From assembly GCF_000815105.2 (NCBI RefSeq), contig NZ_CP010310.2:2232001-2296000 (forward strand): DNA of 64,000 nucleotides. Reading direction: 5' to 3'. Position 1 is the stretch's first letter, and each line of letters opens with the position of its first letter. Shown here piece by piece: positions 1-64,000 of this stretch. This DNA is from Pandoraea pulmonicola. Lineage in GTDB: Bacteria; Pseudomonadota; Gammaproteobacteria; Burkholderiales; Burkholderiaceae. The position numbers and the translations under genes were made by a program. The notes below the pieces were generated by a model that saw only the letters and a list, made by a program, of their open reading frames with translations, was not told the DNA's origin and did not search any database.

Positions 1-53
1 TTCTTGTCGCCGAGCTTGAACTCTTTAAGCGTTTTGTGGAGGTTGTGGGCCAT
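1..53 (-). CDS. acnA: Aconitate hydratase AcnA, 5' end only (runs off the left edge)
   Basis: Only the first 17 codons are inside the window, read leftwards from the ATG at 53. They give MAHNLHKTLKEFKLGDK, which matches the N-terminus of betaproteobacterial aconitase A (citrate to isocitrate in the TCA cycle) as I remember it. A good ribosome site (AAGGA) sits just upstream at 58-65. The neighbouring mdh and sdh genes fit a TCA cluster. Nothing of the iron-sulfur domain is visible, so the call rests on the start peptide and context. Confidence 0.75.
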   Translation of the reverse strand, partial: MAHNLHKTLKEFKLGDK

Positions 54-260
54 GATCTTTCCTTGAGTGATACAGAAAAACGAAGCGGTGGTGATGCGAT
101 TAACGGGGGCCGGCATCGCGCGAGCACCTGCGTGAGTGCTCGCTGCGACGCCAGCCCGTCGAAGGTCCGGCGTATCGGGTACTGCGATCAAACCTGAAGC
201 TACGGCAGGAAAGTGGCTGGCGCATCACGCGAACGCTGTCGGCATCCACCGAGCGCAAGC
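54..260. other. Intergenic region upstream of acnA
   Basis: A 207-bp gap between the acnA start and the stop of the next minus-strand gene. It should carry the acnA promoter and leader. I see no convincing gene or terminator. Confidence 0.4.
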
Positions 261-746
261 TCAGTTGGTCACCTTGATCAATTCGTTCGACTGGGTCGGC
301 GCCAGCTTGTTCTGCTCCGACATCGCTTGCGTCATGCACTCGTCTGCCAGACGGGCGCCGCCGTCGCGGTGCGTGAACAGCATCGCCTTGGCCGGAATCA
401 CGACCAGATCCATGCCGCTCGCGGCGTCATAGAAACGATCGGCGCCGGTGGTCGTCTGCTGACGCGGCAGCTTGTAGTTGCGACCTTCCCAGAACATCGT
501 GAGAATCTGGTCGCGCTTCATGTCGCCCTTGATGTACAGCTTGTTGTTCTCCTTGCAGCTCCACAGCTCCGAGCCTTCGTCCGGTTGCACCGGTGCGGCG
601 GCTGCGGCCTTCTTCTTTGCCGGTGCCTTCTTCTTCGGGGCAGTCTTCTTGGCGGTCGTCTTGCTGTTCGCCTCGGCAGCGAATGCGGCCGGCACGAGGG
701 CGGCGGAACACAGGGCAACCAGCGCAGTCAGGCAAAGCTTCTTCAT
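261..746 (-). CDS. Secreted 161-aa protein with Lys/Ala-rich linker, possibly MliC-like
   Basis: Residues 1-23 form a clear Sec signal peptide (MKKLCLTALVALCSAALVPA, then AFA before the likely cut). A Lys/Ala/Pro stretch follows (about 27-57), like tails that bind DNA or cell wall. The C-terminal part (about 65-150) has the motifs WSCKEN, WEGRNYKL, GADRFYD and VIPAKAMLF with a second Cys near DEC. Trp-Glu-Gly-Arg and Gly-Ala-x-Arg-Phe are reminiscent of MliC lysozyme-inhibitor folds, but I make no firm call. I chose the ATG at 746, ten codons into the longest frame, because it starts the signal peptide. A GATAAT box on the minus strand at 785-790 could be its -10. Confidence 0.7.
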   Translation of the reverse strand: MKKLCLTALVALCSAALVPAAFAAEANSKTTAKKTAPKKKAPAKKKAAAAAPVQPDEGSELWSCKENNKLYIKGDMKRDQILTMFWEGRNYKLPRQQTTTGADRFYDAASGMDLVVIPAKAMLFTHRDGGARLADECMTQAMSEQNKLAPTQSNELIKVTN

Positions 747-1353
747 GGTCAATCTCCAAACGGTAAGGGCGAACAAAAGCGCAGATTATCGTACGAAGTC
801 CGCGTCCTTCGGCGCTACCGTACAAAATTTTTCAATTCGTGTTGGGCATGCGCAATCGGCGCCGGCGGTACGAACCGACGTCGCTGCATCATGGATTGCG
901 GTGTGGAACGAGGCGCCTCGCCGGAAGGCGCTGCGGGAATTCACGATGCCGGCGGGCGGAGCGAGCGGGGCAAGCGCGAAGTGGATCGATCGGGAAAAGG
1001 AGAACCGGCGCAATACCGGACAAAACGCTTGGCAAAGCGAACGCGATACGGCCCCGGCGGTCAGGGGCGGCTGCGTTGCACGGCGGGCGGCAGGGCAGCG
1101 CGGCATTCGCTTGGCCAAGAATGCACTCGGCGCGGCGAAGGGGACGGCAAGCGTAAGTGCGAGTGTCATAGCGCGATCGATGGCGCGGGGCGCCGCGCAA
1201 TATTTCGTCACTCTGTTCGTCACTGTGGATCCGGCTCTGCTGGAAACTTTCCCGAGCAGGGCAGGGGTGCGCCGGCACTGGGGGTAAGCCGCCGGCGCAG
1301 TTTCGGCCCGTTGCGACGCTTGTGACGCCGCGCGGGGCCGAAGTCCCCGGGGA
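747..1353. other. 607-bp stretch with no convincing gene
   Basis: Several long overlapping frames exist on both strands, but none has a recognisable domain, a good ribosome site or plausible composition. They look like high-GC shadow frames. In related genomes, as I recall, a citrate-lyase-like gene can lie between acnA and mdh; no trace of it is readable here. GC-rich inverted repeats near 1265-1300 may act in termination. Confidence 0.4.
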
Positions 1354-2337
1354 TTAACCCAGCAGATGGGCCACGCCGGCGCGCTCTTCTTCGAGCTCGT
1401 TGAGCGTGATGTTCATCTTTTCACGCGAGTAGGCGTCGATCTCGAGGCCTTCCACGCGCTTGTACTTGCCGTTTTCGCAGATCACCGGCACGCCGTAGAT
1501 CACATCTTGCGGGATGCCGTACGAGCCGTCCGACGGGATGCCCATCGTGACCCACTTGCCGTTCGAGCCCAGCACCCAGTCGTGGATGTGGTCGATGGCG
1601 GCGTTGGCGGCCGAAGCGGCCGACGACAGACCACGCGCTTCGATGATCGCGGCGCCGCGCTTGCCGACGGTCGGCAGGAACACGTCGTTGTTCCACGCGT
1701 CGTCGTTGATCATGGCCTTCACGCTCTGGCCGTCGATCGTGGCGAAGCGGTAGTCGGCGTACATCGTCGGCGAGTGGTTGCCCCACACGGCCAGCTTTTC
1801 GATGCTCGACACCGGCTTGCCGGTCTTGGCGGCGAGTTGCGACAGGGCCCGGTTGTGGTCCAGGCGCAGCATCGCGGTGAAGTTTTCCTTCGGCAGGTTC
1901 GGTGCCGACTTCATGGCGATGTAGGCGTTCGTGTTGGCCGGGTTGCCGACCACGAGCACCTTGACGTCGCGCTTGGCGACTTCGTCCAGGGCCTTGCCCT
2001 GCACCGTGAAGATCGCGCCGTTGGCTTCGAGCAGATCCTTGCGCTCCATGCCCTTCGAACGCGGACGGGCGCCGACCAGCAGGGCGACGTCGGCATCCTT
2101 GAAGGCGACCTTCGGGTCGTCGGTCACGACCACGCCGGCGAGCAGCGGGAACGCGCAGTCTTCCAACTCCATCACCACGCCCTTGACGGCGGCTTGAGCT
2201 TGCGGGAGGTCGAGCAGTTGCAGGATGACGGGCTGATCCTTGCCGAGCATGTCGCCATTGGCGATGCGGAACAGCAGGGAGTAGCCGATTTGGCCAGCGG
2301 CGCCGGTGACGGCGACACGCATTGCGGGTTTTGCCAT
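1354..2337 (-). CDS. mdh: Malate dehydrogenase (NAD-dependent)
   Basis: Oxidises malate to oxaloacetate in the TCA cycle. The 327-residue length is normal for the family. The Rossmann motif [12 protein letters not shown] lies near residues 10-21, the substrate-binding Arg loop is in [14 protein letters not shown], and the catalytic pair is in LDHNRA (Asp) and [11 protein letters not shown] (His). I chose the ATG at 2337 rather than the frame's earlier start because [16 protein letters not shown] is the family N-terminus and a GGAGAG ribosome site lies 6 nt upstream. It is divergent from the GntR gene, sharing the operator-bearing region 2338-2678. Confidence 0.96.
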
Positions 2338-2516
2338 GAGAATCTCTCCAGACGTGTACAAATTCCTGCGAAGCTCAGGGTAGGCTCGCCGTCCGGGTGG
2401 CATCTTTTGCCAGGCTGACAGCGCCGCGTCACATGAAGCTTCTAAAATTCCTTGACCTACGGAAGCTTGCGGGCTGCGGGGTGTGCTGCCATCGATGAGT
2501 GCGAAGCACCGGACTC

Positions 2517-2526
2517 TCTTATAAGA
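2517..2526. promoter_or_regulatory. Palindrome TCTTATAAGA, possible GntR operator
   Basis: A perfect 10-bp palindrome in the mdh-gntR divergent region. Its core matches the half-sites of the longer palindrome at 2603-2622. The centres are 91 bp apart, close to a whole number of helical turns, which would suit looping between two bound dimers. This is inference only. Confidence 0.45.
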
Positions 2527-2602
2527 TAGCCGTGCTGCGGCGACAGGCCCCTGTTAGCCCGCGTCAGTGTAGGAGTGGCTACAACGAATGTCAACTCTAT
2601 CT

Positions 2603-2622
2603 TATGTCTTATATAAGACATA
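2603..2622. promoter_or_regulatory. 20-bp perfect palindrome, likely GntR operator
   Basis: The sequence TATGTCTTATATAAGACATA is its own reverse complement over 20 bp, in an otherwise unstructured AT-rich patch 57 bp upstream of the GntR start. GntR/HutC-type regulators bind such symmetric sites and usually repress themselves, so autoregulation and control of the divergent mdh is the simplest reading. Confidence 0.6.
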
Positions 2623-2678
2623 GGATTATTGCTGTTATTCGATGGACGAAGGTCTTGATTTGTGGTCAAATCCCCGCC

Positions 2679-3521
2679 ATGAATGCGAACGTTCGCGACA
2701 CATCCAACCCTACGCCGCCTGTCGATGCCCAGCAGCGACCGGACAGCGCGCGCGACACCGCACCGGCCGCCGCGGCCGCGCAGAGTGTCGGCGCCGCGGG
2801 AGCGTCGCCGACCTTCAGTCCGCTGTACCAGCAGATCAAGGGGCTCATCACGCAGAGCCTGCAAGCCGGCGACTGGAAGCCCGGCGAAATCATCCCCAGC
2901 GAAGTCGATCTGGCCTCCCGCTACAAGGTGAGCCAGGGGACGGTGCGCAAAGCCATCGATGAACTGGCCGCCGAGAATCTGCTCGTGCGCCGTCAGGGGC
3001 GTGGCACCTTCGTCGCGACCCATCACGAGGACCGGGTGCAATTCCGGTTTCTGCGTCTTGCGCCCGACTCGGGCGAACCCCATCACCCGCCCAGCCGCCT
3101 GATCGAGTGCCGCCGCACGCGCGCGCCGGCCGAAATCGCGCGTCAGCTCGAGCTGCGCGCCGGCGATGGCGTGATTCTGATTCGTCGCATGATGGACTTC
3201 TCGGATCGCCCGACGGTGCTCGACGAAATCTGGCTGCCCGGTGCGCTGTTTCGCGGGCTGACGGCGGAGAGGCTGAATGAGTACAAGGGGCCGATGTACG
3301 GCCTTTTCGAAGATGAATTCGGGACGCGCATGATCCGCGCCGTGGAAAAGATCCGCGCTGTAGCGGCGGACGACGTGACCGCGGATCTGCTCAAGGTGCC
3401 GAAGGGGTTTCCGCTTCTGAGCGTGGAGCGCGTCTCCTACACCTATGGGGACAAGCCGGTGGAAGTGCGCCGGGGTTGGTACGTCACCACGGAACATCAT
3501 TACCAGAACGAATTGAGTTGA
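2679..3521 (+). CDS. GntR/HutC-family transcriptional regulator with UTRA domain
   Basis: A 280-residue regulator. A disordered Ala/Pro/Ser segment (1-45) precedes a winged helix (about 48-112: LYQQIKGLITQSL, then SQGTVRKAIDELAAENLLVRR and GRGTF). A UTRA effector domain follows (about 125-275, with RRMMDFSDRPTVLDEIWLPG and a closing VERVSYTYGDKPVEVRRGWY). The ATG at 2679 starts MNANVRDTS; longer frame starts are upstream of the operators and unlikely. It sits between mdh and sdhC, an arrangement I recall from Burkholderia, so it probably controls TCA genes in response to an organic acid; the ligand is unknown. Confidence 0.88.
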   Translation: MNANVRDTSNPTPPVDAQQRPDSARDTAPAAAAAQSVGAAGASPTFSPLYQQIKGLITQSLQAGDWKPGEIIPSEVDLASRYKVSQGTVRKAIDELAAENLLVRRQGRGTFVATHHEDRVQFRFLRLAPDSGEPHHPPSRLIECRRTRAPAEIARQLELRAGDGVILIRRMMDFSDRPTVLDEIWLPGALFRGLTAERLNEYKGPMYGLFEDEFGTRMIRAVEKIRAVAADDVTADLLKVPKGFPLLSVERVSYTYGDKPVEVRRGWYVTTEHHYQNELS

Positions 3522-3712
3522 GAGGGGCAGGGCGACTTGCCAGGAGTGAGCCGGTGTCGTGGCCGGCGAGCGCCTGAGAGTCGGGAACAGTTGGAGCGAC
3601 GGCGTGACGTGCGTCGTCGGCAGGAATTTCCGGGCGTTTGGGAGCCGGTATGGTGCATCGCACTAGAATCGGCGCTAAAATCCGGGGCTGATGTAACTAC
3701 ATGGGGTCTAGC

Positions 3713-4126
3713 ATGGCTGAAGTGGTAAAAAAAGAGCGGCCAGTCTACAGGAATATCGGTATCGGACAGCTTGTCACGTACCGTCTCCCGCCGGCTGGTA
3801 TCGTTTCCATTCTGCACCGTATTAGCGGTGTGATCTTGTTCCTTCTGTTGCCGTTCGCGCTTTTCCTGTTCGAACAGAGCCTCACGTCGGAACTCAGCTT
3901 CGACGTTCTGCGAAGCATCGCCTCCAACTGGTTTGTCAAGCTCGTCATCCTGGCGTTGTCGTGGGGGTTCCTGCACCACTTCTGTGCTGGTCTGCGCCAT
4001 CTTCGCATGGACTTCAGCCACGATGCCGTGAGCAAGGAAGCGGGCAAGAGCTCGGCCGTGCTCGTGCTGGCCGTGTCGCTGGTGCTGACGCTGGCCGTCG
4101 CCCTCAAGCTGTTCGGAGCGTTCTAA
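3713..4126 (+). CDS. sdhC: Succinate dehydrogenase cytochrome b556 subunit
   Basis: Membrane anchor of complex II that holds haem b and the quinone site. The 137-residue protein has three hydrophobic helices. The SdhC signature with the putative haem-ligand His35 is in SILHRISG, and HHFCAGLRHLRMD is the second conserved block. I chose the ATG at 3713 (MAEVVKKERPVYRNI) over one four codons earlier because it is the family N-terminus. It starts the sdhCDAB-sdhE-gltA operon; sdhD begins 1 nt after its stop. Confidence 0.95.
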   Translation: MAEVVKKERPVYRNIGIGQLVTYRLPPAGIVSILHRISGVILFLLLPFALFLFEQSLTSELSFDVLRSIASNWFVKLVILALSWGFLHHFCAGLRHLRMDFSHDAVSKEAGKSSAVLVLAVSLVLTLAVALKLFGAF

Positions 4127-4127
4127 G

Positions 4128-4493
4128 ATGGCACAGAACAATATCGGTTCGAAGCGCCTCGTCGTCGGCGCGCACTATGGCTTGCGCGACTGGATCGCGC
4201 AGCGCATGACCGCGGTCATCATGGCCGTGTACACCGTGATCCTTCTCGTGTGGTTCTTCACCGCCAAGGATTTCTCCTATGAAGGCTGGGCTGGCATCTT
4301 CTCGCATCAGTGGATGAAGCTGGCCACGTTCGTTACGCTGCTCGCGCTGTTCTATCACGCGTGGGTCGGTGTGCGCGACGTCTGGATGGACTACGTCAAG
4401 CCGGTCGGCCTGCGACTGGCGCTGTACGCGCTGACGATCGTCTGGCTGCTGGGTTGTGCTGGCTACGCCGCGCAGATTCTGTGGAGAGTGTAA
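4128..4493 (+). CDS. sdhD: Succinate dehydrogenase hydrophobic membrane anchor subunit
   Basis: Second membrane subunit of succinate:quinone oxidoreductase, 121 residues with three predicted helices (about 27-47, 58-80, 93-117). RDWIAQRMTAVIM and the block HAWVGVRDVWMDYVKP are typical of SdhD; the His in HAWVG is the likely haem contact. It is translationally coupled to sdhC (1-nt gap) and sdhA (3-nt gap), which fits assembly of one complex. Confidence 0.94.
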   Translation: MAQNNIGSKRLVVGAHYGLRDWIAQRMTAVIMAVYTVILLVWFFTAKDFSYEGWAGIFSHQWMKLATFVTLLALFYHAWVGVRDVWMDYVKPVGLRLALYALTIVWLLGCAGYAAQILWRV

Positions 4494-4496
4494 AGA

Positions 4497-6272
4497 ATGG
4501 CTGCAATTAAAAATTCGCTGCCGCGCCGCCGCTTTGACGTTGTCATCGTGGGCGCAGGTGGTTCGGGCATGCGCGCGTCGCTGCAACTGGCCAAGGCCGG
4601 TCTGTCGGTGGCAGTGCTGTCCAAGGTGTTCCCCACCCGTTCGCATACCGTGGCCGCCCAGGGCGGCATTGGCGCTTCGCTCGGCAACATGAGCGAAGAC
4701 AATTGGCATTACCACTTCTACGACACCATCAAGGGCTCCGACTGGCTCGGCGACCAGGACGCGATCGAGTTCATGTGCCGTCAGGCGCCGAACGCCGTCT
4801 ACGAGCTGGAGCACTTCGGCATGCCGTTCGACCGTAACCCGGACGGCACCATCTATCAGCGCCCGTTCGGCGGCCACACGGCCAACTACGGCGAGAAGCC
4901 GGTCCAGCGCGCCTGCGCGGCGGCCGACCGTACCGGTCATGCACTGCTGCACACGCTGTACCAGCAGAACGTGGCGGCCAAGACCCACTTCTTCGTGGAG
5001 TGGATGGCACTCGATCTGATCCGCAACGAAGAGGGCGATGTTCTCGGCGTGTCGGCGCTGGAACTCGAAACCGGCGAAGTCTACCTGCTCGAAGGCAAGT
5101 GCACGCTGTTCGCCACCGGCGGCGCCGGTCGCGTGTACGCGGCGTCGACCAACGCGTTCATCAACACCGGCGACGGTCTGGGCATGGCGGCGCGCGCGGG
5201 CATTCCGCTCGAAGACATGGAATTCTGGCAATTCCACCCGACCGGCGTGGCCGGCGCGGGCGTGCTGATCACCGAAGGTGTGCGCGGCGAAGGCGGCATT
5301 CTGCGCAACTCGAACGGCGAGCGCTTCATGGAGCGCTATGCGCCGACGCTCAAGGATCTGGCGCCGCGCGACTTCGTGTCGCGTTCGATGGACCAGGAAA
5401 TCAAGGAAGGCCGTGGCTGCGGCCCGAACGGCGACTACGTGCTGCTCGACCTCTCGCACATCGGTGCCGAGACGATCATGAAGCGCCTGCCGTCGATTCG
5501 CGAAATCGCGCTGAAGTTCGCCAACGTCGACGCGATCAAGGAACCGATCCCCGTCGTGCCGACCATCCACTATCAGATGGGCGGTATTCCGACGAACTAC
5601 AACGGTCAGGTTGTCGTCGAGAAGAACGGCGCCTCGACGCCGGTCAACGGTTTCTACGCTGTGGGCGAGTGCTCGTGCGTGTCGGTCCACGGTGCAAACC
5701 GTCTGGGCACGAACTCGCTGCTCGACCTGGTGGTGTTCGGCCGTGCGGCCGGCAACCACATCGTCGACTTCGTGAAGAACCATGGCGAGCACAAGCCGCT
5801 GCCCGCCGACGCCGGCGAGAACGCACTGGCGCGTCTGGGGCGTCTGGAAGCGTCGAGCTCGGGCGAGTACGCGCAGGACATCGCCAACGACATTCGCGCG
5901 ACGATGCAGAAGCACGCCGGCGTGTTCCGTACCTCGGAACTGCTCAAGGAAGGCGTGGACGAGATCAAGCAAGTGGCCGAGCGCGTGTCGCACGTCCACC
6001 TGAAGGACAAGTCGAAGGTCTTCAACACCGCGCGCATGGAAGCGCTGGAAGTCGACAACCTGATCGAAGTGGCCAAGGCCACCATGATCGCAGCCGAAGC
6101 CCGCAAGGAAAGCCGTGGTGCGCACGCGCACAGCGATTATCCGGAGCGCGACGACGCCAACTGGATGCGCCATTCGCTGTTCTTCAGCGAAGGCAACCGT
6201 CTGGAATACAAGCCGGTGCAGATGAAGCCGCTGACCGTCGACTCGGTCCCGCCCAAGGCGCGGACGTTCTAA
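4497..6272 (+). CDS. sdhA: Succinate dehydrogenase flavoprotein subunit
   Basis: Catalytic subunit that oxidises succinate to fumarate with covalent FAD. At 591 residues it is full length. The dinucleotide motif GAGGSG spans residues 19-24, and the FAD-linking His50 is in RSHTVAAQGGIG. Substrate-site blocks are FHPTGVAGAG and HGANRLGTNSLLDL. The C-terminal domain closes with MKPLTVDSVPPKARTF. It lies between sdhD and sdhB in the operon. A 757-codon antisense frame over it is a shadow. Confidence 0.98.
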   Translation: MAAIKNSLPRRRFDVVIVGAGGSGMRASLQLAKAGLSVAVLSKVFPTRSHTVAAQGGIGASLGNMSEDNWHYHFYDTIKGSDWLGDQDAIEFMCRQAPNAVYELEHFGMPFDRNPDGTIYQRPFGGHTANYGEKPVQRACAAADRTGHALLHTLYQQNVAAKTHFFVEWMALDLIRNEEGDVLGVSALELETGEVYLLEGKCTLFATGGAGRVYAASTNAFINTGDGLGMAARAGIPLEDMEFWQFHPTGVAGAGVLITEGVRGEGGILRNSNGERFMERYAPTLKDLAPRDFVSRSMDQEIKEGRGCGPNGDYVLLDLSHIGAETIMKRLPSIREIALKFANVDAIKEPIPVVPTIHYQMGGIPTNYNGQVVVEKNGASTPVNGFYAVGECSCVSVHGANRLGTNSLLDLVVFGRAAGNHIVDFVKNHGEHKPLPADAGENALARLGRLEASSSGEYAQDIANDIRATMQKHAGVFRTSELLKEGVDEIKQVAERVSHVHLKDKSKVFNTARMEALEVDNLIEVAKATMIAAEARKESRGAHAHSDYPERDDANWMRHSLFFSEGNRLEYKPVQMKPLTVDSVPPKARTF

Positions 6273-6287
6273 GGGATTCGCAAGATC

Positions 6288-6989
6288 ATGAAACGCATTT
6301 TTGAAATCTACCGCTACGATCCGGACAAGGACGCCGCACCGTACATGCAGACCTACGAGGTCGAGCTCGACGGTCACGAGCGCATGCTGCTGGACGCTCT
6401 GGTCAAGCTCAAGAAGATCGACGAAGGCATCGCTTTCCGCCGTTCGTGCCGTGAAGGCGTGTGCGGTTCGGACGCGATGAACATCAACGGCAAGAACGGT
6501 CTGGCCTGCCTGACCAACATGAACGATCTACCGAACAAGATCGTGCTGCGCCCGCTGCCGGGGCTGCCCGTCATTCGCGACCTGATCGTCGACATGACGC
6601 ACTTCTTCAACCAGTACCACTCGATCAAGCCGTACCTGATCAATCCCGAGCCGGCACCGGAGAAGGAGCGTCTGCAGTCGCCCGAGCAGCGTGATGAGCT
6701 CGATGGTCTGTACGAGTGTATTCTGTGTGCTTCGTGCTCGACCTCGTGCCCGAGCTTCTGGTGGAACCCGGACAAGTTCGTCGGCCCGGCCGGTCTGCTG
6801 CAGGCCTACCGTTTCATCGCGGACAGCCGCGACACGGCGACCAACGAGCGTCTGGACAATCTGGAAGATCCGTACCGTTTGTTCCGCTGCCACACGATCA
6901 TGAACTGCGTCGACGTGTGCCCGAAGGGTCTGAACCCGACGAAGGCAATCGGCAAGATCAAGGAATTGATGGTGCGTCGCGCCGTCTGA
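6288..6989 (+). CDS. sdhB: Succinate dehydrogenase iron-sulfur subunit
   Basis: Carries electrons from FAD to quinone through three clusters. The 2Fe-2S ligands are Cys54, Cys59, Asp62 and Cys74 ([12 protein letters not shown]...GLAC), with Asp in place of Cys as in the E. coli enzyme. The 4Fe-4S and 3Fe-4S sites are in [12 protein letters not shown] and [17 protein letters not shown]. The length, 233 residues, is normal. It is 15 nt after sdhA and 10 nt before sdhE. Confidence 0.98.
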
Positions 6990-6999
6990 CCCCACGATC

Positions 7000-7272
7000 A
7001 TGCCGGATAACACTCACCAGTCCGATCCGGTCAAACGTGCCCGCCTGCGCTGGCGGGCACGCCGCGGTTTGCTGGAAAACGACCTGATCCTCGAACGATT
7101 CTTCGCCAGGTACGAAGCCTCGATGACCGACGAGGATGTGGGCGCCCTCACGAAACTGCTCGACTTGAGCGACAACGATTTGATGGATCTGCTGCTAGCG
7201 CGTAAAGAGCCCGACGCGGATCTGGACGGGCCGGACGTGCGGCGCCTGCTGGCGCTTTTGCGTGCCGTGTAG
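7000..7272 (+). CDS. sdhE: FAD assembly factor SdhE
   Basis: A 90-residue SdhE/YgfY family protein, needed to attach FAD covalently to SdhA. The family motif RGLLEND (RGxxE) is at about 22-28 in WRARRGLLENDLILERFF. The rest is an acidic five-helix bundle typical of the family. Its place directly after sdhB supports the role. Confidence 0.93.
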   Translation: MPDNTHQSDPVKRARLRWRARRGLLENDLILERFFARYEASMTDEDVGALTKLLDLSDNDLMDLLLARKEPDADLDGPDVRRLLALLRAV

Positions 7273-7300
7273 GGTTTCAGTATTTTTTTGAGGAAGCGAT

Positions 7301-8602
7301 ATGACTCCGTCTGATGTTAAAGCCACCCTATCTTTCTCTGACGGTTCGCCCAGCGTCGAACTGCCGATTTATCAGGGAACGATGGGCCCGGATGTGATCG
7401 ACATCCGCAAGCTGTACGGCCAGACCGGCAAATTCACATACGACCCGGGCTTCATGTCGACGGCGTCGTGCAATTCGGCCATCACCTACATCGATGGCGA
7501 CAAGGGCGAGCTGCTGTACCGCGGCTACCCGATCGAGCAGTTGGCGACTCACTGCGACTTCCTCGAATCCTCGTATCTGCTGCTCAAGGGCGAACTGCCG
7601 AACGTGCAGCAAAAGGAAGAGTTCGTTCAGACCGTGACCCGTCACACGATGGTTCACGAGCAGATGAACTTCTTCTTCCGCGGTTTCCGTCGCGATGCGC
7701 ACCCGATGGCTGTGCTGACCGGCTCGGTCGGCGCCCTCTCGGCGTTCTACCACGACTCGCTGGATATCAATAACCCGAATCACCGCGAGGTCTCGGCGAT
7801 TCGTCTGATCGCCAAGTTGCCGACGCTCGTCGCCATGGCGTACAAGTACAGCATCGGCCAGCCGTTCGTGTACCCGCGCAACGACCTGTCGTACAGCGCG
7901 AACTTCATGCGCATGATGTTCGCCAACCCGTGCGAAGAGTACAAGGTCAACGACGTGCTGGTGCGCGCACTCGACCGTATCCTGATCCTGCACGCCGATC
8001 ACGAGCAGAACGCTTCGACCTCGACCGTGCGTCTGGCCGGTTCCTCGGGCGCGAACCCGTTCGCCTGTATCGCCGCCGGTATCGCCTGTCTGTGGGGCCC
8101 GGCGCACGGTGGTGCGAACGAGGCCGCGCTGAACATGCTCGAGCAGATCGGTTCGCCGGACAAGATCCCCGAGTTCATCAAGCAGGTGAAGGACAAGAAT
8201 TCGGGCGTGAAGCTCATGGGCTTCGGTCACCGCGTGTACAAGAACTACGACCCGCGCGCCAAGCTGATGCGCGAGACGTGCTACGAGGTGCTCAACGAAC
8301 TGGGCCTGCACGACGACCCGCTGTTCAAGCTGGCCATGCAGCTCGAGAAGATCGCGCTGGAAGACGAATACTTCGTGTCGCGCAAGCTGTACCCGAACGT
8401 CGACTTCTACTCGGGCATCGTTCAGCGCGCGCTGGGCATCCCGACCTCGATGTTCACCTGCATCTTCGCGCTGGCCCGTACCGTGGGCTGGATCGCGCAG
8501 TGGAACGAGATGATCGGTGAGCCGGATCAGAAGATCGGTCGTCCGCGTCAGCTGTTCATCGGCCACACGCCGCGCGAAGTCGCGCCGATCGATAAGCGCT
8601 AA
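7301..8602 (+). CDS. gltA: Citrate synthase
   Basis: Condenses oxaloacetate with acetyl-CoA. The 433-residue length and the motifs match the hexameric, NADH-sensitive proteobacterial class. The catalytic residues are in [13 protein letters not shown] (His), [15 protein letters not shown] (His) and [18 protein letters not shown] (Asp). A strong ribosome site (GAGGAAG) is 4 nt upstream of the ATG. It is 28 nt after sdhE, so it is probably co-transcribed with the sdh genes. Several hairpins follow its stop. Confidence 0.98.
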
Positions 8603-8617
8603 GCGCTGTCGACGCGT

Positions 8618-8672
8618 CCGGCACGGCCCCCGCTTGCCGTGCCGGCACCGCGACCTTGCCGAAACGGCAAGG
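8618..8672 (+). terminator. Tandem hairpins after gltA
   Basis: Two perfect stems follow the gltA stop: CCGGCACGG/CCGTGCCGG (8618-8626 with 8637-8645) and CCTTGCCG/CGGCAAGG (8654-8661 with 8665-8672). Neither has a U-tract, so they are more likely mRNA 3' stabilisers or Rho-coupled ends than classical terminators. Confidence 0.45.
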
Positions 8673-8742
8673 CGGTGCGCACCGCAACGAGCCCTCGTTG
8701 CGCTATATTCGAAGCCACGGCACAAGCTGCCGTGATTCGCAC

Positions 8743-8789
8743 AAATCCCCGGTTGATCGTGCGTTTACCGCCCGGTTTCCCGGGGATTT
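8743..8789. repeat. Inverted repeat upstream of leuC
   Basis: Ten-bp perfect arms AAATCCCCGG (8743-8752) and CCGGGGATTT (8780-8789) are separated by 27 nt, just upstream of the likely leuC -10 box. A smaller stem, ACGGCA/TGCCGT, lies at 8717-8733. The repeat could be a regulator site or part of read-through RNA from gltA. Confidence 0.4.
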
Positions 8790-8815
8790 CGTATTCCGCC
8801 GGCGCGAAAGCGCTA

Positions 8816-8824
8816 TGGCATAAT
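8816..8824 (+). promoter_or_regulatory. Extended -10 promoter element for leuC
   Basis: TGGCATAAT fits the extended -10 form (TGn plus a TATAAT-like hexamer), placing the start near 8831 and giving a leader of about 52 nt. No good -35 is seen, as expected for extended -10 promoters. The 15 nt from 8820 recur at the likely lysC -10 (59609-59623). Confidence 0.5.
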
Positions 8825-8882
8825 CAAAAGTTCCCGGAACGGTTTCCGTTCACAGAACGATATTCAGCCCCGCGTTTTTATC

Positions 8883-10292
8883 ATGGCCAAGACGCTGTAT
8901 GACAAATTGTGGGATGCACATGTCGTGCATACCGAGGACGATGGCACCACGTTGCTCTATATCGACCGTCACCTGCTGCACGAGGTGACCAGTCCGCAGG
9001 CGTTCGAGGGGCTAAAACTCGCGCAGCGTCCGGTCTGGCGTCTGTCGGCCAACCTTGCCGTGTCGGACCACAACGTGCCGACCACGGACCGCACGCAAGG
9101 CATCGCCGATCCGATTTCGCGTCTGCAGGTCGACACGCTCGACAGCAACTGCGACAACTTCGGCATCACCCAATTCAAGATGAACGACGTGCGCCAGGGC
9201 ATCGTGCACGTGATCGGCCCGGAGCAGGGCGCCACGCTGCCGGGCATGACGGTGGTGTGCGGCGACTCGCACACGTCCACGCACGGCGCCTTCGGTGCGC
9301 TCGCGTTCGGCATCGGCACGTCGGAGGTCGAGCACACGCTCGCCACGCAGACGCTGCTCATGAAGAAGAGCAAGAACATGCTCGTGAAGGTGGAAGGCAC
9401 GTTGCCGCGCGGCTGCTCCGCGAAGGACATCGTGCTGGCCGTCATCGGCAGGATCGGCACGGCCGGCGGCACGGGCTACACGATCGAGTTCGCCGGCTCG
9501 GCGATTCGCTCGCTCACGATGGAAGGCCGCATGACCGTGTGCAACATGGCCATCGAGGCCGGTGCGCGTGCGGGTCTGGTGGCGGTCGACGATACGACGA
9601 TCAACTACGTGAAAGGCCGTCCGTTCGCACCGACGGGCGTCGAATTCCAGCAGGCCGAAGCCTATTGGCGGACCTTCCACTCCGACGCCGGCGCGCATTT
9701 CGATCACGTCGTGGAAATCGACGCGAGCACGCTGCGCCCTCAGGTGAGCTGGGGCACGTCGCCGGAAATGGTGGTGAGCATCGAAGACCGCGTGCCCGAT
9801 CCCGAGAAGGAAAAGGATCCGGTCAAGCGCAGCGCCATGGAGCGCGCGCTGGAGTACATGGCGCTCACGCCGGATACGCCGATGGCGAGCATCAACGTCG
9901 ACAAGGTGTTCATCGGCTCGTGCACCAACTCGCGCATCGAGGATATTCGCGCTGCGGCCTACGTGGTGAAGAAGCTCGGCCGCCGGGTGGCGTCGAACGT
10001 GCGTCTCGCGATGGTCGTGCCGGGCTCGGGGCTGGTCAAGCAACAGGCCGAGGAAGAAGGGCTCGACAAGGTGTTCAAGGCCGCCGGTTTCGAATGGCGC
10101 GAGCCAGGCTGCTCGATGTGCCTGGCGATGAACGCCGACCGGCTGGAGCCGGGCGAGCGTTGCGCCTCGACCTCGAACCGCAACTTCGAAGGCCGTCAGG
10201 GCGCGGGCGGACGCACGCACCTGGTGAGCCCGGCGATGGCGGCTGCGGCCGCGATCGAAGGCCACTTCGTCGACGTGCGACGTCTCGTCTGA
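8883..10292 (+). CDS. leuC: 3-Isopropylmalate dehydratase large subunit
   Basis: The aconitase-fold subunit that isomerises 2- to 3-isopropylmalate in leucine synthesis. The 469-residue length is normal. The 4Fe-4S ligands are in [11 protein letters not shown] (one Cys) and [11 protein letters not shown] (two Cys). The N-terminal [15 protein letters not shown] and [18 protein letters not shown] are standard. No obvious Shine-Dalgarno precedes the ATG. The leuC-leuD pair is split by a small lipoprotein gene. Confidence 0.97.
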
Positions 10293-10347
10293 CGCGAACG
10301 CATCGATTTATCCGTCGTTTGACACTTTCTTTGAAAGAGAAAACATC

Positions 10348-10476
10348 ATGAAGAAACTGTGGATGCTGATCGGTGCGGTGCTGGTGTTCGGCGTGGCGGG
10401 CTGCAACACGATGGCGGGTCTGGGCAAGGACACGCAGGCGGCAGGCTCCGCGCTCGAGAACGCGGCGAAGAAGTGA
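10348..10476 (+). CDS. Entericidin-family small lipoprotein
   Basis: A 42-residue gene embedded between leuC and leuD. It begins [19 protein letters not shown], a type II signal peptide whose lipobox VAGC would make Cys19 the lipidated residue. The short mature part [18 protein letters not shown] is typical of entericidin A/B peptides, which are linked in E. coli to stationary-phase lysis. A GAAAGAG ribosome site lies 10 nt upstream. I recall the same leuC-lipoprotein-leuD order from Burkholderia, so it is probably ancestral here. Confidence 0.88.
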
Positions 10477-10597
10477 TGCGACGGTGCGCGGCGCGAGGCG
10501 GTTCGCTTCGCTCGCGCACCCACGAAATTTCCGGCGTCGATGGCCGTGCCCGAGGGGGCGGGGCCGCCGCCGAACTGTTTTGATCAGGTGGTTTGTG

Positions 10598-11248
10598 ATG
10601 GAAAAATTTACCGTCCATACGGGGTTGGTGGCACCGCTCGATCGCGAGAACGTCGATACCGACGCGATCATCCCCAAGCAATTCCTGAAGTCGATCAAGC
10701 GCACGGGCTTCGGCCCGAACCTGTTCGACGAGTGGCGTTATCTCGACGTCGGTCAGCCGGGCCAGGATTGCAGCACGCGTCCGCTGAACCCGAACTTCGT
10801 GCTCAACCAGCCGCGCTTCCAGGGCGCGACGATCCTGCTCTCGCGCAAGAACTTCGGATGTGGCAGCTCGCGTGAGCATGCGCCCTGGGCGCTGCAGCAA
10901 TACGGCTTCCGTGCCGTTATCGCGCCGAGCTTCGCCGACATCTTCTTCAACAACTGCTACAAGAACGGGCTGTTGCCGATCGCGTTGTCCGAAATGCAGG
11001 TCGATCACCTGTTCAACGAGACGGCTGCGTTCAACGGCTACCAGTTGACGATCGACCTGGACAAGCAGGCGGTCATCGCCGCCGATGGCCGAGCCTACGA
11101 GTTCGACATTGCACCGTTCCGCAAGTACTGCCTGTTGAACGGCTTCGACGACATCGGCCTGACGCTGCGTCACGCCGACAAGATTCGCGCCTACGAGGCC
11201 GAGCGGCTCGCCAAGCAGCCGTGGCTCGCAACGCGTCTGCCGGGCTGA
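10598..11248 (+). CDS. leuD: 3-Isopropylmalate dehydratase small subunit
   Basis: Partner of LeuC, 216 residues, a swivelling aconitase C-terminal-like domain. [30 protein letters not shown] and the block [14 protein letters not shown] are family signatures. The ATG at 10598 begins that conserved N-terminus; the open frame extends upstream only as shadow. It ends 23 nt before leuB. Confidence 0.96.
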
Positions 11249-11271
11249 GCCCGGGCATTCAAGGAGAACGC

Positions 11272-12339
11272 ATGAAAATCGCAGTGTTGCCGGGTGACGG
11301 CATTGGTCCGGAAATCGTGACGGAAGCCGTCAATGTGCTCAACGCGCTTGGCGAGAAGTTCGAACTGGAAGAGGCGCCCGTGGGCGGCGCCGGCTACGAG
11401 GCCGCGGGTCATCCCCTGCCGGACGCCACGCTCAAGCTCGCCAAGGAGGCCGACGCCATCCTGTTCGGCGCCGTGGGCGACTGGAAGTACGACTCGCTGG
11501 AGCGCGCGCTGCGTCCCGAGCAGGCCATCCTGGGGCTGCGCAAGCATCTGCAGCTCTTCGCCAACTTCCGCCCGGCCATCCTGTACAAGGAACTGGCGGA
11601 CGCCTCGAGCCTGAAGCCGGAGATCGTGGCAGGGCTGGACATCCTGATCATTCGCGAACTGAACGGCGACATCTACTTCGGTCAGCCCAAGGGCTTTCGC
11701 CAGTCGCCGGACGGTGCTTTCGAAGGCGCCCGCGAAGGTTTTGATACCATGCGCTATAGCGTGCCGGAAGTGGAGCGCATCGCGCACGTGGCGTTCCAGG
11801 CGGCGGCCAAGCGGGGCAAGCGTCTGTGTTCGGTGGACAAGGCCAATGTGCTCGAGACCTCGCAACTGTGGCGCGACACGATGATCGAGGTCGCGAAGCA
11901 GTATCCGGACGTCGAACTCTCGCACATGTATGTCGATAACGCCGCGATGCAACTGGTCAAGGCGCCGAAGAACTTCGACGTGGTGGTGACTGGCAACATG
12001 TTCGGCGATATCCTGTCGGACGAAGCCGCAATGCTCACGGGTTCGATCGGCATGCTGCCGTCGGCGTCGCTGGACGCCAACAACAAGGGGTTGTACGAGC
12101 CGTCTCACGGTTCGGCCCCCGACATCGCCGGCAAGGGCGTGGCCAATCCGTTGGCAACGATCCTGTCGGCTGCCATGATGTTGCGCTACACGCTGGGCCG
12201 TGCCGAACAGGCCGACCGCGTGGAAAGCGCGGTGAAGAAGGTGCTGGCGCAGGGGTTGCGCACGCCCGACATCTGGCAGGAGGGCGCGACCAAGGTTGGT
12301 ACGCGCGAAATGGGCGCGGCGGTGGTTGCCGCGCTATAG
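11272..12339 (+). CDS. leuB: 3-Isopropylmalate dehydrogenase
   Basis: NAD-dependent oxidative decarboxylation of 3-isopropylmalate. The 355-residue protein begins [15 protein letters not shown] after an AAGGAGA ribosome site. The substrate Arg residues are in [17 protein letters not shown], the metal-site Asp residues in [15 protein letters not shown], and the NAD loop in [14 protein letters not shown]. It completes the leuCDB set. Confidence 0.97.
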
Positions 12340-12398
12340 AGCCGACGGGGCGTCGTGAGACGCCCCCGGCGCAATTGCAACGATAAGAGAGTGGATAA

Positions 12399-13529
12399 AT
12401 GAAAACCGTAGGTCTGGTAGGTTGGCGGGGCATGGTCGGTTCGGTCCTGATGCAGCGCATGCAGCAGGAGAACGACTTCGCCTTGATCGAGCCGGTGTTT
12501 TTCAGCACCAGCAACGCGGGCGGCAAAGCCCCGTCGATGGCGAAGAACGAGACTTCGCTGAAAGACGCCAATGATGTCAACGAGCTGAAAAAATGCGACA
12601 TCATCATTACCTGCCAGGGCGGTGACTACACTACCGAGATCTTCCCGAAGCTGCGCGCGGCGGGCTGGAACGGCTACTGGATCGATGCAGCCTCGACGCT
12701 GCGCATGAAGGACGATGCCGTCATCGTGCTCGATCCGGTCAACCTCAACGTGATCAAGAATTCGCTCGTGAAGGGCACCCGGAACTTCATCGGCGGCAAC
12801 TGCACCGTGAGCTGTATGCTGATGGGTCTCGGCGGCCTGTTCCAGCATGACCTGGTCGACTGGCTGACGTCGATGACGTATCAGGCGGCCTCCGGCGGCG
12901 GTGCGCAGCACATGCGCGAACTGCTCACGCAGTTCGGTAGCATCAATGCGGAGGTCAAGGCGCTGCTCGACGATCCGCATTCGGCCATTCTCGAAATCGA
13001 CCGCAAGGTGCTGGCCAAGCAGCACGCGCTCACCGGCGAAGAGACCAAGCAGTTCGGCGTGCCGCTCGGCGGCAACCTGATTCCTTGGATCGACAAGGAT
13101 CTGGGCAACGGGCAGTCGAAGGAAGAATGGAAGGGTGGGGCCGAAACCAACAAGATCCTGGGTCTGGGCGACGGTTTCCCGGGCACCCGTGCGATTCCGG
13201 TGGACGGTCTGTGCGTGCGCATCGGTGCGATGCGCTGCCACAGCCAGGCCCTGACTATCAAGCTTACGAGGGACGTGCCGTTAGACGAACTGACCGACAT
13301 CATCGGCCAGGCAAACGACTGGGTGAAGGTGGTGCCGAATACGCGCGAGGCGTCGATGACCGATTTGACGCCCGCGGCCGTGACGGGCACGATGACGATT
13401 CCAGTGGGGCGTCTGCGCAAGATGTCGATGGGTCCGGAGTACCTGTCGGCATTCACGGTGGGCGATCAACTGTTGTGGGGCGCGGCGGAACCGCTGCGTC
13501 GCATGCTGCGGATCCTGCTCGACGCTTGA
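12399..13529 (+). CDS. asd: Aspartate-semialdehyde dehydrogenase
   Basis: Reduces aspartyl phosphate in the lysine/threonine/methionine branch, downstream of LysC (encoded near 59.7 kb). At 376 residues it belongs to the Gram-negative class. The NADP loop is [14 protein letters not shown], the catalytic Cys135 is in GNCTVSCML, and the active-site His is in [13 protein letters not shown]. The neighbourhood leuB-asd-fimV-truA is shared with Pseudomonas as I recall it. A terminator-like region follows. Confidence 0.97.
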
Positions 13530-13559
13530 GCGTCGCGGTGCATCGGTAAGGCGTGAAGA

Positions 13560-13609
13560 ACGGCGGCCCGCGAGGCCGCCGTCCGCGCTTTGGGAGGCGT
13601 CCCTTTTTT
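13560..13609 (+). terminator. Terminator region after asd
   Basis: A perfect 9-bp hairpin ACGGCGGCC/GGCCGCCGT (13560-13568 with 13574-13582) is followed by a weak GGGA/TCCC stem and six T's (13604-13609). An alternative 8-bp stem, GGCGTCCC with GGGACGCC (13596-13603 with 13627-13634), overlaps it. Partial termination before fimV is likely. Confidence 0.55.
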
Positions 13610-13668
13610 CGCCGTTTTTTCGGCTGGGGACGCCAACGACAAACGACTGACAGGCTAGACAAGACACA

Positions 13669-16600
13669 GTGCGGAAATACTCGATCGGCAAGCACGCAAA
13701 TTCGTCCCGCAACTCGTTTCGCTTGAGCGCGGCGGCGGCTGTTCTGTGGAGTCTCGGGATTCTGAACGCCGGGGCGGCCGAATTCGGGCCGCAGCAGGTG
13801 CGCTCGGGGCCGGGGCAGCCATTGCGTGCCGTGATCGTGCTGGGCAACGTGTCGCAGGCGGAAGCCGACGGTCTGTCGGTGAAGCTCGCGCCGCGCGAGG
13901 CTTTCAAGCAGGCCGGTCTGCGCTACGACCCCACGCTCGAGAAGCTCTCCGTGTCGGTGTCGCCCACGGGCGGGCGCGAGGCCGGCTACAGCGGCACCTA
14001 TCTCGTGCATGTCGATTCGGCCGAACCGGTGAGCACGTCGTTCCTCGATTTGCTGCTGGTGGTCGAATGGCGCACCGGCCGCCAGTCCAACGCGGTTACG
14101 CTCTCGGCAATTCCCGAAGCGAGCGCGGCGCAGCCGCAAGCCGTCGTGCCGGCCGCCACGGCCGCACCGGCCGAGTCTTCGGAATTCGTCTCGCCGGCCG
14201 CTCCATCCGCTTCGTCCGCTTCCTCCACCACCCAGGCAGCCGCGCCGACGCGTGCCGAAGGGGGCGTGTCGTCCGCGGCTTCGGCAGAGGCGGCGCACAC
14301 GGTCGGCGCCGGCGAGTCGCTGTCGTCGATCGCTCGTGAATTCACGGGGGGCGAAGGCGGCGCGACGCTGGCGCAGATGATGGCCGCGTTGTTCGAGGCG
14401 AACCGCTCGGCGTTTATCGGGAACGATCCGAATCGTTTGCGTAAGGGCGCGACGCTGAACCGTCCCGCCGATGCACAGGTGCAGAGCATTCCTCCCGCGC
14501 AGGCTCGCAAGTTCGTGGCCGCGGCGCGGGAACAGTTTGACGCGTATCGCGCGCGGCTGGCCGATTCGACGGCGCAGCGGACGGCACCGGCCGGTGGCCG
14601 CAGTGCACAGGGCGCGATCGAAGCGGGCAAGGCGCCGGAAGCCGCCGCCCCCGCCACGCGCGATGAATTGAAGCTGTCGCGGCCCGGCAAGGGCAGCGCG
14701 GCCGGCACGGCTGGACGTGCGGGCGGCAGCGAAGAAGAACAGATCGCCCAGGGCAAGGCGCAGACCGAGGCTCAGGGCAGGGTGAACGAGTTGCAGAAGA
14801 ACGTAGCAGATCTCCAGAAGTTGTTGGCGATGAAGAATCAAGCCGTCGCCAATCTGGAGGAGCAGGCCGCCACCGCTTCCGGGGCGGGTGCGCAAGACAA
14901 GACGGCGAAATCCGCCGATGGGAAGACGGCTGCGGCCGCGGCGAAGCAGGCAAGCAATACCGGCAAGAGCGCCGACGCGGGTGCGTCGGTCGGGGCCAAC
15001 ACGGCCAACGCAACCGACGCCGGCGCCAGTGCCGCGACGGCCGTCGCTTCGGACGCCGTCGCCTCGTCGGCCGAGGCCGGCGCAGGCGCCTCGGAATCTG
15101 CGGCAGCCACCGCAGCCGGAGCGGCAAGCGACGCCACGACCGCCTCCGCCGCGTCGACCGAAGCCACAGCAAGTGCGCCTGCCGCCGCCAAGCCGAGCGT
15201 GAACGGCGGCATGAGCTGGCGCGCGGTGCGTGAGAATCCGTACGTCTTGCCGGGTGCGGGAGTATTGGCCGTGCTGCTTGGCCTGTGGTGGCTGATGCGG
15301 CGTCGCCGCGCCGAGCCGCCCGCCGGCCAGCCGGGGCCGTATGACGATGGGCGCGATGATCATGTCGGCCATGACGGTCATGATGCCGATGCGCAGCACG
15401 ACGGCTCGCCGGAGGAGCCCACGTCCTCGCACGGCGTGGCGACGGCTGGTGTCGTGGCAGCCGGTGCGGCCGGTGCCGCGGCGCTGTACGCGGCCAATCA
15501 GGCGGAAGCGGACGAACACCTGCACCCCACGACCGACGAGACGCCGGTCGACCCGGTGGCGGCCGACGCCAGTGCACCGGGCGAGTGGGATGCCGAACAG
15601 GAACCGCTGACCGACGAACTGGCCGACAAGGCGCAAGCCGACGGGCTCGGTGTGTCGGTCGCCGACAATGCCCAGGAAGCTACCCACACGGCCCATGAGC
15701 CGTTCGTGAGCGAGCCGCTGGCCATGGAGGAAGCGTCGGCCGCGCAACCCGCCAGCGAGCCTGAAATCGACTGGGATGCGGCGTTCGCCGAGCAGACGGG
15801 CGAAGCCCCTGAGACGCACGGCGATCCGGCCGACACAACCTTGTCATCGCTGGAATCCTTGGGTGCAGCGGCGGCGGTTGGTGGCGCGGCGGCTGCGGCC
15901 GCCCCATCGGACCGGACGGCGGATGAGTCACGTGCGTCAGCCCCCGAGTCCGGGCCGGCAGCGGGGACGATCGCCGCCGAGGCGACGCCGGATGGCGGTG
16001 TGGCCGGCATGCTGGGCGATCTGGATCTGTCGATTCCCGGCCAACCGGCGCACGTCGGTACGATTTCGAGCGATGCGTTGCCGTCGCTGACGCAGGGCCT
16101 CGGTTCGGTGCAGTTCAAGATGGCGCCGCAGGGCTCGCCCGAGCATGAGGAAGTGGCTGGCGAGGCGGACGCAACCGACGTCCATGACGAACTGAGCGAC
16201 GCCGATTTCGATGCCGCGATGGCACAGGCGCGGGCCGCCTCGGAAGCCTCGCACGGCAGCTATACGGACAAGGCGCACGAAGCCCCGTCGCTCAAACCGA
16301 TGTCGTTCGACCTGTCGGATTTCAGTCTCGACCTGAAGGGTGACGACACCTCGGGAGCCCCCGCCTTCGTGAACGCGCCGGTCTTGCCGGCCGGGACGGA
16401 CGAGGAGGCGTTGGTCTCGCATGGGACACTGGCGCCGCCCGAACCGGATTCGCCGTACGCCGCCGTCCCGGCTGCGCCGCAGGCACAGGACGCAGCGCCC
16501 GTGGCGACCTTCGCGGGTGCCGAGCCGATCGTGCCGCATGCCGCGACGCCTGCGGCAGCGGCGTCGAGCGAGCTCGAGGTGCCGGACGAGTTCCATACGA

Positions 16601-16737
16601 AGCTCGAACTGGCCATGGCGTATCAGACCATCGGCGACGACGATGGCGCGCGCGAGTTGCTCGAGGAAGTGATCGCCGGTGGCGACGCCGCCCAGCAATC
16701 GTTGGCGCGCACGCGACTGGCCGAGCTGGGCAAGTGA
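13669..16737 (+). CDS. fimV: FimV/HubP-type polar peptidoglycan-binding protein
   Basis: A 1022-residue acidic, Ala-rich envelope protein. After a signal-like N-terminus ([22 protein letters not shown], about 24-45) comes the FimV N-terminal domain, with [12 protein letters not shown] near 52. A LysM-like segment lies at about 205-265 ([13 protein letters not shown]...[20 protein letters not shown]), a short coiled coil at about 368-400, and one membrane helix at about 525-545 before RRRR. A long acidic cytoplasmic region ends in the conserved FimV C-domain (about 965-1022, [23 protein letters not shown]). It starts at GTG, with no ATG near. FimV proteins organise cell poles and type IV pili; the pili role is inferred. 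Confidence 0.9.
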
Positions 16738-16784
16738 CGGCGGCGCGACGCAACGGCGAACACTCCACAGATTGACCGTAGTTT

Positions 16785-16820
16785 GGGGCGCCCGTAGGTT
16801 GGGCGCCCGTTTTTCTTTTT
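16785..16820 (+). terminator. Rho-independent terminator after fimV
   Basis: Two GGGCGCCC arms (16786-16793 and 16801-16808) with a 7-nt loop, then GTTTTTCTTTTT. This is a classical strong terminator, so truA probably has its own promoter or depends on read-through. Confidence 0.85.
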
Positions 16821-16861
16821 ACCGCAGGCGCGCCGCGGGGCGCGCATCACGTTTGGCGCAT

Positions 16862-17662
16862 ATGCGAATCGCACTGGGCATCCACTACGACGGCACGGCG
16901 TTTTCCGGCTGGCAATCGCAGCCGCACGGCAACACCGTGCAGCAGGCGCTCGAGGCGGCGCTGCGCGAATTCGGCGGCGTTGCGCTGCCGACGACCGTCG
17001 CGGGCCGTACCGACACCGGTGTGCACGGCATCGGCCAGGTCGTGCATTTCGACACCGAGCTGGATCGCGCCATGTTCTCGTGGGTGCGCGGTGTCAACGC
17101 GTTCCTGCCGAAGACCGTCGCTGTGCAATGGGCGCAGGCGATGCCCGACGACTTCCACGCGCGCTTTGCCGCGTTCGAGCGCACGTATTTCTATGTGCTC
17201 TACGTGCATCCGGTGCGCTCTCCGTTGCTGGATGGCCGTTGTGGCTGGCTGCACACGCCGCTCGACCTCGATGCGATGCGCAGCGCGAGCCAGGCGCTCG
17301 TCGGGGAGCACGACTTCTCGGCGTTTCGTTCGTCCGAGTGCCAGGCCAGGACGCCCGTAAAGCACCTGTACGCGATCGACATTGAACAGCAGGGGCATTT
17401 CTTCGTGTTCCGGTTCCGCGCGAGCGCGTTCCTGCACCACATGGTGCGCAACATCATGGGATGCCTCGTGGCGATCGGTCGGGGACGCCAGTCCGCAAGC
17501 TGGATGGCGGATGTGCTCGCGAGCCGCGACCGCCGTCAGGCCGCGCCGACGTTCATGCCCGACGGCTTGTATCTGGCGCGCGTGGGGTATCCTGATCGTT
17601 TCGCGGTGCCCGAGCCCAACTGGGCCGCGTGGCCGTTTCCGATGCCGTGGGGCAGTGCATGA
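16862..17662 (+). CDS. truA: tRNA pseudouridine(38-40) synthase
   Basis: Isomerises U38-U40 in tRNA anticodon arms. The 266-residue protein starts [20 protein letters not shown]. The catalytic Asp is in [17 protein letters not shown], and [19 protein letters not shown] is the family C-block. Its stop overlaps the trpF start by 4 nt (ATGA at 17659-17662), so the two are translationally coupled. Confidence 0.97.
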
Positions 17663-18324
17663 AATCCCTCAACACTCGTACGCGAATCAAGATTTGCGGC
17701 CTGTCGCAGCCGGCTGACGTCGATCATGCCGTCGCGCTCGGTGTGGACGCGATCGGCCTCGTCTTCTATCCACCCAGCCCGCGTTTCGTGGACCTGACGC
17801 GCGCGGCCGAGCTCGCTCGCCGGGTGCCGCCGTACGTGAGCGTGGTAGGCCTGTTCGTCAACGCGACGGCCGACGAAATCGCCCGTACGGTCGAGGTCGT
17901 GCCGCTCACGAGCCTGCAGTTTCACGGTGACGAGACGCCCGAGCAATGCGCGGCGCTCTCGGCGGCGGCCGGACACCGTCCGTACCTGCGCGCCATGCGT
18001 ATCGGCCCTGAGACGAAAAACAGCGGCGATTTGCTACAATTCGCCAACGCATACACCGCCGCGCAAGGCCTCTTGCTCGACGCCCTGGTGGAGGGCTACG
18101 GTGGTGGAGGAAAGGTCTTCGATTGGTCACTTATTCCAAAAGACATCGCGCGTCGGGCCGTTTTGAGTGGTGGCTTGAACGCACACAACGTTGCTGATGC
18201 CATCCGGCAGGTGACGCCGTACGCCGTCGACGTGTCGAGCGGTGTGGAGGCGTCACGGGGCGTGAAGGATCCCGCCCGCATGACGGCGTTCGTGCACGCG
18301 GTGCGTGCCGCCGACGCCGAATGA
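17659..18324 (+). CDS. trpF: Phosphoribosylanthranilate isomerase
   Basis: Tryptophan synthesis step 3, a TIM barrel of 221 residues. [17 protein letters not shown] carries the catalytic Cys; [11 protein letters not shown] and the phosphate loop [11 protein letters not shown] with [15 protein letters not shown] are diagnostic. I prefer the ATG at 17659 (ATGA overlap with truA) to a start ten codons earlier. trpB begins 60 nt downstream. Confidence 0.95.
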
Positions 18325-18384
18325 GCAACCCGCCGGTGCGACGGCCGCAAGGGCCCGGCACCGGTACTGCGAAGAGTGACGACC

Positions 18385-19587
18385 ATGTACGATTTACCTG
18401 ACGCCCGCGGCCATTTCGGCCCGTACGGCGGTGTCTTTGTGGCCGAGACGCTGATTCACGCGCTCGACGAATTGCGCGACGCGTATGCCAAGTACCAGCG
18501 CGATCCGGCCTTCCTCGAAGAATTCCATTACGAACTGAAGCACTACGTCGGCCGTCCGTCGCCGATCTATCACGCCAAACGCTGGAGCCGCGAACTCGGC
18601 GGTGCGCAGGTGTACCTCAAGCGCGAGGACCTGAACCATACCGGCGCGCACAAGGTGAACAACGTGATCGGTCAGGCGCTGCTCGCGCGTCGCATGGGCA
18701 AGCGCCGTGTGATCGCCGAGACGGGGGCCGGGCAGCATGGCGTGGCGACAGCCACCATCGCCGCGCGCTTCGGCATGGAGTGCGTGGTCTACATGGGCGC
18801 GGAAGACGTCAAGCGCCAGGCCGCCAACGTTTATCGCATGCAATTGCTGGGCGCGACCGTCGTGCCTGTGGAGTCCGGCTCCAGGACGCTCAAGGACGCG
18901 CTCAACGAAGCCATGCGCGACTGGGTGACGAACGTCGAGAGCACGTTCTACATCATCGGCACGGTGGCCGGCCCGCATCCGTACCCCATGCTCGTGCGCG
19001 ATTTCCAGAGCGTGATCGGCGAGGAGTGCAAGGTGCAGATGCCCGAGCTCGCCGGCCGTCAGCCGGATTACGTGCTCGCCTGCGTCGGCGGCGGCTCGAA
19101 CGCGATGGGCATTTTTTATCCGTACATCGACGTGCCGGACGTGAAGCTGATCGGCGTGGAAGCGGCCGGCGACGGCATCGAGACCGGCCGTCACGCGGCG
19201 TCGATCATCGGCGGCACGCCGGGCGTCCTGCATGGCAACCGCACGTACCTGCTGCAGGATGCGAACGGCCAGATCACCGAGACGCACTCGATCTCGGCCG
19301 GGCTGGACTATCCGGGCGTGGGGCCGGAGCATGCGTGGCTGCACGACATCAAGCGCGCCGAGTACGTCGGCATCACCGACACCGAGGCCCTCAAGGCATT
19401 TCACGATTGCTGCCGGATCGAGGGCATCATCCCCGCGCTGGAGTCGAGCCACGCGCTCGCCTACGCGTGCAAGCTTGCGCCGACGCTGCCGAGCGACCAG
19501 ATCGTGCTGGTCAATCTCTCGGGACGCGGCGACAAGGACATGCACACCGTGATGGCGCTGGCGAAGCCGGCGCCCGAGGGCGCGTGA
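18385..19587 (+). CDS. trpB: Tryptophan synthase beta chain
   Basis: PLP enzyme that joins indole and serine. It has 400 residues from [16 protein letters not shown]. The PLP Lys90 is in [10 protein letters not shown], the catalytic Glu in ETGAGQHG, and the phosphate-binding GGGSNAMG follows. A GTG three codons earlier is possible, but the ATG at 18385 matches the family start. It is separated from trpA by a DNA methyltransferase gene. Confidence 0.97.
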
Positions 19588-19644
19588 GCGCGTAAGCGGC
19601 GTCGCGAGACTCCCCACTGATCCGACAAGGTAACCGGAACCAGC

Positions 19645-20574
19645 ATGACCGATCTGAGCGATCGCAAGGCAAAAAATGACGTCCTCGGGACCGAGCGTCC
19701 CCTGGACGCCACCGAAGCCGCCGCCGCACGACTCGAGGCCCTGGAAGCGGCCGGCGAGCTGCGCGCGCGTTGGGCGCCGGGCGACATCACGTTGCGTCAT
19801 GCGGACTTCCTGCAGCATGTGCACGAACTGGAAGACGGCAGCGTCGACCTGATCCTTGCCGACCCGCCGTACGGGCTCGGCAAGGACTACGGCAACGACT
19901 CCGACAAGCGCTCCGGCGAGGACTTCCTCGGCTGGACGTACGGCTGGCTGGAAGCGGCGATTCCGAAGCTCGCGCCGCGCGGCTCGCTGTATCTGTTCTG
20001 CACATGGCAGTACGCGCCCGAGCTGTTCGTGTTTCTCAAGCAGCGCATGCTGATGATCAACGAGATCATCTGGGATCGCCGCGTGCCCAGCATGGGCGGA
20101 AGCACGCGGCGCTTCTCGTCGGTGCACGACAACATCGGCTTTTTCGCGGTCTCGAAGGACTATTACTTCGACCTCGATGCCGTGCGCGTGCCCTACGACG
20201 CCGCAACGAAGAAGGCGCGTTCGCGTCGCATCTTCGAGGGCAGCAAGTGGCTGGAGCTGGGGTACAACCCCAAGGATCTGTGGTCGATCTCGCGATTGCA
20301 CCGGCAAGACCCCGAACGCGTCGATCATCCGACGCAAAAACCGCTGCATATCATCGAGCGCATGGTGCTGGCCAGTTGCCCGCCCGGTGGGCTCGTGCTC
20401 GACCCCTTCATGGGCAGCGGCACGACTGCCGTGGCTTGCGCGCTGCACGGCCGACGTTTCGTCGGCTTCGAGCTCAATGCGCACTACCACGCGCTCGCCA
20501 ACCAACGACTTCAGAGACTTTCCGATCATGTCCCGCATTCAAGCGACGTTCCAAGCCTTGCAAGCGCAGGGTAA
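19645..20574 (+). CDS. Orphan beta-class DNA adenine/cytosine-N4 methyltransferase in the trp operon
   Basis: A 309-residue SAM-dependent DNA methyltransferase. Catalytic motif IV DPPY (73-76, [12 protein letters not shown]) precedes the SAM motif I (about 253-261, [11 protein letters not shown]), the order of the beta class. [12 protein letters not shown] is the usual motif X-like block. No restriction gene is nearby, so it is a solitary modification enzyme. Its last 47 bp overlap the trpA start in another frame, showing tight integration. From memory, a Burkholderia methyltransferase in a similar place is reported to modify GTWWAC; specificity here is untested. Confidence 0.92.
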
Positions 20575-21352
20575 GAAGGGCCTCATCCCGTTCATCACGG
20601 CCGGCGATCCCGAGCCGGGCTGGACGGTCAAGCTGATGCATGCGCTCGCGGATAACGGCGCCGACGTCATCGAGCTCGGCGTGCCGTTCTCCGATCCGAT
20701 GGCCGACGGTCCGGTCATCCAGCGTGCTTCGGAGCGCGCACTCGCCCGCGGCGTGAGTCTGGCCGAAGTGCTCGGCTACGTGGCCGCCTTCCGTCAGACC
20801 AACGACCGCACGCCGGTCGTGCTCATGGGCTACGCCAATCCGATCGAGGCGATGGGGCTCGATGTCTTTGCCGAGCGCGCCGCCAAGGCCGGGGTGGACG
20901 GCGTGCTGGTCGTCGACTATCCGCCCGAGGAGGCCGAAGACTATGCCGGTGCGATGCGCGCCCGTGGCATGGATCCGATCTTCCTGCTTGCGCCGACGTC
21001 GACCGAGGCCCGCATCGCCGCGGTGGCCCGCCAGGCGAGCGGCTATCTGTACTACGTCTCCCTGAAGGGGGTGACCGGGGCGGCCAGCCTCGATCTCGCC
21101 AGCGTGGCCGCCAGGATCCCCGAAATCAAAGCGGCAGCGGCGTTGCCGGTCGGTGTCGGCTTCGGGATTCGCGACGCCGAGACGGCCCGCGCCATCGCGT
21201 CGGTGGCCGATGCCGTGGTCATCGGCAGCGCCATCGTGCAACGGCTGGAAAGCACGCCGCGTGATCCTGAGGGCCAGAACGCGGTAAAATCGCTGGCTGA
21301 ATTCATCGGCGGTATCCGCCAGGCGCTCGACGAGGGGGCCAAATCCGCGTAA
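20528..21352 (+). CDS. trpA: Tryptophan synthase alpha chain
   Basis: Releases indole from indole-3-glycerol phosphate and channels it to TrpB. The 274-residue TIM barrel begins [28 protein letters not shown]. Catalytic Glu and Asp lie in [30 protein letters not shown] and the phosphate loop [14 protein letters not shown] follow. The ATG at 20528 lies inside the methyltransferase gene (47-bp overlap). Confidence 0.97.
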
Positions 21353-21444
21353 ATTGCGGCGTAAATTCGCGCCCAAGGGCGCGCAACGGTGTGAAGTCGC
21401 CCGGTGAACGCTGAATTGAAACGGCCGTGTAATACGGCCGCCAG

Positions 21445-21474
21445 AAACGCCCGCTCCTTATGGTGCGGGCGTTT
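21445..21474 (+). promoter_or_regulatory. Perfect hairpin in the accD leader
   Basis: AAACGCCCGC (21445-21454) pairs with GCGGGCGTTT (21465-21474) around a 10-nt loop, ending 14 nt before the accD ATG. A CGGCCG/CGGCCG stem precedes it. The GTTT tail is too short for a strong terminator; it may limit trpA read-through or affect accD translation. Confidence 0.5.
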
Positions 21475-21488
21475 GCCAAGGAGAAACT

Positions 21489-22370
21489 ATGAGCTGGCTC
21501 GACAAGCTGCTGCCCCCGAAGATCAAGCAAATGGATCCGACGCAGCGCAACAAGAGCATCCCGGAAGGGCTGTGGATCAAGTGCCCGTCGTGCGAAGCGG
21601 TGCTGTATCGCAACGACGTGGAAGCGAATCTGCACGTTTGCCCGAAGGAAGATTGCAATCATCACATGCGCATCGGCGCGCGCGCGCGTCTGGACGCGCT
21701 GCTCGATTCCGAAGGCCGCTACGAGCTCGGCCAGGAGATCGTGCCGGTCGACGCGTTGAAGTTCAAGGACAGCCGCAAGTACCCGGACCGCATCAAGGAA
21801 GCGATGGACGACAGCGGGGAGACCGACGCGATGGTCGTCATGGGCGGCGCGATCCACACGCTGCCGGTCGTGGTGGCGTGCTTCGAGTTCTCGTTCATGG
21901 CCGGCTCGATGGGTTCAGTCGTCGGCGAGCGTTTCGTACGCGGGGCACAGAACGCGCTGGAGCAGGGCGTGCCGTTCATCTGCATCACCGCTTCGGGCGG
22001 TGCGCGTATGCAGGAAAGCCTGCTCTCGCTCATGCAGATGGCCAAGACCACGGCGATGCTGACCAAGCTGGCCGACGCCAAGCTGCCGTTCATCTCCGTG
22101 CTGACCGACCCGACCATGGGCGGCGTGTCCGCCAGCTTCGCCTTTCTCGGCGACGTGGTGATGGCCGAGCCCAAGGCGCTGATCGGCTTCGCCGGTCCGC
22201 GCGTGATCGAGCAGACCGTGCGCGAGAAGCTGCCGGAAGGCTTCCAGCGCGCGGAATTCCTGCTGCAGAAGGGCGCGATCGACATGATCGTCGATCGTCG
22301 CAAGATGCGCGAGGAAATCGCCCGTCTGATCGCGCTCATGCAGTGTCAGCCGGCCGACGCGGTCGCCTGA
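21489..22370 (+). CDS. accD: Acetyl-CoA carboxylase carboxyltransferase subunit beta
   Basis: Half of the carboxyltransferase of fatty-acid synthesis; the alpha half is accA near 55.7 kb. It has 293 residues. The N-terminal zinc ribbon is formed by [12 protein letters not shown] and [11 protein letters not shown]. The crotonase-fold core has [17 protein letters not shown] and [16 protein letters not shown]. It heads the accD-folC-dedD-cvpA-purF order also found in E. coli. Confidence 0.97.
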
Positions 22371-22522
22371 ACCCGATGTGCACGACATCTGTCGTGCGAA
22401 ACGCGTGACGCGCGCCGTGGCGGCGCCACAAAAGGCAGTACAACGGCGTAGAATGCCGTGACGCCACGCCATCACGCAGTGCCGCGCAAGCGACACCTGA
22501 ACGCATTACTTCGCAGAACCCG

Positions 22523-22555
22523 AAGCGCGGACGTCACTTGGTTACGTCCGCGCTT
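22523..22555 (+). promoter_or_regulatory. 12-bp perfect stem-loop just before folC
   Basis: AAGCGCGGACGT (22523-22534) pairs with ACGTCCGCGCTT (22544-22555) around a 9-nt loop, 21 nt before the folC ATG. There is no real U-tract (TGCATTTC follows). It is likely a processing, attenuation or translation-control element rather than a full stop. Confidence 0.55.
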
Positions 22556-22576
22556 TGCATTTCTGCCCGCACATTC

Positions 22577-23875
22577 ATGCCGACATACTCCACTCTCGAC
22601 GCCTGGCTCGCCCATCTGGAAACCGCCCATCCCGTGGGCATCGACATGGGCCTCACGCGCATCGGTCGCGTCAAAGAGGCGCTCGGATTGAAATTCCCGT
22701 GTCCTGTCTTCACCGTCGGCGGCACCAATGGCAAGGGTTCGACCTGCGCGATCATCGAGGCGATCCTGCTGTCCGCCGGTTATCGCGTCGGCTGCCACAC
22801 GTCGCCACACCTGCTCACGTTCAACGAGCGCGCCCGCGTGAACGGCGAGATGGTCGACGACGCCACGCTGCTGCCGCACTTCGAAGCCGTCGAGCGCGCC
22901 CGCACGAGTTTCGACGAACCCGTCTCGCTCACGTACTTCGAATTCACGACGCTCGCGATCATGCATCTGTTCGCCACCGCCGGGCTCGACGCCGTGATTC
23001 TCGAAGTCGGCCTGGGCGGACGGCTCGATGCCGTGAACATCGTCGACGCCGACTGCGCGATCGTCACGAGCATCGACATCGATCACGCGCAGCACCTGGG
23101 CGACACGCGCGAGGCCATCGCCATCGAGAAGGCGGGCATCTTCCGCGCGGGCAAGCCGGCGATTTGCGGCGATCCCATGCCGCCCGCCACACTGCTCGCC
23201 GAAGCCGAGCGCATCGGCGCCGACCTGTGGCGCTTCGGGCGCGACTTCAACTACCAGGGCGATAAGCAGCAGTGGAGCTACGGTGGACGTCACATGCGCC
23301 GTCCGGCGCTGGCCTATCCGGCGCTGCGCGGCGCGAACCAGTTGCTCAACGCGTCGGCGGCGCTCGCGGCGCTCGAAGCGATGCGCGCCGAGTTGCCGGT
23401 CTCGGCGCAGGATATCCGGCTGGGGCTTGCTTCCGTCGAACTGCCGGGACGCTTCCAGGTGCTGCCGGGGCGTCCGGCCGTGGTGCTCGACGTGGCGCAC
23501 AATCCCCACGCGGCCGCCGCGCTCGGTCACAATCTCGACGGCATGGGCTTCTTTCCGTACACGTACGCCGTGTTCGGGGCGATGGCCGACAAGGACATCG
23601 AGGGCGTGTTGCGTCACCTCGTCGACAAGGTCGATCACTGGCGTTTGTGTGCGCTGCCGACCGAGCGTGCGGCGAGCCCGGCGCTGCTCGAAGAGAAGCT
23701 GCGCGCCGCCGGGTTCCACGAAGACGCCGATCATTCGGTGGAAACCTTCGAATCCCCTGAGAAAGCCTACGCCGCCGCGCTCGAGCAGTGCGGCGAGAAT
23801 GATAGAATCTTGGTTTTTGGATCGTTCTTTACGGTGGCGGGTGTGATGTCGCACCGCAAATTGCAGCGCCATTGA
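22577..23875 (+). CDS. folC: Bifunctional folylpolyglutamate/dihydrofolate synthase
   Basis: Adds glutamate to folates. It has 432 residues from MPTYSTLDAWLAHLE. The ATP loop is GGTNGKGSTCAI; HTSPHLLTFNERARVNGE, EVGLGGRLDAVNIVD and the ligase block LDVAHNPHAAAAL are family marks. I chose the ATG at 22577; the frame extends upstream to a TTG inside the hairpin. No strong ribosome site is seen. Confidence 0.95.
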   Translation: MPTYSTLDAWLAHLETAHPVGIDMGLTRIGRVKEALGLKFPCPVFTVGGTNGKGSTCAIIEAILLSAGYRVGCHTSPHLLTFNERARVNGEMVDDATLLPHFEAVERARTSFDEPVSLTYFEFTTLAIMHLFATAGLDAVILEVGLGGRLDAVNIVDADCAIVTSIDIDHAQHLGDTREAIAIEKAGIFRAGKPAICGDPMPPATLLAEAERIGADLWRFGRDFNYQGDKQQWSYGGRHMRRPALAYPALRGANQLLNASAALAALEAMRAELPVSAQDIRLGLASVELPGRFQVLPGRPAVVLDVAHNPHAAAALGHNLDGMGFFPYTYAVFGAMADKDIEGVLRHLVDKVDHWRLCALPTERAASPALLEEKLRAAGFHEDADHSVETFESPEKAYAAALEQCGENDRILVFGSFFTVAGVMSHRKLQRH

Positions 23876-23988
23876 ACGTGTACGGTGCGCGGCCGTGACA
23901 TTTGCTTACGAGAAATGTCATGCGCATGACGCACCGGATGCGAGATGATCAGTCCAACGACGCGAGTTTCGACCTGAGCCAAGGGCCT

Positions 23989-24966
23989 ATGGGATTGTTT
24001 TCCTTCCGCAAGAAAGACGCCGAAGCCGTTCCCCCGAAGCGCGGTAGCCGCAGGAGCGGCCGCACCGGCACCCGTACGGCGGGAGGGGGCGAGTACAGCG
24101 AGCACGAGCAGCTCGACCCGCTGTTGCCCGAGAAGCAGCGCGCGCGCCGCCGTCTGGTCGGCGCGCTGGCGTTGGTGCTCGCCGCCGTCATCATTTTGCC
24201 GATGGTGCTCGCGCCCGAACCGAAACCGACGGCCGACGACATCGCCATCCAGATTCCCGGCAAGGACGCCAATTCGCCGCCCGTGCGCGTGAAGCCGAAG
24301 GCGGCCGCGCCGTCGACCGACGCGTCGCTCGACAAGGGCGAGGAGACGGTTGACGGCAACGCATTGGCGAACAACGCCGCCAAGCCGTCCACATCCACGC
24401 CGGCACCGGCGCCGACGGGTCTGCCGCCTTCGTCATCGTCTCCCGCACCGGCCGTCGTCGCCGTGTCGCCCACGCCGAGCACCGTGCCGGAGCCGTCGGT
24501 CGCACAGGCCAAGCCGGATCACAAGGCGGACGCCAAGCCCGAGACCCGCAAGCCTGAGCAACACGCGGACGCCAAACCCGCCGCCAAGCCGGCCGAGTCG
24601 CACGACACGGCCAAGGCGCAAGCCAAGCCGCAGAACAACGTGGCCGATCCGATCGCGCAGTTCGCGCAGAACAACACCAAGCCCGCGAAGGCCTCGGACT
24701 CCCACGACAGTGCCCAGAAGCCGGCCGCCTCGGGCGGCAAGTATCTGGTGCGCATCGGCGCATTCTCGACGCAGGATCGCGCGCAGGCGTGGCTGGTCAA
24801 GCTCAAGCTGGTGAATGTGCCGAGCTACATGGTCAAGAGCACCGTGGACGGTCGCGAGCTGTATCTGCTGCGGGCGGGGCCGTTCTCCGATCGCGCGAGC
24901 GCGGAGGCGGCGGGCAAGAAGATTCGCGACGCCGGGTTGACCGCCCAGGTCGCCGAGGCGGGCTGA
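23989..24966 (+). CDS. dedD: SPOR-domain cell-division protein (DedD-like)
   Basis: A predicted single-pass inner-membrane protein. A short basic cytoplasmic part is followed by a helix (LVGALALVLAAVIILPMVLA), a long Pro/Ala/Lys periplasmic linker, and a C-terminal SPOR domain (about the last 80 residues, KYLVRIGAFSTQDRAQAWL ... LYLLRAGPFSDRASAEA) that binds denuded septal peptidoglycan. Position between folC and cvpA matches dedD of E. coli. The start is uncertain: the ATG at 23989 (MGLFSFRKKD) looks native, but ATG 23920 and TTG 23902 are in frame. Confidence 0.85.
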   Translation: MGLFSFRKKDAEAVPPKRGSRRSGRTGTRTAGGGEYSEHEQLDPLLPEKQRARRRLVGALALVLAAVIILPMVLAPEPKPTADDIAIQIPGKDANSPPVRVKPKAAAPSTDASLDKGEETVDGNALANNAAKPSTSTPAPAPTGLPPSSSSPAPAVVAVSPTPSTVPEPSVAQAKPDHKADAKPETRKPEQHADAKPAAKPAESHDTAKAQAKPQNNVADPIAQFAQNNTKPAKASDSHDSAQKPAASGGKYLVRIGAFSTQDRAQAWLVKLKLVNVPSYMVKSTVDGRELYLLRAGPFSDRASAEAAGKKIRDAGLTAQVAEAG

Positions 24967-24967
24967 G

Positions 24968-25936
24968 TTGGGCGATTCGGTGCACGGCGGTCTGTTGACC
25001 GTGGTCGATTACGCGGCCATTGCCATCCTGATCGGATCGATGTTGCTGGGCATGCTGCGTGGGCTGGTCCGCGAGCTGTTCAATCTGGTCGGCTGGGTCG
25101 TGGCGTTCTTCGTCGCGCGCGCCTTCGGGCCGACGGTGGCGCACTGGCTGCCGGCCGATCTGCCCGGCGGCGAGATGACGCAGGGCGCGCTGGGTTTCCT
25201 GCTGGTGCTCGTGGCGGTGGTCTTTGGCGCCGGTATCGTCAGCGCGCTCGTCGGACGCATGACCGATCTGATCGGCCTGCGTCCGGCCGATCGCGGTCTG
25301 GGCATGTTGTTCGGCATCGTTCGCGGCGCTCTGCTCTTGATGTTGTTGATGGTCGCCGCCAGATTGACGGCATTGCCGCAGCAACCGGCATGGCAGCATT
25401 CGTTGACGCGCCCGTGGGTCGAAGCCGGACTGGAGCGGTTGATGCCGTATCTACCCGAGCCGGTGCAGCACTATCTGCGCAAGCCCGAAGCCGCCGTGCC
25501 TGGGGGGCCCAGCGTGCCGGGTGTGAATTCGCTGAACGTGCCGATTCCGTTGCCGCAACTGGAACCTTATCGGGGTTCGCCGGCACCGTCGCCAGGCACG
25601 CCCGAGGCGCCGAACGCGCTGCCGCGGGGCAGTGGTCAGGGCGCGTCCGCGGGTCGCGCAATTCAGACGGGGCAGGGCGGACAAAGCGGCATCGGCAGCG
25701 TGGGTGAGACGGGTATGCAGGGTGCGCAGGCGCAGCCGGTCGGCCAGCGCACACGGGGCGACGGCGCCCGGGCGTCGGGGATTTCGGCCCTTATGGGCGG
25801 GGACATGATGCACAGCGGCCGGGGATTGACGAGTCAGGGCGGCTCGGGTGCCGCCGGGGCGCAATCGCAGGGATGGGGCATGCGCAGCGGCGGATCGGCC
25901 GCGCCGTCGACCGGCCTGCAGAAGGTTTCCGAATGA
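24968..25936 (+). CDS. cvpA: CvpA-family membrane protein with long Gly/Pro-rich tail
   Basis: The first ~165 residues carry four hydrophobic helices with IAILIGSMLLGMLRGLVREL and GWVVAFFVARAFGP, as in CvpA (colicin V production) proteins. The remaining ~150 residues are low-complexity Gly/Ser/Pro/Gln, unusual for a family usually of about 160 residues. There is no ATG: TTG at 24968 has GAGGCGGG 5 nt upstream, but GTG 24980, TTG 24995 and GTG 25001 are alternatives. It lies just before purF, as in E. coli. Confidence 0.85.
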   Translation: MGDSVHGGLLTVVDYAAIAILIGSMLLGMLRGLVRELFNLVGWVVAFFVARAFGPTVAHWLPADLPGGEMTQGALGFLLVLVAVVFGAGIVSALVGRMTDLIGLRPADRGLGMLFGIVRGALLLMLLMVAARLTALPQQPAWQHSLTRPWVEAGLERLMPYLPEPVQHYLRKPEAAVPGGPSVPGVNSLNVPIPLPQLEPYRGSPAPSPGTPEAPNALPRGSGQGASAGRAIQTGQGGQSGIGSVGETGMQGAQAQPVGQRTRGDGARASGISALMGGDMMHSGRGLTSQGGSGAAGAQSQGWGMRSGGSAAPSTGLQKVSE

Positions 25937-25991
25937 CGGATAATACAGTCCGTTTGACGCAGATTTCGATGTTTTTTGAAGGATTCATGCC

Positions 25992-27512
<1,521 letters not shown>

Positions 27513-27614
27513 GGCCGGTCGGGCCAGGTCCGACACCGCCGGCAGCCCGGGAAACCCCGGGCCGGCCGGCGGGGCGGGGCAGGCGGAGGGGATTTTTCTT
27601 CTTCGCCGGCAACG

Positions 27615-27623
27615 TGCTACACT
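27615..27623 (+). promoter_or_regulatory. Extended -10 promoter for metZ
   Basis: TGCTACACT is a good extended -10. It predicts transcription start at about 27630, exactly the first base of the leader RNA fold described next. Confidence 0.55.
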
Positions 27624-27629
27624 GCATCA

Positions 27630-27695
27630 CACGTCGATTTGATTTCAGCTTGCGGACGTGGGGGAACATCCCCGAAACAGCTAAAGCGAGGCCTA
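27630..27695 (+). promoter_or_regulatory. SAM-II-like riboswitch candidate in the metZ leader
   Basis: A 6-bp stem CACGTC/GACGTG (27630-27635 with 27655-27660) closes a loop with the U-rich GATTTGATTT and GCTTGCG. After the stem come a small hairpin GGGG-AACAT-CCCC (27661-27673), then GAAACA and GCTAAA (27680-27685). GATTT, GCTTGC and GCTAAA in this order are hallmarks of the SAM-II (SAM-alpha) aptamer, and GAAACA can pair with TGATTTC in the loop to form a pseudoknot. The inserted G4/C4 hairpin and altered pairing are not standard. An intrinsic terminator follows, and metZ is a methionine gene. Confidence 0.55.
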
Positions 27696-27710
27696 GACAG
27701 ATGGATTTCG

Positions 27711-27750
27711 AGCCCGTTTTGCTGACAAGCGAAACGGGCTTTTCTTTTTT
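27711..27750 (+). terminator. Leader terminator before metZ
   Basis: A 13-bp stem (27711-27723 with 27728-27740, one G-U pair) and a 4-nt loop are followed by TTTTCTTTTTT. It lies about 95 nt before the metZ ATG and downstream of the leader fold, so it is well placed for attenuation. Confidence 0.88.
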
Positions 27751-27845
27751 CGGGCGACGGTCCGGCCACCGTAATGCAGCCATGTGCAGCCATGGACTGC
27801 ACCACGGTGACGGACGGCGGCCCCGGTACAACGACGAGACACACG

Positions 27846-29033
27846 ATGGATTCCTTCGACTTCGATACCCTGGCGGTGCGCGCGGGCACGCAGCGCTCCG
27901 AGTTTGGTGAGCACTCCGAGGCGCTGTATCTGACCTCGAGCTTTGTCTTCAAGAGCGCGGCCGAAGCCGCCGAACGTTTCGCGCATTCGGAGGAGGGCTT
28001 CACCTACTCGCGCTTCACCAACCCGACGGTGTCGATGTTCCAGGATCGTCTCGCGGCGCTCGAAGGCGGCGAGGCTTGCATGGCGACGGCTTCGGGCATG
28101 AGCGCCATCGTCTCGGTCGTGATGACGGCGCTCTCGGCCGGCGATCATCTCGTGAGCTCGCAGAGCATCTTCGGCTCCACGCTCAACGTCTTCTCCACGA
28201 TCTTCAGCCGTTTCGGTATCGAGACGACCTTCGTCGACCCGACCGACCTCGACGCCTGGCGCGCCGCGATCCGTCCGAACACGAAAATGTTCTTCCTGGA
28301 GACGCCGTCCAATCCGCTCACCGAAATCGCCGACATCGCGGCGATCGGCAAGATCGCGAAGGAAGCCGGTGCGCTCTTCGTCGTGGACAACTGTTTCTGT
28401 ACGCCGGTGCTGCAGCGTCCCATCGAATTCGGCGCCGATGTCGTGGTGCACTCCGCGACCAAGTACCTCGACGGCCAGGGCCGCGTGCTGGGCGGCGCCA
28501 TTGTCGGCAGGAAGGACTTCGTCATGGGCAAGATCTTCACGTTCGTGCGCAGCGCGGGTCCGACCCTATCCGCGTTCAACGCGTGGGTGCTGCTCAAGGG
28601 GCTGGAAACGCTGTCGTTGCGTGTCGAGAAGCAGTCGGCCAACGCGCTGGCCGTGGCCCAATGGCTGGAGCAGCAGCCACAGGTGGCGCATGTGTACTAC
28701 CCAGGGCTGCCGTCGCATCCGCAATACGAACTCGCGCAGCGCCAGCAGAAGTCGGGCGGCGGCATCGTCGCGTTCGAGCTCAAGGGCGCCACGCCGGCCG
28801 AGCAGCGCGAGAACGCCTGGCGCGTGATCGACAACACCCGCGTGTGCTCGATCACCGGCAACCTCGGCGATACGCGCACGACCATCACGCATCCGGCGAG
28901 CACCACGCACGGCCGCATCACGCCCGAGGCGCGCGCCGCGGCGGGCATCACCGAGGGCCTGATCCGTCTCGCCGTGGGGCTGGAGTCGCCGGCCGACATC
29001 CAGGCCGACCTGGCGCGCGGTTTCGCGAACTGA
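27846..29033 (+). CDS. metZ: O-succinylhomoserine sulfhydrylase
   Basis: PLP enzyme of the Cys/Met metabolism family that makes homocysteine directly from O-succinylhomoserine and sulfide. It has 395 residues. The PLP Lys is in VHSATKYLDGQGRVLGG; YSRFTNPTVSMFQDRLAALEGGE and the C-block TRTTITHPASTTHGRI are typical of MetZ. The ATG at 27846 (MDSFDFDTLAVRAGTQRS) is the family start. It lies after purF as in Pseudomonas and is preceded by the attenuator leader. Confidence 0.93.
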   Translation: MDSFDFDTLAVRAGTQRSEFGEHSEALYLTSSFVFKSAAEAAERFAHSEEGFTYSRFTNPTVSMFQDRLAALEGGEACMATASGMSAIVSVVMTALSAGDHLVSSQSIFGSTLNVFSTIFSRFGIETTFVDPTDLDAWRAAIRPNTKMFFLETPSNPLTEIADIAAIGKIAKEAGALFVVDNCFCTPVLQRPIEFGADVVVHSATKYLDGQGRVLGGAIVGRKDFVMGKIFTFVRSAGPTLSAFNAWVLLKGLETLSLRVEKQSANALAVAQWLEQQPQVAHVYYPGLPSHPQYELAQRQQKSGGGIVAFELKGATPAEQRENAWRVIDNTRVCSITGNLGDTRTTITHPASTTHGRITPEARAAAGITEGLIRLAVGLESPADIQADLARGFAN

Positions 29034-29048
29034 GCGAGGGCTGAAGTC

Positions 29049-30119
29049 ATGAGTCGATTCTGGAGCGCGGGCGTTGCCGATCTGACGCCCTACGTGCCCG
29101 GTGAGCAGCCGCAGATGCAGCGGCTCGTCAAACTGAACACCAACGAAAATCCGTACGGTCCGTCGCCGCGCGTGCTCGCGGCGATTCGCGATGCGCTGGG
29201 CGAGACCGCCGATGCGCTGAAGCTGTATCCCGACCCGGATGCGCGCCGTTTAAAGCAAGCGATTGCGCAGCGCTTCGGCCTGGAAGTCGCCAACGTCCAC
29301 GTCGGCAACGGTTCGGACGAAGTGCTGGCGAATGTCTTCCAGGGGCTGCTCAGGCACGACCTGCCGATCCTGTACCCCGATATCACGTACAGCTTTTATC
29401 CGGTGTACTGCGGGTTGTACGGCGTGGCGTTCGAGACCGTGCCGCTTACGGCGTCGTTCGAGATCCGCGTTGACGACTATCTGAAGCCGAACGGCGGCAT
29501 CGTCTTCCCGAATCCGAATGCGCCGACCGGGCGCGCGCTGGCCACGGGCGAGATCGAGCGCCTGCTCGCGGGCAACCCGGATTCGGTCGTGGTGATCGAC
29601 GAGGCCTACATCGACTTCGGCGGCGAGACGGCGGCGACGCTGATCGCGAAGTATCCGAATCTGCTCGTGGTGCAAACGCTGTCGAAGTCGCGCTCGCTCG
29701 CGGGCTTGCGTCTCGGCTTCGCCATCGGGCATCCGGATCTGATCGAAGCGCTCGAGCGTGTGAAGAACAGCTTCAACTCGTATCCGCTCGACCGTCTCGC
29801 GCAGGCGGCGGGGGTGGCGGCCATCGAAGACGAGGCGTACTTCGACGAGACGCGTCAGGCGGTGATCGCCAGCCGCGAGGCATTGACCGGACGCCTGAGC
29901 GCGTTGGGCTTCGAAGTGCTGCCGTCGAAGGCGAACTTCGTGTTCGCCCGCCACCCCTCGCACGACGCGGCGGCGCTCGCCGCCGCGCTGCGCGAGCGCT
30001 CGATCATCGTACGGCACTTCAAGCATGCGCGCGTGGCGCAGTTCCTTCGCATCACGGTCGGTACCGAGAGCGAGTGCCGGGCGCTGACGCAGGCGCTTGG
30101 AGAGATTCTGGGCGCTTGA
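29049..30119 (+). CDS. hisC: Histidinol-phosphate aminotransferase
   Basis: Class II PLP aminotransferase of 356 residues for histidine synthesis. [17 protein letters not shown], the Asp loop [20 protein letters not shown] and the PLP Lys in [18 protein letters not shown] are conserved. It is 15 nt after metZ, so probably shares its leader control. A second HisC elsewhere is possible, and some family members also take aromatic substrates. Confidence 0.92.
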
Positions 30120-30148
30120 GCCCTGACGCCGGAGCGCTCGACGAAAGC

Positions 30149-30176
30149 CGGTGCGAGAAATTGCACCGATTTTTTT
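30149..30176 (+). terminator. Rho-independent terminator after hisC
   Basis: CGGTGC (30149-30154) pairs with GCACCG (30163-30168) around GAGAAATT, followed by ATTTTTTTG. It ends the metZ-hisC unit facing the convergent MFS gene. Confidence 0.85.
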
Positions 30177-30180
30177 GTGC

Positions 30181-31518
30181 TCAATGTGCATCCCGACGTG
30201 CGGCGCTCGCAGCGCTGTCGAGCGATGCGAGCCGTGCCGCGCGTGACGACGCGATGATGGCGAGTTGCACGGCGAAGCCCGTCGCCATGCCGACGAGGCA
30301 CGCCCGGGCGCCGAACGTCGCGGCCAGCGACGCGCCGAGGAATGCCCCCAGTGGCCGCGCGCCGAACGTGGCCGTCATCGTGGCCGCCGACACGCGCGCG
30401 ATCAGGCCGGCGGGCGTGACGACCTGGCGCAGCGACGTCGTCGAGATAGTCCACACGATCGGCCCGAAGCCGAACAGGAAGAACGCGCCGAACACGATGG
30501 CGTAGGCCGCCGCACCGCCCGACAGCCACCACGTGCTTGCCATCAGCAGCGCGGCGAGGCAAGCGCACACCGGGCCGAGGAGAATCTGACGGCCGAACGT
30601 CAGGCGCGCCGCGAGCCGCGCATACCCGAACGCGCCGCACACCATCCCGAAGCCATACACCCCGAGCGCAATGCCGACGGTCTGCGCCGTGAACGCCAGC
30701 GAGTGAATCGCGTAATAGGCGAACACGGCCAGCAGCAGATACCAGGAAGTATTGAAGACGAAGGCCGTCATGACGATCGGGCGCAGGTAGCCGTTCACCG
30801 CGATGAAGCGGATCCCTTCCGTCAGTTCGCGGACGAAATGGCGGTGCGAAGCCGGCCGCGGCGCTTCGCGAGGCAGACGCGACAGGCAATACGCGCTGGC
30901 GAGCGAGAGCACGAAGGCGCCGGCGAACGCCGGTGTGCCGGCGGCCCAGCCGGCGAGCACGCCACCGAGTGCCGGCCCCGCGGTAAATGCCACGCTGCGT
31001 GCGATTTCCAGCTTCCGGTTCGCCGCGAGCAGATCGCCGGCGCCGACCAACGAGGCGACCAGCGAAGGCGCTGCCGCACCGAAGACGACCGTGCCCGTCG
31101 CCATCGCGAAGCCGAGCACGGCCAATGCCGTGAGCGTGAGTGTGCCTGTGCGGAACAACGCGAAGAGCAGCAGCAACGCGAGCGCGCGCAGCAGTTCCGT
31201 CGCGATCATGAGCGGCTTGCGGCGATAGCGATCCGCGAACACGCCGGCGGGGAGCGACAGCAGAAGGAAGGGCAGTGTGGTGGCGCCCTGCAGCGAGGCG
31301 GTCTGTCCGGCGGAAGCGCCGAGGGCGATCACCGCCACGATCGGAATGACGGCGAGCGTCATCTGCTCGCTGAATTGCGCGGCGAGATTCGCACGCGAAA
31401 GATCGGTCACCAGTGCGGGCACAGGCACCGCGTCACGCGCTGCGGGCGGTATCGCGGCGCCCGGTCGGGCGCTCGCTGGACTGTCGTTGATTGCGTCTCG
31501 TGAGGTGCCGTCTGCCAT
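30181..31518 (-). CDS. MFS transporter (MFS_3 / enterobactin-exporter-like)
   Basis: A 445-residue permease with about 12 hydrophobic helices after a ~50-residue polar N-terminus. VFADRYRRKPLMIATELLRA between helices 2 and 3 is the MFS A-motif-like loop typical of the MFS_3 group, which exports small molecules or siderophores. LDGxK-type substrate residues cannot be assigned. AAGGAG lies upstream of the ATG at 31518. It is monocistronic, convergent with hisC; the substrate is unknown. Confidence 0.82.
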   Translation of the reverse strand: MADGTSRDAINDSPASARPGAAIPPAARDAVPVPALVTDLSRANLAAQFSEQMTLAVIPIVAVIALGASAGQTASLQGATTLPFLLLSLPAGVFADRYRRKPLMIATELLRALALLLLFALFRTGTLTLTALAVLGFAMATGTVVFGAAAPSLVASLVGAGDLLAANRKLEIARSVAFTAGPALGGVLAGWAAGTPAFAGAFVLSLASAYCLSRLPREAPRPASHRHFVRELTEGIRFIAVNGYLRPIVMTAFVFNTSWYLLLAVFAYYAIHSLAFTAQTVGIALGVYGFGMVCGAFGYARLAARLTFGRQILLGPVCACLAALLMASTWWLSGGAAAYAIVFGAFFLFGFGPIVWTISTTSLRQVVTPAGLIARVSAATMTATFGARPLGAFLGASLAATFGARACLVGMATGFAVQLAIIASSRAARLASLDSAASAARRDAH

Positions 31519-31570
31519 CGAATCTGCTCCTTGCGGCGGGAATGCCTGCGGAGCAGTCTAGGCGGATCCG

Positions 31571-33319
31571 TCAGCGCGAACGCTCCGTTTCTTGCGATTG
31601 AATTGGCGCTGCGGCGGAAATCGCCGTCGCTGCCGCCGATTTTGCTGCCAATGAAGACGCCGATGCTGCTGCCAATGAAGACGCCAAAGGCGATGGCACG
31701 TACTTCTGCCCGTTGATGTGCCGTGCCGTGGGTGTGAAGGCATCGCTCAGCACGTCGTGGGCGGCGTCGTAGTACGTCGTGTCGATGTCGAGCAGACCCA
31801 GCACGGTATGTTCGAGCCGGTCGGTCTGATAGGGCCTCGTTTCGAGCGAAGCACGGGTGCGGGCGTCCGTGGCATCGCGCGTCCACACGATCATCGGGAT
31901 CTCGTAGCCGGACGCGTCGGAGACCGACTGCCCCGTGTGATTGCGTGTATGTCCGACTTCCTGCGCGTGGTCGGAGGTGAACAGCAGACTGGCGTCCGTG
32001 GTGGCGTTGGCCCTGGCTGTCGCCGCCATCGTCTTGCGGATGAGGCCGGCGACGACGAAGTCGTTGTAGGCAATGGCGTTGTCGTACTCGTTGCGCAGGC
32101 GTCTGACCCACCGCGAGCGTCCCTGCGCTTCAAGGTGAGCCATCACGGCATCGTGGGTATTGTCGAAGCGCGCGAATTCCTTCGGATACCGCATGCCGTA
32201 GGTGGGATGCGCGCCGAGCAGATGCACGACGATGAGCTTGCGCGGGGCATCGTCCGCGAGCGCTGCGTCGAATTCGGGCAGCAGATTGCCGTCGAAATTG
32301 TTCTCGCCGCGCCCCAGGCCTTTGTTGATGAACACGCGCTCGTCGGCGCGATTGGCGACGAGCCCGAGCCAGCCGTCGTTGGGCACCTGGTTCGAGATCC
32401 AGTAGGTGCGATAGCCCGCTTCCTTGGCGAGCATCACGAGATCGGGCTGGCGGGTCCAGGCCTCGGGATCGTCGAGGCTCGCGGGCGTGAGCATCTTCAT
32501 GAGCGAGGCCATCGTTGCCGGCTCCGACGACACCACGTCGCGAAACACGGTCAGGTGTTCGCGCAACGAGTCGAGCATCGGCGTGGTGTTGCGGGCGTAG
32601 CCGTAGAGCGACATGTTGTTGCGGTTCAGACTCTCGCCGATCACCCACACGACGGTCTTGTTCGCCGGCCCGCGATAGCGCACCCGCCAGTCGCCGCGCT
32701 GCGCCATGTTGGCCGCCAGTTCGCGTTGCAGCTTGTCGGCGTGCGCGAGCTGCGTCTTGTAGTCGAGATAGCGGATCGGCCAATAGAGCAGAGGATTCTC
32801 CTTGGCCATCGTCGGGTTCAGGTGCAGCGTCAGGAAGCTGGCGAGCAGCGTGGCCACGGCGATCTTGCTGCCGCGCCGCATCGGCAACGAGGGTCGTGCG
32901 GCCTCGGCGCGCGACAGCCGGTGCTCGAGGGCGGCAACGCCTGCCATGATCAGAACGAAGGCGGCGCTGGCTTCGAAGACGTCGCGCCAGTTGTGCCGGA
33001 AGAACTCGCCCGTCTCCGACGGATTGGTGTTGAACACCGCTTGGAGCACCAGCAAATGATTCGGCCGCATGCCGAAGTAATCGCGCAGGAAGCCCTTGGT
33101 GGCGGCATCGAGAAAGAAGAGGGCAATCACGCCGAGCGTCGTCGCACTCAGCCAGACGGGACGCGCGCGCAGCAGCAGGCACAGGCCCGCGAGCCCGGGC
33201 AGCGCCGTGATCATGAGCGCCGAGCTCTTGGCGAATTCATTGGCGCTCAGCATGCCGACCGCCCAGAAAACACTCAGCCCGCCGAGACCCAGGCACAGCC
33301 GATATAGCAATGATTTCAA
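31571..33319 (-). CDS. Phosphoethanolamine transferase-like inner-membrane enzyme (EptA/CptA family)
   Basis: About 582 residues: four to five N-terminal helices, then a sulfatase-fold periplasmic domain. VVWVIGESLNRNNMSLYGYA holds the putative nucleophile in the GES(L) position, where EptA enzymes have Thr; DHAQEVGHTRNH is a metal-site block. Such enzymes transfer phosphoethanolamine to lipid A or sugars and can affect polymyxin resistance; the acceptor here is unknown. No ATG starts it: TTG at 33319 follows GGGGGAGA by 7 nt, so I chose it over a TTG at 33430. The C-terminal tail has an 8-residue tandem repeat. Confidence 0.82.
   Translation of the reverse strand: MKSLLYRLCLGLGGLSVFWAVGMLSANEFAKSSALMITALPGLAGLCLLLRARPVWLSATTLGVIALFFLDAATKGFLRDYFGMRPNHLLVLQAVFNTNPSETGEFFRHNWRDVFEASAAFVLIMAGVAALEHRLSRAEAARPSLPMRRGSKIAVATLLASFLTLHLNPTMAKENPLLYWPIRYLDYKTQLAHADKLQRELAANMAQRGDWRVRYRGPANKTVVWVIGESLNRNNMSLYGYARNTTPMLDSLREHLTVFRDVVSSEPATMASLMKMLTPASLDDPEAWTRQPDLVMLAKEAGYRTYWISNQVPNDGWLGLVANRADERVFINKGLGRGENNFDGNLLPEFDAALADDAPRKLIVVHLLGAHPTYGMRYPKEFARFDNTHDAVMAHLEAQGRSRWVRRLRNEYDNAIAYNDFVVAGLIRKTMAATARANATTDASLLFTSDHAQEVGHTRNHTGQSVSDASGYEIPMIVWTRDATDARTRASLETRPYQTDRLEHTVLGLLDIDTTYYDAAHDVLSDAFTPTARHINGQKYVPSPLASSLAAASASSLAAKSAAATAISAAAPIQSQETERSR
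31643..31685. repeat. 24-bp tandem repeat inside the transferase gene
   Basis: TGCTGCCAATGAAGACGCC occurs at 31643-31661 and again at 31667-31685, a period of 24 bp (8 codons). It encodes the repeated SSLAAxSA units of the enzyme's Ala/Ser tail. Confidence 0.8.
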
Positions 33320-33623
33320 AATTGTCTCCCCCAGATTCCGCACTGCCGCGGTCACGTCGTTGGCAGACCGAATCAGTGCGATCCGCCATGGTACGTGCAG
33401 CGCTGCGGCATTCGACCACGGATTGTGCAATTGGTGTCGGAGGCGTGCAATTTTTTAGACGAACGGCGGTCGCTTTTGATCGCCGGAGTCGCGCGGAAGG
33501 CCCGGAAGCGGCATGGCCTGGCGACTCACGTGCGAGGAGGAGGGAAGACGTGCGCTTCGCAACTGCCGGGGAGAACGCCCGGCCCAGCGTTGGCGCCCCG
33601 CACAGGGGGCGTGCCGGCGCGTC
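33320..33623. other. 304-bp gap between csaA and the transferase gene
   Basis: It should hold the transferase promoter and leader (minus strand), with the GGGGGAGA ribosome site at its left end. I see no gene, terminator or repeat in it. Confidence 0.4.
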
Positions 33624-33962
33624 TCAGTGCAAACGGGCGCCGTTGGGCACGGGACGCTCCACGCCCGCGAGCACAATGGCGCCTTGTGCGTCGGCAAAGC
33701 CCGTCACGAGCACTTCCGAGGCGATTCCGGCAATGCGCTTCGGCGCGAAATTGCACACGCACAGCACCTGGCGTCCCACGAGCGATTCGGGCGTGTAGTG
33801 CACGGTGATCTGCGCGCTCGACGTCTTCACGCCCAGTTCGCCGAGATCGACTTCCAGCACATAGGCCGGTTTTTTCGCCTTTTCATTCACGCGCGCGGCG
33901 ACGACGGTGCCCACGCGCAATTCGATCTTCTCGAAGTCCTGCCACTCGATGGTCTCGGCCAT
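33624..33962 (-). CDS. CsaA-like tRNA-binding domain protein
   Basis: A 112-residue single OB-fold protein of the CsaA / tRNA-bind family. [54 protein letters not shown] and [11 protein letters not shown] follow the family order. CsaA proteins bind tRNA and are described as chaperone-like in Bacillus. A strong ribosome site (GGAAGGAAGAGG) precedes the ATG. It is separated from araC by 42 nt on the same strand, so they may be co-transcribed. Confidence 0.9.
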
Positions 33963-34004
33963 GTCCTCTTCCTTCCTGAATCGATGGATGACGAAACGGG
34001 AAGA

Positions 34005-34814
34005 CTAGCGCGACGGCGTGTCGGGCGGCTTGTGAAATTCGGCAGACGGCGTGCGGACGTGCTGCCCGCGCCGCCAGGCGGCAGGCGTGTGGCCGAAGTG
34101 CTGGCGGAACGCGTGGGTGAGGGCGCTCTGATCGTTGAAGCCGACGTCGAGCGCGATGTCGGCGAGCGGCGCGTCGGTGGTCGAGAGCAATGTGGCGGCG
34201 CGTGCCAGGCGCAGCCGCATCAGGTGGCGGTGCGGGGTCTCGCCGGTCATGGCGACGAAGCACTCGTGGAAGTGCCGCACGCTCATGCCGGCGTCGCGCG
34301 CCAGCGTGGCGGTGTCGGGCGGTGTGGCGAGATCGGCCTGCAGCCGCGCGTCGACACGGGCCAGATCCAGCCGCACCGTCCGCAGCGCGTGGCGCGCCGG
34401 TGCGAGCCGGGCCATGAGCGCGTCGAGCCATTCGCGCACGACGGGATCGCTCTCGCTGAGCGGACGGCCCGCGTCCACCCCGGCCGCAATGCGGCGCGCC
34501 AGCGCCAGCAGCGACGCATCGAGCGAAAAGAACGCTTCGCGGGCAAACGCGCGCGCGGCGCCGGTCACCGCCGCGAGTCGCACGGGCACATCGAGCACGA
34601 CCTGCCGGTTCGGCCCGTCGCCGCGGTAGTCGTGGCGCACGCCGGCCGGGATCACCACGCCGTTGCGCGCGCCCACGCGGCCATATTGCGCGGCGTCGCC
34701 GTCGAGCGAAATCGCCATGCGCCCGGACAGCCCGATCACGACCTGATGGAAGTCGTGCGTATCGCTGCTTTCGGTCGGGCTGTATTCGCGCAGTTCGAGG
34801 ATCGGGGCGGACAT
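34005..34814 (-). CDS. AraC-family transcriptional regulator
   Basis: A 269-residue regulator with a cupin-like sensor domain (about 1-130, HDFHQVVIGLSGRMAISLDG) and a C-terminal double helix-turn-helix (about 170-262; ATLARDAGMSVRHFHECFVAMTGETPHRHL and DIALDVGFNDQSALTHAFRQHFGHTPAAWRR). It is divergent from the ssu operon with 285 bp between, so it is a candidate regulator of sulfonate use, though the sequence does not prove it. Confidence 0.9.
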   Translation of the reverse strand: MSAPILELREYSPTESSDTHDFHQVVIGLSGRMAISLDGDAAQYGRVGARNGVVIPAGVRHDYRGDGPNRQVVLDVPVRLAAVTGAARAFAREAFFSLDASLLALARRIAAGVDAGRPLSESDPVVREWLDALMARLAPARHALRTVRLDLARVDARLQADLATPPDTATLARDAGMSVRHFHECFVAMTGETPHRHLMRLRLARAATLLSTTDAPLADIALDVGFNDQSALTHAFRQHFGHTPAAWRRGQHVRTPSAEFHKPPDTPSR

Positions 34815-35099
34815 GGCCGAGGAAAATCGTACGAAACACCGTGCCGGGGAATAAGGCGAGAACGGTGCATGACTACAGGTTATGAAAAAACGCGCAAAGC
34901 TATCCCGGATTCATTGGTTCGGACGCGCGGGACGCCTCGCTACACTGGTTCACCAATGGCCGGGAGACCCCCGGCCCACATCGGGTGTCAGCGGGTGTCA
35001 GGCGTGCGTCGCGCTGCCTGCGCGCATGCGGTGTGCTTCGTTTTCACAGGGCCGGCGCAGGCGACACGCGCGAAACCGGCCCGTCTTTGGCAGGGAAGT
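34815..35099. other. Divergent region between araC and ssuE
   Basis: A 285-bp gap that must contain both promoters. A short direct repeat, CGGGTGTCAG, is present around 34983-35001. I found no clear -10/-35 pair and no convincing CysB-type site by eye. Confidence 0.4.
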
Positions 35100-35693
35100 A
35101 TGACATACGCCGTCACGATCTCGGGCAGCCCGTCGGCCGCCTCGCGCAGCGCCCGCTTGCTGCGCTTCGTCGAACACGAGCTGGCTGCGGCCGGCATCGC
35201 CGTGCGCCGCATCGACATCCGCGCGTTGTCGCCGGCAGCGCTGCTCGCGGCCGACACGTCGCACGACGACTTGCGGCACGCGCTCGCGCAGGTCGCCGGC
35301 GCCCAGGCCGTGGTGGTGGCGACGCCCGTCTACAAGGCTGCCTACAGCGGTCTGCTCAAGGCCTTTCTCGACGTGCTGCCGCAGGACGGCCTCGCCGACA
35401 AGCTCGTCGCGCCGTTCGCCACGGGCGGCAGCCCGGCCCATTTGCTGGCCCTCGACTACGCGCTCAAGCCCGTGCTCTCGGCGCTGGGCGCGCAGCACAT
35501 CCTGCGCGGCGTGTTCGCCGTCGATCAGCAGGTCCCCAAGGAAGACGGCGCGCTGCTCGACGGTGCGATTGCCGAGCGGCTGAGCACGACCGTCGATCAA
35601 CTCTCGCAGTGGCTGCACGAGCGCGAAGTGATCCGCCAGTGGCCAGCAGCCAACGCTCGCCCGGGACTTGCCCGCGCGACGCTGGCCGCCTGA
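35100..35693 (+). CDS. ssuE: NADPH-dependent FMN reductase SsuE
   Basis: Supplies reduced flavin to the SsuD monooxygenase. It has 197 residues from [21 protein letters not shown], with the flavodoxin-like phosphate loop [10 protein letters not shown] (8-17). [25 protein letters not shown] and [22 protein letters not shown] are SsuE family blocks. It is the first gene of the operon and ends 14 nt before ssuD. Confidence 0.92.
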
Positions 35694-35707
35694 CGACCGG
35701 AGCACGC

Positions 35708-36859
35708 ATGCAAGTCTTCTGGTTCATTCCCACGCACGGCGATACACGCTACCTGGGCACGTCCGAAGGGGGACGCGTCTTCGATTTCGATTATGCGCGT
35801 CAGATCGCCAGTGCCGTCGATGCCCTCGGCTACGAAGGTGTGCTGCTGCCTACCGGCCGCTCGTGCGAAGACGCCTGGGTGACGGCATCGAGCCTCATCG
35901 GCGCGACGCGTAATCTCAAGTTTCTCGTGGCTGTGCGCCCGGGTATCGCCTCGCCCGCATTGACCGCGCGCATGGCGGCCACCTTCGATCGCCTGTCGGG
36001 GGGCAGACTGTTGATCAACGTCGTGACCGGCGGCGACGCGGGCGAACTCGAAGGCGACGGCTTCTTCGCCGATCACGCCGAGCGCTACGCGGTGACCGAC
36101 GAATTCCTGCGCATCTGGCGTTCGCTGTTCGAGAAGTCGCACACCGGCGAGAGCGTCGATTTCGAAGGCGAGCATCTGCGTGCGAAGGGCGCGAAGCTGT
36201 TCTTCCCGCCGGTGCAGTCGCCGCACCCGCCGCTCTATTTCGGGGGCTCGTCGGAAGTCGCGCGCGACATCGCGGCCGAGCAGCTCGACGTCTACCTGAC
36301 GTGGGGCGAGCCGCTTGCCGACGTGGCCGAGAAGATCGCCGACGTGCGGGCGCGCGCGGCGAAGCTCGGTCGCACGTTGCGCTTCGGCCTGCGGTTGCAC
36401 GTGATCGTGCGCGAGACCGAAGACGAAGCGTGGCGCGCGGCCGATGCGCTCATCAGCAAGCTCGACGACGAGACCATCGCGCGCGTGCAGGCGCAGTTCG
36501 CGAAGATGGATTCGGAAGGGCAGCGGCGCATGGCGGCGCTGCACGGCGGACGCCGCGACAAGCTCGTGATCGCACCGAACCTGTGGGCGGGCGTGGGGCT
36601 GGTACGCGGCGGTGCGGGCACGGCGCTCGTGGGCGACGGGCCGACCGTGGCGCAGCGCTTGCGCGAATACGCCGAACTGGGCATCGACACGTTCATCCTC
36701 TCGGGCTACCCGCATCTCGAAGAAGCGTATCGCTTCGCGGAGCTGGTGTTTCCGCATCTGCCGCGCGACGTGCGCGAGCGGCTCGGCGGCGCACCGCTCG
36801 CCGGCCCGGTCGGCGAGTTGATGGCCAACAACCTCGTGCCGCGCGCATCGCAGAGCTGA
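35708..36859 (+). CDS. ssuD: FMNH2-dependent alkanesulfonate monooxygenase
   Basis: Cleaves alkanesulfonates to aldehyde and sulfite for sulfur supply. It has 383 residues in the luciferase-like fold, with [18 protein letters not shown], the Cys-containing [46 protein letters not shown] and [11 protein letters not shown] as expected of SsuD. The ATG at 35708 follows a short spacer from ssuE. In many bacteria ssuA lies between ssuE and ssuD; it is absent here. Confidence 0.96.
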
Positions 36860-36953
36860 ATCGAACATTGAACGGAACGCGGACGGGCCGTTGCGCGACG
36901 GTCACCCGCATGAAGCATGAATACGGGCTGCGCCAGCCCCAGGAGAAATTGGC

Positions 36954-37847
36954 ATGACGCAATCGATTTCGGCCGACGCCATCAACGGCGGCGGCAAGCA
37001 GTACGGCAACGGCACACCCGCGACATCCGCGGCGGCGGGCGCTGCCACCAGCGGCGCGCTGCAGCGCGTCTGGCGCACTGGCGCGCGACGCCTCGCGCCG
37101 TGGATCGTGCCGATCGTCCTCGTCGTGGTCTGGCAGGTCGCCGCGCAGGCCGGCTGGCTCTCCACGCGAGTCCTTCCCGCGCCCTCGGCCGTGGTCGACG
37201 CCGCCTGGCAACTCGCCGTGAGCGGACAGATCTGGCGCGACATCGGCGTATCGACGGGGCGCGCGGTGATCGGTTTTCTGATCGGCGGCGGCCTGGGGCT
37301 GTTGCTCGGCATGCTCACCGGCCTGTCGCGCGTGGCGGAGACGGCGCTCGATTCGTCGTTCCAGATGCTGCGCAACATTCCGCATCTGGCGCTCATTCCG
37401 CTGGTGATCCTGTGGTTCGGCATCGACGAGAAGGCCAAGCTGTTCCTGGTATCCATCGGCGTGTTCTTCCCGATGTACCTGAACACGTATGCCGGCATTC
37501 GCGCCGTCGATCCGGCACTCGTGGAGATGGCGCGCAGCTATGGCCTGCGTGGCTGGGCGTTGTATCGCGACGTGATTCTGCCGGGCGCGCTGCCGTCGAT
37601 TCTGGTCGGCGTGCGCTTCTCGCTCGGGTTGATGTGGGTCACGCTGATCGTGGCCGAGACGATCTCGGCGCAGTCGGGCATCGGCTATCTGACGATGAAC
37701 GCGCGTGAATTCCTGCAGACCGACATCGTGCTTGTGGGGATTCTCCTGTACGCGCTGTTGGGCAAGCTGGCGGACGTGCTGGCCAAGGAATTGGAATTTC
37801 GCTGGTTGCGCTGGCATCCGGCCTTTCAACGAGGAACCGCCGCATGA
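36954..37847 (+). CDS. ssuC: Sulfonate ABC transporter permease
   Basis: Inner-membrane permease of 297 residues with about six helices. The EAA loop that contacts the ATPase is in [26 protein letters not shown]. The N-terminal ~40 residues are a polar extension. A 94-nt spacer separates it from ssuD. Its stop overlaps the ssuB start by 4 nt (ATGA). Confidence 0.94.
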
Positions 37848-38863
37848 GCGCACAACAATTCGCCCCGCTCGCGGGCGTCGACATCGAAGCGGAATGGACG
37901 GCCGAACAGCGCGCCGCTGTCGCGCCGTCTCTCGATCCCCAGGCCGATCCGTTCGGCACGCAATTGCCGCTTGGCGCGAAGGTCGGCGCACGTACCGCGC
38001 CAGGCAACGCTCCCGCCGGCGGCACGAATCTCAAGGTGGTGCATTCGACGGACGAGGTCGCGGCATCGGGGCTTCGGATCGAAGCCGTCGGCAAGCGCTA
38101 TGGCGCCCGCTCCGTGCTTTCCGACTTCTCGCTGTCGATTCCGCGCGGCGGCTTCGCCGCCATCGTCGGCCGCAGTGGCTGCGGCAAGTCGACACTGCTG
38201 CGCCTCATTGCCGGACTGGAGACGCCGGATGCCGGACGCATCACGCTCGACGGACAGGCGCTCGGCGGCAAGTCCGGGGCGGCGTCGGCCAACGTTGCCA
38301 CGCGCATCATGTTCCAGGACGCGCGTTTGCTGCCGTGGCGCACGGTCCTGCAGAACGTGGCGCTCGGCCTGCCGAAGTCCTCGCATGCGCAGGCGCTCGA
38401 AGTGCTGCGCGAAGTCGGCCTCGCCGAGCGTGCGCACGACTGGCCAAGCCAACTCTCGGGCGGTCAGCGCCAGCGCGTGGCGCTCGCCCGGGCACTGGTC
38501 CATCAACCCGATCTGCTGCTGCTCGACGAGCCGCTGGGTGCGCTCGACGCGCTCACCCGCATCGAGATGCATGCCCTCATCGAACGCCTCTGGCGCGCCC
38601 ATGGCTTCACCGCGCTGCTGGTGACGCACGACGTGCAGGAAGCCGTGGCGCTCGCCGATCGCGTGGTGCTCATCGAGCAGGGCCAACTGGGCCTGGACCA
38701 GACCGTGTCGCTGGCGCGCCCGCGCGCTCGCGGCAGTGCCGAATTCGCCGGACTCGAGGCACAGGTGCTCGCGCGCGTGCTGCAAACCGAGCCGTCCACC
38801 ACGCAGCACGCTGCCGCTCCCGAACCGACGTGGCCGGCCGCGACCGTGCGCTGGGCGGTCTGA
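37844..38863 (+). CDS. ssuB: Sulfonate ABC transporter ATP-binding protein
   Basis: A 339-residue ATPase with Walker [14 protein letters not shown]-loop [13 protein letters not shown], signature [15 protein letters not shown], Walker [13 protein letters not shown] and switch His in [16 protein letters not shown]. About 80 extra N-terminal residues ([13 protein letters not shown]...) precede the nucleotide domain, longer than in E. coli SsuB. Start overlap with ssuC supports coupled synthesis. Confidence 0.94.
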
Positions 38864-38926
38864 GGGCGCTCGACTGACGCTTCTTTCCTATTTCTCGTTC
38901 ACTTTTTCCGTACATTGGAGTCCACC

Positions 38927-39142
38927 ATGGGTATCACCGCCATCAACGTCCGCAACCAGTTCAAGGGTCGAATCCGCGAAATCCTGCGCGGCCCGGTACT
39001 CTCCGAGGTCGATGTCGAGACGCCGAGCGGCATCGTCACGTCGGTCATCACCACGCGCTCGATCGACGAATTGCGTCTGGACGTCGGCTCCGAGGTCGTG
39101 GCGCTCGTCAAGGCCACGGAGGTCTCGCTCGCCAAGCTCTGA
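38927..39142 (+). CDS. Molybdopterin-binding (Mop/TOBE) protein
   Basis: A 71-residue single TOBE/Mop domain: MGITAINVRNQFKGRIREILRG then SVITTRSIDELRLDVGSEVVALVKATEVSLAKL. These proteins bind molybdate or tungstate oxyanions. A TTGGAG ribosome site is 6 nt upstream of the ATG. I recall the same small gene (sometimes called ssuF) ending ssu operons in Pseudomonas and Burkholderia; its role in sulfonate use is not clear. Confidence 0.92.
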   Translation: MGITAINVRNQFKGRIREILRGPVLSEVDVETPSGIVTSVITTRSIDELRLDVGSEVVALVKATEVSLAKL

Positions 39143-39263
39143 GCGCGCTGCCGCAGACCGAAGGCGGGGATTCGTCGGACGCGCGTACGAGGGAGGCGTC
39201 CGACGGCCCTGGCAGGAAATTCCGAGCTGGGCTCGGACTGTGCCGCGAATGCACGCACTCGGC

Positions 39264-39272
39264 TGATATAAT
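39264..39272 (+). promoter_or_regulatory. Extended -10 promoter for gltX
   Basis: TGATATAAT has a perfect TATAAT preceded by TGn. It predicts a start near 39279 and a leader of about 85 nt before the gltX ATG at 39365. Confidence 0.65.
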
Positions 39273-39294
39273 GACGGCTTCCGAATGTTGGCGA

Positions 39295-39330
39295 CCCGCC
39301 TGCGCGAGACCCTCCGCCGCGGGCGTTTTT
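39295..39330 (+). terminator. Possible attenuator in the gltX leader
   Basis: CCCGC (39295-39299) can pair with GCGGG (39319-39323), followed by CGTTTTT. An outer stem GGCGAC/GTCGCC (39290-39295 with 39335-39340) competes with it. The stem is short, so this is tentative. Confidence 0.35.
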
Positions 39331-39364
39331 GTTTGTCGCCGACGCGATGCACCGAAGCCAAATC

Positions 39365-40756
39365 ATGACCACTGTCCGCACCCGCTTTGCGCCTAGCCCG
39401 ACCGGATTCATCCATCTGGGCAACATCCGTTCCGCTCTCTATCCGTGGGCCTTCGCGCGTCACAACGCCGGCGCCTTCGTGCTGCGCATCGAGGACACCG
39501 ATCTCGAGCGCTCGACGCCGGAAGCCGTGCAGGTCATTCTCGAAGGCATGGAATGGCTCGGCCTGGATTACGACGAAGGCCCGTTCTACCAGATGCAGCG
39601 CATGGACCGTTATCGCGAGGTGCTGCAGCAGTTGAAGGACGCCGGCCATGTCTATCCGTGCTACATGAGCGTGGAAGAGCTCGACGAACTGCGCGAGCAG
39701 CAGCGCGCGCGCGGCGAGAAGCCGCGCTACGACGGCCGTTGGCGTCCGGAACCGGGCAAGGTGCTGCCCGAGCCGCCGGCCGGCGTGCAACCGGTGCTGC
39801 GCTTCAGGAACCCCCTCACGGGCAGCGTCGCGTGGGACGACGCCGTGAAGGGCCGCATCGAGATCTCGAACGAAGAGCTCGACGACCTCGTGATCGCGCG
39901 TCCGGACGGCACCCCGACGTACAACTTCTGCGTTGTCGTCGACGACATCGACATGGACATCACGCATGTGATTCGCGGCGACGACCATGTGAACAACACC
40001 CCGCGTCAGATCAATATCTTCGAAGCGCTGGGCAAGCAGCCGCCGGTCTACGCGCATCTGCCGACCGTGCTCAACGACCAGGGCGAGAAGATGTCCAAGC
40101 GCAACGGTGCGATGAGCGTCGTGCAGTACCGCGAGGAGGGTTTCCTGCCCGAGGCCGTGGTGAACTATCTGGCGCGTCTGGGCTGGGCACACGGCGACGC
40201 CGAAGTGTTCTCGCGCGAGCAGTTCGTCGCGTGGTTCGACCTGGAGCACCTGGGCAAGTCGCCGGCGCAGCACAATCCGGAAAAGCTGCTGTGGCTGAAC
40301 AACCAGTATCTGAAGCAGGCCGATGACGAGCGCCTGGCGGGTCTCACCGAGCCGTTCCTGCAGAAGGCGGGCGTGTCGATCGAAGGCGGTCCGTCGCTTG
40401 CCGGCGTGGTCGCGCTGTTCAAGGATCGTGCGAACACCGTCAAGGATATCGCCCAGAGTGCGGAGATGTTCTATCGCAAGCCCGCACCGTCGGATGCCGA
40501 CATGGCCCAGCACATGACCGACGCCGCCCGCGCCGCCGTGAAGGATCTCGCCGGGGCGCTCGCCGCCTTGCCGGAGTGGAAGAAGGAGGCGATCTCGCCG
40601 GCGTTCAAGGCGACGCTCGCACAGCACGGCATGAAGATGCCGCAGCTCGCGATGCCGGTGCGTCTGCTCGTCGTGGGCACCACGCACACGCCGCCGATCG
40701 ACGCGGTGCTCGAATTGCTCGGTCGCGATACGGTGCTCGGGCGCCTCGGCGCGTGA
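39365..40756 (+). CDS. gltX: Glutamyl-tRNA synthetase
   Basis: Class I synthetase of 463 residues. The HIGH-like motif is in [19 protein letters not shown], the KMSKR motif in [20 protein letters not shown]. Other blocks are [15 protein letters not shown] and [15 protein letters not shown]. The ATG at 39365 starts [14 protein letters not shown]; an in-frame start 12 codons upstream lies in the structured leader. No Shine-Dalgarno is obvious. A terminator follows. Confidence 0.97.
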
Positions 40757-40805
40757 GGTGCTGACGCCGGACACGGCGGACGGAAGGAAGGCTGAAGGAA
40801 GGCTC

Positions 40806-40832
40806 AAAGGGCTGCGATGCGCAGCCCTTTTT
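40806..40832 (+). terminator. Terminator between gltX and the E1 gene
   Basis: AAAGGGCTGC (40806-40815) pairs with GCAGCCCTTT (40821-40830) around a tiny loop, followed by a T-run. Because it begins with AAA it can also work for the convergent minus-strand gene. Confidence 0.85.
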
Positions 40833-40846
40833 CATGCGCGCCGATG

Positions 40847-43528
40847 TCAGACCGACGCGGGATCGCGCTTGTCGACGTCGATCCCGTAGCGGGCGATCGC
40901 TTCACCGACGCGCGAACGCGGCACCGCGCCGTCGTCGGCAAGTGCCTTCAACGCGGCCAGCACGATGAAGTGGCGGTCGACCTCGAAGAACGCGCGCAGC
41001 GATTCGCGCGTGTCGGAGCGGCCGAAGCCGTCCGTGCCGAGCGAAACGAAGCGGCGGTCCTCGACGAACGGCCGGATCTGGTCGCCCACGATCTTCATGT
41101 AATCGGTGGCGACCACGACCGGGCCCGCATGATCGCGCAGGCACTGCTGCACATACGGCACGCGGGGAGACGCGTCGGGATGCAGGAGGTTCCAGCGCTC
41201 CGCGGCCATGCCGTCGCGGCGCAGCTCGGTCAGGCTGGTCGCACTCCACACGTCGCCGGCCACGCCGAAATCCGTCGCCAGCAACTCGCTTGCCGCGATG
41301 ACTTCGCGCAGAATCGCGCCGCTGCCCATCAACTGCACACGCGGTGCGGCTGCCCCGGTTGCCGACGCGTGGGCCGCCTCGCGCAACAGATAGAGCCCCT
41401 TGAGAATGCCGGCCTCGGCGCCCTCCGGAAGCGCCGGATTCGGATAGTTCTCGTTGAGCAGCGTGATGTAGTAGTAGATGTCCTCCTGCTCGACGTACAT
41501 CCGGCGCAGACCGTCCTGGACGATCACCGCGAGTTCGTAGGCGAACGTCGGGTCGTACGACACGCAGTTCGGGATCACCGAGGACAGCACGTGGCTGTGT
41601 CCGTCGTCGTGCTGCAGGCCCTCGCCCATGAGCGTGGTGCGCCCGGAGGTGGCGCCGAGCAGGAAGCCGCGCGTGCGTGCGTCGCCGGCGGCCCAGGCCA
41701 GATCGCCGACGCGCTGCAGGCCGAACATCGAATAGAAGATGTAGAACGGAATGGCCGCCAGTCCGTGATTGCTGTAGGCCGTGCCGGCGGCGATCCACGA
41801 CGAGATCGCCCCCGACTCGTTGATGCCTTCCTGCAGGATCTGTCCGTCCTTCGCCTCCTTGTAGTAGCTCAACTGACCGGCGTCCTGCGGCGTGTAGAGC
41901 TGTCCCAGGTAGGAGTGAATGCCGATCTGGCGGAACAGGCCTTCCATGCCGAACGTGCGCGACTCGTCGGGAACGATCGGAACGATCAGCTTGCCGATGC
42001 CCGGATCCTTGAGCAACGTGGTCAGAATGCGCACGAACGACATGGTGGTCGACACGCCGCGCTCGCCGCTGTCCTTGAGCTGCGTTGCAAATGCGCTCAA
42101 CGGCGGCACGTCGAGCGGTGCGATCTTCCCGACGCGTGACGGCACGTAGCCGCCGAGCGCTTCGCGGCGCTGCGCGAAGTAGCGTGCCTCTTCGCTGCCG
42201 GGGGCGGGCAGCAGATACGGCATGTCCTCGAGCTGGTCGTCGGACACCGGCAGCGCGAAGCGGTCGCGGAAGGCGCGTACGGCGTCCGCGCTCATTTTCT
42301 TCAACTGGTGGTTGATGTTCTGACCCTCGCCGGCCTCGCCCATGCCGAAACCCTTGACCGTCTTGACGAGCACCACGCTCGGGCGGCCTTGTGTGCCGAC
42401 GGCCTGTGCGTAGGCGGCGTAGACCTTCTCCGGATCGTGGCCGCCGCGTGTGAGCGCCCAGATCTCGTCGTCCGACAGATGCGCGACCAGTTCGAGCAAC
42501 TGTGGATACTTGCCGAAAAAGTGCTCGCGCACGTACGCGCCGTTTTGCGACTTGAATGTCTGGTACTCGCCGTCCACGCATTCCATCATGCGCTGACGCA
42601 GTAGCCCGGTCGTGTCGCGTGCGAGCAGGTCGTCCCAGCCGCTGCCCCACAACACCTTGATCACGTTCCAGCCGGCGGCGCGGAACGTGCCCTCCAGCTC
42701 CTGCACGATCTTGGCGTTGCCGCGCACGGGGCCATCGAGACGCTGCAGGTTGCAGTTCACGACGAAGACCAGGTTGTCGAGCCGCTCGCGACCCGCGAGG
42801 GAAATGGCCGCCAGCGACTCGGGCTGATCCATTTCGCCGTCGCCGAGAAATGCCCAGACCTTGCGGCCTTGATGCTCGAGCAGGCCGCGATATTCCGCAT
42901 AGCGCATGAAGCGCGCCTGATAGGCGGCGGTGAGTGGACCGAGGCCCATCGAGACGGTGGGGAATTGCCAGAAGTCCGGCATGAGGCGCGGGTGCGGATA
43001 CGACGACAGCCCGTCGCGCCCGGCTTCGCGGCGGAAGTTGTCCAACTGCGCTTCGGTGATGCGCCCTTCGAGGTAGGCGCGCGCATAAATGCCCGGGGCC
43101 GAATGTCCCTGGATGTAGACCATGTCGCCGCCGAAGGTGTCGGTGCGGCCGCGGAAGAAGTGGTTGAAACCCACGTCGTACAGCACGGCGGCCGATTGGT
43201 ACGTGGCGATGTGACCGCCCACGTTGGAGTGCTTGCCCGCGCGAAGCACCATCACCATGGCGTTCCAGCGGATGTACGCATTCAGGCGGCGCTCCACGCC
43301 CAGATCGCCGGGATACGCGGGCTGGCGCGACTTCGGAATGGTGTTGACGTAGGCCGTCGTCACCTTGCCGTGCAGGTCGCCGTACTGCGCGACGTCGAAG
43401 TCCATCAACTGGTCGATCAGGTAGTGCGCGCGCGGGCGGCCCTCGACGGCGACGACCGCTTCCATCGCCTCCAGCCACTCTCGTGTTTCCTGAGGGTCGA
43501 TGTCGGGCACTGCGAGCGGCTGGGTCAT
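40847..43528 (-). CDS. Homodimeric 2-oxoacid dehydrogenase E1 (AceE/MdeB type)
   Basis: An 893-residue thiamine diphosphate enzyme resembling AceE, the pyruvate dehydrogenase E1, but closest in style to the MdeB alpha-ketobutyrate branch. IDPQETREWLEAMEAVV opens it; HSNVGGHIATYQSAA and the TPP motif GDGEMDQPES...NCNLQ are complete. PDESRTFGMEGLFRQIGI and QEGINESGAISSW (catalytic Glu) follow. No E2 or E3 gene is adjacent, so it would have to use those of the main PDH complex. The promoter region holds MarR-type palindromes. Confidence 0.9.
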   Translation of the reverse strand: MTQPLAVPDIDPQETREWLEAMEAVVAVEGRPRAHYLIDQLMDFDVAQYGDLHGKVTTAYVNTIPKSRQPAYPGDLGVERRLNAYIRWNAMVMVLRAGKHSNVGGHIATYQSAAVLYDVGFNHFFRGRTDTFGGDMVYIQGHSAPGIYARAYLEGRITEAQLDNFRREAGRDGLSSYPHPRLMPDFWQFPTVSMGLGPLTAAYQARFMRYAEYRGLLEHQGRKVWAFLGDGEMDQPESLAAISLAGRERLDNLVFVVNCNLQRLDGPVRGNAKIVQELEGTFRAAGWNVIKVLWGSGWDDLLARDTTGLLRQRMMECVDGEYQTFKSQNGAYVREHFFGKYPQLLELVAHLSDDEIWALTRGGHDPEKVYAAYAQAVGTQGRPSVVLVKTVKGFGMGEAGEGQNINHQLKKMSADAVRAFRDRFALPVSDDQLEDMPYLLPAPGSEEARYFAQRREALGGYVPSRVGKIAPLDVPPLSAFATQLKDSGERGVSTTMSFVRILTTLLKDPGIGKLIVPIVPDESRTFGMEGLFRQIGIHSYLGQLYTPQDAGQLSYYKEAKDGQILQEGINESGAISSWIAAGTAYSNHGLAAIPFYIFYSMFGLQRVGDLAWAAGDARTRGFLLGATSGRTTLMGEGLQHDDGHSHVLSSVIPNCVSYDPTFAYELAVIVQDGLRRMYVEQEDIYYYITLLNENYPNPALPEGAEAGILKGLYLLREAAHASATGAAAPRVQLMGSGAILREVIAASELLATDFGVAGDVWSATSLTELRRDGMAAERWNLLHPDASPRVPYVQQCLRDHAGPVVVATDYMKIVGDQIRPFVEDRRFVSLGTDGFGRSDTRESLRAFFEVDRHFIVLAALKALADDGAVPRSRVGEAIARYGIDVDKRDPASV

Positions 43529-43636
43529 GGTTTATCTCCTGGAAGTGGTGAAGGCAACGTTGTCGATGCGGGCCGTAGGTTGGTCCCTCGGCCCCTGTGG
43601 GGCGGACTCGCGAGTCTGCAAGTCAGTTGATGTTTA

Positions 43637-43650
43637 ATTGCAATTGCAAT
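43637..43650. promoter_or_regulatory. Perfect palindrome ATTGCAATTGCAAT, likely MarR operator
   Basis: A 14-bp perfect palindrome in the divergent E1-marR region, followed by a half site TTGCAAT at 43659-43665. Near-identical sites lie at 45354 and 45369. It is well placed to control both the E1 gene and marR. Confidence 0.7.
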
Positions 43651-43684
43651 AGTAGCATTTGCAATCGTTTGGTGTGGGATAGAA

Positions 43685-43696
43685 TTGCAGCTGCAA
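43685..43696. promoter_or_regulatory. Palindrome TTGCAGCTGCAA, second MarR-type site
   Basis: A 12-bp perfect palindrome sharing the TTGCA..TGCAA arms of the site at 43637. It ends 27 nt before the marR ATG, where binding would block transcription or initiation. Confidence 0.6.
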
Positions 43697-43723
43697 CCGG
43701 AATTCGGAGAGAGGAGCTTGGCA

Positions 43724-44182
43724 ATGACAGCAGGGAGACCTGATCTTTGGTACTCGTTTGTGCGGGCGCACCGGATGATGATCCGCGAGATCGAACGCCG
43801 TCTGTCGGCGGCCGGACTGCCCGGCTACGCGTGGTATGACGCGCTGTGGGGCCTCGAGAGCGGGCCGGGCGGCACGCGACGCATGCACGAGCTGGCCGAC
43901 GCGCTGGCCATCGAGCGCTACAACCTCACGCGGCTCGTGGATCGGTTGGAGCAGGAGGGGCTCGTCACGCGTGCGCGTTCGGCTGAAGACGGACGTGCGG
44001 CGTTTGCGTCCATCACCAAGGAGGGGCGCGCGTTGCGCAAGAAGATGTGGAAGGTCTACGAGTCGACCGTTGCCGAACTGTTTCTGAGCCAGTTCAGTGC
44101 GGGCGAGCAGGGCACGCTCGCCGACGGGCTCGATCGGACCACGGCCGCGGTGCGTGCGGTTCAGTCCGGTACGGCGGACTGA
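43724..44182 (+). CDS. MarR-family transcriptional regulator
   Basis: A 152-residue winged-helix regulator. RMHELADALAIERYNLTRLVDRLEQEGLV is the recognition region and RARSAEDGRAAFASITKEGRALRKKM the wing. The ATG at 43724 follows GAGAGAGGAG. It is divergent from the E1 gene and its 3' end overlaps the convergent E1-like gene by 22 bp. Matching palindromes at 43.64-43.70 and 45.35-45.38 kb suggest it represses itself, the E1 gene, the E1-like gene and the gst-smr pair. The ligand is unknown. Confidence 0.9.
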   Translation: MTAGRPDLWYSFVRAHRMMIREIERRLSAAGLPGYAWYDALWGLESGPGGTRRMHELADALAIERYNLTRLVDRLEQEGLVTRARSAEDGRAAFASITKEGRALRKKMWKVYESTVAELFLSQFSAGEQGTLADGLDRTTAAVRAVQSGTAD

Positions 44183-45297
44183 CGGCCGCGCGATACATCG
44201 ACGGCGGTGGTTCCCGCGGGCAGCACGCCGTCGTCCATCAGCGCTTTGAGCGCGACGGCGGCAATCCAGCGCGCGTCCGGTGTTGCGGTGCCCACCGGAT
44301 TCGGCTCCGCGCCGAGCGCCACGAAGCGTCCCGGAACGAATGCGCCGATCTGGCTGGCGATCGATCGGGCATAGCCGGTGACGGCGACGACCGGCGCCGT
44401 GCTATCGGAGAGACACCGCAGCACATGCGCCGTTCGGGTCTGCGTCGGTGCGCAGAACAGGTTCGAGCGTTCGACTTCGTATGCCTCCCGCGCGAGGCGC
44501 GTGTAGCTCGGGCAACTCCAGACTTCGCAGTTCACCCCCCATGCTTCGTTGAGCAGGGCAGCCGCTCGCCGCACCTCGGAGAGCGCTTTGCCCGCGCCGA
44601 GCAGCCGAAGGCTGCGCGTGCGTTCGCCCTCGTGCACGGCGACGCGGTACATGCCGCGAAAGGCGTGCTGCGCATCGGCGTCCGACAGCGGTGGTGAGTT
44701 GTCGTCGTCGGGGTGGGTCGAGACGTAGACGAAGCCGCGCTCGCCGTCGAGGTATAGCGCGCGGAGTGCGGCGCGCAGGATGGCGAGGGTTTCGGCGCCC
44801 GACGCCGGGTCGTACGGCGTGCCGTCGGGGCTCGCCGAGAGCCAGAGGGGCAGGGCGGGCTGCACGCTGCGCGGCCAACGCGACGCGAGCGCTTCCACAT
44901 CGTTACAGAAGACGCCGTGATGCGCCGCTTCGAACAGCGCGGCGCGAAGCCCTGTCACGGAAGGCGAACGAAGCAGGTACAACAGCGGCTTCTCGACGCG
45001 TTGCGTTTCATTCCCGAACCATAGCGGCCAGGCGCTGACACGGCGGTGCGCCGCCGTTGCGTCGACATCGGTCTCGACGTCGCCTGCCGTCTCCCGTGCG
45101 GCCCGAACGACCCAGGCGGCTTCGCCCGTCGTGTCGTGCTGCTCCAGCGCGCTTGCAATGGCGCGTATCGCGCGGCGTGGCGAGAGGGTCGAACAGTGCG
45201 CGCTCAGCGCGTCGTCGGCGAGCCGCGCCAGACAGGCGCCGGCGGCGGCGCGCGTCTGCTGCGTACGCACCGAAAGATCGAAGCACTCCCCATTCAT
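44161..45297 (-). CDS. Stand-alone protein like the C-terminal part of AceE-type E1
   Basis: A 378-residue protein with no TPP motif. Its second half aligns by eye with the end of the neighbouring E1: GAGKALSEVRRAAALLNEAWGV matches GSGAILREVIAASELLATDFGV, APVVAVTGYARSIASQIGAFV matches GPVVVATDYMKIVGDQIRPFV, and AVALKALMDDGVLPAG matches LAALKALADDGAVPRS. The middle (FVYVSTHPDDDNSPPL) resembles the end of the Pyr domain. It probably cannot catalyse alone; it could be a regulatory or scaffold subunit or a decaying paralogue. The intact 1.1-kb frame argues against simple decay. Ribosome site AAGGGA is upstream of ATG 45297. Confidence 0.78.
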   Translation of the reverse strand: MNGECFDLSVRTQQTRAAAGACLARLADDALSAHCSTLSPRRAIRAIASALEQHDTTGEAAWVVRAARETAGDVETDVDATAAHRRVSAWPLWFGNETQRVEKPLLYLLRSPSVTGLRAALFEAAHHGVFCNDVEALASRWPRSVQPALPLWLSASPDGTPYDPASGAETLAILRAALRALYLDGERGFVYVSTHPDDDNSPPLSDADAQHAFRGMYRVAVHEGERTRSLRLLGAGKALSEVRRAAALLNEAWGVNCEVWSCPSYTRLAREAYEVERSNLFCAPTQTRTAHVLRCLSDSTAPVVAVTGYARSIASQIGAFVPGRFVALGAEPNPVGTATPDARWIAAVALKALMDDGVLPAGTTAVDVSRGRQSAVPD

Positions 45298-45353
45298 GGC
45301 ATATCCCTTGTCTCGTGACGGACGACTTGCGGAAATTCCGTTTCACTCATACG

Positions 45354-45367
45354 ATTGCAGTTGCAAT
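45354..45367. promoter_or_regulatory. MarR-type palindrome ATTGCAGTTGCAAT
   Basis: Differs from the perfect site at 43637 by one base. It lies between the divergent E1-like gene and gst, 49 nt before the gst ATG. Confidence 0.65.
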
Positions 45368-45368
45368 G

Positions 45369-45382
45369 ATTGTAATTGCAAT
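45369..45382. promoter_or_regulatory. MarR-type palindrome ATTGTAATTGCAAT
   Basis: Second copy, again one base from the perfect site. The centre is 15 bp from the previous one, so two dimers could bind side by side. Two ATGCAAC half-site-like repeats follow before gst. Confidence 0.65.
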
Positions 45383-45416
45383 TTATTGATGCAACAAGAA
45401 TGCAACGAGGAGCCTC

Positions 45417-46070
45417 ATGACAACCGCTAACGGTCTTACGTTCTATACGGCCGACACGCCCAATGGCCAAAAGGTCGCCATCTTCCTGAGCGAGGCCTCG
45501 CTCGGGCACGAACAGGTCACGCTGGATCTTTCCCGGGGCGATCAGCAACGGCCCGAGTATTTGAAGCTCAACCCCAACGGCAAGATTCCCGCCATCGTCG
45601 ATCACGCGGCGGGCGTGACGCTCTTCGAGTCGGGCGCGATCCTCTCGTATCTGTCGCGCAAGACCGGATGCCTCCTGCCGTCGAGCGACGCCGGGCGTCT
45701 TGCCGTCGATCAGTGGCTGCATTTCCAGATCGGCGGCATCGGGCCGATGTTCGGGCAGTTGTGGTGGTTTCTCCACGGCTCCAAGACCGGCAACGAAGAG
45801 GCGATCGAGCGCTATCGGCAGCAGGCGCTGCGTCTCTACCGCGTCGTGGATGGGCGTCTGAGCGAGTCGGCGTTCCTCGCCTTGCCGGACTACAGCATTG
45901 CGGACATCGCCGCCTTCACGTGGTTGCGAACGAGCGGCGAGTTGAATCTGGATATCGGACCGTACACGCACGTGCGCCGATGGCTGGACCGGATCGAGTC
46001 GCGCACTGCCGTGCAGCAGGGGCTGTTGCGCTCGCGGTTGGGTACGGCAGCCGAGCGCGTGGAGGCTTGA
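45417..46070 (+). CDS. Glutathione S-transferase
   Basis: A 217-residue GST with a thioredoxin-like N-domain (FYTADTPNGQKVAIFLSEAS, NPNGKIPAIVDH with cis-Pro, LFESGAILSYLSRK for the gamma-Glu site) and an all-helical C-domain (PDYSIADIAAFTWLR as N-capping box). The TPNGxKV active-site segment is typical of YfcG/Nu-class enzymes, which also reduce disulfides. It is coupled to the SMR gene (3-nt gap) and has GAGGAG upstream. Confidence 0.92.
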   Translation: MTTANGLTFYTADTPNGQKVAIFLSEASLGHEQVTLDLSRGDQQRPEYLKLNPNGKIPAIVDHAAGVTLFESGAILSYLSRKTGCLLPSSDAGRLAVDQWLHFQIGGIGPMFGQLWWFLHGSKTGNEEAIERYRQQALRLYRVVDGRLSESAFLALPDYSIADIAAFTWLRTSGELNLDIGPYTHVRRWLDRIESRTAVQQGLLRSRLGTAAERVEA

Positions 46071-46073
46071 CTC

Positions 46074-46394
46074 ATGGCCTGGGTCTATCTGTTTCTCGCC
46101 GCCGCACTCGAAGTGATCATGGGGCTGTCGCTGAAATTCAACGAGGGATGGACGCGACCCGGCCCGAGTGTGCTGGCTGTGGCGGCGGCGCTGGGCAGCA
46201 TCTATCTGCTCGCGCTGGCGCTGCGCTCACTGCCGGTCGGCGCGGCCTATGCGATCTGGACGGGGGTGGGCACGGTGGGGCTGATTCTCGTTGGCGCGAT
46301 GGTGTTCGGCGAGACGGTGAGCGGTTCGCGCATCCTGTTCCTCGCGCTCACGATCGGCGGGATCGTCGGTCTGCGTTTTTCCGAAGCGGCATGA
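46074..46394 (+). CDS. Small multidrug resistance (SMR) family exporter
   Basis: A 106-residue four-helix membrane protein. AAALEVIMGLSLKF holds the essential Glu of helix 1 (about residue 13). SLPVGAAYAIWTGVGTVG is the helix-3 signature, and GETVSGSRILFLALTIGGIVGLRFS closes it. SLPVG and GWTR resemble the Gdx/SugE guanidinium exporters, but the position after the Glu lacks their usual Trp, so the subtype is open. It pairs with gst as a detoxification unit. Confidence 0.9.
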   Translation: MAWVYLFLAAALEVIMGLSLKFNEGWTRPGPSVLAVAAALGSIYLLALALRSLPVGAAYAIWTGVGTVGLILVGAMVFGETVSGSRILFLALTIGGIVGLRFSEAA

Positions 46395-46430
46395 AAAAAC
46401 CCCGGCGCGCGTTGTTGGCATCGCCGGGGG
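46394..46430 (-). terminator. Terminator for suhB (minus strand)
   Basis: CCCCGGCG (46400-46407) and CGCCGGGG (46422-46429) form the stem; on the minus strand six T's follow (A's at 46394-46399). It lies 1-2 nt past the SMR stop, so it may also act on that gene without a U-tract. Confidence 0.75.
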
Positions 46431-46469
46431 GAGGGAGGGTGCGGGGCGCGCAGGCGCCCGTGTGCAAGC

Positions 46470-47330
46470 TTACGACTGTGCGTTGTCTTCCGTGGCGGCG
46501 CTGGTCTTGGCCTTCGTCTTCGGGGCGACGCGCTTGGCGCGCGAGTAGCCGTCCAGCAGTCTGACCATCTCCGCGTATATCTTCGGATTGGCTGCGAGGA
46601 TTTCGCCTTCGAACAGGAAGTTCGACTCGCCGGTGTAGTTACCGACCAGACCCCCGGCTTCGGTGATCAGCAGGCTGCCTGCGGCCATGTCCCACGGGTT
46701 CAGGCCTTGCTCGAAAAAACCGTCCATGCGGCCGGCGGCGACGTTCGCCAGATCGAGCGCCGCAGCCCCCGGACGGCGAATGCCGGCACAGTGTTCGGTC
46801 ATCGTGCCGAACATCTTGAGGTAGTTCTCCACCCCTTGCAGGTCGCGGAACGGGAAACCCGTGCCGATCAGGCCGTCGGCCAGGCGATCGCGGCGCGAGA
46901 CGCGGATGCGCTTGCCGTCGAGGTAGGCGCCGCGGCCGCGCGAAGCCGTGAAGAGTTCGTTGCGGGTGGGATCGTAAACCACGGCTTGCTGGACGATGCC
47001 CTTGTGCGCGAGTGCGATCGAGGTGCAGTAGTAGGGCAGGCCGTGAATGAAGTTGGTGGTGCCATCGAGCGGATCGATGATCCACTGATATTCCGAATCC
47101 GCTTTGCCGTGCGCCTCGCCGGATTCTTCGGCGAGGATGGCGTGGTCGGGATAGGCTTGCAGGAGGGTTTCGATGATCGCTTGCTCTGCCGCCTTGTCCA
47201 CTTCCGTCACGAAGTCGTTGTGCTGCTTCTTGCTGACCTTGATGGCGTCGACATCGAGGGAAGCCCGGTTGATGATGGTACCGGCGCGGCGCGCGGCCTT
47301 CACCGCGATATTGAGCATGGGATGCTGCAT
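46470..47330 (-). CDS. suhB: Inositol monophosphatase family protein SuhB
   Basis: Mg-dependent phosphatase fold, 286 residues. Metal-site motifs are [20 protein letters not shown] and [17 protein letters not shown]. In E. coli SuhB also joins the rRNA antitermination complex; which role dominates here is unknown. The C-terminal tail is Lys/Ala-rich ([18 protein letters not shown]). Ribosome site AGGAA precedes ATG 47330; a start four codons later is possible. Confidence 0.95.
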
Positions 47331-47785
47331 GACAGATTCCTGTTAAGGCCAACGCTGGCGCAACGCGCGATCCCTTGGGGGCCGCATGGCGGGCATGGCA
47401 GACAAAGCGAACAAATTGAGCAAGAGCGATGTCCCGGCAAGCGCCGCACACAGGGTGGCGGCTCGATTGCGGAGACGAAAGCGCGTATTTTAGCAAAAAC
47501 GCGTGGCCTCCGCTGCGCCGTTTTGGATTCTGACCCTTTTATCGGTGAGGAGGCGTCTTACGGAGAATGCGCGGGGATGTCTGGCGTAGAGCAAGGGCAT
47601 GGGGCGGCATGTTCCGGACGCCAGTGTGCGTAACACCCCTGCCAACGGCGATTCGGGGCAAAATAGCGGCGTTTGCCGATCGGCCTGCGCCGGAGACGCG
47701 TTTCGGACCATGCCGATGTGCTTCCTCCCGCAGGCGCTCACTCATCGTCTCGCTGCCGTTGCGTCGCAACCATCATCGCCGTCCT
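47331..47785. other. Divergent region between suhB and trmJ
   Basis: A 455-bp gap. On the minus strand TGCTAAAAT (47487-47495) is a good extended -10 for suhB. No clear trmJ promoter, gene or repeat is seen; open frames running through it upstream of trmJ look like shadow. Confidence 0.45.
47487..47495 (-). promoter_or_regulatory. Extended -10 promoter for suhB
   Basis: Read on the minus strand as TGCTAAAAT (TGn plus TAAAAT). It predicts a start near 47480 and a ~150-nt leader. Confidence 0.5.
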
Positions 47786-48640
47786 ATGCCTCAGTCCCCC
47801 GCCCCTGTCGATCCCGCCACCTCCGCCGCCCCCACCATCGTGCCGCCGTTGTTCGATCGCGTGCGTTTCGTGCTCAACGAAACGAGCCACCCCGGCAACG
47901 TCGGCTCCGCCGCGCGTGCGATCAAGACGATGGGCTTTGGTCGTCTGGTGCTGGCGGCGCCGCGTGCGGGTGTCGAAGTCCTGCGCGACCCGGAAGCCGT
48001 GGCGCTGGCCAGCGGGGCGGACGATGTGCTGGCGAATGCGCTCGTCGTGCCCGACCTGAACACCGCGCTGCAGGGCGTGAGCTGGGCCGTGGCGCTCTCC
48101 GCGCGTTCGCGCGAATACGGGCCGCCGAACGCCGAGCCGCGCGAGAGCGCCGCGTTGGCCGTGCAGCACGCGGCGCAGGGCGACGCGGTGGCATTCCTCT
48201 TCGGCAGCGAGCGCACGGGGCTGTCCAATGTCGACGTCGAACGCTGTAACGCGCTCGTCCACATCCCCGCCAATCCGTTGTACAGCTCGCTCAATCTGTC
48301 GCAGGCAGTGCAACTGATCGCTTACGAAGTGCGCATGGCGTGCCTGGCGCGCGAGCGCGGCGAACTGGTCAGGGATGGGGCAGACACGGGGACGAGCGAC
48401 GTGGCTGCCGCGAGTGCGCCCACGACGCACGAATCGCTGGCGACGCGCGACGACGTGGAAGGCATGCTCGCGCATCTGGAGCGTGCGCTCGTCGATCTCG
48501 ACTTTCTCGATCCCGATAATCCCAAGAAGCTCATGACGCGCTTGCGGCGGCTCTTCGCCAAGAGCCACCTGGAGCGCGAGGAAGTGAACATCCTGCGCGG
48601 CATCGCGAAGCACATCCTCGAGCGCAGGATCCGGCGTTGA
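47786..48640 (+). CDS. trmJ: tRNA (cytidine/uridine-2'-O-)-methyltransferase TrmJ
   Basis: SPOUT methyltransferase that 2'-O-methylates position 32 of tRNAs. It has 284 residues. VRFVLNETSHPGNVGSAARAIKTMGF, AFLFGSERTGLSNVDVERC and HIPANPLYSSLNLSQAVQLIAYE are the knot motifs. The C-terminal ~80 residues are a helical extension typical of TrmJ. The ATG at 47786 begins MPQSPAPVDPA. Confidence 0.94.
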   Translation: MPQSPAPVDPATSAAPTIVPPLFDRVRFVLNETSHPGNVGSAARAIKTMGFGRLVLAAPRAGVEVLRDPEAVALASGADDVLANALVVPDLNTALQGVSWAVALSARSREYGPPNAEPRESAALAVQHAAQGDAVAFLFGSERTGLSNVDVERCNALVHIPANPLYSSLNLSQAVQLIAYEVRMACLARERGELVRDGADTGTSDVAAASAPTTHESLATRDDVEGMLAHLERALVDLDFLDPDNPKKLMTRLRRLFAKSHLEREEVNILRGIAKHILERRIRR

Positions 48641-48655
48641 GCGTGACGGAGGACG

Positions 48656-48677
48656 ATGGCCGCGCCGCGGCCATTTT
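48656..48677 (+). terminator. Hairpin after trmJ
   Basis: ATGGCCG (48656-48662) pairs with CGGCCAT (48668-48674), then TTTT. Short U-tract; a weak terminator. Confidence 0.5.
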
Positions 48678-48755
48678 CGCCGAAGGGGTGTTCGAGCACA
48701 CGTCGCCAAAACCCCATACAATCTTCAGTCACAAGCTTATAAGTCTCTCGCGGAT

Positions 48756-48812
48756 ATGAACCGTTTGCGCCAGCGCTGCGCCGCCTCCCTGCCTTATCAC
48801 GTGCACTGTTAG
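48756..48812 (+). CDS. Possible 18-codon leader peptide upstream of cysE
   Basis: MNRLRQRCAASLPYHVHC, followed by TAG, lies 6 nt after the start predicted from a TATAAG box at 48738-48743. Two of 18 residues are Cys, one directly before the stop. A cysteine-sensing leader upstream of a cysteine-biosynthesis gene is conceivable, but it has no strong ribosome site, and short frames arise by chance. Confidence 0.25.
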   Translation: MNRLRQRCAASLPYHVHC

Positions 48813-48988
48813 CCCTGCGCCGACACGCGTGAGCCTGCCTCCCCGGCGGGTGTCACCGCCTCTGCCATGCCCTTCGCCGCTCAGCGCTTGTGCCACGACG
48901 GCCGACGGCTTTCCGCTCCCCCCGATTACGCCGCGACAACCCTGCCCCCAGACGGCGGGACGCGCACCACAGGATCGACTTCAGGCTC

Positions 48989-49792
48989 ATGTTTACCCGT
49001 CTTCGCGAAGATATCGCCGCCATTCGGCAAAAGGACCCCGCCGCTCGCAGCAACTGGGAAGTGCTCACCTGCTATCCCGGCTTGCATGCCGTCATGCTCC
49101 ATCGCGTGGCCAACGGTTGCTGGCGGTCGGGTTTCAAGTGGCTGGGTCGCTACATCTCGCAGTACGCGCGCTTTCTTACCGGCATCGAGATTCACCCCGG
49201 CGCTACGCTGGGTCGACGCGTCTTCATCGATCACGGCATGGGCGTGGTGATCGGCGAGACGGCCGTGATCGGCGACGATTGCACGATCTATCAGGGCGTC
49301 ACGCTTGGTGGCACGTCGCTTGCGCGCGGCGCAAAACGCCACCCCACGCTCGAGGCCGGTGTGATCGTCGGCGCCGGGGCCAAGGTGCTGGGCGGCTTCA
49401 CCGTGGGCGAAGGGGCGAAGATCGGCTCGAACGCGGTCGTGGTCAAGGAAGTCCCCGCGGGCGGTACCGCCGTGGGCAATCCCGCACGCATCATTCGGCC
49501 GCGCAGCGCCGAGGCGCCACGTGGCGAAGGCGAGAGCGGGCAGGGCGCCGGCTTGCCGGGCGGCAATGGTCGCAAGGCGGAGTTCTCGGCCTACGGCATC
49601 ACGCCGAACGCCGACGACCCGGTTTCGCTCGCCATTCACGGACTGATCGAGAACGCGGCCGATCAATCGCACAGGATCGACGTGATGGTCGTCGCGCTCA
49701 ATCAGCTCGGCGCGCACCTGGAAGCGCTCGGTGCGAGCAGGATCGATACGGCCGAACTGCGCAAGCTCGGCAAGGAAATTCAGGACATGTGA
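48989..49792 (+). CDS. cysE: Serine O-acetyltransferase
   Basis: Acetylates serine, the entry step to cysteine. It has 267 residues from [20 protein letters not shown]. The left-handed beta-helix hexapeptides run through [27 protein letters not shown] and [11 protein letters not shown], with active-site His and Asp in FIDHG and earlier. [20 protein letters not shown] ends the fold. About 90 extra C-terminal residues follow. The frame is open upstream of 48989, but conserved sequence starts there. Confidence 0.94.
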
Positions 49793-49871
49793 GGTGCCGC
49801 GGGCATGGCGCCGCGCAAACGACCCGGCCCGTCGTCATGACAGGCTGTTTGCTCGTTTGCTTTGCACAGGC

Positions 49872-50714
49872 CTATGCGCCCGGTACGAGATCGATCGCGC
49901 GCAGGCCGTGGGCATCCCACTGCAGATAGCCGCCGCGCGGCGGCTCCATGTCGAATTCCCAGTCGGGCAGCACCCAGCGCACGCGCCGGCCGTCGGCATG
50001 GCGCGCGGGGCGATGCGTGTGGCCGTGCACGAGCGTGCGCTCGCCGGCGGCGTCGAGCAGCGCATGGATGGCGTCTGGGTTGGCGTCGGCATATGCCATC
50101 CGATGCGCGCCCCGGGCGGCGCTGCGACGACGGATGCGATCGGCAATCGCCATGCGAAGCCGCAACGGCAGCGCAAGGAAAAACGCCTTGCCGAGCGGCG
50201 AGTGCGCCACGCGGCGAAAACGTTGATAACCCACGTCGTCGGTGCACAACTGGTCGCCGTGGCTGAGCACGAGCGCCTGACCGAGAAACGGGAACACGCA
50301 CGGATCGTCGAGCATCACCGCGCCCGCGGCCCGCGCGAAGCGCTCGCCGAGCAGGAAGTCGCGGTTGCCGCGCATCACCGCGATCGGCACACCGCTGGAC
50401 GACAGTTCGGCCATGGCGGCGGTCATGCGTCGGGCGAATGCGCCGAGCGGTTCGGGAGCGGCGTCGGCGGAGTCATTGCCGCCGGCGCCCGGCATGTCGG
50501 CGCCGAGCATGTCGTCGCCGACCCAGTATTCGAACAGATCGCCGAGAATGAAAAGAATGGACGCTTCACGCGCGGGACCGCGCAGGAAGTCTTCGAACAC
50601 TTGCACCGTGCGCGGCAGGGCGGGCGAGAGGTGAAGGTCGGAAATGAAAAGCGCGGGCCCGTCGCCCCGTGGTGTCACGGGACATTGCGGGCACCGCGCA
50701 GTCGATACTGGCAT
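49872..50714 (-). CDS. lpxH: UDP-2,3-diacylglucosamine diphosphatase LpxH
   Basis: Calcineurin-like phosphoesterase of lipid A synthesis. It has 280 residues. The five metal blocks are complete: FISDLHLS, GDLFEYWVGDD, MRGNRDFLLG, VLSHGDQLCTDD and LVHGHTHRPARH. An insert after GDLFEYWVGDD (GADMPGAGGNDSADAAPEP) makes it slightly long. It is the last gene of a minus-strand TPR-ppiA-ppiB-lpxH cluster. Confidence 0.95.
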   Translation of the reverse strand: MPVSTARCPQCPVTPRGDGPALFISDLHLSPALPRTVQVFEDFLRGPAREASILFILGDLFEYWVGDDMLGADMPGAGGNDSADAAPEPLGAFARRMTAAMAELSSSGVPIAVMRGNRDFLLGERFARAAGAVMLDDPCVFPFLGQALVLSHGDQLCTDDVGYQRFRRVAHSPLGKAFFLALPLRLRMAIADRIRRRSAARGAHRMAYADANPDAIHALLDAAGERTLVHGHTHRPARHADGRRVRWVLPDWEFDMEPPRGGYLQWDAHGLRAIDLVPGA

Positions 50715-50742
50715 CGATCGTCGCAGTGAGCGGGTAGCGTGC

Positions 50743-51237
50743 TTACGCGACGATGACGGCCTTCTCGATCACGACGTCGTCGACCGGCACGTCCTGGTGG
50801 AAGCCCTTCGAACCGGTCTTCACGGCCTTGATCGCATCGACGACGTCCTGGCCTTCGACGACCTTGCCGAACACGGCGTAGCCCCAGCCTTGCGGCGTCG
50901 GCGCGCTGTGGTTCAGGAAGTCGTTGTCGGCGACGTTGATGAAGAACTGCGCCGTGGCCGAGTGCGGATCGTTAGTGCGGGCCATGGCCAGCGTGTACTT
51001 GTTGTTCTTCAGGCCGTTGTTGGCTTCGTTGTCGATCGGCGCTTGCGTACCCTTTTGCTTCATGCCCGGCTCGAAACCGCCGCCCTGGATCATGAAGCCG
51101 TTGATCACGCGGTGGAACACCGTGTTGTCGTAGAAGCCGGCCTTGACGTAGTTCAGGAAGTTCTCGACCGTCTTGGGCGCCTTGGCTTCGTCGAGTTCGA
51201 TGCGGATGATGCCGTGATTGGTGTGCAGTTCAACCAT
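50743..51237 (-). CDS. ppiB: Cytosolic peptidyl-prolyl cis-trans isomerase B (cyclophilin)
   Basis: A 164-residue cyclophilin without signal peptide. [37 protein letters not shown] and [17 protein letters not shown] are the active-site blocks, with catalytic Arg in FHRV. It begins [22 protein letters not shown] after AGAAGGAAAGC. It is a close paralogue of the exported copy next door. Confidence 0.96.
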
Positions 51238-51281
51238 GATGCTTTCCTTCTGATGTAATGGTCCCGGTGGGCCGGAGGAGT

Positions 51282-51902
51282 TCAGCGTTTGACGACGCTG
51301 GCCGATTCGATCACGACCGGCGTGGCCGGCACGTTCTGATGCATGCCCTTGTTGATCGTGGCGACACCCTTGATTTTCTCGACAGTGTCCATGCCGGCCA
51401 CCACCTTGCCGAACACGGCGTAGCCGTTGCCGTCCGGGCTGGGGTAGTCCAAGCCCGGATTATCCTTCACATTGATGAAGAATTGCGCGGTTGCGGAATT
51501 CGGGGCCGACGTGCGGGCCATCGCGATGGTCCCGGTCAGGTTCTTCAGGCCGTTTTTCGACTCGAGCGGGATCGGCGCGCGCGTGGGCTTTTCGGCCATC
51601 TCGGGCGTGAAACCGCCGCCCTGGATCATGAAGCCGTTGATCACGCGGTGAAAGATCGTGCCGTTGTAGAAGCCCGAATTCACGTATTGCAGGAAGTTCT
51701 CGACCGTTTTCGGCGCGGCCTTCGGGTTGAGTTCGACCACGAAGTTGCCGGCCGACGTCTTGAACTGCACGCGCGGTTGCGCGTCCTGCGCGGCGGTGTT
51801 CAGGCCCGTGTCCGCAAAGGCGCTCGGACTCGTGCCGGCGAGGGCTGCAACGGCGACGGCGCCGGTGAGCATGGCGCGGCGCAGGCGATTCGGAAGGGAC
51901 AT
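51282..51902 (-). CDS. ppiA: Periplasmic peptidyl-prolyl cis-trans isomerase A
   Basis: A 206-residue cyclophilin with a signal peptide (about 1-31, [20 protein letters not shown] then D). [19 protein letters not shown] and [18 protein letters not shown] match PpiB, indicating a tandem duplication with split localisation. I chose ATG 51902 because GGAG lies 6 nt upstream; an ATG four codons earlier lacks a site. Confidence 0.94.
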
Positions 51903-51951
51903 GCGTGTCTCCATAGGGAATGGGGAGCCGGTTCGAAAGAAAACGAAGGAC

Positions 51952-52680
51952 TTAGTTGCCCGACTTGCCGATGTTTTTCAGCGCGGCGTCGTCTCCGGCC
52001 TTGGGCGCCGCCGGCGTCTGGCTGACCGGTGCGGCGCGTTGCGGGGCGAGCATGTTCGCCAGAATCTTTTCGCGGTTCGATACGCGCGCCGTCGGCGCGA
52101 GCTTGAGAGACTTCTGATAAGCCTGCTGGGCGAGCTTGGCATAGACGTCGCCCAGATTCGAATAGGCCACGGCAAAGCCGGGGTTGTTGCGAATGGCGCT
52201 CTCGAGTGCGGCGCGCGCCTTGTCGTACTCGCCCGATTGCGCGTAGAGCGCGGCCAGGTTGTTGTACGGCTCGGGCAGTTCCGGGAAGTCCTGCGTGAGC
52301 GCGGTGAAGGCGTCGATCGCCTCCGCGCTGCGGCCCATCTCCATGAGCACGCGGCCGCGCGTGAAGCGAACCTGCGCGTCGCGCGGATACTGCTTGAGGT
52401 GTTCGTCGATCTTCGCGAGCGCGTCGCTGAAGTTGCCTTTGTCGACCAGTTTGTTGATGGCCGACTCGCTCGCCTGCTGCGGCGTTTGCAGCGGTGCGGG
52501 CGGCGGCGGGTCGATGATCGCCTGCGCGCCTGCCGGCAGGGCGAACAGCGCGCCCGCGAGGCCGAGCGTCGCGCCGGCGAGCGCGAGCGCACGGGCGTGG
52601 CGTGCGGCAGCGGCGGCCGGGTGGCGTCGGGAGAGGAGGCGCGTTGCGGGGTGCGAAAGTGACCGGCTTCGTTGCGTCAT
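51952..52680 (-). CDS. Exported TPR-repeat protein
   Basis: A 242-residue protein with a long basic signal segment (about 1-53, [24 protein letters not shown]) followed by about four tetratricopeptide repeats (for example [72 protein letters not shown]). TPR proteins act as scaffolds; no specific partner is evident. It heads the ppiA-ppiB-lpxH cluster and is divergent from cysS. ATG 52680 is preferred over a TTG at 52713. Confidence 0.85.
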
Positions 52681-52934
52681 AGTGGGTGCTTGGGATACCT
52701 GAGAGGTGCGCAAGAGATGCTATACTCGGCCGCATTCTAACAAAACACCTGCGGCCGGCCCGTGCCATTTGTCCCCATGGCGGTGGATGCGGTTCGCAGG
52801 TTCGTTTTTTCCACCGTACGGCGCGCAGCCCGCTTCGCGATGTCGCTACACCCGCATGGCCACGGCCGTGTCCCGGTGTCGACGGCATCGACGCGGCGTC
52901 CGGCGCTGTTGCCGCCCCGGTCAAGCGCTTATCT

Positions 52935-54338
<1,404 letters not shown>

Positions 54339-54362
54339 GCGCGACGCATCGAGGCAAAATTC

Positions 54363-55532
54363 ATGGTGACTCGTAAATCCGTGGCCGCGAAGGTGGCGTC
54401 CAAAACCGCCGCAACCAAGCCTGCGACGAAGGCGGCCAAGCCGGCAGCGCCGGTGGACGGCGCACGCCGAACATCGGCCGCCAGACGGTTGGGGACCGAG
54501 ATCGAGGTCGTGGCAAGCAAGAAGACGTCTGCGCGTACCGCGGCGGGTGGCAAGAGCGGCAAGGCCGACAAGGCAGACAAGAGCGAGAGGGCGTCGAAGG
54601 CCAGGATCGGTGCGACGGCCGGTGCAGCGCGCAAGCATGCTCAGCCGGTGAGCCCGAAGGACGCGTCGACGCGCACGGCCGGCAAGGTCGCGTCGAAGGC
54701 GGGGGCGAAGGTAGCGCGCAAAGCGTCGCCGAGGTCAGGGACGTCGGGGACATCGGCGGCATCCGGCGCCTCGAGCGCGGCGTCCACGCGTCGGGTCATT
54801 GCCAAGCGCGATGGCGAGACGCGCATCGTCACGCCCGATATCGAGCGCCTCGAAGCGGAGATCGTCGAGGCGAAGGTCACCGGGGTGGTGCCGTTGCCGG
54901 TTGCACCCGGCGCGACGCGTCCCGACTTCTGGGATCAGGCGTGCGCGGATCTGATGAAGCGCGACCGCATTCTCAAGAAGCTGATTCCGCAGTTCGGCCC
55001 GGCGCATCTGACCGGTCGTGGCGAGCCGTTCGTCACGCTCGCGCGCTCGATCGTCGGGCAGCAGATTTCCGTCAAGGCGGCGCAGGCGGTGTGGGATCGC
55101 GTCGTGGCGATCTGCCCGAAGCTCACGCCTGCCCAGTTCATCAAGGCGGGCCACGACGCGCTCGCTGGCTGCGGCCTGTCGCGCCGCAAGGCCGAGTACA
55201 TCCTCGATCTGGCCACGCACTTCAAATCCGGTGCACTTCACGTCGACGCCTGGGCCGGCATGGACGACGAGGCGGTCATCGCCGAATTGACCGGCATTCG
55301 CGGCATCGGCCGCTGGACTGCCGAAATGTTCCTGATGTTCAATCTGCTGCGCCCCGACGTCCTGCCGCTCGACGACGTCGGCCTGATCAACGCGATCAGC
55401 GTTAACTATTTCAGTGGCGAGCCCGTCACCCGTAGTGAAGCGCGCGAAGTGGCCGCCAACTGGGAGCCGTGGCGCTCCGTCGCCACCTGGTATATGTGGC
55501 GCAGCCTCGAACCGGTGCCGGTTCAATACTGA
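54363..55532 (+). CDS. AlkA-type DNA-3-methyladenine glycosylase with long basic N-tail
   Basis: The C-terminal ~210 residues form an HhH-GPD glycosylase: ARSIVGQQISVKAAQAVWDRV, GLSRRKAEYILDLATHF, the hairpin LTGIRGIGRWTAEMFLMF, and the catalytic Asp in LPLDDVGLINAI. It removes alkylated purines in base excision repair. The first ~150 residues are Lys/Ala/Ser/Thr-rich and resemble histone H1-like tails, which should bind DNA non-specifically; this is unusual for E. coli-type AlkA. It begins 24 nt after cysS. Confidence 0.9.
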   Translation: MVTRKSVAAKVASKTAATKPATKAAKPAAPVDGARRTSAARRLGTEIEVVASKKTSARTAAGGKSGKADKADKSERASKARIGATAGAARKHAQPVSPKDASTRTAGKVASKAGAKVARKASPRSGTSGTSAASGASSAASTRRVIAKRDGETRIVTPDIERLEAEIVEAKVTGVVPLPVAPGATRPDFWDQACADLMKRDRILKKLIPQFGPAHLTGRGEPFVTLARSIVGQQISVKAAQAVWDRVVAICPKLTPAQFIKAGHDALAGCGLSRRKAEYILDLATHFKSGALHVDAWAGMDDEAVIAELTGIRGIGRWTAEMFLMFNLLRPDVLPLDDVGLINAISVNYFSGEPVTRSEAREVAANWEPWRSVATWYMWRSLEPVPVQY

Positions 55533-55686
55533 TTGTTCGGCGAAGGACGTATAATCCGCGTCCATTCCGCCTCATTGATTCATTATCAACGTCTATTGCG
55601 GGTCGTATAGCGATGAAAGTTGTCTATCTCGATCGGTCGGACGTCGCCGGCGGTACAATACGCTGCCGCATTTCCGGGGAAACCTG

Positions 55687-56655
55687 ATGAAGAATACCTT
55701 TTTGGATTTTGAACAGCCGATCGCCGAGCTCGAAGCGAAGATTGAAGAGCTGCGCTTCGTGCAGGACGATTCAGCCGTCGACATTTCCGAAGAGATCGAG
55801 CGCCTCTCCAAGAAGAGCCAGCAGCTCACCAAGGACATCTACACCAACCTGTCGCCCTGGCAGGTTTCGCAAATCTCGCGCCACCCGCAGCGTCCTTACA
55901 CGCTCGATTATGTGCGTGACATCTTTACCGACTTCCACGAACTGCATGGCGACCGCACGTTTGCGGACGATCATGCCATCGTGGGTGGCATGGCGCGCTT
56001 CAACGGCCAGGCTTGCATGGTGATCGGTCACCAGAAGGGCCGCGACACCAAGGAGCGTGCGCTACGCAACTTCGGGATGCCGCGTCCCGAGGGGTATCGC
56101 AAGGCCATGCGCCTGATGAAGCTCGCCGAGAAGTTCGGCTTGCCGATTTTCACGTTCGTCGACACGCCGGGCGCCTATCCGGGCATCGATGCGGAAGAAC
56201 GTGGTCAGTCGGAAGCCATCGGCCACAACCTGTACGTCATGGCCGAGTTGAAGACGCCGATCATTACCACCATCATTGGTGAGGGCGGTTCGGGCGGCGC
56301 GCTGGCCGTGGCCGTGGCAGACACCGTCATGATGCTGCAGTTCTCCACGTACTCGGTCATTTCGCCCGAAGGTTGCGCGTCCATTCTGTGGAAGAGTGCT
56401 GCCAAGGCGCCGGAGGCGGCCGAAGCGCTGGGCCTTACGGCGCATCGTCTGAAGGCGTTGGGCTTGATCGACAAGATCATCAACGAGCCGCTGGGCGGCG
56501 CGCATCGCGATCCGCTCGGCATGGCCGGCATGCTTAAGCGTGCGCTGGCCGATTCGCTGCGCCAGTTCCAGGGCATCAGCCATAAGGAATTGCTCGATCG
56601 CCGTTTCGAGCGTTTGATGAGCTATGGCAAATTCAAGGAAGCCGGCGCGAAGTAA
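55687..56655 (+). CDS. accA: Acetyl-CoA carboxylase carboxyltransferase subunit alpha
   Basis: Partner of AccD, 322 residues, begins [65 protein letters not shown] and [21 protein letters not shown] are the crotonase-fold blocks. A TATAAT at 55550-55555 and TACAAT at 55654-55659 are candidate -10 boxes in the 154-bp gap from the glycosylase gene. The tilS start lies inside its 3' end. Confidence 0.97.
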
Positions 56656-58288
56656 AGCGCCTGCCGGTGCGTCGTCGCCCGTGGTGGCGATGACGCCGAA
56701 TCCGAGGCCTCCTCGCGAATCTTCCGCTGCCGCGTTCGCATCCGCCCGATGCGACGCGGCAGTGGCACATGTGGACGTCGCGTTGCGCCTTGCGATTTCG
56801 GCGCACGTGAGCGCGCTTGCGCTGACCGCGTCGTCGAGCGACGCCACGGCTTCAAGCGTCTCCAGCCTTTCCCTTCCCTCCGGCGCGTCCGCCGCCACCT
56901 CTCCCATCGCACCGCAACTTGCCCTCGCCCTGAGTGGCGGCCTCGATTCGATGGTGCTGCTCGATGCGCTGGCGTACTGGGTCCAGACGCGTCGCGAGGC
57001 TGGCGAGACCGTGGCGCAACCGCTCGCCATTCACATCCATCATGGATTGTCGGCGCATGCCGACGAGTGGGCGACCGTTTGCGAACGCGAGGCGAAACTG
57101 CGGGGTTTCGCGTTCGTGACGAAGCGTGTCACGGTACCGCGCAATGCGAAGCAGGGCGTCGAGGGGGCGGCCCGGGCTGCGCGATACCAGGCGCTGGCCG
57201 AGTGTTGCGATGCGCACGGCGCGACGTGGCTGCTGACGGCGCATCACGCCAACGATCAGGCCGAGACCGTGCTGTTGCAGATGTTGCGCGGGGCGGGCTT
57301 GCCGGGAGTGGCGGCGATGTCCGTGGCGGGCGCGTTGCCTGTCATCGGGCGCACGACATCCGCCGTGCGGTTGCTGCGTCCGCTGCTCGAAGTGTCGCGT
57401 GAAACGATGCGAGCGTATGCACAGGCGCGTTCGCTCGCGTGGGTCGAAGATCCTTCCAACGACAATCGTCACTACCTGCGCAACGCGTTGCGCCATGACG
57501 TGATGCCGGCGATTGCCGCACATGTGCCGGCGTATCGCGAGACGTTGTCGCGCTTCGCGCGCCACGCGGCGCAAGCGCAGTCGTTGCTCGATCAACTGGC
57601 GCAGCTCGATTTCGAGCGCGCGAGCGCGACTGTGGCGGGCGAAGCGAGTGAAATCGGCGAAGCAGGTTTGCAGCGAAGCCGCGTGCAGGCACTCGGCGCC
57701 GAGCGCCTGGCGAACCTGTTGCGATACTGGGTTGCCCGTCGAGGGATGGCGATGCCGCCGGAGGCGCGCCTCGACGAGTGGGTGCGACAGATTCGGGACG
57801 CGCAGCCCGATGCGTCGCTGACGTTGCCGCATGGCGATGCGGTGCTGCGTCTGTACCGTGACATCCTGCAGTGGACGCCGGTGCACGAGCGTGAGGGTGC
57901 CGACGGCGCGCCGGAAGATGTCGAGTTGCGTTGGGCAGGTGAGCGCGAGTGGCGCCTGCCGCAGTGGCGGGGGAGTGTGGTGTTCGCGCCGGTGCCTGCA
58001 GGCGAAGCGAGTGAGGGAACTGTCGGCGAAGCGGTGTTGCGCGCGCGGCCATTGGTGGCGAGGGCGCGCGTGGGCGGCGAGCGTTGGCGGGAGCATGCGG
58101 CGGGCCATTCGCGTTCGTTGAAGCACTGGTTCCAGAGTCGGGGCGTCGCGGCGTGGTTGCGGCATGTCCCGATCGTGTGGCAGGGCGACAAGATCGTCTT
58201 CGTGCCGCGCTTGGGGATCGACGGGGCTGCGCAGGAAGACGGGGGCAGTGGTGCGCGATGGACGATGACGTGGCGCGACGAGGTGTGA
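56624..58288 (+). CDS. tilS: tRNA(Ile)-lysidine synthase
   Basis: Converts C34 of the CAU isoleucine tRNA to lysidine, an essential step. It has 554 residues. The PP-loop is [16 protein letters not shown] (SGGLDS at about 104-109). [37 protein letters not shown] and [14 protein letters not shown] follow, with a C-terminal acceptor-binding domain. The N-terminal ~90 residues are Ala/Ser low complexity and may be over-annotated; ATG 56624 overlaps accA by 32 bp, ATG 56690 is an alternative. Its last 16 coding bases are part of an inverted repeat. Confidence 0.93.
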
Positions 58289-58368
58289 GCGCAAAACATA
58301 CCCCATCCACAACCCGCAAAAAACAGCAGAACCTGCTGCTGGATGCTGCCGGCGATGCAACCGACAGG
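58270..58368 (+). repeat. Inverted repeat, left copy (tilS 3' end)
   Basis: About 97 bp that matches 59491-59586 in reverse orientation. The first 16 bp, GTGGCGCGACGAGGTG, are identical; the rest is about three-quarters identical by eye, including a small palindrome CAGCAGAACCTGCTG. Confidence 0.75.
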
Positions 58369-58721
58369 GAGTGTCGCGGAAGTCGTAGTTTTACCGCCGG
58401 GCATGAACGCAATCGCTATTCGCCAGCGACTCGCTCGGATGGATTCCTCTTCGTGTCGGGGCAGATGGAAAGTCGTGAGGATGGCTTGGCCGAGCCCGAT
58501 CTGGAGGCGTCGGCAAGCTCATGCCGCCAGACTCACCGCAACCTCCTTAACGGACGGTCTTTTCCATTTTCTGTCACGCCACGTCCCATATTGAGAAATT
58601 TCCCAGATTTAGGGCTGGCTTTCTGGTGTAGGGCGTGGCCATGGTAAGGTGAAAATCCGTATTTAACGGGGGCAAGGTGTCCTTTTTTCATGCCCAAAGT
58701 TAAACCCTTAGGAGCCGTATT
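58289..58721. other. Gap between tilS and the 85-codon gene
   Basis: A 433-bp stretch holding the rest of the left repeat and a RidA-family relic, then an increasingly AT-rich segment. No intact gene is seen. Confidence 0.5.
58367..58560 (+). pseudogene. RidA/YjgF-family relic with two frameshifts
   Basis: Three frames in succession give a recognisable RidA-like N-terminal half: VAEVVVLPPGMNA (58373-58411), then after a frameshift RYSPATRSDGFLFVSGQMES with REDGLAEPDLEA (58414-58506), then after another shift RRQAHAARLTATS (58508-58546). These line up with the RidA pattern of PPG, YSPA, GxLFVSGQ and a helix ending in NLxATL. The C-terminal half with the active site is missing. The functional family deaminates reactive enamines. 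Confidence 0.7.
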
Positions 58722-58979
58722 ATGACAGTTCGAAATGATGCGCTAAGAGAGTTTGCAAATGAGCAACTGAATATTGCTGCGCGGACCATTGAGAATAAAG
58801 GCGACAAAATGGACAAGGTTGCGGCTGGGAAAATAGAGTTTTTCCTTGCGCTGAGAAGTGTCTTGTCGGGAGAGGTGGAAAAAAGGGAATTGGGGTTGAT
58901 TGATGCCGTCAATGACACGCTTCAATTCATCAAGCTCATCGGGGATAAAGAAACATTTTATAAATCCCCGCAGACTTGA
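58722..58979 (+). CDS. Orphan 85-residue protein in an AT-rich island
   Basis: I do not recognise it. The 85-residue product MTVRNDALREFANEQLNIAA... is charged and probably all helical, without signal peptide, membrane segment or Cys. The segment IEFFLALRSVLSGEVEKREL could be an amphipathic interaction helix. TAGGAG lies 6 nt upstream of the ATG, a good start. Local base composition is clearly more AT-rich than its neighbours, suggesting acquisition by transfer. Nothing nearby reveals its role. Confidence 0.6.
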   Translation: MTVRNDALREFANEQLNIAARTIENKGDKMDKVAAGKIEFFLALRSVLSGEVEKRELGLIDAVNDTLQFIKLIGDKETFYKSPQT

Positions 58980-59490
58980 CGTTGCGGTGCAAGGAATCGG
59001 CGGGTTGTCGCGTGCGCTTGTAAGGGGGCGGGCAGGCATTCACACGCCGAAGGCAGTAGCCCGTTAATTGCTGCATGAGCGAGGAATGTATGACCATTTC
59101 AATTTCATCGCCCAATGCCGAGTGCTTGTGACGTCGGAATGAAGTGGCCGGCGGATTCCCCCCCGTCGCCCGGCATGCAAATCTGAGCCGGGCGATTCGA
59201 GCGGTTCGAGGGCGGAGAGCCCTGCGGGGCGTCAAGCTCAATAAGCGGGCGGCGGCGCGGCCCACCGGTCGTGCCCGACGGCGAACCGAACTGTCGTCGG
59301 TCGGCGGGCCATGTGGGGGACTCGCAACTGGCTGTTTCGAATGGCTTGGCGAGTTTCGGCTTTGCCGTATCTGTCGCGTACTTCCCTTCCTTTGCTCTTG
59401 GGCCCAGGCCGCCGGGGCCCCAAGACCACTACAGCCAGCTTAACGTTCGATTTTCTCCGTCTCTCCGTCTCTCCATCGTCTTCGATGCCG

Positions 59491-59586
59491 CCTGTGCGTT
59501 GTACCGTCAGCGGCATCCGGCAGCAGATTCTGCTGTTTTTGGCGGTTGTGGGTGGGTTTTGTTCTGCACTCACCTCGTCGCGCCAC
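59491..59586 (-). repeat. Inverted repeat, right copy
   Basis: Reverse-complement partner of 58270-58368, ending 22 bp before the lysC -10 box. It contains the palindrome CAGCAGATTCTGCTG. It may be one of a dispersed family in this genome, which cannot be judged from one window. Confidence 0.75.
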
Positions 59587-59604
59587 GCCGTCGCGATACA
59601 TTCA

Positions 59605-59613
59605 TGCGATAAT
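59605..59613 (+). promoter_or_regulatory. Extended -10 promoter for lysC
   Basis: TGCGATAAT is a good extended -10. The 15 bases from 59609 (ATAATCAAAAGTTCC) recur at the leuC -10. Predicted start is near 59620, giving a leader of about 87 nt. Confidence 0.5.
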
Positions 59614-59706
59614 CAAAAGTTCCGCGAATCGAAACGTCACCGGTACCCGCGACGGGTATCCGCGCAGGATTCATAAACGGTTTTAAATCAATGTGTTAGC
59701 AATGTT

Positions 59707-60957
59707 ATGGCTCTGATCGTACACAAATACGGCGGCACGTCGATGGGCTCGGTGGAGCGCATCAAGAATGTCGCCAAGCGCGTGGCCAAGTGGCACAAGG
59801 CCGGTCACAAGATGGTGGTGGTGCCGTCGGCAATGTCCGGCGAGACCAATCGTCTGCTGGGGCTGGCCAAGGAGATTTCGGCACAGCCCGATCCGCGCGA
59901 ACTCGACGCCATTGCCGCCACCGGCGAGCAGGTGAGCGTCGGCCTGCTGGCGCTCGCGCTCAAGGAAGCGGGCGTCGACGCCGTGAGCTATGCCGGCTGG
60001 CAGGTACCGATCAAGACCGACAGTGCTTTCACCAAGGCCCGTATTTCGGAAATCGACGACAAGCGCGTCATGGCCGATCTGAACGCCGGCCGCGTGGTCG
60101 TCATCACCGGCTTTCAGGGGATCGATCCGAACGGTAACGTCACCACGCTCGGCCGTGGCGGTTCGGACACCTCGGCCGTCGCCGTGGCCGCCGCGCTCAA
60201 GGCCGACGAATGCCTGATCTACACCGATGTCGATGGCGTCTACACGACCGACCCGCGCGTGGTCGACGAGGCGCGCCGTCTCGACAAGGTGACCTTCGAG
60301 GAGATGCTGGAAATGGCCAGCCTCGGCTCCAAGGTGCTGCAGATCCGTTCGGTGGAATTCGCGGGCAAGTACCAGGTCAAGACTCGCGTGCTCTCGAGCT
60401 TGACCGACCCGATGATCGCGCTCGACGAAGAAGCGCGCTCGGGCACGCTGATTACTTTTGAGGAAGAGGAACAAATGGAAAAGGCCATCATCTCGGGTAT
60501 CGCATTCCAGCGCGACGAGGCCAAGATCACCGTGCGCGGCGTGCCCGATCGTCCGGGCATCGCCTACCAGATCCTCGGCCCGATCGCCGACGCGAACATC
60601 GACGTCGACATGATCATCCAGAACCTGAGCGTGGACGGCAAGACCGACTTCACGTTCACGGTGCCGCGCGGTGAATACCAGCGCGCCATGGCGCTGCTGC
60701 AAAGCGAGGTGCAGGGCCACATCGGCGCGGCCGAAGTCGTGGGCGATCCGAAGGTCTCGAAGGTGTCGATCGTCGGCGTGGGCATGCGCTCGCACGTCGG
60801 TATCGCCAGCAAGGCCTTCCGTACGCTCTCCGAAGAAGGCATCAACATTCAGCTGATCTCCACCTCGGAAATCAAGATCTCGGTGCTGATCGACGAGAAG
60901 TACATGGAGCTCGCCGTGCGCGCGCTGCACAAGGCGTTCGAACTCGATCAGGCCTGA
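59707..60957 (+). CDS. lysC: Aspartate kinase
   Basis: Phosphorylates aspartate, upstream of Asd. It has 416 residues. The kinase domain has [35 protein letters not shown] and [15 protein letters not shown]; two ACT domains (about 265-410, with [18 protein letters not shown] and [19 protein letters not shown]) sense lysine or threonine. Its length and style match the single feedback-regulated enzyme of Pseudomonas and Burkholderia. Confidence 0.97.
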
Positions 60958-60982
60958 GCCGTCGATCATTGTGAAAATGCGT

Positions 60983-61009
60983 GCCGCATGCACGTGTGAT
61001 GCATGCGGC
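60983..61009 (+). terminator. Perfect hairpin after lysC
   Basis: GCCGCATGCA (60983-60992) pairs with TGCATGCGGC (61000-61009) around a 7-nt loop. T's (ATTTTG) come only 11 nt later, so termination strength is uncertain. Confidence 0.55.
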
Positions 61010-61110
61010 GTGATGCGCGATTTTGCCGTCGCGATGCGGGGAAATATCTCCGAACGTGTCGAGTGCATGACACGTACGCAAAAAAAGTTGGTTTTTGATG
61101 CGCATAATGT

Positions 61111-61139
61111 TTGACGGCATCGCGAACAGTAGGTAATAT
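61111..61139 (+). promoter_or_regulatory. Sigma-70 promoter for tRNA-Ser
   Basis: TTGACG (61111-61116), a 17-bp spacer and TAATAT (61134-61139) make a near-consensus promoter. Start is expected near 61146, 37 nt before the tRNA. It is the best -35/-10 pair in the window, as suits a stable RNA gene. Confidence 0.78.
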
Positions 61140-61182
61140 CACGCCTTCGTTACATCACCTCCCTGATGTGACGACAAGTTTG

Positions 61183-61276
61183 GGAGACGTGGCCGAGAGG
61201 TCGAAGGCACTCCCCTGCTAAGGGAGCATCTGGGCCAAAACCTGGATCGAGGGTTCGAATCCCTCCGTCTCCGCCA
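61183..61276 (+). tRNA. tRNA-Ser (anticodon GCT)
   Basis: Acceptor stem GGAGACG/CGTCTCC, discriminator G and encoded CCA (61274-61276). The anticodon arm CTCCC-CTGCTAA-GGGAG gives anticodon GCT, reading AGC/AGU serine codons. The long variable arm is typical of serine tRNA, and the T arm GAGGG-TTCGAAT-CCCTC is intact. It is 94 nt with CCA. Confidence 0.97.
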
Positions 61277-61294
61277 AGTCGCCTTGGCGGAACA

Positions 61295-61328
61295 CCCCCG
61301 GCTCTTCGCGGAGAGCCGGGGGTTTTTT
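61295..61328 (+). terminator. Terminator after tRNA-Ser
   Basis: CCCCCGGCTCT (61295-61305) pairs with AGAGCCGGGGG (61312-61322), followed by six T's. A second stem, CCGCCAAG/CTTGGCGG at 61271-61290, overlaps the CCA end and may guide 3' processing. Confidence 0.92.
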
Positions 61329-61397
61329 CTTTCCCGAGTTCGCGCGTTGGCGATTTCTCGCGCGTCGATTTCATCCCTTCTTCGAGCGAGGACAACG

Positions 61398-61739
61398 ATG
61401 TCGATCATCACCACCGATTCCGGCCTGCAATACGACGATCTGCAAGTGGGCGATGGCGCCGAAGCCACCGCGGGCAAGACCGTCACCGTTCACTACACCG
61501 GCTGGCTGACCGACGGCCAGAAATTCGATTCCAGCAAGGACCGCAACGACCCGTTCGCCTTTGTGCTCGGCGGCGGCATGGTCATTCGCGGTTGGGACGA
61601 AGGCGTTGCCGGCATGAAAGTCGGCGGCAAGCGCAAGCTGGTCATTCCGCCCGAACTGGGCTACGGCGCACGCGGCGCCGGCGGTGTGATTCCGCCCAAT
61701 GCGACGCTGGTCTTCGAGGTCGAACTGTTGAACGTCTGA
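61398..61739 (+). CDS. FKBP-type peptidyl-prolyl cis-trans isomerase
   Basis: A 113-residue single FKBP domain without signal peptide. [47 protein letters not shown] and [20 protein letters not shown] give every ligand-pocket residue of a classical cytosolic FKBP. GAGGACAACG precedes ATG 61398; the frame continues upstream into the tRNA terminator and is not real there. Confidence 0.95.
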
Positions 61740-61779
61740 ACCATCGAATGCCGTGCATGACGCACGGCCGGTGCAACAG

Positions 61780-61821
61780 ACACCCCCGGTGCCTCGCTGG
61801 CATCGGGGGTGTTGTCTTTTT
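61780..61821 (+). terminator. Terminator after the FKBP gene
   Basis: A 14-bp stem with one G-T pair (61780-61793 with 61799-61812), then TGTCTTTTT. Confidence 0.88.
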
Positions 61822-61875
61822 ACGTGGGCCTTCGCTTCGTCATGAGCGAAGGTTGCACAAAGGAGCCTTTACGAG

Positions 61876-63102
61876 GTGACTCACTCAGCAATGCCTGTTT
61901 CAAGATTCTGGTTTCCGTTCTCGCTGGTGCTCTTCGAGTTTGCCGTCTACATCTCGAACGACATGATCATGCCGGGCATGCCACTGGTGACGCGCGAATT
62001 CGGCGCGTCGGCCGACATGACCACGCTGGCCCTGACCGCCGCCATGCTCGGCAACGCCAGCCTGCAATGGCTGCTCGGCCCGCTCGCCGATCGATTCGGA
62101 CGCCGTCGCGTGCTGCTCTCCGGGCTCGGCATGTTCGTTCTCGCCTGCCTGGCGATGCACTACGTCCAGACCATGCCCCAGTTCATCCTGCTGCGCTTCC
62201 TGCAGGGCATGGGCTGCTGTTTCGTGCTGACCGTCGGTTATCCGACCGTGCACGAGGCCTTCGAAGAGAAGACGGCCGTGCGCGTGATGGCGCTCATGGC
62301 GAACGTGTCGCTGCTCTCGCCGCTGTTCGGACCGCTCGCGGGCGCCGCCGTCGTTTCGTACTGGCCGTGGCGCAGCATCTTCTGGCTGATCGCGATCGTG
62401 GCCGTGTGCTCGTTCATCGGGCTGTACCGCACCATGCCGGAGCTCTCTCGGCACGATCGCAATGCGTTGAGCGCGAAGCATCTCTGGGCCGGCTACAAGC
62501 TGCCGCTGTCGAGCGCCCGCTTCTGGCGCGGCGCAGTGCTCACGGGCATCGCCGTGACGCCGTTGCTCTCGTGGATCGCGCTGGGTCCGGTATTCCTGAT
62601 CGAGCGCGCGGGACTGTCGCAGATGCAGTACGCCATGTTGCAGGTGCCGGTGTTCGCGGCGCTGATCCTGGGTAACGTGTTGCTCGCGCGTCAGGTCGGA
62701 CGCTGGTCGAATGGCCGCCTGCTCGCCACGGGCGTGGCCGCCATGCTGATCGGTGCGGCCGTGTCGCTCATCGGCACCGCGATTCTCGCGCCGGGCTATC
62801 CGGCGCTGCTCGTGGGGACGTCGCTGCATGCCTTTGGTATGGGCATGAGCTACGGCGTGGTGTATCGCCAGTCGCTCTTCGCCGTCGACAGCCCGAACCG
62901 CGCGACGATCGCCGGTATGCTCAGCATGATCACCATCGTGGTCGCGGTTGCGGTGATCGAAGCGATGAAGGTGGGCTACCTGCATTTCGGCGACGCGGCG
63001 CTGGGCATCGGTGCGATGATCGCGGCGGCGTTGGTGGCCGTTCTCGCCGCGAACTTCGTGCCGCCGCCTGCGCAGGACGCGCTTGCCCAGCCGGGGCGGT
63101 AG
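61876..63102 (+). CDS. MFS drug exporter, MdfA/Cmr-like
   Basis: A 408-residue 12-helix transporter of the DHA1 group. FEFAVYISNDMIMPGMPLVTREFG corresponds to MdfA helix 1 with its membrane Glu. LADRFGRRRVLLSG is motif A, and LLSPLFGPLAGAAV the antiporter motif C. MdfA-like pumps export chloramphenicol and cationic drugs; the substrate here is not proven. It begins at GTG 61876 or ATG 61891; AAGGAG at 61859-61864 is rather far from either. Confidence 0.88.
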   Translation: MTHSAMPVSRFWFPFSLVLFEFAVYISNDMIMPGMPLVTREFGASADMTTLALTAAMLGNASLQWLLGPLADRFGRRRVLLSGLGMFVLACLAMHYVQTMPQFILLRFLQGMGCCFVLTVGYPTVHEAFEEKTAVRVMALMANVSLLSPLFGPLAGAAVVSYWPWRSIFWLIAIVAVCSFIGLYRTMPELSRHDRNALSAKHLWAGYKLPLSSARFWRGAVLTGIAVTPLLSWIALGPVFLIERAGLSQMQYAMLQVPVFAALILGNVLLARQVGRWSNGRLLATGVAAMLIGAAVSLIGTAILAPGYPALLVGTSLHAFGMGMSYGVVYRQSLFAVDSPNRATIAGMLSMITIVVAVAVIEAMKVGYLHFGDAALGIGAMIAAALVAVLAANFVPPPAQDALAQPGR

Positions 63103-63129
63103 TCGTAACGTCGGCAGTCTCGGTACACA

Positions 63130-63159
63130 GGCCAGCGAAAGGTTCGCTGGCCTTTTTTT
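63130..63159 (+). terminator. Terminator between the exporter and hydroxylase genes
   Basis: GGCCAGCGAA (63130-63139) pairs with TTCGCTGGCC (63143-63152), followed by seven T's. Confidence 0.93.
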
Positions 63160-63199
63160 CGCGCGGCTCCGGGAAGGTGAGGTCGCGACGGCGACAGCG

Positions 63200-64000
63200 T
63201 TATCCGTGTGCGCGTTCGTCGGCGACCGACTCGGTGCGATAGGCGTCGCCGCGTGAGGCATTCGCGCGCGAGGCCTCCACTTGGTTTGCAACCGTGGTCG
63301 GGGAGGAAGGGGGCGCCGCGCTGGGGGACGTGGAGGAGGCGACGGAAGCTGACGAGACAGCCGGTGTGGACGAGATTGACGAAGCAGGCGCCGGGCCGTT
63401 GGGTGACGCCTCGTCGGCGTAGTAATCGCGCTCCCACTTCTCGTGATTCGTCTTGGCTTGCTGGAGCTCCGGCGTGAGGGGAGCGAAGGAGAGCAGCAAC
63501 TTGTTGAGCCACGACACCGGCGCCTTGCACGGCCGCTCGAAGTCCACGAACAGCACCACGCGCGTTTCGTCGGTGTCGTTGTGGACCTGATGCGGATAGG
63601 CGTCGTCGAAGATCACGGCGCGGTTGGCCTGCCAGACGTAGCGCTGGCCATCGACTTCGATCCAGCACTTCTCGCGCTCGCGAGGCACCTTCAGCGCGAG
63701 GTGCAGACGCAGCACGCCGTTGTACGGGCCGCGATGCAGGGGAATCTTCTTACCCGGCGACAGGATCGAGAAAAATGCCGTGCGCAGGCCGGGAATGCCC
63801 TCGAGCGCGGCGGCCGTCGCCGGGCATCGCGCGAGATTGCGCTGCGCACGCATGCCGTAGCCGAGAAAGACGAAGGTCTGCCATTGATGATCCTGCGTGA
63901 TCGTGGCGACGTCGGGCGAGATTTCGTGAAAGGCGGGCAGGCGTCCCGGATTGGCGAGGACGGCCTCGAGTTCATGGGCAATGGCCGGTGCTTGGGCTTC
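63200..64000 (-). CDS. Aspartyl/asparaginyl beta-hydroxylase family protein (LpxO-like), 5' part outside
   Basis: The frame is open to the right edge, so at least 266 residues are present and the start is missing. Visible blocks are TITQDHQWQTFVFLGYGMR, FFSILSPGKKIPLHRGPYNG (first iron His and substrate loop), LRLHLALKVP and VIFDDAYPHQVHNDTDETR (second His), then FVDFERP. This is the Fe(II)/2-oxoglutarate dioxygenase fold; LpxO 2-hydroxylates lipid A acyl chains. The C-terminal ~75 residues are Ser/Ala/Pro low complexity. Lipid A as substrate is inference. Confidence 0.85.
   Translation of the reverse strand, partial: EAQAPAIAHELEAVLANPGRLPAFHEISPDVATITQDHQWQTFVFLGYGMRAQRNLARCPATAAALEGIPGLRTAFFSILSPGKKIPLHRGPYNGVLRLHLALKVPREREKCWIEVDGQRYVWQANRAVIFDDAYPHQVHNDTDETRVVLFVDFERPCKAPVSWLNKLLLSFAPLTPELQQAKTNHEKWERDYYADEASPNGPAPASSISSTPAVSSASVASSTSPSAAPPSSPTTVANQVEASRANASRGDAYRTESVADERAHG

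Follow-up and report, generated by a model that had tools for sequence, protein, structure and literature searches.

A predicted MarR regulon places a spare pyruvate dehydrogenase E1 and detoxification genes under one conserved operator in Pandoraea pulmonicola and its relatives

Introduction

MhqR of Staphylococcus aureus is a quinone-sensing repressor of the MarR family with the operon mhqRED as its target and, as described in those parts of the two papers on which we draw, it relies on a quinone-binding pocket rather than on a thiol switch and controls resistance to quinone-like compounds (PMC12893000, PMC6798810). For Burkholderia, the part of a review of MarR regulators used here names only MftR, BifR, OhrR, and TctR as characterised (PMC10458429), and the term 'pyruvate dehydrogenase' is absent from the text of that review. 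Full-text literature searches yielded no paper on the operator described below, or on a MarR protein together with a pyruvate dehydrogenase E1, among the matches listed, an earlier mention in a Burkholderia MarR review being possible, and a search for the string TTGCAATTGCAA together with MarR returned unrelated matches only.

Here we analyse a stretch of 64,000 nucleotides from Pandoraea pulmonicola (hereafter the window), in a genome that consists of a single 5.87 Mb contig. A first-pass annotation of this DNA had proposed that one type of operator at two divergent promoters places five genes under a MarR switch. Conservation strongly supports the single operator type and the two promoters, whereas the gene count turned out to be too small, as a maleylacetoacetate isomerase (MaiA)-type gene has to be added as a sixth and E2 or reductase genes join in some relatives.

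Results

The locus consists of five genes and the two divergent gaps between them:

40847..43528, minus strand: alternative pyruvate dehydrogenase E1 (AceE type, 893 aa; NCBIfam TIGR00759, 1419.7 bits, cut-off 859.9)
43637..43650, no strand: putative operator 1 of the marR/E1 gap, perfect palindrome ATTGCAATTGCAAT (sequence match; kept in relatives)
43658..43685, plus strand: sigma-70-like promoter of marR (consensus match only)
43684..43697, no strand: putative operator 2 of the marR/E1 gap (14-mer, 3 mismatches), with TTGCAGCTGCAA at 43685-43696, 47 bp from operator 1 and overlapping the end of the promoter-like -10 box
43724..44182, plus strand: marR, 152-aa winged-helix regulator (Pfam MarR_2, 52.9 bits)
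44161..45297, minus strand: E1-like pseudo-enzyme, 378 aa (Pfam Transketolase_C_1)
45354..45367, no strand: putative operator 1 of the E1-like/GST gap, ATTGCAGTTGCAAT (sequence match)
45369..45382, no strand: putative operator 2 of the E1-like/GST gap, ATTGTAATTGCAAT (sequence match), 15 bp from operator 1
45417..46070, plus strand: glutathione transferase (GST), disulfide-bond-oxidoreductase type (NF010579, 187.4 bits, cut-off 332)
46074..46394, plus strand: small multidrug resistance (SMR) transporter, SugE-like (Pfam PF00893; SugE model 96.2 bits, cut-off 126)

E1 and marR diverge from a gap of 195 bp and E1-like and GST from one of 119 bp, each gap holding two palindromes, and the E1-like gene and marR, which converge, overlap at their tail ends. 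The four palindromes of the first-pass annotation are all present as written. Allowing up to three mismatches, the window contains five matches, all inside these two gaps, as compared to a mean of 1.29 in shuffled sequence, where 2 of 100 shuffles reach five. The putative operator at 43684-43697 would cover the edge of the -10 box and the start point of the marR promoter, as expected for a repressor, the promoter itself being a consensus match only.

In the whole genome, nine places match with up to two mismatches, i.e. three in the window gaps, two before a MaiA-like gene at 2810804, and four elsewhere, the latter number being equal to the four places found with a reversed control pattern in the same genome at the same threshold. 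One of these four lies within a clear long reading frame, the coding status of the other three being less clear. With at most one mismatch four places are left: the E1-like/GST gap holds two of them, and the marR/E1 gap and the MaiA promoter hold one each. The one at the MaiA promoter is 34 bp upstream of 2810804, and the two-mismatch site starts 49 bp before it. The gene at 2810804 encodes a MaiA-type glutathione transferase (TIGR01262, 202.6 bits, cut-off 171.05) and is unlinked, 0.53 Mb from the window locus. As its promoter carries the same operator, the regulon would comprise at least six genes here, one of them unlinked.

Within the genus, MarR orthologs are found in 20 of 32 Pandoraea genomes. 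E1 (at least 80% identity) occurs in 18, GST in 19, and MaiA in 18 (the latter two at E <= 1e-60), always within the 20 MarR-bearing genomes and in none of the 12 others (Fisher p 4e-7 to 6e-8 for co-occurrence with MarR, ignoring relatedness). All 18 MaiA promoters have a site at up to two mismatches, and 17 at up to one. Matches to RTTGCAATTGCAAY with at most one mismatch average 6.6 per MarR-bearing genome versus 1.0 for the reversed control, and 1.6 versus 0.9 in the 12 MarR-less genomes, which also have single sites, e.g. one perfect site in G023. G003 has its regulon in two parts, one at 0.99 Mb (marR-E1) and the other at 2.68 Mb (E1-like/GST-SMR), and in G024 the halves lie on two contigs; in both cases sites are present at both halves. 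MarR is also found in G029, which has only a fragment of E1 and neither GST nor MaiA, and in G031, which is devoid of regulon E1, E1-like, and MaiA. The four other sites of G029 are single and scattered and were rejected as marking additional regulon members.

The window locus lies at a different place than in its relatives, as its neighbours IMP and GltX are unmatched in the stretches of 19 genus relatives. Furthermore, in a tree of 53 chosen E1 rows and one housekeeping AceE, the window E1 groups with E1 from Massilia, Achromobacter, Bordetella, and Kosakonia (100/100), and the 17 other Pandoraea E1 form a separate clade (100/100). Both observations suggest that the module of this species was probably gained, or exchanged for an earlier one, through horizontal transfer, with operator and gene set retained.

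Outside the genus scan, 183 MarR relatives were found in named genomes, and the best 80 of the 183 loci, picked by MarR similarity and not by motif, were kept. Many are closely related to each other, and they belong to Burkholderia, Cupriavidus, Pararobbsia, Pandoraea, Achromobacter, Bordetella, Pigmentiphaga, Massilia, Pseudoduganella, Herbaspirillum, Herminiimonas, Pseudomonas, Serratia, Kosakonia, Phytobacter, Rhodanobacter, Luteibacter, Rudaea, and Dyella. Among 398 family genomes, a MarR search gave a match at E <= 1e-25 in 63, covering 4 of 25 genera. One of the 80 marR upstream regions, by its position that of L243, was omitted as too short, and a site with at most two mismatches is present in 77 of the remaining 79 (the exceptions being L220 and L227), as compared to 0.06 on average, and 3 at most, for 200 composition-matched control palindromes. 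At the same threshold sites precede E1-like in 41 of 41, GST in 42 of 44 (all but L223 and L227), and E1 in 65 of 67 named regions, with control means of at most 0.06, but these counts per gene are not independent, since marR and E1 have a common gap, as mostly do E1-like and GST. The geometry is conserved as well, with a spacing of 15 bp in 37 of 38 site pairs upstream of GST, whereas upstream of marR 56 of 69 spacings between neighbouring sites fall within 42-49 bp. Ten Pandoraea contigs common to the named and genus sets are counted twice in the combined rows (100 MarR, 82 E1, 53 E1-like) and among the 263 sites underlying a site matrix, which is additionally biased by the selection at up to two mismatches. 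In the stretches around some other hits (L075, L081, L083, and L088-L093), none of the eight query proteins found a match; as regulon loci these hits were rejected and taken as chance. The first-pass annotation had fixed in advance that a motif scattered at random, or one not conserved in relatives, would speak against it; at up to two mismatches the motif is not scattered over the genome and is conserved in relatives.

The regulator belongs to the MarR family by sequence (PF12802, 4.3e-14; PF01047, 7.3e-10), and the top Foldseek matches are MarR proteins. It scores below the cut-off of every NCBIfam equivalog it matches, the best being HpaR (40.8 of 121.2) and SlyA (38.3 of 120), and there is no MhqR model among these matches. 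The predicted fold (best pLDDT 83, the other four models 46-60) matches structures of MftR, HucR, PecS, NadR, PcaV, HpaR, and BpsR, a range that does not decide the ligand. In 95 of 100 MarR rows, including the window protein, cysteine is absent altogether, and the remaining five, all from Pseudomonas, have one or two. A thiol-based redox sensor of the OhrR/YodB type was therefore rejected for lack of a conserved sensing cysteine, which makes a thiol switch improbable and a ligand pocket the likelier mode of sensing. Judging from the sites, the window MarR very likely binds the palindromic operators, and it likely acts as a repressor.

The regulon E1 belongs to the AceE family by its full-length score, which is above the family cut-off, and by its catalytic residues, which are kept. 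It is 63% identical to the housekeeping AceE of the same genome and aligns with E. coli AceE over nearly the full length. The active-site positions, which we take to be His106, His142, Glu401, His407, Glu522, Glu571, Tyr599, and His640 in E. coli numbering, are all kept in the alignment in 82 of 82 full-length E1 rows, including the window protein (E1 pieces L221, L231, L233, and L073 being left out). Simple text motifs failed to pick up the stretch with Glu401/His407 in 3 of these rows and that with His640 in 4, but the residues are present on alignment. Values of dN/dS are 0.02-0.10 in nine pairs. As a complete aceE-aceF-lpd operon (E1, E2, E3) exists in the same genome, about 85 kb away, the regulon E1 would be a spare. 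It is not indispensable to the locus, as no E1 match was found in the fetched stretch of 13 of the 80 named loci and four further rows contain only pieces.

The regulon E1 and 13 Pandoraea housekeeping AceE are fixed differently at 81 positions (at least 95% in each set). A Cys residue nine positions after catalytic Glu571 is present in all 13 of these housekeeping enzymes and in E. coli AceE, the comparison thus covering one genus plus E. coli, and is lost in 81 of 82 regulon E1. The housekeeping Cys at window position 763 is found in 0 of 82 regulon E1, and E. coli AceE lacks it as well, whereas four other cysteines are common or nearly common to regulon E1 and housekeeping AceE. Position 235 is Glu in Pandoraea housekeeping and E. 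coli AceE and Gln in at least 95% of the regulon E1 rows. The cysteine losses and position 235 may be regarded as leads, not as proof, for an E1 that resists a thiol-reactive poison.

The E1-like protein consists of the remains of the middle and C-terminal domains of AceE. It has no match to the N-terminal cofactor domain, and the motifs for Glu401/His407, Glu522, Glu571, and His640 are found in 0 of 53 rows, so that the hallmarks looked for in an active E1, cofactor domain and catalytic Glu/His residues, are both missing. A short match to the His142 motif in one row was taken as chance and rejected, as the stretch is absent by alignment. The structure model is weak (mean pLDDT 62) and its match to AceE supports kinship only. 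Nevertheless, dN/dS is 0.10-0.38 in 10 of 10 pairs and the frames span 339-432 aa in 53 rows; such constraint without catalytic motifs looks like that of a conserved dead enzyme and not of a decaying copy. The description as a truncated relative of E1 thus holds as to its kinship with AceE, but understates what appears to be a conserved, catalytically dead pseudo-E1 under purifying selection. That it serves as a partner or decoy binding E1 or E2 is a guess.

The subtype of the GST is left unassigned because its NF010579 score is below the cut-off, and the SMR protein likewise falls short of the SugE/Gdx guanidinium exporter model. A site directly upstream of the SMR gene is present in a single one of 26 named regions and in none of the 15 regions from the genus; an operator of its own was rejected on this ground, and this near-absence suggests that SMR is probably co-transcribed with GST. 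A guanidine or other riboswitch before SMR was rejected as well, with no Rfam family reaching its gathering threshold in 38000-50000.

In five loci of the Rhodanobacteraceae type (L237, L238, L239, L250, L262), E1 is followed by E2 (dihydrolipoyl acetyltransferase) and then MaiA in the same direction, a gene order that ties MaiA to the regulon without recourse to the operator in Pandoraea. The record of L237 is labelled Eremiobacteraeota, and its E1 groups with Rhodanobacteraceae in the tree. Serratia has the gene order E1-E2, and in Dyella (L257) MaiA lies opposite marR and E1 is absent. Two of three E2 proteins tested pass TIGR01348, with the Serratia E2 narrowly below (546.4, cut-off 552.1). 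The E1-E2 neighbourhood suggests that E1 works in pyruvate dehydrogenase, and the regulon E1 probably does so with the housekeeping E2 or with one of its own.

In Herbaspirillum (L241) and Herminiimonas (L208) the next gene downstream of E1 encodes a flavodoxin-fold reductase, as does the next gene downstream of SMR in Cupriavidus (L223). The reductases of L241 and L223 pass Pfam Flavodoxin_2, and all three are below the NCBIfam azoreductase cut-offs. Flavodoxin-fold reductases often reduce quinones, and it is mainly on this basis that we propose a quinone-like inducer.

Discussion

At the level of sequence, the regulon is real and wider than the five genes initially assigned to it. Based on these findings we propose that the MarR repressor would bind the tandem ATTGCAATTGCAAT palindromes at its own promoter, common to the divergent E1, as well as the divergent E1-like/GST-SMR promoter and the unlinked MaiA promoter. 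A small molecule, perhaps a quinone-like electrophile, may then bind to MarR and make it release the DNA, which would switch on the replacement pyruvate dehydrogenase E1, its dead relative, two glutathione transferases, and the small exporter. This might allow the cell to maintain the flux from pyruvate to acetyl-CoA and to clear the compound as long as the electrophile, most likely a quinone-like one, is present. Leaving the exact inducer aside, we consider this chain as a whole, i.e. a MarR switch for a spare E1 and detoxification, to be reasonably likely. The signal is a more delicate matter. The neighbouring genes lean towards a quinone-like or glutathione-reactive compound rather than the carbonyl or quaternary compound suggested by the first-pass annotation, but as this reasoning uses family names, several of them below curated cut-offs, a quinone-like or other glutathione-reactive electrophile may be the signal about as readily as not, with a slight tilt towards doubt.

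A different function would result if MarR sensed an aromatic acid or one of its breakdown products and the regulon were catabolic, with MaiA isomerising maleylacetoacetate or maleylpyruvate and E1-E2 handling a 2-oxoacid of the pathway. MaiA does pass TIGR01262, several fold matches of MarR have titles with aromatic ligands or pathways (NadR, PcaV, HpaR, BpsR), and HpaR is its best NCBIfam match, albeit far below the cut-off. However, E1 and two of the three E2 proteins score above the cut-offs of pyruvate dehydrogenase models, no ring-cleavage gene was noted among the recurring neighbours in the partly annotated flanks, and GST, SMR, and the flavodoxin-fold reductases are better accounted for by detoxification, making a catabolic regulon unlikely. 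Another alternative is that E1-like is a decaying pseudogene and that E1 is redundant, with no role of its own. In favour of this, E1-like lacks catalytic function, evolves fast, and is missing at several loci that keep E1 and GST, but its dN/dS values and frame lengths given above, the site upstream of it in every named region, and the retention of E1 with invariant catalytic residues render this scenario very improbable.

The least probable alternative concerns the operator, which could belong to another regulator, with MarR merely being a regulated neighbour. While the few single sites kept in MarR-less genomes would agree with this, the sites accompany MarR wherever it occurs in a new locus, in a split regulon, or in another family, they precede marR itself in nearly all named loci, and their number is close to the control where MarR is absent, so that we give such a regulator hardly any chance. 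Returning to a MarR switch for a spare E1 and detoxification, it can be extended to a mobile module for target replacement. An electrophilic natural product would poison housekeeping AceE, perhaps at the Cys near the catalytic Glu, and the module would supply a cysteine-depleted AceE with an altered position 235, the dead E1 being a complex partner or decoy, and would have spread, with a single conserved operator throughout, to Burkholderiaceae, Alcaligenaceae, Oxalobacteraceae, Pseudomonas, Enterobacterales, and Rhodanobacteraceae. We regard this extension as tentative and, on balance, rather doubtful.

If our proposal is right, a second pyruvate dehydrogenase E1 serves central carbon metabolism as a spare part that can be induced, being silenced by MarR and released together with detoxification enzymes, while the pseudo-E1 would be a conserved dead enzyme within a textbook complex. 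The operator would be defined well enough for searches and would predict which unlinked genes belong to the regulon, and which compounds poison AceE in soil bacteria would become a testable question. In many soil bacteria a MarR gene and the same operator are located before a spare E1 and several genes for detoxification, a pattern suggestive of a single, apparently undescribed stress switch by which a spare pyruvate dehydrogenase would be brought into use.

Among enzymes of known structure, E. coli AceE (1l8a and others) resembles the window E1 in a near full-length alignment that includes the catalytic residues, but differs from the regulon E1 in having Glu instead of Gln at position 235 and in keeping the Cys nine residues after the catalytic Glu. 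The housekeeping aceE-aceF-lpd operon of the same genome (L305) encodes an enzyme of the same family as the window E1, yet the two are only 63% identical and none of the nine genomic sites at up to two mismatches is located there. On the side of the regulator, MftR, BifR, OhrR, and TctR have family and host group in common with the window MarR (PMC10458429, as far as the part used here describes them), and an MftR-operator structure is among the best fold matches. MhqR of S. aureus has the MarR fold as well, and its quinone pocket without a thiol switch would suit the cysteine-poor window MarR, whereas organism and target operon differ and the parts of the two papers on which we draw do not mention a pyruvate dehydrogenase gene for MhqR (PMC12893000, PMC6798810). 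Taken together, MarR-controlled stress regulons as such are already known, and what is unusual here is the cargo, which combines a spare E1 of pyruvate dehydrogenase with an E1 that is dead but conserved.

Conservation of the E1-like gene and its relatives

The E1-like gene, a catalytically dead relative of the alternative AceE-type pyruvate dehydrogenase E1, is conserved and evolves under purifying selection, as seen for the window copy (44161-45297, minus strand) together with the rows of its relatives, and in the window as well as in relatives the palindromic site, i.e. the putative MarR operator, lies upstream of it. Some loci that retain E1 and the glutathione transferase (GST) gene have no E1-like gene. 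Additional AceE paralogs (55-64% identity) are found in seven Pandoraea genomes (G002, G006, G007, G023, G025, G028 and G030), part of which lack the MarR of the regulon.

Variable neighbours of marR, E1 and GST

Two further genes recur in the fetched loci holding marR relatives:

L195 7525-9066, same direction as GST and 3' of it: cytosine/purine-type permease (PF02133)
L216 1298-2080, convergent to E1: flavodoxin-fold oxidoreductase, KefF-related

The permease, similarly placed in similar Burkholderia loci and present as a clustered copy in 13 loci, may be a further operon member. A clustered copy of the oxidoreductase occurs in 20 loci, and near its start in L216 no site was found at up to two mismatches. 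In three Burkholderia loci where E1 is missing (L193, L207, L229) marR is preceded by a large pump-like gene, by its sequence a putative RND transporter, and in L193 also by a NodT-type outer membrane gene.

In L170 the E1 beside marR ends after about 115 codons, and a cytochrome P450 gene (PF00067) lies downstream of the promoter there, close to acyl-CoA dehydrogenase, LacI, TctC, CoA-transferase and FAD-oxidase genes. Around this marR with its cut E1, L170 shares 10.6 kb at 99.96% with a Pandoraea genome (L073) and 8.6-13.0 kb at 99.66-99.97% with five other Burkholderiaceae genomes (L171, L172, L173, L174, L178); this stretch looks recently mobile.
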